From: a bacterium
GTDB taxonomy: Bacteria > CAIJMQ01 > JAADFP01
NCBI GenBank assembly: GCA_027021085.1
Contig: JALUVB010000088.1
Location: forward strand, 1-5,745
Reading direction: 5' to 3'
Length of the DNA: 5,745 nt
The notes beneath the pieces are model-generated. The model did not search any database. It saw only the letters and a list, made by a program, of their open reading frames with translations, and was not told the DNA's origin. Below are positions 1-5,745 of this stretch, in pieces. Made by a program: the position numbers and the translations under genes. Positions within the stretch are counted from its first letter, which is position 1; each line of letters begins with the position of its first letter.

Positions 1-15
1 ACCTGTTTCCTTCAC
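1..15 (-). CDS. Possible start of the next gene (5 codons, cut by window edge)
   Basis: A GTG at 15-13 overlaps the TGA stop of the PSP1 gene (12-14) as GTGA. It is preceded by a purine-rich AGAGGGAG at 19-26, with GAGG six bases before the GTG, which is a good ribosome-binding site. The five visible codons read V(M)-K-E-T-G. This spacing matches the coupled overlaps elsewhere in the cluster, so a further operon gene is likely. A methionyl-tRNA synthetase (metG) often follows a PSP1 gene and often begins with Met-Lys-Glu, but five codons cannot identify a protein, so no name is given. It could also be a chance GTG. Confidence 0.35.
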
Positions 16-812
16 TTTCTCCCTCTCATTATTCTAAAGGGTTTGGTTTTCTGGTGTTCTTTCCAGTCTATTTCTTTCAGCGTGTTGTCTGCCGTTTTTA
101 CGGTTACCTTTCCTCTCAGGATGTCCACCTTCACTACTTCACCCTCTCCCTCGGGAAGAGAGATTTTATTGCCCTCCCGGGGAAAGTTTTTTCTGAGTTC
201 GCGATAAACGGGGTACTCGTAGGAGAGGCAGCATCTTAACCTGCCGCACCATCCTCCGATTTTAAAGGGGTCAAGGGGTAATTTCTGCTCCTTTGCTGTG
301 CGGATATTGACTGCCTCAAAATTTTTCAGGAACCCCGCACAGCAGAGGGGATAACCGCAGGGCCCGATACCTTTAAGAAGTTTTGCTTTGTCCCGTGCTC
401 CGATTTGCCTCATCTCAATCCTTACCCTGAATATACGTGCCAGGTCTTTTACCAGGGTGCGGAAGTCTACCCTGCCGGGTGCAGTAAAATAAAAGGTAAT
501 CTTGTCCCGGTTATACTCTGCCTTAACTCGCACCAATGCCATGGGTAAGAGCAATTCCTTTATTTTTTCTTTGCATACCCGGTAGGCTTCTTTTTCCATG
601 GATTTAATCGCCTCCAGGTTTTTAATCTCCTCCTTTTCCATTACCTTTATTATGCGGGGGAGGGGGATATTGTTGCCGGCGGGAAGTTTGCCTCTTACCC
701 TGCCCCATCTTTCTCCTTCTGCCAGGCACCAGGTACCCACATTTATCTCTTCTTCGCTCTGAAACCATCCTCCCTTTTCTTCTCTCTCCAGCCAGAGATA
801 GTAGAAAGCCAT
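12..812 (-). CDS. ricT: PSP1 domain protein, RicT/YaaT family
   Basis: A 266-residue protein with the PSP1 C-terminal domain at about residues 90-210. The hallmark block runs from RIEMRQIGARD (131-141) through GIGPCGYPLCC (148-158) to WCGRLRCC (188-195). It holds six cysteines: C152, C157, C158, C189, C194 and C195. In Bacillus the homologue YaaT/RicT forms a complex with RicA and RicF that carries [4Fe-4S] clusters and supports RNase Y-dependent mRNA processing; cysteines in this block are the likely ligands. The N-terminal 60 residues are more variable. The start is firm: AAGGAG lies five bases before the ATG. It follows the holB-type gene by 13 bases, as in the Bacillus holB-yaaT order. 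RicA and RicF are not in this window, so the Bacillus role is inferred from family and context only. Confidence 0.9.
   Translation of the reverse strand: MAFYYLWLEREEKGGWFQSEEEINVGTWCLAEGERWGRVRGKLPAGNNIPLPRIIKVMEKEEIKNLEAIKSMEKEAYRVCKEKIKELLLPMALVRVKAEYNRDKITFYFTAPGRVDFRTLVKDLARIFRVRIEMRQIGARDKAKLLKGIGPCGYPLCCAGFLKNFEAVNIRTAKEQKLPLDPFKIGGWCGRLRCCLSYEYPVYRELRKNFPREGNKISLPEGEGEVVKVDILRGKVTVKTADNTLKEIDWKEHQKTKPFRIMRGRK
19..26 (-). promoter_or_regulatory. Ribosome-binding site inside the 3' end of the PSP1 gene
   Basis: AGAGGGAG on the minus strand lies three bases before the GTG at 15-13, with the GAGG core six bases away. It falls within the last codons of the upstream gene and supports reading that GTG as a start codon. 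Confidence 0.4.
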
Positions 813-817
813 TTTTA

Positions 818-823
818 CTCCTT
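818..823 (-). promoter_or_regulatory. Strong Shine-Dalgarno site of the PSP1 gene
   Basis: AAGGAG on the minus strand, five bases before the ATG at 812-810. It is the clearest ribosome-binding site in the window and lies in the 13-base gap after the holB-type stop codon, so this gene can be initiated independently of coupling. Confidence 0.75.
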
Positions 824-825
824 GT

Positions 826-1938
826 TTATCTGGGTTCTAAGTCAATAATTGTCCAGAAGAGACTGGTAAAGGTAAGGGTAAGGTTGGCATTTCTCTCCAG
901 GAACAATTTTGTCTTTTCTAATGTTTCCAATTTATGTTCCAGTTTTTCCATAGAACAGGCACTTAATTTCTTAACTATTATTATACTATCAGAATTGAGT
1001 ATATCTTTCCTTCCTTTCTTATACATCACGGCATCCCAGAACAGGGAGTAAAGGAGAGAAAGTATCTGGGTAAGAAAAATTTTTATTTTTTCTTCCACCT
1101 CTGATAAGTACTGGTTTTCTTTGTCTTTGGCAGAGGATTTTCCTTCCACGGCTCGGATTTCCTTCATTTTTTTCTCTATTGCCTCTTTGTTTTTTTTCTT
1201 GCTTGTTTTTACCTTCTCATTGATAAGCTCGGTAAGCCGGGAGACGCGGGAGAAAATGGGAGATTTACTCTTTAATAGTTCCAGGATTTTTCCCCTCAGC
1301 TCCCATATCTCCATTTCCTTCCACAACTTTATCAGTTCTTCATCACCCCCCGTGATGGAGTAGAAGAGGGAAGCCTTTTCCCGCTCCCAGCCCGAGACCT
1401 CTTCTATCCAGTCCAATACTTTTTCCCGGGGAGGGATGAAGAATCTGACTCTATCGCAGCGAGAGACGATGGTGGGGAGAAGAAGCTCCGGCCGGGGAGA
1501 TAAGAGAATGAGAGTGGTGAAAGCGGGCGGCTCTTCCAGAATCTTGAGAAGTGCATTGGCTGATTCTACGTTTAAGCGATGGGCATTTTCTATCACCACC
1601 ACTTTCCACCTGCCTTCCAGGTGGGAGAGATGAACTTTTTCTTTTAGCTCTCTGATTTTGTTTATGCCAATGCGTGAGGCTGCGCCGCCGGGCTTTATCC
1701 TGATAAAATCCGGGTGAACATCTGCCTCTATTTTTTTACAGGAAGTGCAGTGGTCGCAGGGCTCTCCGTTGCTTCTGTTTGTGCAGTTCAACGCCTTGGC
1801 AAATTCGCGCGCGGCTGTATCTCTTACCCACTTGATGCCTCCGTGGAAAAGATAGCAGGGAGAGATACGCTCCTTATTTATGGATTTCTTGAGGTAGTTT
1901 ATAGGGAGGTCTTCGCCTATTATTTTTTGAAAAGACAT
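826..1938 (-). CDS. holB: DNA polymerase III delta' subunit (clamp loader)
   Basis: A 370-residue AAA+ clamp-loader protein of the DnaX/HolB family. The DnaX-like zinc site is seen as C52, C61, C64 and C67. The conserved sensor/helix block ESANALLKILEEPP (125-138) and the SRC motif (159-161, arginine finger region) are intact. The P-loop position reads GGIKWVRDT (33-41) and lacks the GKT needed to bind ATP; the Walker B acidic pair is also altered (IENAH, 116-120). That pattern suits delta', the non-ATPase stator, rather than the tau/gamma motor. A lysine/glutamate-rich stretch at about 242-283 precedes the C-terminal domain, which ends in the family-like LERNANLTL (347-355). It overlaps the 3' end of tmk by 19 bases, and tmk-holB is a widespread pairing. 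The ribosome-binding site is weak (AAGAAG, eight bases from the ATG), so translation is probably coupled to tmk. Confidence 0.92.
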   Translation of the reverse strand: MSFQKIIGEDLPINYLKKSINKERISPCYLFHGGIKWVRDTAAREFAKALNCTNRSNGEPCDHCTSCKKIEADVHPDFIRIKPGGAASRIGINKIRELKEKVHLSHLEGRWKVVVIENAHRLNVESANALLKILEEPPAFTTLILLSPRPELLLPTIVSRCDRVRFFIPPREKVLDWIEEVSGWEREKASLFYSITGGDEELIKLWKEMEIWELRGKILELLKSKSPIFSRVSRLTELINEKVKTSKKKNKEAIEKKMKEIRAVEGKSSAKDKENQYLSEVEEKIKIFLTQILSLLYSLFWDAVMYKKGRKDILNSDSIIIVKKLSACSMEKLEHKLETLEKTKLFLERNANLTLTFTSLFWTIIDLEPR

Positions 1939-2543
1939 GGCAAAACTTCTTTTTCTACTATATCCAGCACCTTTTTCAGGACGACATCTTTACCCTCTTC
2001 CACTTCAATGATTTTTATCCTCTCAGGTTCGCTTCGGGCAATTTTTAAGTACCCTTCCTTTACTTTATTGTGGAAAGAGAGGGGCTCATTCTCAATACGG
2101 TCTCTGCCTGCCTTCAGGAAACCCAGGGGGGAAGGAGTGGTGAGCAGGAAGGTAATCCCCGGCTTAATACTGTGGGTTACCCTGTGGTTCATTTCTTTTA
2201 TCCAGTCCAGGGGCAATCCTCTCCCGTATCCCTGATAGGCAAGGGTTGAATCTGTGAATCTGTCCAGGATTACCACCTTTCCCTGTTCCAGGTCGGGAAT
2301 TATTCTCTTATCCACCAGTTCACTCCTGGCGGCAAAGTAAAGGAGAGCCTCGCTCAGGGGGGAAACATTGGTATAGAGAAGAATCTCTCTTATCTTTTCT
2401 CCTGCTTCTGTTCCGCCCGGTTCTCTGTAAAGGGAAACAGGAAGATTTTTATCTGTAAGGTACTTTATCAAACCTTCTGCGATGGTGCTTTTCCCGCAGC
2501 CTTCAGTGCCCTCGATGCTTAAAAGATATCCGCTGTTGAACAT
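1920..2543 (-). CDS. tmk: Thymidylate kinase (dTMP kinase)
   Basis: Phosphorylates dTMP to dTDP with ATP in the cytoplasm, on the route to dTTP. Numbered from the ATG at 2543 (207 residues): P-loop EGTEGCGKST at 11-20, substrate motif REPGGTEAG at 40-48, the DRFTDSTLAYQG block at 94-105 and the LID-type GRDRIE at 146-151. Family length is about 200-215. A GTG at 2567 would add eight residues (Met-Asn-Ser-Lys-Lys-Asn-Arg-Asp). I prefer the ATG because known family members have only a few residues before the P-loop strand, and because the GTG lies inside the 7-base repeat array. Neither start has a well-spaced ribosome-binding site; AGGG is only two bases before the ATG. The segment that usually carries an acidic residue after the core strand reads LLTTPSP. 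The gene overlaps the holB-type start by 19 bases. Confidence 0.93.
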   Translation of the reverse strand: MFNSGYLLSIEGTEGCGKSTIAEGLIKYLTDKNLPVSLYREPGGTEAGEKIREILLYTNVSPLSEALLYFAARSELVDKRIIPDLEQGKVVILDRFTDSTLAYQGYGRGLPLDWIKEMNHRVTHSIKPGITFLLTTPSPLGFLKAGRDRIENEPLSFHNKVKEGYLKIARSEPERIKIIEVEEGKDVVLKKVLDIVEKEVLPCLFKK

Positions 2544-2559
2544 ATCCCTATTTTTCTTG

Positions 2560-2649
2560 CTATTCACTCTTTACTATTTACTGCTTACTCTTTCCCCCCG
2601 CTACCCGCTACTTGCTACTAACTACAGGCTACAGTCTATATTCTACCTC
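2560..2649. repeat. Degenerate 7-base tandem array between lpxK and tmk
   Basis: On the plus strand the stretch divides into thirteen units, twelve of 7 bases and one of 6 (2595-2600). Each full unit starts with CT and nine of the twelve start with CTA, for example CTATTTA, CTACCCG, CTACTTG, CTACTAA, CTACAGG and CTACAGT. The phase holds across 90 bases, though the last four bases of each unit vary. On the transcribed minus strand this gives TAG every 7 bases. The array fills the lpxK-tmk gap, supplies the lpxK stop codon (2629-2631) and covers its last six sense codons. It is not CRISPR-like, because there are no spacers. A similar but shorter array follows infB. Confidence 0.7.
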
Positions 2650-3738
2650 ATGGGGTAGAATTTTTCTCAGTTTTTCCGCCAGTATTTCTTCCCCTTCCAG
2701 GAAAGCGAATTCTACCACCAGGGAGTAAACAGGAAAGTTCCCCAGCCCCTTCTCGGGCAACTTGAGGGCATCCTTTTCCGTGGTGATGACAAGGTCTGTA
2801 CCCTGCGATAGAAAAGAGAGTGTTTCCCTTAGCTCATCCTCGTTGTAGAAGTGGTGGTCACGGAACCTGGCTATGCGTTCTACCTTTGCTCCCAGGAGGG
2901 AGAGTGTTTCCTCGAAGTAGTGGGGGTCTCCCACTCCGGAGAATATTCCCACCTTTTTCCCTCTGACTGCTTCAACAGGGAGGCGTTCACTTTTGCTTTC
3001 CGGCAGGGTCTTTTTCTGGAGGAATTTTGCCCGGTGAAAGCCTTTAAGAAAGGGAATGCGGGGGAATTTTTCCTGTAGGGAAGAAATGGTTTCCCTTTTT
3101 ACTTTCTGGCTGTTGGACTTGGTGAAAATTACCAGATCTGCTCTCTGCATGGCATAATAGGGCTCTCTTAGTTTGCCGCGGGGAATGAGATAGTTGTTGC
3201 CGAGAGGGTCTGTTGCGTCTATAAGGAGTATTTCCAGGTCTTTTTGCATTCTGCGGTACTGGAATGCATCATCCAGGATGATACATTCTGTCCGGAAGGC
3301 CTTGTGGAGCATAAGAGAGGCAAGCCGGCGGTTTCTGCCAAAGGATAGGGGGAGGTCGGGCAGTTTTTCTTTCAACAGAAAGGTTTCATCACCTATCTCC
3401 TGCCAGCTGAGAGGGCTTATCTCCTCTTTTCCCAGTAGTCCTTTTTTTCTCGTTGCTCCGTACCCTGTGGTTACCACGCCAATTTTTACACGGGGCTTGA
3501 GTCTGCTGGCCAGGTATTCCACGAAGGGGGTTTTTCCTGTGCCTCCCCAGGTTAGGTTCCCCACGCCAATTACTTTGAAAGGGAGTGGTTCTTTTATCTT
3601 TTTTTTGCGCTTGAGAAGCCAGGATAGGTAATAAAGATAGCTCAGGAATGTGAGCCCGGGGAGGAGCCATTTGTTTTCGCCTTTTATAGCTTTTAAGAGA
3701 AAAGGATAGTTCTCTATTTCCCGTGGGTAATCATGCAT
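2629..3738 (-). CDS. lpxK: Tetraacyldisaccharide 4'-kinase (lipid A pathway)
   Basis: Transfers phosphate from ATP to the 4' position of the tetraacyldisaccharide-1-phosphate lipid A precursor at the inner face of the cytoplasmic membrane. The 369-residue product has an N-terminal hydrophobic stretch (about 24-42) followed by a basic cluster (KRKKK), suiting membrane association. The family P-loop is GNLTWGGTGKTP (60-71). Further family motifs are TGYG (91-94), IGDE (115-118), DDAFQY (156-161, usually DDGxQH), LREP (190-193), FRDHHFYNEDE (292-302) and ITTEKDALKL (318-327). It starts within rbfA: ATG at 3738 overlaps the rbfA stop by eight bases, with no clear Shine-Dalgarno, so coupling is likely. 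Its stop codon and last six sense codons lie in a 7-base repeat array. Family identity is secure; the Gly-to-Ala and His-to-Tyr changes in one active-site motif leave activity slightly open. Confidence 0.94.
   Translation of the reverse strand: MHDYPREIENYPFLLKAIKGENKWLLPGLTFLSYLYYLSWLLKRKKKIKEPLPFKVIGVGNLTWGGTGKTPFVEYLASRLKPRVKIGVVTTGYGATRKKGLLGKEEISPLSWQEIGDETFLLKEKLPDLPLSFGRNRRLASLMLHKAFRTECIILDDAFQYRRMQKDLEILLIDATDPLGNNYLIPRGKLREPYYAMQRADLVIFTKSNSQKVKRETISSLQEKFPRIPFLKGFHRAKFLQKKTLPESKSERLPVEAVRGKKVGIFSGVGDPHYFEETLSLLGAKVERIARFRDHHFYNEDELRETLSFLSQGTDLVITTEKDALKLPEKGLGNFPVYSLVVEFAFLEGEEILAEKLRKILPHEVEYRL
2640..2661. repeat. Perfect 8-base inverted repeat at the 3' end of lpxK
   Basis: ATTCTACC (2640-2647) and GGTAGAAT (2654-2661) are perfect inverted copies around a 6-base loop. 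On the plus strand the stem is followed by TTTT (2662-2665), like a weak intrinsic terminator, but no plus-strand gene was found. In the minus-strand mRNA the stem forms just before the lpxK stop and is preceded by A's rather than followed by U's, so it is not a classical terminator for the operon. It could slow 3' exonucleases or affect coupling to tmk; this is inference. Confidence 0.45.
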
Positions 3739-4063
3739 TAGTTATCGTTTCGTTGCTGTATATTTTCTCCCATTCCTCATCGTAGCAAAAGGTAAAATGT
3801 GGAACGTAGCGGAGTTTGAGCCGGTGGGTAATTTCTCTTTCCAGGTAGGGAGCAGCGCTTCTCATCCCCTCCAGTCCTTCTTCTTTTCTGCCCTCCTCCA
3901 CGCCAAAGGTCATGAAAATACGGGCAGACCTGATATCCGGGGAAACTTCCACCCGGGTAACGGTGCAAAATCCCACGCGTGGGTCTTTAACATCGGCAAG
4001 CAGCATCTGGCTGAGCTCTCTCCTGATTGCTTCTCCCATTCTGAGAATGCGCTTTCTTTTCAT
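3731..4063 (-). CDS. rbfA: Ribosome-binding factor A (30S maturation)
   Basis: A 110-residue KH-fold protein that binds the immature 30S subunit and helps process the 5' end of 16S rRNA, notably in the cold. The N-terminal helix (RMGEAIRREL, 8-17) and the signature KDPRVGFCTVTRVEVSPD (26-43) are clear, as are the ARIFMTF strand and the LRYVPHFTFCYDE strand near residues 83-95. The end is unusual: after the final strand the family normally has a helix of the DxSIExGxxI type, while here the protein ends in a short diverged tail (EEWEKIYSNETITNA). Start is the ATG at 4063, overlapping the DUF503 stop as ATGA. Its 3' end overlaps lpxK by eight bases. The infB-ylxP-rbfA order is conserved in many bacteria. 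Confidence 0.93.
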   Translation of the reverse strand: MKRKRILRMGEAIRRELSQMLLADVKDPRVGFCTVTRVEVSPDIRSARIFMTFGVEEGRKEEGLEGMRSAAPYLEREITHRLKLRYVPHFTFCYDEEWEKIYSNETITNA

Positions 4064-4341
4064 AATATTTCTTTCTCAAAGTTAAGCACTTCCAGGTTTT
4101 TTACCATGTCCCCGAAACTTATCACATTGTCCAGCACTTTTTCTACCTGGACACGGGAACTGTTTATATAGGCGACACCAAGAACAGATTCTCTCCAGGA
4201 CTCCTGCTTTTCTAACTCGCAGACACTAACCTGGAACTTTCTCCGCAGCTTTTCTTTGTAGCTTTGCAGAACCTGTCTTTTATCCTTGAGGCTCTGGGAT
4301 TCAGGGAGATAGATATGGAGCCTCAGAGCACCGATAATCAT
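4060..4341 (-). CDS. ylxP: DUF503 family protein (YlxP-like)
   Basis: A 93-residue protein matching the DUF503/YlxP family: a first strand with a hydrophobic core (MIIGALRLHIYLPES), then SLKDKRQVLQSYKEKLRRKF (17-36) and VSVCELEKQESWRESVLGV (38-56), all typical. The molecular role is not established; its usual place between infB and rbfA suggests a link to ribosome biogenesis or translation. A TGA eight codons upstream in frame (gap 4342-4434) limits the start, and the ATG at 4341 is the best candidate, with a loosely spaced GAGGG eleven bases before it. The stop overlaps the rbfA start as ATGA. It is the first gene after a possible internal promoter. Confidence 0.9.
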   Translation of the reverse strand: MIIGALRLHIYLPESQSLKDKRQVLQSYKEKLRRKFQVSVCELEKQESWRESVLGVAYINSSRVQVEKVLDNVISFGDMVKNLEVLNFEKEIL

Positions 4342-4377
4342 GTCTGAAATGACCCTCTTGTCTCAACTCCACTTTCT

Positions 4378-4406
4378 ATTATACAGGGGATTCTACCCCG
4401 TCTAAA
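4378..4406 (-). promoter_or_regulatory. Possible sigma-70-type promoter for the ylxP-rbfA-lpxK segment
   Basis: On the minus strand TTTAGA (4406-4401; four of six to TTGACA) and a perfect TATAAT (4383-4378) are separated by exactly 17 bases. The -10 box ends 36 bases before the ylxP ATG, leaving room for a short leader. The spacer contains GGGG and CCCC arms (4399-4396 and 4389-4386) around a 6-base loop, a small dyad that might be an operator or chance. The -35 hexamer lies in a unit of the 7-base repeat. Prediction from sequence only. Confidence 0.4.
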
Positions 4407-4444
4407 GTCTATGGTCTAATGTATTCTTCTCTGCTTACTGCTGT
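4402..4444. repeat. Shorter degenerate 7-base array after infB
   Basis: On the plus strand CTAAAGT, CTATGGT and CTAATGT follow in perfect 7-base phase (4402-4422). After ATTCTTC and one extra T come CTGCTTA (4431-4437) and CTGCTGT (4438-4444). The related CTACCCCGT (4393-4401) lies just before. The nine bases CTGCTTACT (4431-4439) recur in the array at 2581-2589. The infB stop codon (4435-4437) is inside the array. With the promoter candidate and the ylxP leader, this accounts for most of the 93-base gap between infB and ylxP. Confidence 0.5.
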
Positions 4445-5745
4445 TTTTCCCGCTCTTCGTAGGCTATTATTTTATCCTCTTCCTGGAAATCGTCAAATCC
4501 GCTTAATCCTATTCCGCACTCATACCCTTCACGCACTTCTTTTACATCATCCTTGAACCTTCTCAGGGAAGCAATCCTGCCTTCTCCTATAATTTCTTCG
4601 CCTCTTTTAATCTCAAAGCGGGAGCCTCTTTTGATTCTGCCCTGCAGGACGTAGGAACCTGCTACCTTTCCCAGGCGCGGTATCTCGAATATTTTTCTTA
4701 TCTCAGCCTCTCCAATCTTTACCTCTTCCATCTCCGGAGTTACCAGGGATTTTATGAGTCTTCCGATATCATCGATGGCCTCGTAGATTATCCTGTAAAA
4801 TTTTATATTTACTCCATGTCCTTTTGCCAGTGAGTCCACCTGGTTTTCTTTACCTACATGAAAGCCTATAATCATTGAGCCGGTTGTGGAGGCAAGAAGA
4901 ACATCCGAACGGTTCACATTGCCTATTCCTTCGTGGATGCATTTCACTTTGACTTCTTTTTCGGCTAACTTTTCCAGGGAATTCTTTAAGGCTTCCACTG
5001 ACCCCTGTGTATCCCCTTTAATAATGATGTTAAGCTCTTTTACCTCCTCCATCTCCATGCGCCTCTTCAATTCCTCTACGGAGTATATGGGAACAGGAGC
5101 TCTTTTTTTGCTTTGTCTTATCCTTTCTTCTACAATTTTCTTGGCCGTCTTCTCGTTTTTGACCACTTCCAGCCAGTCTCCTGCATTGGGCAAATCCTGG
5201 AAGCCGAGAACTTCTACGGGGGTGGAGGGGGTAGCCTCTTTTACCTGTTCTCCCCGTTCGTTCTTCATCCTTTTTACTCTTCCGTAGGTAAGTCCGGCTA
5301 CAAAGTTATCTCCTGTTTTGAGCGTACCCTCTTTAATGATAACTGTGCCCTGCGGCCCCTCTCCCCGGGGTATTCTGGTTTCGATGATGACTCCCCGGGC
5401 AGGGACATCGTAGCGGGCTTTCAATTCCATGAGTTCCGCCTGCAGGAGTATGGCTTCCAAGAGCTCTGCAATCCCTTCGCCTTTTAGGGCAGAAGTCTCT
5501 ATGGTGAGGATGTCACCTCCCATATGTTCGGGGACTATTCCATGCTGCATAAGCTGGTTAATTATTTTCTGTGCCTGCGCGTTGGGTCTGTCAATTTTGT
5601 TTATTACCACTATAATGGGGGTGTCTGCTGCACGGGCATGGTTTATTGCCTCGATGGTCTGGGGTTGCACTCCATCATCAGCAGCTACCACCAGTATCAC
5701 TATATCGGTTACCTGTGCTCCCCGGGCCCGGAGAGTGGAGAAAGC
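4435..5745 (-). CDS. infB: Translation initiation factor IF-2, C-terminal part (5' end outside window)
   Basis: GTPase that brings initiator fMet-tRNA to the 30S subunit and promotes subunit joining. The frame is open to the window edge: the 15 codons before the GTG at 5700 read [15 protein letters not shown], which continues the G3 region (DTPGHEAF) of IF-2, so the true start lies beyond 5745 and GTG 5700 is internal. The 436 visible residues show [11 protein letters not shown] (near 20-30), the G4 motif NKID (49-52), the G5 motif SALKGEG (85-91), then domain II, the C1/C3 region beginning with [15 protein letters not shown], and the C-terminal fMet-tRNA-binding domain with [20 protein letters not shown]. 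The G1 and G2 motifs and the N-terminal domain are outside the window. The family motif LDKGRGP after the G domain reads IPRGEGP, a mild divergence. It is first in this cluster, followed by a 93-base gap. Confidence 0.96.

Follow-up and report, generated by a model that had tools for sequence, protein, structure and literature searches.

The locus analysed here raises the question of what kind of element the period-7 array at the lpxK-tmk junction is, and why such arrays stand where they do. The over-abundance of heptameric repeats in bacteria has been noted without an established cause or role. The genus to which this DNA belongs is a clean case, in which the 7-base phase is kept, the unit sequences are swapped and a near-absolute strand rule holds at the 3′ ends of protein genes. 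With this case it can be tested whether repeats of this kind are parasites that translation filters or elements of the mRNA 3′ end. The repeats also rewrite gene ends, as the stop codons of housekeeping genes (lpxK, infB) sit in array units.

The whole stretch of DNA examined (the window, 5,745 nucleotides) corresponds to contig C88 in an assembly of 1.93 Mb and 307 contigs, the host genome (G000). Its genes are all on the minus strand: those for a PSP1-domain protein and a DNA polymerase III delta′ homologue, tmk, lpxK, rbfA, a DUF503 gene and infB. By IF-2, the closest named relative is a ‘Caldisericota bacterium’ MAG, JAADFP01 (94% identical). The comparison genomes comprise a congener (G001), one member of the same family (G002) and four of the same class (G003-G006). 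The family statistics cover ~345 kb of readable G000 sequence, with 691 kb from G001 and 400 kb from G004, and use genes called with a simple ORF/codon model.

The period-7 array in the window is real. Phased CT dinucleotides number 12, against a dinucleotide-shuffle mean of 7.1, and 12 or more were reached in 1 of 3000 shuffles. Thirteen units in a 7-base phase with one 1-base slip had been counted in the preliminary description; the single phase and the slip stand, and the units are 12 led by CT and one C-run unit without CT (~2594-2600). The CT-led units start at 2560, 2567, 2574, 2581 and 2588 and, across the slip (2588 to 2601, 13 bases), at 2601, 2608, 2615, 2622, 2629, 2636 and 2643. 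The array is not a uniform CTAnnnn repeat, as first described, since it consists of three sub-blocks with their own consensus each, and the slip is the junction between blocks A and B (Table 1). Read along lpxK, it is a canonical, plain C-B-A copy of an ordered mosaic. Tandem Repeats Finder (TRF) reported only ~75% matches on block A. The family is distinct from long heptanucleotide simple repeats of tandem identical units, as 2-3 of the 7 unit positions vary.

Table 1. Positions of array blocks and associated genes in the window
Feature	Positions	Strand	Evidence or remark
tmk, downstream gene	1920..2543	-	PF02223, 1.4e-44
Block A, five heptads	2560..2594	-	minus-strand family consensus AGTRARY; TGA/TAA in nearly all units
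C-run, A/B junction with 1-base phase slip	2595..2600	.	sequence, unit positions
Block B, four heptads	2601..2628	-	minus-strand TAGNNRG: TAGCGGG, TAGCAAG, TAGTTAG, degenerate TAGCCTG
Block C, degenerate, three units	2629..2649	-	contains lpxK stop TAG 2631-2629; codes lpxK C-terminus ..VEYRL
lpxK, upstream gene	2629..3738	-	Pfam PF02606, 3.9e-69; end inside array
Second array of the same family, block C heptads (TTAGACCATAGACTTTAGAC along genes)	4400..4424	-	between infB and the DUF503 gene
A-type heptad CAGCAGTAAGCAG with infB stop TAA (4437-4435)	4431..4443	-	also behind infB in near relative L058 (~4092-4110)

The array was also said to span the gap between lpxK and tmk. It does lie in the gap, but lpxK runs into it, so that the lpxK stop (2631-2629, minus strand) is itself an array unit and the final residues (..EYRL*) are array-encoded. 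On the other side, tmk probably starts at the ATG at 2543-2541, as judged from the congener, where the Tmk start is MFNSGYLLSIEG, and not at the GTG at 2567 inside the array.

The array belongs to a family present throughout the genome. Four consecutive CTAN4 units match 300 times in G000 (reversed pattern 0) and 209 times in the congener (reversed pattern 16). Phased intergenic period-7 triplets are observed 984 times against 15.4 expected in G000 and 1073 times against 51.2 in G001; the same-class G004 has 510 against 39.8 expected, with different unit sequences. When all trinucleotides in intergenic DNA are considered at periods 4-15, period 7 alone is prominent, apart from the multiple 14 and a weak signal at 8. 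The heptad matches are nearly all intergenic, and dispersed mosaic copies from distant gaps share 93-96% over 150-244 bp. The genome-wide scan and the test of intergenic enrichment suggested at the outset were thereby borne out. Four-unit TAGACNN arrays occur in 183 and 54 copies in the two congeners and in 0-3 copies in each of 143 other genomes. Wide horizontal spread was rejected, as among the 145 genomes these arrays hardly occur outside the genus. A scan of four sources with Rfam returned tRNAs only.

Along the gene, the blocks follow the order C (TAGACNN), B (TAGYGRG), A (AGTRARY), and octads (GGTATCCT), a hairpin and another C often come next. The block-order counts are BA 45, CA 44, CB 39, AD 35 and FC 13, against AC 3. 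An E block (AGTTGYN) is found in other copies of the family. Units are drawn from small dictionaries, with eight NN words in the C block of G000, and the word varies with its position in the array, a dependence that independent slippage would not yield. ‘Decayed repeat DNA’, one of the descriptions offered earlier, is too weak for small unit dictionaries, fixed block order and dispersed copies. The core of the C unit is least conserved at the T of TAG (92% / 84%), and the A, G, A and C are conserved at 98-100%. In block A, the stop TGA or TAA is present in 106/118 and 51/55 units; this TRA survives in ~90% of units, since its variable position holds a purine. Block A is regularly followed, in its own orientation, by runs of octads (GTATCCTG / GGTTTCCT, period 8), for example at L040 ~3870-3920 (TAG-sense) and in mosaics of G000 and G001.

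The hairpin has the form GTCAT-stem-GNRA-stem-ATCC. It is found 24 times in the ~345 kb G000 sample and 44 times in 691 kb of G001, in composites with heptad blocks, and the family thus contains many dispersed intergenic short palindromes of the REP/BIME kind. Loops are GNRA in 67/68 hairpins, with all four bases at N, and the stems vary by compensatory pairs (e.g. in the L050 and L054 gaps and at G001 loci). Near stop codons the hairpin strand is unbiased (2:2). Some hairpins (ATTCCC-GCGAAAGC-GGGAAT) match the neisserial dRS3 formula ATTCCC(N)8GGGAAT.

The arrays are strongly oriented with respect to the preceding protein gene. Within 100 nt of a stop codon the sense:antisense counts are 64:1 for block C, 44:3 for block A and 40:3 for block B, which bears out the proposed dependence on strand and on distance to stop codons. 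Such bias is missing near start codons (C 10:15, A 6:9, B 11:12). Convergent gaps are polar on both sides (18:2). Behind 58 distinct tRNA genes no sense array was found within 250 nt, and antisense arrays stood behind two. Among gaps of 100-1500 bp, arrays are carried by 21/32 convergent (66%), 57/162 co-directional (35%) and 12/40 divergent ones (30%). An array is present at 74/839 gene ends; since 20 of the 40 G000 sample loci had been selected for carrying arrays, these densities are affected by the choice of loci, and the orientation is not. In G004 period-7 heptads are present without polarity; the stop-proximal arrays are few and of mixed orientation, so that in this small comparison the sense-orientation rule appears to belong to the genus of the window.

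Several simple causes of this polarity were considered. Purine loading alone was rejected, because start-proximal blocks are unbiased. Avoidance of Rho inside operons is disfavoured, as convergent gaps are equally polar. Ascertainment, in which the array itself defines the stop, accounts for the in-phase stops and not for arrays behind conserved native stops. Native stops are conserved between orthologs, with an array behind, at L044 12626-13979, L046 62-1211 and L056 9297-10599, and the polarity is therefore not simply a matter of arrays defining stops.

Arrays nevertheless donate stop codons. The proposal that TAG every 7 bases closes the reading frames was correct, and at least 23 sampled genes use an in-phase array unit as their stop codon; lpxK is another. 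In 49 further genes a stop is followed by a sense array without phase preference (8/49 in phase). Some of these were also seen by eye to end on array stops, namely lpxK and several TAGTRA ends; in lpxK a degenerate unit stands between the stop and the strict block, which places the gene among the 49. REPs and BIMEs share the preference for gene 3′ ends and the donation of stops. Different G001 proteins carry common array-encoded C-terminal tails (..LDYRP, ..DYRL, ..NYRP), as at L094 17038, L102 7632, L106 4316 and L109 6306.

The 3′ ends of orthologs show turnover of the arrays. Among 112 ortholog pairs with complete 3′ ends, an array stands behind both members in 8, behind one in 12 and behind neither in 92, where chance would give 1.7 shared. 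Block content differs between orthologs with arrays behind both. The lpxK-tmk gap holds C-B-A in the window (61 bp with the long tmk call) and C plus a hairpin in G001 (177 bp); G002 lacks the gap, as its two genes overlap. The congener (L064) has an intact C block where the lpxK end in the window has a degenerate one. In the G001 ortholog of L052 7856-8879, the GAGTAA end is swapped for the array CTATAG. A 13-bp convergent gap in G000 (L052 1371-1384) corresponds to a 702-bp mosaic in G001 (L170 1368-2070). At this one locus the mosaic is flanked by a TCTCAGGCT direct repeat, which might be a target duplication.

The array is best regarded as a member of a dispersed, non-coding, REP/BIME-like family of mosaic repeats, built of heptads, in the intergenic DNA of this genus (probability about 0.6). 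Mosaic copies would spread through duplication of the element, and recombination or slippage would reshuffle them with the 7-base phase kept, the conserved core of 4-5 bases serving as microhomology. Copies would be retained head-first (C/B gene-proximal) in the coding-strand orientation immediately after protein genes, this being the least harmful orientation: as the sense orientation is rich in stops and purines, insertion into or behind the last codons would cost just a short tail. The polarity would then be due to selection on orientation and not to oriented insertion, and several genes, lpxK included, would in this way have come to end on an array TAG or TAA. The polarity behind native stops that orthologs conserve is unpredicted by a pure filter of safe insertion into coding ends, and the fact that AGAC is better conserved than the stop T suggests an additional constraint.

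As to the agent of spread, neither a transposition intermediate nor a clear target duplication nor a mobilising enzyme could be tied to the family. A 225-aa Y1_Tnp protein (L138 625-1303, contig C45 of G000) has the size of a REP-associated transposase and is at most a candidate partner of the repeats, with no linkage to them observed. The best Y1_Tnp hit (L137), in a short frame, does not count as evidence of such a transposase, and copying driven by reverse transcriptase was rejected because the genome has no RVT_1.

The array had been suggested to act as a frame-independent translation stop. In that case TAG, TGA or TAA every 7 bases would be selected to trap readthrough and frameshifted ribosomes. 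Each heptad of blocks A, B and C does provide one stop on the sense strand, the variable purine of block A preserves it, array stops are in use by the genes counted above, and placement is sense-only at protein-gene ends and absent at tRNA ends. The arrays, however, reach far past the ~21 nt required, are present at just a small fraction of gene ends, and in the core of block C are least conserved at the very T of the stop. Most of the other genes with an array behind them have their own stop first, few of these arrays are in phase, and the heptads of the same-class G004 are unoriented. Selection for termination as the main function is accordingly unlikely. Since conservation in the core is lowest at the T, intact native stops stand before many arrays and the heptads of G004 are unpolar, frame-independent stopping is best read as a consequence, or as part of what makes the orientation tolerable, and not as the conserved feature. 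A spaced protein-binding array, another early suggestion, may apply, but a double-strand DNA site alone would not account for the strand specificity at gene 3′ ends. An element of the 3′-UTR would, if sense (UAGACNN)n or (AGURARY)n and the GNRA-capped hairpin were bound by a putative protein or nuclease that sets the processing or stability of the mRNA 3′ end. It is consistent with the strict strand specificity, also in convergent gaps, with an AGAC/AGT core conserved above the stop, with the GNRA loops on compensatory stems and with the reuse of 3′-end sites across species with different blocks. GNRA-type loops are stable in single-stranded DNA as well; the array RNA has no structure beyond shuffles, and the hairpins lack a strand bias near stops. 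This reading too is improbable, and so to the same degree is its sequence-specific form, in which a putative factor would read AG-led cores of the sense RNA every 7 nt and blocks A, B, C and E would be interchangeable. Species would then have sites in common and blocks swapped, as the blocks would be versions of one and the same element.

Considerably more doubtful is a Rho terminator acting in antisense, in which rut-like RNA of the opposite strand (C-rich, G-poor and unstructured) would halt antisense transcription before it reaches the gene 3′ end. For the array of the window, RNA from the opposite strand is compatible with this (C 33%, G 8%, MFE -3.2 kcal/mol), Rho is encoded in the genome and the orientation suits convergent and co-directional gaps; E blocks, on the other hand, are not C-rich by that rule on every strand. 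Least probable is a neutral degenerate microsatellite, arising by polymerase slippage with a preferred 7-base step and subsequent point mutation. Long simple repeats in many bacterial genomes are most often heptanucleotides (reviewed in PMC4679880), and G004 also prefers period 7 with different unit sequences, but fixed block order, shared dictionaries, index-dependent words, long dispersed copies and strand polarity at stops are not what such a process would leave.

A dispersed mosaic family has several partial counterparts, and both stop donation by repeats and the over-abundance of heptads are already known. In Xanthomonas, heterogeneous (GGGANTN)n heptads form hundreds of intergenic arrays in which part of the unit is fixed and the rest varies (PMC4692102). 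They lie on average 28 nt from the 3′ end of the preceding ORF, are more frequent in convergent than in divergent gaps, occur as inverted pairs and differ from species to species at shared sites (PMC4692102). The family described here likewise comprises hundreds of dispersed intergenic arrays whose heptads combine fixed and free positions, close to the 3′ ends of preceding ORFs and rich in convergent gaps. The Xanthomonas repeats, however, have one G-rich block with G-quadruplex potential and use both strands about equally (30% / 35%) (PMC4692102), whereas several blocks in fixed order, an AG core and nearly absolute sense polarity are found here. Marine Beggiatoaceae contain TAACTGA direct repeats, which are dispersed, intergenic and strongly oriented and carry stop codons in the forward orientation (PMC4679880). 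These are nearly invariant and lie just upstream of starts (PMC4679880); the present units are degenerate and lie behind stops.

GTAG REPs and BIMEs are placed <20 bp from ORF 3′ ends, prefer unidirectional and convergent gaps, and often give a TAG stop through their termini (PMC3733652). The likeness lies in short intergenic repeats at ORF 3′ ends that donate stops. REPs are nevertheless palindromes of 20-40 bp with a GTAG or CGTC tag (PMC3733652), whereas the stop-donating part here is formed by non-palindromic heptads. A GTAG or CGTC tag beside the hairpin palindrome is absent; the conserved flanks are GTCAT...ATCC, and the gene-adjacent block consists of heptads. The neisserial intergenic mosaics with dRS3 are similarly mosaic repeats around a hairpin, but comprise RS units of 50-150 bp bounded by two dRS3 (PMC9778887), in place of the heptad arrays and compensatory stem variation seen here. 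The literature searched contained no heptad mosaic of several blocks with a nearly absolute sense polarity.

Heptads of related or other types were encountered elsewhere. In IMG/VR, 21 stretches of viral contigs (L203-L223) carry TAGAC heptads, mostly near-uniform and with up to 11 units (L208); their unit words are other than those of this genus and they do not form a C-B-A mosaic. Repeated matches to the reversed control patterns (CAGATNN, ATCNNNN) were seen in the genomes G121, G064, G035, G015 and G040, which seem to carry other heptad families.
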